A stretch of 6,277 nucleotides of DNA from Bacteriovoracaceae bacterium UBA2394. GTDB taxonomy: Bacteria > Bdellovibrionota > UBA2394. Under the pieces are notes generated by a model. That model worked only from the letters and a program-made list of their open reading frames with translations. It was not told the DNA's origin and did no database searches. Both the position numbers and the translations under genes were made by a program. The DNA lies in assembly GCA_002343335.1 (NCBI GenBank), contig DDSI01000268.1:943-7219 (forward strand). The letters are read 5' to 3'. Below are positions 1 through 6,277 of this stretch, one piece after another (positions within the stretch are counted from its first letter, which is position 1; the number at the start of each line of letters is the position of its first letter).

Positions 1-58
1 GAAATTCATTGTTAATAAAGGAGTTCAAGATTCTTCAAAGTGCTCGGTTGGCGGAACT
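1..58 (+). repeat. Truncated duplicate of tRNA-Leu 5' region
   Basis: Positions 1-58 are identical to 164-221 (offset 163). The copy carries the 41 bp directly upstream of the tRNA, including its probable -10 region, and the first 17 nt of the tRNA (42-58, GCTCGGTTGGCGGAACT). Identity stops abruptly at 58, inside the D-arm, so this copy cannot make a tRNA. It may extend left beyond the window. Seen directly; the cause (tandem duplication followed by replacement of the tRNA body) is inferred. Confidence 0.9.
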
Positions 59-83
59 CTGCGTCCGTCAGGAAGCAGCTACC
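59..83 (+). repeat. Hairpin element 1 fused to tRNA 5' fragment
   Basis: CTGCGTCC (59-66) and GGAAGCAG (71-78) pair around a GTCA loop, with one internal G-A mismatch, and are followed by CTACC (79-83). The hairpin starts immediately after GGAACT, the point where the tRNA duplicate ends. The layout AACT - CTG... stem - ...CAG - TACC resembles the elements at 429-457 and 2464-2499, but the GAGCA part of the acceptor strand is missing. It is therefore a probable divergent member of the same family. Confidence 0.5.
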
Positions 84-140
84 TGAAACTCAAGGGTCAA
101 GATGAGCGTTGTCGGAAGCGACTCGCGGAAAAGCGGAGCC

Positions 141-154
141 CGCGTCTGCCAGTT
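141..154 (-). repeat. Inverted 14-bp fragment of tRNA-Leu D-arm
   Basis: CGCGTCTGCCAGTT is the exact reverse complement of tRNA-Leu positions 218-231 (AACTGGCAGACGCG). A perfect 14-bp match this close is unlikely by chance, so part of the tRNA appears to have been copied or inverted into the spacer between the broken first copy and the intact gene. It overlaps a second inverted pair, AAACTCAA (86-93) with TTGAGTTT (153-160). The rest of 84-163 holds no recognisable gene. Confidence 0.75.
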
Positions 155-181
155 GAGTTTAAGGAAATTCATTGTTAATAA
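153..181 (+). promoter_or_regulatory. Candidate tRNA-Leu promoter
   Basis: TTGAGT (153-158) as -35 and TAATAA (176-181) as -10 are separated by 17 bp and would start transcription about 17 nt before the tRNA 5' end. The -35 matches consensus at four of six positions; the -10 is poor. The -10 part lies in the 58-bp duplicated block and the -35 lies outside it. This is a consensus match only. Confidence 0.3.
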
Positions 182-204
182 AGGAGTTCAAGATTCTTCA
201 AAGT

Positions 205-288
205 GCTCGGTTGGCGGAACTGGCAGACGCGCAAGACTCAGAATCTTGTGGGAGCAATCCCGTGGAGGTTCAAGTCCTCTACCGAGCA
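205..288 (+). tRNA. tRNA-Leu, anticodon CAG
   Basis: A complete 84-nt class II cloverleaf. Acceptor GCTCGGT (205-211) pairs with ACCGAGC (281-287), with discriminator A288. The anticodon stem is CAAGA/TCTTG (232-236, 244-248) with loop CTCAGAA, giving anticodon CAG at 239-241. The long variable arm is GGGA-GCAA-TCCC (250-261), as expected for tRNA-Leu. The T-arm is GGAGG/CCTCT with loop TTCAAGT (269-275). CCA is not encoded, so it must be added enzymatically. No clear hairpin terminator follows, only T-rich stretches. The gene decodes CUG. Its 3' half is the apparent target for the repeats found downstream. Confidence 0.97.
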
Positions 289-290
289 TT
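234..290. repeat. Direct repeat, left copy (attL-like)
   Basis: This 57-bp stretch runs from the anticodon stem through the tRNA 3' end plus TT, and recurs at 2280-2336 with a single mismatch (A273 versus C2319). The left copy belongs to the intact tRNA. An intact tRNA at one end and a 3'-only copy at the other is the usual footprint of integration into a tRNA gene. Confidence 0.85.
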
Positions 291-342
291 TTACTTCAGC
301 TTTTTCCTTAATGCTTCGTCTAACTCCGTTGCTCGGGCTTCA

Positions 343-359
343 TGGCCCATACAGGGCCA
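343..359. other. Perfect 6-bp hairpin
   Basis: TGGCCC (343-348) and GGGCCA (354-359) pair around ATACA. It lies twelve bases downstream of GCTCGG (331-336), the same six bases that open the tRNA acceptor stem, so it may be a decayed relative of the tRNA-hairpin elements. No T-run follows, so it is not a typical terminator. The interval 291-428 contains no gene I can support. Confidence 0.45.
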
Positions 360-414
360 ATTCAGCCACTGCGCTACTCGTTTTCCTCGTCTGAAGAAAA
401 AATCTTCGTAAAAT

Positions 415-472
415 TGCTCGCCACAACCCTGAACGCTATCGCGTTCAGTACCGAGCATTACTCGCGTTGTGG
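415..472 (+). repeat. Hairpin element 2: minimal tRNA-like fold
   Basis: A perfect 8-bp hairpin, CTGAACGC (429-436) - TATC - GCGTTCAG (441-448), is followed directly by TACCGAGCA (449-457), which is identical to the tRNA-Leu 3' strand (280-288). Upstream, TGCTCG (415-420) matches the tRNA 5' acceptor bases and pairs with CGAGCA (452-457). The element can thus close like a tRNA acceptor stem around one arm. An alternative 7-bp pairing, CCACAAC (421-427) with GTTGTGG (466-472), crosses that stem, so the two are exclusive or form a pseudoknot. Pairings are seen directly; any function is unknown. Confidence 0.7.
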
Positions 473-486
473 GTGAAAACAAGTGA

Positions 487-515
487 GCCCCTACGACCGA
501 AGAGGTCGTTGGGGC
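487..515. other. Strong 12-position hairpin
   Basis: GCCCCTACGACC (487-498) pairs with GGTCGTTGGGGC (504-515), with a single T-T mismatch and a GAAGA loop. No T-tract follows on the plus strand. Read on the minus strand it is followed by TCACTTGTTTTC, which is only weakly terminator-like. It sits between the tRNA and the 505-aa gene and could be a transcript-processing or boundary structure. Confidence 0.6.
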
Positions 516-529
516 GGGAAAATGGCTTC

Positions 530-552
530 AGAGATTTGAATGATCTCTTTTT
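530..552 (+). terminator. Candidate rho-independent terminator
   Basis: AGAGAT (530-535) and ATCTCT (543-548) pair around a 7-nt loop, followed by TTTT (549-552) and then G. It is correctly placed to stop transcription from the tRNA before the next gene. The stem is short and AT-rich, so termination would be weak. Confidence 0.35.
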
Positions 553-560
553 GAAGACTA

Positions 561-589
561 TTGCACACTTTCATAGCGAATAAATTATT
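561..589 (+). promoter_or_regulatory. Weak promoter candidate for the 505-aa gene
   Basis: TTGCAC (561-566) and ATTATT (584-589) are separated by 17 bp in an AT-rich stretch about 100 bp ahead of the start codon and just downstream of the candidate terminator. The match to sigma-70 boxes is modest, and no other clear promoter is visible in this gap. Confidence 0.2.
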
Positions 590-691
590 TTCAGTCTTGA
601 GAATCGAGTTGATCTCACAGCCCTCGAATTTTCGACACTCTTCCTGGCACCGTCCTTGCAGAGATATCAATAAGTGAATGGTGAGGTGGAT

Positions 692-2209
692 ATGACTTTC
701 AATTTCTCAGAAAGATTGCGTCACTTTGTTTTTTTCCTTCTTGCGCTTTCCTTCGATGCAGAAGTCTCGGCGTCATTTTATTGCAAACATGTCGTCTCTC
801 AGCTCGGGGGGGTCAGTCCGTACCGAGGCCCCATCATGCAAGATAAGGAGCGCATTGGGGATATTGCTTTGGAAAATGGAATACTCTATCTCGCCCTATC
901 CGTTCCTATTGCGCGATTACCGGACATTTTGGTGGCGCGCTATTTGCCGCACTTAGAATTGGACTACTCTGCTGGGAGCCCTGACAAGAGCTCCATTGGA
1001 TTCCACGCTGCCCGCCGGGTCATGATGCAAATGATTCATACTTCGCAAAGGGGCAAAAACGTGGACATAGATCTTGGCGGACTTGATTTGTTTGGAACAC
1101 GGATCGAGCATACGAAGGATGGGTCTTTGTATACGCTCATAGATATAAAGGGAGAGCCTGTTGATCCGGAAAGCCCTCTTTACACATTGAACCCTAACCC
1201 AGGAGCTCGTCCCAATCACAATGCGCTACTTCTCTTTTCTCCAAGAGTACTGTCTCTCTCCCACTGGGTATATGGACTGGAGAACGTGCTTCGTCATCAC
1301 GAGAGATCTTCGAAGGAGAGCGACGGCCTGTGCCATGATACCTACTGCTACTCTAGTTCTAGCTCGGATAAACTTCTCGCGGGTCTCTTTAGTTCACATA
1401 CGGGTGTTCCCTATGCCATTCGGATGGACGGCCCCATTCCCACTTACGAAATTATGGATATTCTCATTCAACCATCCAACGTCTCCTTTTTGAGTAATAC
1501 TTTGAAGCCCTATCCTGGCCTTCATCACTGGGCGACCAGAATTATCGTAACTGACACCTATCCGCGATTTGATCCTCGAAATTTCCGCTATCATCCTGGC
1601 CAGCTGAGAGCGGTCGCTGAGGATATAAATCCCAAGCTGAAGTCGAGTGAGGATAGTCGAGGGGTTGTAAGTAGTCCTGTCATGAGCTTCTCAGAGAAAT
1701 TTCCAGCGAAAGTGAGAGAAATAATCTCAACACAATATGAGATAGATACTATCCCTGCGGAAGCACCCAAAAGTGAGGACGCACCGGTCGCAAGCTTCGG
1801 TGGAGTAATTGTTCCAAGCATGTTCTTTTCTTCTTCTGTTTTGGACTTTCCTGACGCTGACACGGAAAGGTTTGGCGGCATCTCAGATAGGGAAGAAAAA
1901 TTTCTCGATCGAATTGGAGAGCTGCTGTCCCATGGTGGGACAGAAAAGGGAATTCACATTCCTAAATTGCTTGAAGGGGCAAAGATTGTTCGCTTGGGCA
2001 AAATAGAAATCAACGCTGTCAGAGAATGGAAATTTTTCTTAGCAGAGTATCGGGATAAACATGGATCAACGAAAATCGTTCTCATTCCTAGACCCGATCG
2101 ATTCAACACCACCGGCGACGCCAATCAGCCCTATCCCATTTGGGGAATCGGACAGATCACAGGGCGAGTCGGAGAAAGTATTGAATGGGAATGGACCTGG
2201 GATGGTTGA
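692..2209 (+). CDS. Predicted secreted protein, unknown function (505 aa)
   Basis: I do not recognise this protein. I chose ATG at 692 because GAGGTG (683-688) is a Shine-Dalgarno match just upstream; an in-frame GTG at 674 would add six residues and has no good ribosome site. The N-terminus has a basic segment (S7-R10), a hydrophobic stretch (residues 11-20, HFVFFLLALS) and a plausible signal-peptidase site near VSAS (25-28), so export is likely. The mature part has only three Cys (31, 214, 219), an SSSSS run near 221-225, a Ser/Pro/Glu-rich middle (about 315-370) that looks like a linker, and a Trp-rich end (EWEWTWDG). This suggests two regions, about 30-310 and 370-505. It is the only gene between the tRNA-Leu and its 3' duplicate, which suggests accessory cargo. 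A toxin, predation or surface role cannot be assigned from sequence alone. AAGCC/GGCTT (2216-2229) is a weak hairpin after the stop, without a T-tract. Confidence 0.85.
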   Translation: MTFNFSERLRHFVFFLLALSFDAEVSASFYCKHVVSQLGGVSPYRGPIMQDKERIGDIALENGILYLALSVPIARLPDILVARYLPHLELDYSAGSPDKSSIGFHAARRVMMQMIHTSQRGKNVDIDLGGLDLFGTRIEHTKDGSLYTLIDIKGEPVDPESPLYTLNPNPGARPNHNALLLFSPRVLSLSHWVYGLENVLRHHERSSKESDGLCHDTYCYSSSSSDKLLAGLFSSHTGVPYAIRMDGPIPTYEIMDILIQPSNVSFLSNTLKPYPGLHHWATRIIVTDTYPRFDPRNFRYHPGQLRAVAEDINPKLKSSEDSRGVVSSPVMSFSEKFPAKVREIISTQYEIDTIPAEAPKSEDAPVASFGGVIVPSMFFSSSVLDFPDADTERFGGISDREEKFLDRIGELLSHGGTEKGIHIPKLLEGAKIVRLGKIEINAVREWKFFLAEYRDKHGSTKIVLIPRPDRFNTTGDANQPYPIWGIGQITGRVGESIEWEWTWDG

Positions 2210-2279
2210 TAATACAAGCCATACGGCTTAATCGCAGTTCCAGACAGTTTCGTCTTGCATGGAGTCTCCTTTCCCATAG

Positions 2280-2336
2280 AGACTCAGAATCTTGTGGGAG
2301 CAATCCCGTGGAGGTTCACGTCCTCTACCGAGCATT
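2280..2336 (+). pseudogene. tRNA-Leu 3'-half fragment (attR-like)
   Basis: This copies tRNA-Leu from the anticodon stem to the 3' end (234-290) with one change, A to C at 2319, equivalent to T-loop position 58, which is nearly invariant in tRNAs. The 5' half, including acceptor 5' strand and D-arm, is absent upstream, so no tRNA can form. It is either the right end of an island inserted in the tRNA or the first unit of the array that starts here. Its final TACCGAGCA (2326-2334) is the first of four evenly spaced copies. Confidence 0.88.
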
Positions 2337-2384
2337 ACCCTGTCTCCGTAATCGAAGTTCATCTTCCGCCTGAGATCCGTAACT

Positions 2385-2412
2385 CAGAATGCTTTGCATT
2401 CTGTACCGAGCA
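2385..2412 (+). repeat. Hairpin element 3
   Basis: CAGAATGC (2385-2392) and GCATTCTG (2396-2403) form a perfect 8-bp stem with a TTT loop, followed without gap by TACCGAGCA. The bases ACTCAGAAT (2382-2390) equal the tRNA-Leu anticodon-loop region (236-244). The element reads like a tRNA 3' half whose variable and T arms were replaced by the mirror of its own anticodon strand. Confidence 0.75.
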
Positions 2413-2463
2413 AATTCCTTTCTTCGAAATCGACGCCATCCATCCGCATGGCAGTCCGTAACT

Positions 2464-2499
2464 CTGAGCGCTGCGCATGCTCGCGCCCAGTACCGAGCA
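2464..2499 (+). repeat. Hairpin element 4
   Basis: CTGAGCGC (2464-2471) and GCGCCCAG (2483-2490) pair at seven of eight positions (A-C mismatch at 2467/2487) around an 11-nt loop, followed by TACCGAGCA (2491-2499). The stem differs from elements 3 and 5 at several positions on both strands and pairing is kept, which suggests the structure matters more than the sequence. Confidence 0.7.
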
Positions 2500-2549
2500 C
2501 CAACCTCTCTTCGAAATCGACTTTAATCTTCCGCCCGAGATCCGTAACT

Positions 2550-2577
2550 CAGAATGCTTTGCATTCTGTACCGAGCA
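2550..2577 (+). repeat. Hairpin element 5
   Basis: CAGAATGC (2550-2557), TTT, GCATTCTG (2561-2568), then TACCGAGCA (2569-2577), identical to element 3. It ends nine bases from the stop codon of the convergent 142-aa gene. Read on the minus strand it is a hairpin just downstream of that operon, but lacks a T-tract, so at most it could act as a processing or 3'-end stabilising hairpin. Confidence 0.75.
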
Positions 2578-2586
2578 CCATTTGAG

Positions 2587-3015
2587 CTATTTTTCCCAAC
2601 TCAGATAGACGCCGTAGAGTGGTTTATAGCCCTCGTCGTTCGTCGCTTCGGGGCTGGGCAGACCACCCATTTTCATTTTCCAATCTGGAAGGATAGCAAA
2701 CGAACCGAGAGAGGGCTGAGATTCCCATTTAGCTCCGCGTATATCATTTTTTTCCAAAGCGGCGAGTTGAGTCGTCGCTTGCTGAAGAGCCTTCGCCAAA
2801 ACTTCCTTTTGCTTTTGCTCTACGATCTCAGCAAGTGAAAGTGGCGCTGAGATGACAGGAGTAGTCTTGGCAATCTTAGCATTGTGTTCGGCCACTTTTC
2901 TTTGGACAAATTCTCGAGCGGTACGTTCATCTTTTGACTCCGCACGTGCCGTGGCAGAATGGGCGGAAAAAACAGTGATCAACCCTAAGGCTTTCAACGC
3001 AGTAGTAAGCTTCAT
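2587..3015 (-). CDS. Small predicted secreted protein (142 aa), unknown
   Basis: No family recognised. The N-terminus is a good signal peptide (K2, then hydrophobic LGLITVF at 10-16, cleavage likely after ARA at residue 25). The mature protein has charged, probably helical segments at about 27-50 and 60-90 (Glu/Lys/Gln/Ala-rich, possibly coiled coil), then a Trp/Gly/Pro-containing tail ending YGVYLSWEK. It has no Cys. Its ATG overlaps the galE stop as ATGA (3012-3015), and only a weak purine site (AAGAG) precedes it, so translation is probably coupled to galE. It is the last gene of a glf-galE operon, so I infer an envelope or glycan-associated periplasmic role. The gene ends just before the tRNA-derived hairpin array. 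Confidence 0.8.
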   Translation of the reverse strand: MKLTTALKALGLITVFSAHSATARAESKDERTAREFVQRKVAEHNAKIAKTTPVISAPLSLAEIVEQKQKEVLAKALQQATTQLAALEKNDIRGAKWESQPSLGSFAILPDWKMKMGGLPSPEATNDEGYKPLYGVYLSWEK

Positions 3016-4001
3016 GCTCTTGTTTTAAAGCAAGAACGATGCCACTGAAGGGCGTGCTCGATCATGGTCGATAAATCGGGGTACTTCCTCACCCAGCCCA
3101 GGATTCTCGTGGCCTTGGTGGATTGCGCGATGAGGACTGGCGGATCCCCGGCGCGGCGTTCGTTCATTTCAATGGCGATCTTTTGTCCTACCACTTTCTC
3201 CGTGGCGCGAATTACTTCCAAAACGCTGAATCCCCTTTCACTTCCTAAATTGAAAGCTTCAAATTTTCGAGAAATCTGATGCTCCAGCGCGAGTAAATGC
3301 GCATCGACCAGATCCATGACATGCACGTAGTCCCGAACGCATGTTCCATCGGGTGTGGGGTAGTTATTTCCAAAAACTTTTACTGGCTCACCTCTCCTTG
3401 CGGCTTCCAAGATCTTAGGGATGAGATGCGTCTCCGGCTCATGGGCTTCGCCAAGCGTTCCGTCGGGGTGCGCTCCTGCGACGTTGAAGTAACGAAATGC
3501 CGTCCCAGCGAATTGATGGTTTTGACAATAGTGTTGAAGAAGCTGTTCGGTTTTTGCCTTAGATTCGCCGTAAGGATTCACCGGTGCCAAGGGCTCACCC
3601 TCCTCAATCGGTATACTTTCGGGCGTGCCGTAAACTGCTGCCGTGGATGAAAAGACGATTTTTGAAATGCTATTTTCTTTCATGCACTCCAATAGATTGC
3701 GAGATCCTTCAAAATTATTTCGCAAATAAAGTTCGGGCTGATTCACACTTTCATTCACTTGAATGAGCGCTGCAAAGTGGATCACGGCCTCTGGCTGAAA
3801 AGACTTGAGAGATTTCGAGAGTAAAGCGCGGTCGAGAAGATCGCATTTGGAAAATGCCGCGCGTTTATCCACGGCCCACTGGTGACCTCTGGATAAATTA
3901 TCGATCACCTGGACTTCATAACCACGATCAAGCAACGCTCGCGTCGCCAATGAGCCGATATATCCTGCACCGCCGGTGACCGTGATTTTCTTCAACTTCA
4001 T
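3012..4001 (-). CDS. galE: UDP-glucose 4-epimerase
   Basis: Cytoplasmic NAD-dependent enzyme interconverting UDP-glucose and UDP-galactose; an extended short-chain dehydrogenase. The 329-aa length is usual for the family. Seen: NAD-binding TGGAGYIGS at residues 9-17, IDNLSRG at 33-39, the SSTAAVYG active-site strand at 118-125, catalytic YxxxK as Y144-GES-K148, FRYFNVAGA at 169-177 (substrate site), TCVRDYVHVMDLVDAH at 220-235 and RRAGDP at 282-287. The start overlaps the glf stop (ATGA, 3998-4001), with GTGGAG about 7-12 nt upstream as ribosome site, so the two are coupled. With Glf next door its product UDP-Gal is likely destined for UDP-galactofuranose. A GalE homologue acting on UDP-GlcNAc/GalNAc cannot be excluded from sequence alone. 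Confidence 0.95.
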   Translation of the reverse strand: MKLKKITVTGGAGYIGSLATRALLDRGYEVQVIDNLSRGHQWAVDKRAAFSKCDLLDRALLSKSLKSFQPEAVIHFAALIQVNESVNQPELYLRNNFEGSRNLLECMKENSISKIVFSSTAAVYGTPESIPIEEGEPLAPVNPYGESKAKTEQLLQHYCQNHQFAGTAFRYFNVAGAHPDGTLGEAHEPETHLIPKILEAARRGEPVKVFGNNYPTPDGTCVRDYVHVMDLVDAHLLALEHQISRKFEAFNLGSERGFSVLEVIRATEKVVGQKIAIEMNERRAGDPPVLIAQSTKATRILGWVRKYPDLSTMIEHALQWHRSCFKTRA

Positions 4002-5170
4002 CCACCAGCTCCACTTGAGAGCGGAGAAGTGCTGAAGTGAGGCCAGCGCTTTATGTCCGATTCATTTAAACAAACTTCGGCCAGTTTTAGCGCTTCTTCA
4101 ATCACGACGTGCATATCCAAGTAGCGATAGGTTCCAAGTCGTCCTAAAAAAGTAACAGCGGTTTCTTGTTCTGCAAGCTTAATGTAGTCCTGGAGTAGTT
4201 TTTTATCGGGATCGAGACGCATGGGATAAAAGGGCGTGTCTCCGTCCTCCGTTTGTTTACTAAACTCTTTGAAATAGACTGTGCGATCAAATTTTTCCCA
4301 AGGAGCGAAGTGTTTGTGCTCGGCTATCCGAGTGTATGGAATTCTTTCCTCACAATAGTTCACTACCGAATGATTCTGAAAATCACCGTCGGCGCGATGC
4401 TCCTCGAAGGTCACTGTTCGATAATTCAATTTCCCCAGTTGATAAGAAAAGTAACCGTCTAGGGGTCCACTGTAGAAGACATGTTCAAAATTCTTTACGC
4501 CTTCGCGAGTGAGGCGCTCCCCCAGTCGAACTTCAATTTTGGGATGATCCAAAATATTTTCTACGATCGCGGTGTAGCCCGCTCTTGGAATTCCCTGAAA
4601 GGGGTCATTGAAATAGGAGAGATCTTCCGTGAAACGAATGGGAAGGCGCTTCAAAATGGAAGCCGACAATTGACGAGGTTCCACTCCCCACTGCTTCTTT
4701 GTGTAACCATAGAAAAAATTATCATACAACTCCCGTCCCAGCATTTTAAGCGCCTGTTCTTCGAAATTTTTTGGCTCGCCTATAGAGCGATCGCCAAGCG
4801 ACTGAACAAATTTCTCCGCTTCGGAGGGCGACATCTTTTTACCAAAGAACTCATTGAGCGTTCTCAGGTTGATGGGGAGGTGAAATATTCCCTTTGCCGT
4901 GGATGCTTTAACTTGATGAGAAAAATTTTCGAACCTGCCCCAGCGCTGAACGTAATTCCAAACATGTTCATTACTTGTGTGGAAAATGTGAGGCCCATAA
5001 TGGTGAACCATGATCCCTGTTTCAGAATCGCGTGAGGTGTGACAATTTCCCGCAACGTGCGTGCGCTCGTCATAAATCACGGCTTTGAACGGCCCTCGAG
5101 TGACCAATTCGCGGGCGACAACCGCACAGGAGAATCCAGCTCCTGCGAATCCGATTACGCGTTCTATCAT
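3998..5170 (-). CDS. glf: UDP-galactopyranose mutase
   Basis: Flavoenzyme of the cytoplasm converting UDP-galactopyranose to UDP-galactofuranose, the donor for Galf in surface polysaccharide. The 390 aa align along their length with the Klebsiella-type enzyme as I recall it: FAD-binding GAGFSC (10-15), HVAGN (38-42), HYGPHIFHT (57-65), GYTKKQWG (155-162), LKRLPIRF (173-180), FYSGPLD (232-238), NYCEERIPYTRIAEHKHF (271-288) with the substrate-phosphate Arg, YPM (315-317), and FLGRLGTYRYLDMH (341-354). One oddity is that the third Gly of the nucleotide-binding GxGxxG is Cys15. The start places the GAG motif at the family's usual distance. No Shine-Dalgarno is visible. First gene of the glf-galE-142 aa operon. 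Confidence 0.96.
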   Translation of the reverse strand: MIERVIGFAGAGFSCAVVARELVTRGPFKAVIYDERTHVAGNCHTSRDSETGIMVHHYGPHIFHTSNEHVWNYVQRWGRFENFSHQVKASTAKGIFHLPINLRTLNEFFGKKMSPSEAEKFVQSLGDRSIGEPKNFEEQALKMLGRELYDNFFYGYTKKQWGVEPRQLSASILKRLPIRFTEDLSYFNDPFQGIPRAGYTAIVENILDHPKIEVRLGERLTREGVKNFEHVFYSGPLDGYFSYQLGKLNYRTVTFEEHRADGDFQNHSVVNYCEERIPYTRIAEHKHFAPWEKFDRTVYFKEFSKQTEDGDTPFYPMRLDPDKKLLQDYIKLAEQETAVTFLGRLGTYRYLDMHVVIEEALKLAEVCLNESDIKRWPHFSTSPLSSGAGG

Positions 5171-5176
5171 CTTGAA

Positions 5177-5182
5177 ATCATA
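5177..5182 (-). promoter_or_regulatory. Candidate -10 box of a leaderless glf transcript
   Basis: On the minus strand TATGAT (5182 to 5177) matches the -10 consensus at five of six positions and ends six bases before the glf ATG (5170), which would put the transcription start at or near the start codon. No ribosome-binding site precedes the ATG, which fits a leaderless mRNA. No good -35 is seen 17 bp upstream, so the call is weak. Confidence 0.3.
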
Positions 5183-5236
5183 ACCAAATCCGGCTGGGGA
5201 GGACGAGTTCCAATCCCCCCATAACTGTGTTAATTT

Positions 5237-5266
5237 AAAGGAGGTTTTGCGTTACCGGGCGGAGAG
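5237..5266 (+). promoter_or_regulatory. Two ribosome-site-like motifs before the 264-aa gene
   Basis: GGAGAG (5261-5266) lies six bases before the GTG at 5273 and supports that start. A stronger AAAGGAGG (5237-5244) lies 28 bases upstream of GTG but has no usable start codon at proper distance: the TTG at 5247 is too close and its frame stops quickly. It may be a standby ribosome site, a decoy, or a sign that the true start differs. Confidence 0.5.
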
Positions 5267-5272
5267 GTTCAC

Positions 5273-6067
5273 GTGCCGCCATTCCAGAGACAATCCTCTA
5301 AAAATGTTTTTTTCGGTGTGATGCTGGCGTTCATTTTGAGTGCAGGGACTCCGTATGCTTTTGCGCATAAGCCCGTTCCATGCATCACGACCGTGCAGTC
5401 GATTCCCGATTTTGTCATTCCGCCGCAACCTCCGGTGGGACCCATCGTGCAAAGTTACCTAGAATATGTAGTCCGAAAGGCAATGGGTGTGCGCGATCAT
5501 AAATCGACCTTCGAGCGAAATGCCGATCTTCTTTTGATGCTTCACATTGAACCTCTTTTAGAAGCGCAGCTCCCTAAGATGCGTGGCCTCAAGGGCTGGT
5601 TTTATCGCTTTGTCCAAATCAATCCCATTTTAGATCGCTACCAAGATGAGGCGGTCGTGTATGGATCGCTTATTAATTACTACACCAACGATGAAGTGCA
5701 GACATTTCGAAAAAATCTCACCGGCGATCGATTTGAACAATACTGGAGTTCTTACCTGGCAAGCCAGTTGCCCGGGGATATGTACTTTCAAGATCGCCTT
5801 TCAAACGCAGCCTTAAGAGAAATAGGCTCTGAGGAAATCGCACTCCTCTCTCGTATTCACCGAAAAATTTTCATTCAAATGCGACGAGATTTATTGGGAG
5901 CAATTCCGGAAGGTCAAGAGACTTGGGCCGATGAGCTCATCATGCGGCATGTGCGGGAAGGTGTTGCTCTTCGAATCGCGCGTGGCGGGATTTTAAGATT
6001 CAATTTGCCGAAGGATGCGCCCGAAGAGGCTCGCCTGCTACTCGAAGATCAGCCCTTGGAAAATTAA
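5273..6067 (+). CDS. Predicted exported protein (264 aa), unknown
   Basis: No family recognised. GTG start at 5273 is the first in-frame start after an upstream TAA (5231-5233) and has GGAGAG six bases before it. The signal peptide has an N-region with R6 and K10, a hydrophobic core at about 12-22 (VFFGVMLAFIL) and a likely cleavage after AFA (29-31). A Pro-rich stretch follows (IPDFVIPPQPPVGP, 44-57), then a mostly helical, Arg/Glu/Leu-rich body, with aromatic patches at 109-113 and 134-137 (NYYT region). The single mature Cys (C37) is not in a lipobox, so it is not an obvious lipoprotein; a periplasmic location is likely. It is divergent from glf across a 102-bp gap, and convergent with the nuclease gene, whose stop is 6 bp away. 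No terminator is seen between them. Confidence 0.85.
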   Translation: MPPFQRQSSKNVFFGVMLAFILSAGTPYAFAHKPVPCITTVQSIPDFVIPPQPPVGPIVQSYLEYVVRKAMGVRDHKSTFERNADLLLMLHIEPLLEAQLPKMRGLKGWFYRFVQINPILDRYQDEAVVYGSLINYYTNDEVQTFRKNLTGDRFEQYWSSYLASQLPGDMYFQDRLSNAALREIGSEEIALLSRIHRKIFIQMRRDLLGAIPEGQETWADELIMRHVREGVALRIARGGILRFNLPKDAPEEARLLLEDQPLEN

Positions 6068-6073
6068 CCTAGG

Positions 6074-6277
6074 CTAGAGTGCTTGGCGCTTCGTTGCCGG
6101 ACAAATTCTTTCATATTCGCACCACCGACAATGATGACCCGGATTGGCAGGATACTTTTGCATTTGAAGTTCAGAGGCAATGCGAGTGATTTCTGCCTTC
6201 GTCTCTTCCAGTTGCGCGGGCATTCTTTTTGTAGAAACCACATCGCCCTCGGAAAGATAGTGCAAACGAAGTTCTTC
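6074..6277 (-). CDS. C-terminus of PD-(D/E)XK nuclease family protein (partial)
   Basis: Only the last 67 residues are in the window; the frame stays open to the right edge (EELRLHYLSEGD...). The end carries HCRWCEYERICPA, giving C-x2-C-x5-C. These are three of the four cysteines that hold the Fe-S cluster in RecB-type nuclease domains (AddB, Cas4, and UvrD-like helicases with a C-terminal nuclease). The preceding pattern (LHYLSEG, then a helix LEETKAEITRIASEL, then YPANPG) is typical of the C-terminus of such helicase-nuclease proteins. The catalytic residues and the fourth Cys would lie beyond the edge, so helicase-nuclease and stand-alone nuclease cannot be told apart here. Confidence 0.8.
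   Translation of the reverse strand, partial: EELRLHYLSEGDVVSTKRMPAQLEETKAEITRIASELQMQKYPANPGHHCRWCEYERICPATKRQAL

What the first reader, a model, noticed from the sequence alone, without database searches (positions are those of the whole stretch)
415..2577. Family of tRNA-Leu-derived hairpin elements with compensatory stem changes
At 429-457, 2385-2412, 2464-2499 and 2550-2577 an 8-bp hairpin abuts TACCGAGCA, the exact acceptor 3' strand plus discriminator of the local tRNA-Leu. Stems are CTGAACGC/GCGTTCAG, CAGAATGC/GCATTCTG (twice) and CTGAGCGC/GCGCCCAG: different bases but pairing kept. A fifth hairpin (59-78) joins to the tRNA 5' end instead. Covarying stems plus an invariant tRNA end suggest selection on a structured RNA or folded single-stranded DNA. 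I know of no described repeat family of this kind. Possible roles: RNase P or CCA-enzyme substrates or decoys, transcript ends, or recombination sites.
Basis: partly seen in the sequence, partly recalled or inferred. Interest (0 to 1): 0.8.

Follow-up and report, generated by a model that had tools for sequence, protein, structure and literature searches.

The report
Hairpin repeats that clasp tRNA genes
Many tRNA genes in one family of uncultured bacteria carry tiny DNA repeats at one or both ends, the best-preserved of which hold a hairpin plus a direct and a mirror-image copy of that tRNA's own end; they are likely miniature mobile elements that spare the tRNA gene they land on.

Summary
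The hairpins are real, but they are not a tRNA-Leu family: they are divergent members of a class of small repeats at the ends of many tRNA genes. In well-preserved units (about 65-110 nt) the order, from outside inwards, is: a copy of the terminal 14-20 bp of the neighbouring tRNA gene; a core hairpin with an A-rich linker; a second short stem; an inverted copy of tRNA bases ~10-30; a spacer; the intact tRNA. The core hairpin covaries (5 of 7 pairs; 0 of 500 shuffles). Units lie upstream on the tRNA strand or downstream on the opposite strand, which points to DNA rather than RNA. A covariance model found them in 5 of 290 genomes of the phylum, namely all 5 held of the window's family, and in one named 'Deltaproteobacteria' MAG. 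The upstream inverted copy occurs at 19 of 112 family tRNAs against 0 of 130 control tRNAs. Preferred reading: a miniature element that inserts at tRNA gene ends and duplicates the end, leaving the tRNA whole. Insertion itself is inferred and no enzyme is identified. Ten searches of an open-access library found no earlier description.

The parts
1..40 (+). Leader identical to 164-203, before the outer copy of the tRNA 5' end; an assembly gap (NN) lies directly upstream of the window
   Evidence: direct repeat D4; N at contig 941-942
41..58 (+). Outer copy of the tRNA 5' end (first 18 nt of the ARAGORN gene)
59..140 (+). Not matched by model R1; 41-155 folds as DNA only slightly better than shuffles (z -1.4)
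141..154 (-). Inverted copy of tRNA bases 218-231
   Evidence: inverted repeat I6, 14 of 14
204..289 (+). Intact tRNA-Leu(CAG)
415..420 (-). Short inverted copy (TGCTCG) of the tRNA 3' end, closing the downstream unit; unit 415-457 folds as DNA with z -6.6
   Evidence: sequence; fold
429..448 (-). Core-type hairpin, 8/8 pairs
449..457 (+). Copy of the tRNA 3' end (TACCGAGCA)
2280..2336 (+). Displaced tRNA 3' part, 98% identical to 234-290
   Evidence: D5
2385..2412 (-). Downstream unit: hairpin 2385-2403 (8/8) plus tRNA-end copy 2404-2412; no inverted copy noticed
   Evidence: z -4.9
2464..2499 (-). Downstream unit: hairpin 2464-2490 (7/8) plus tRNA-end copy 2491-2499, followed by CCA
   Evidence: z -0.7
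2550..2577 (-). Downstream unit: hairpin 2550-2568 (8/8, same stem as 2385) plus tRNA-end copy 2569-2577, followed by CCA

Best explanation
The hairpins belong to small DNA repeats that flank many tRNA genes of this family, and they are likely a miniature, non-autonomous mobile element that inserts exactly at the end of a tRNA gene and duplicates that end so the gene stays whole. Shown: the well-preserved unit is a direct copy of the gene's terminal 14-20 bp, a covarying core hairpin with an A-rich linker, a second stem and an inverted copy of the tRNA bases that follow; the outer 5' copy starts at tRNA base 1; units occur at both ends of tRNA genes, on opposite strands; some stand in tandem; similar bodies sit beside different tRNAs. 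Inferred: insertion acts on DNA, probably on a folded single strand, because the core keeps its orientation relative to the gene end and not to the transcript; the direct copy is the product of insertion; the inverted copy is kept matched to the local tRNA by strand switching during replication. The enzyme is not identified; a hairpin-recognising single-strand transposase acting in trans would fit. The window's own units are divergent members, tied to the class by arrangement only.
For: Copies and inverted copies of the own tRNA end in 35 of 112 family tRNAs against 4 of 130 control tRNAs; upstream inverted copy 19 of 112 against 0 of 130. Core hairpin: 5 of 7 pairs change on both sides, 0 of 500 shuffles reach the covariation score. 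Model R1: 29 matches in 5 of 290 phylum genomes, all 5 of the family; 26 of 29 loci hold a tRNA, the other 3 matches lie within 90 nt of a contig end. Strand rule: 31 upstream/same, 5 downstream/opposite, 5 otherwise, 4 without tRNA, of 45; full anatomy readable downstream at tRNA-Leu (three tandem units), -Pro and -Trp. A second body type matches 12 times in G002 (77-99%, some partial), 11 loci with a tRNA, nine different tRNA genes. Tandem arrays: three units before tRNA-Asp and tRNA-Arg. Outer 5' copies: identity 0.97 over bases 1-16, 0.46 just before base 1.
Against: No empty site, excision product or enzyme was seen; the family has only five held genomes, each of a different genus. None of 12 fetched Y1-transposase loci (of 23 matches) carries a unit. 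The five downstream model matches are individually weak (E 8e-4 to 0.16), and two downstream units fold no better than shuffles. Model R1 does not match the window's units. Other families of the phylum show the arrangement with unrelated bodies, which one mobile family would not explain. The inverted copy fits another tRNA of the genome better in 5 of 31 cases and equally in 9.
Confidence: 0.5

Rival explanations
1. Purely mutational origin: replication stalls at tRNA genes, strand switching makes direct and inverted copies, tandem duplication multiplies them, and gene conversion between tRNA genes spreads bodies. No dedicated enzyme is needed.
For: Direct and inverted copies match the local tRNA; tandem units; different bodies with one arrangement in different families. 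That template switching creates and maintains hairpins is reported (PMC8794818, search listing only).
Against: A conserved, covarying core with an A-rich linker recurs beside unrelated tRNAs, and control tRNAs of other genomes rarely show anything like it (4 of 130).
Confidence: 0.22
2. Cis-acting RNA: the leader or trailer switches between pairing with itself (copy with inverted copy) and pairing with the tRNA, and so controls tRNA folding.
For: The inverted copy is complementary to the tRNA, and folding of leader plus tRNA start often prefers that pairing; covariation; one unit lies only 6 nt before its tRNA by model coordinates (L282).
Against: Downstream units carry the conserved core on the strand opposite to the tRNA, so one RNA function cannot serve both positions. 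Units are missing from most family tRNAs examined. The outer copy is degenerate or absent in several.
Confidence: 0.13
3. Attachment-site scars of integrase-driven islands that enter tRNA genes and restore the end.
For: Direct repeats of tRNA 3' ends are typical of such islands (recalled); a displaced tRNA 3' part lies at 2280-2336 beyond a 511-aa ORF.
Against: Units are too short for genes; copies occur at 5' ends as well; inverted copies and a core hairpin are not part of such scars; one body type meets many different tRNA ends; no integrase domain was found in the five window proteins scanned.
Confidence: 0.1
4. Assembly artefact of short-read draft genomes.
For: NN beside the window's upstream repeat; three model matches end contigs.
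Against: The same anatomy at different tRNAs in several separately assembled genomes, including a named record, with covariation.
Confidence: 0.03

Closest known systems
REP elements and REPtrons (GTAG- and CGTC-tagged palindromes; TnpA-REP/RAYT)
   Same: Short, dispersed hairpins, strand-specific, thought to be mobilised as single-stranded DNA (PMC8266576 and PMC3733652, passages). Many core hairpins here follow YGTC or YGTT, recalling the CGTC/TGTC tag.
   Different: No GTAG tag next to the core hairpin, 3-nt loops instead of 4-5 for CGTC repeats, seen only beside tRNA genes, carry host-matched direct and inverted copies, and no unit beside 12 fetched Y1 transposase genes.
IS200/IS605 non-autonomous elements
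   Same: Hairpin ends, single-strand DNA, cleavage site chosen by pairing with a guide in the element (PMC8266576, passage).
   Different: Guides there are four bases; here the inverted copy is 11-20 nt and matches a gene end. No terminal ends of such an element were identified.
Genomic islands integrated in tRNA genes
   Same: Use tRNA genes and leave them whole with a duplicated end.
   Different: Units of about 65-170 nt without genes, at both ends, on both strands, with inverted copies and a core hairpin.
Integron attC sites
   Same: Imperfect inverted repeat with an extrahelical part, recognised by structure (recalled).
   Different: No attC model or motif search was run; here the stems match the neighbouring tRNA and no gene cassettes were seen.
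Quasipalindrome correction by template switching
   Same: Explains how inverted copies stay perfect (PMC8794818, PMC8604942, search listing only).
   Different: Does not supply the conserved core or its dispersal.

Membership tests
REP (GTAG class) | Unpaired GTAG directly 5' of the hairpin | tested here: not met
   Alignment A2: the base of the core hairpin is preceded by the tRNA-end copy and YGT-like bases; GTAG occurs only as part of tRNA bases in some copies
REP (CGTC class) | CGTC/TGTC tag, 8-9 bp stem, loop 4-5, CCA-like tail | tested here: not met
   Tag partly similar, but stem 6-7 bp with a 3-nt loop in A2; class features from passages of PMC3733652
REPtron | Repeats flank a RAYT/Y1 gene | tested here: not met
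   R1 against 12 of 23 Y1 matches' loci: no match better than E 1.6; the other 11 were not fetched
tRNA-integrated island | Direct repeat of the tRNA 3' end | tested here: met
   for the downstream copies
tRNA-integrated island | Integrase gene between the repeats | tested here: not met
   Units too short for a gene; five window proteins scanned with Pfam, none an integrase
MITE | Terminal inverted repeats of the element's own sequence with a target duplication | tested here: inconclusive
   A duplication-like direct copy is present; the inverted part is tRNA-derived, not element-specific
Single-strand mobile element | Excision and insertion of the unit | not testable with these tools
   No strain pairs or reads are held
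Cis-acting RNA of tRNA transcripts | Same strand relative to the transcript wherever it occurs | tested here: not met
   5 downstream matches on the opposite strand
Rfam families | Match to a described RNA family | tested here: not met
   Window: only tRNA above gathering score. Twelve loci with units: tRNA, rRNA and three weak sub-threshold plastid matches on tRNA reverse strands
Integron attC | Conserved attC core sites | not tested
   No attC search was run

The most novel reading that the evidence does not exclude
A new class of self-retargeting DNA element: a hairpin core of about 30 nt that settles at the exact end of almost any tRNA gene, on either strand, and takes from that gene both a direct and an inverted copy of its end, so that the tRNA survives and the element always matches its current host gene.
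Probability: 0.4. Interest if true: 0.85.

Novelty: new variant of a known kind. Interest (0 to 1): 0.7.

Why it matters
tRNA genes are common targets of mobile DNA, usually at the 3' end and through integrases. Repeats that use both ends, match each tRNA individually and leave the gene intact would be a different answer to the problem of a safe insertion site. Their host-matched inverted copies would also let one test in nature how short inverted repeats arise and stay perfect.

Tried and rejected
Rejected: a Leu-only family; an RNA decoy role (strand rule); a described Rfam RNA; RAYT-linked REPs as far as 12 of 23 Y1 loci show; viral origin, as three exact core-pattern hits in viral contigs have no tRNA and no such unit.

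A promoter/terminator scan of window 1-700 found nothing. The 511-aa ORF has one remote relative. Paper searches: searches returned nothing, 52 one unrelated paper, 53, 62, 77, 78 only general literature; the library is open-access PMC. The phylum's name was not established; only records' own label 'Deltaproteobacteria' was seen.

Limits and dropped rows: 6 of the 51 matches were left out as duplicates from overlapping loci. One search counts tRNAs in fetched loci (29, 33, 31, 10, 9 and 36 per genome), not whole genomes; its 130 control tRNAs come from loci pulled in by the pattern, nearly all of other phyla by title, a few labelled Deltaproteobacteria. One search includes only flanks with an own-tRNA match of at least 10 nt, which favours the own tRNA. 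One search picks copies by a 12-nt match, so high identity inside the copy is partly by selection. The core pattern was drawn from units already known; it gave 22 matches (8 exact) against 9 for the reversed control pattern.
Full report
WHAT IS IN THE WINDOW. The window is part of contig C184 of a 2.65-Mb draft genome in 283 contigs. It holds one tRNA-Leu(CAG) at 204-289. TACCGAGCA, the end of the tRNA at 280-288, recurs at 449, 2326, 2404, 2491 and 2569. The copy at 2326 ends a displaced tRNA 3' part (2280-2336, 98% identical to 234-290). The other four directly follow a hairpin with 8, 8, 7 and 8 of 8 pairs; only 4 of 6237 positions of the window end an 8/8 hairpin. Of nine GTACCGAGCA matches in the genome, four are these; the other five have 2-4 of 8 pairs. 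Upstream of the tRNA, 1-58 repeats 164-221 exactly, and 141-154 is the perfect reverse complement of 218-231. Two N stand directly before the window, and 23 nt of the upstream body recur beyond them, so a tandem unit may be collapsed there.

THE SAME ARRANGEMENT AT OTHER tRNA GENES. I fetched tRNA loci of the own genome and of relatives and searched each tRNA's flanks for direct and inverted copies of its own ends. They occur at many different tRNAs. Upstream, a copy of the first 14-20 nt lies further out and an inverted copy of bases ~10-30 nearer in; downstream, an inverted copy lies nearer in and a copy of the 3' end further out. At thresholds of 12 nt (direct) and 11 nt (inverted), other tRNAs masked, 35 of 112 tRNAs of the five family genomes show at least one sign (G000 6/29, G001 5/33, G002 21/31, G003 2/10, G004 1/9). 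In G007, of another family, it is 9 of 36; in Leu loci of other phylum genomes 4 of 22. Of 130 control tRNAs in other named genomes, 4 do. Singly, family against control: upstream inverted copy 19/112 and 0/130; upstream direct copy 12/112 and 0/130; downstream direct copy 14/112 and 3/130; downstream inverted copy 4/112 and 1/130.

ANATOMY OF THE BEST-PRESERVED UNIT. Sixteen upstream units from four genomes (ten of them from G002) and one named MAG align over 77 columns. Order: tRNA-end copy ending in the D-loop; core hairpin of 6-7 bp with a 3-nt loop, of the form C(GNA)G in 12 of 16 (that such loops are very stable in DNA is recalled); a linker near AAATAAACA; a short stem whose 5' strand repeats tRNA bases ~22-27; a small loop; the reverse complement of tRNA bases ~28 to ~10, shorter in several. 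In the core hairpin 5 of 7 pairs change on both sides. For the whole structure 94.2% of cells pair against 82.7% in shuffles, and the covariation score is 0.353 against 0.125, reached by 0 of 500 shuffles; the number of pairs changed on both sides alone is reached by 51 of 500. The second stem hardly varies. Three upstream units fold as single-stranded DNA far better than shuffles (z -4.5 to -5.9); two downstream units do not (z -1.3 and -0.8).

WHERE IT OCCURS. Model R1 gave 29 matches in 5 of 290 genomes of the phylum, which are the five held genomes of the window's family (one search gives 30 matches in 5 of 5). Of the 29 loci, 26 contain a tRNA; the other three matches lie within 90 nt of a contig end. 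Because R1 contains tRNA-like flanks, I also searched the core alone as a pattern: in six genomes all 8 exact matches, all in G002, lie beside tRNAs, 3 upstream on the same strand and 5 downstream on the opposite strand. Of 14 one-mismatch matches one is a further unit at tRNA-Leu(GAG), one a known unit at a contig end, and 12 have no tRNA in their locus; the reversed control pattern gave 9. The named record JADGCS010000017.1 ('Deltaproteobacteria bacterium isolate nXXbin1') has a unit at tRNA-Met. Its genome has six matches, at tRNA-Arg (with part of a second unit at the contig start), -Met, -Val and three tandem units before -Asp.

BOTH ENDS, OPPOSITE STRANDS. Of 45 non-duplicate R1 matches, 31 lie upstream on the tRNA's strand and 5 downstream on the opposite strand; 4 lie in loci without a tRNA; 5 are otherwise: one between two tRNA-Lys copies, one the reverse reading of a palindromic unit, three with E of 0.2 or worse. 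The five downstream matches are weak one by one (E 8e-4 to 0.16), but their sequences show the whole order on the opposite strand: three tandem units at tRNA-Leu, one at tRNA-Pro, one at tRNA-Trp, with AATAAACA-like linkers and inverted copies of T-arm and variable-loop bases. The unit therefore goes with the end of the gene as DNA, not with the D-arm or the transcript. A second downstream body type matches 12 times in G002 (77-99% identity, some partial), beside tRNAs for Cys, Pro, two Ala, Val, Thr, Leu, Phe and Gln; one of the 12 loci has no tRNA found.

BOUNDARIES AND HOST MATCHING. In 17 outer 5' copies identity is 0.97 over bases 1-16, 0.46 over the 12 bases before base 1 and 0.28 over bases 19-30. 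In 21 outer 3' copies identity often stops at or near the discriminator but runs on in several, fully in L016 and nearly so in L034. In some loci only one of the two ends is followed by CCA, in either direction (window). The inverted copy fits its own tRNA best in 17 of 31 cases, equally well in 9 and worse than another tRNA in 5; D-arms are much alike.

HOW IT MOST LIKELY WORKS. Shown: place, order, strand rule, covariation, tandem arrays, similar bodies at different tRNAs. Inferred: a miniature element inserts at the tRNA gene end, probably as a folded single strand, and duplicates the terminal bases, so that a working tRNA remains. The inverted copy is then kept equal to the local tRNA by strand switching; that template switching creates and maintains hairpins is reported (PMC8794818, search listing only). 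No enzyme is assigned. Y1 transposase domains occur in all seven genomes searched, but none of 12 fetched loci of 23 matches carries a unit.

THE WINDOW IN THIS LIGHT. Its hairpins at 429, 2385, 2464 and 2550 are read as core-type hairpins of downstream units. The unit 415-457 also has a short closing inverted copy and folds with z -6.6; the upstream stretch 41-155 reaches only z -1.4. R1 does not match the window, so these are divergent members tied to the class by arrangement. The same hairpin type with the tag TCCGTAACT stands beside tRNA-Pro of this genome with the tRNA-Pro 3' end instead (L048). Other families of the phylum show the arrangement with unrelated bodies (G007, G035, G014).

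NOVELTY. Ten paper searches of an open-access library found no description. REP families are the nearest kind I compared, from passages of two papers; defining features are not met.

Noticed in passing
window 674-2209: A 511-aa ORF without Pfam match between the tRNA and the displaced tRNA 3' part; apart from itself one relative at 32% identity, named hypothetical protein of a Deltaproteobacteria bacterium. It may mark a small island.
   Followed up: partly
L009 941-942, directly before the window: Two N in the contig next to the 58-bp repeat; an upstream tandem unit may be collapsed.
   Followed up: partly
L124, L125 (G007) and L015 (G035), downstream of tRNA-Arg, -Val, -Leu: Larger downstream bodies with shared motifs (TGCCGGAA, GACCGG) and several stems whose sequences change together by eye, between an inverted and a direct copy of the tRNA end.
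   Followed up: no
L052, downstream of tRNA-Cys (G000): A long palindrome continues the tRNA 3' end into its own inverted copy.
   Followed up: no
L272 (G002:C49): Two tRNA-Lys-like genes in tandem with a unit between them; the second looks altered.
   Followed up: no
G000-G004, G007, G290: Y1 (IS200-like) transposase domains in all seven genomes searched, 23 matches.
   Followed up: partly
window 3012-5170: Minus-strand genes for an NAD-dependent epimerase family protein and UDP-galactopyranose mutase; ordinary.
   Followed up: no
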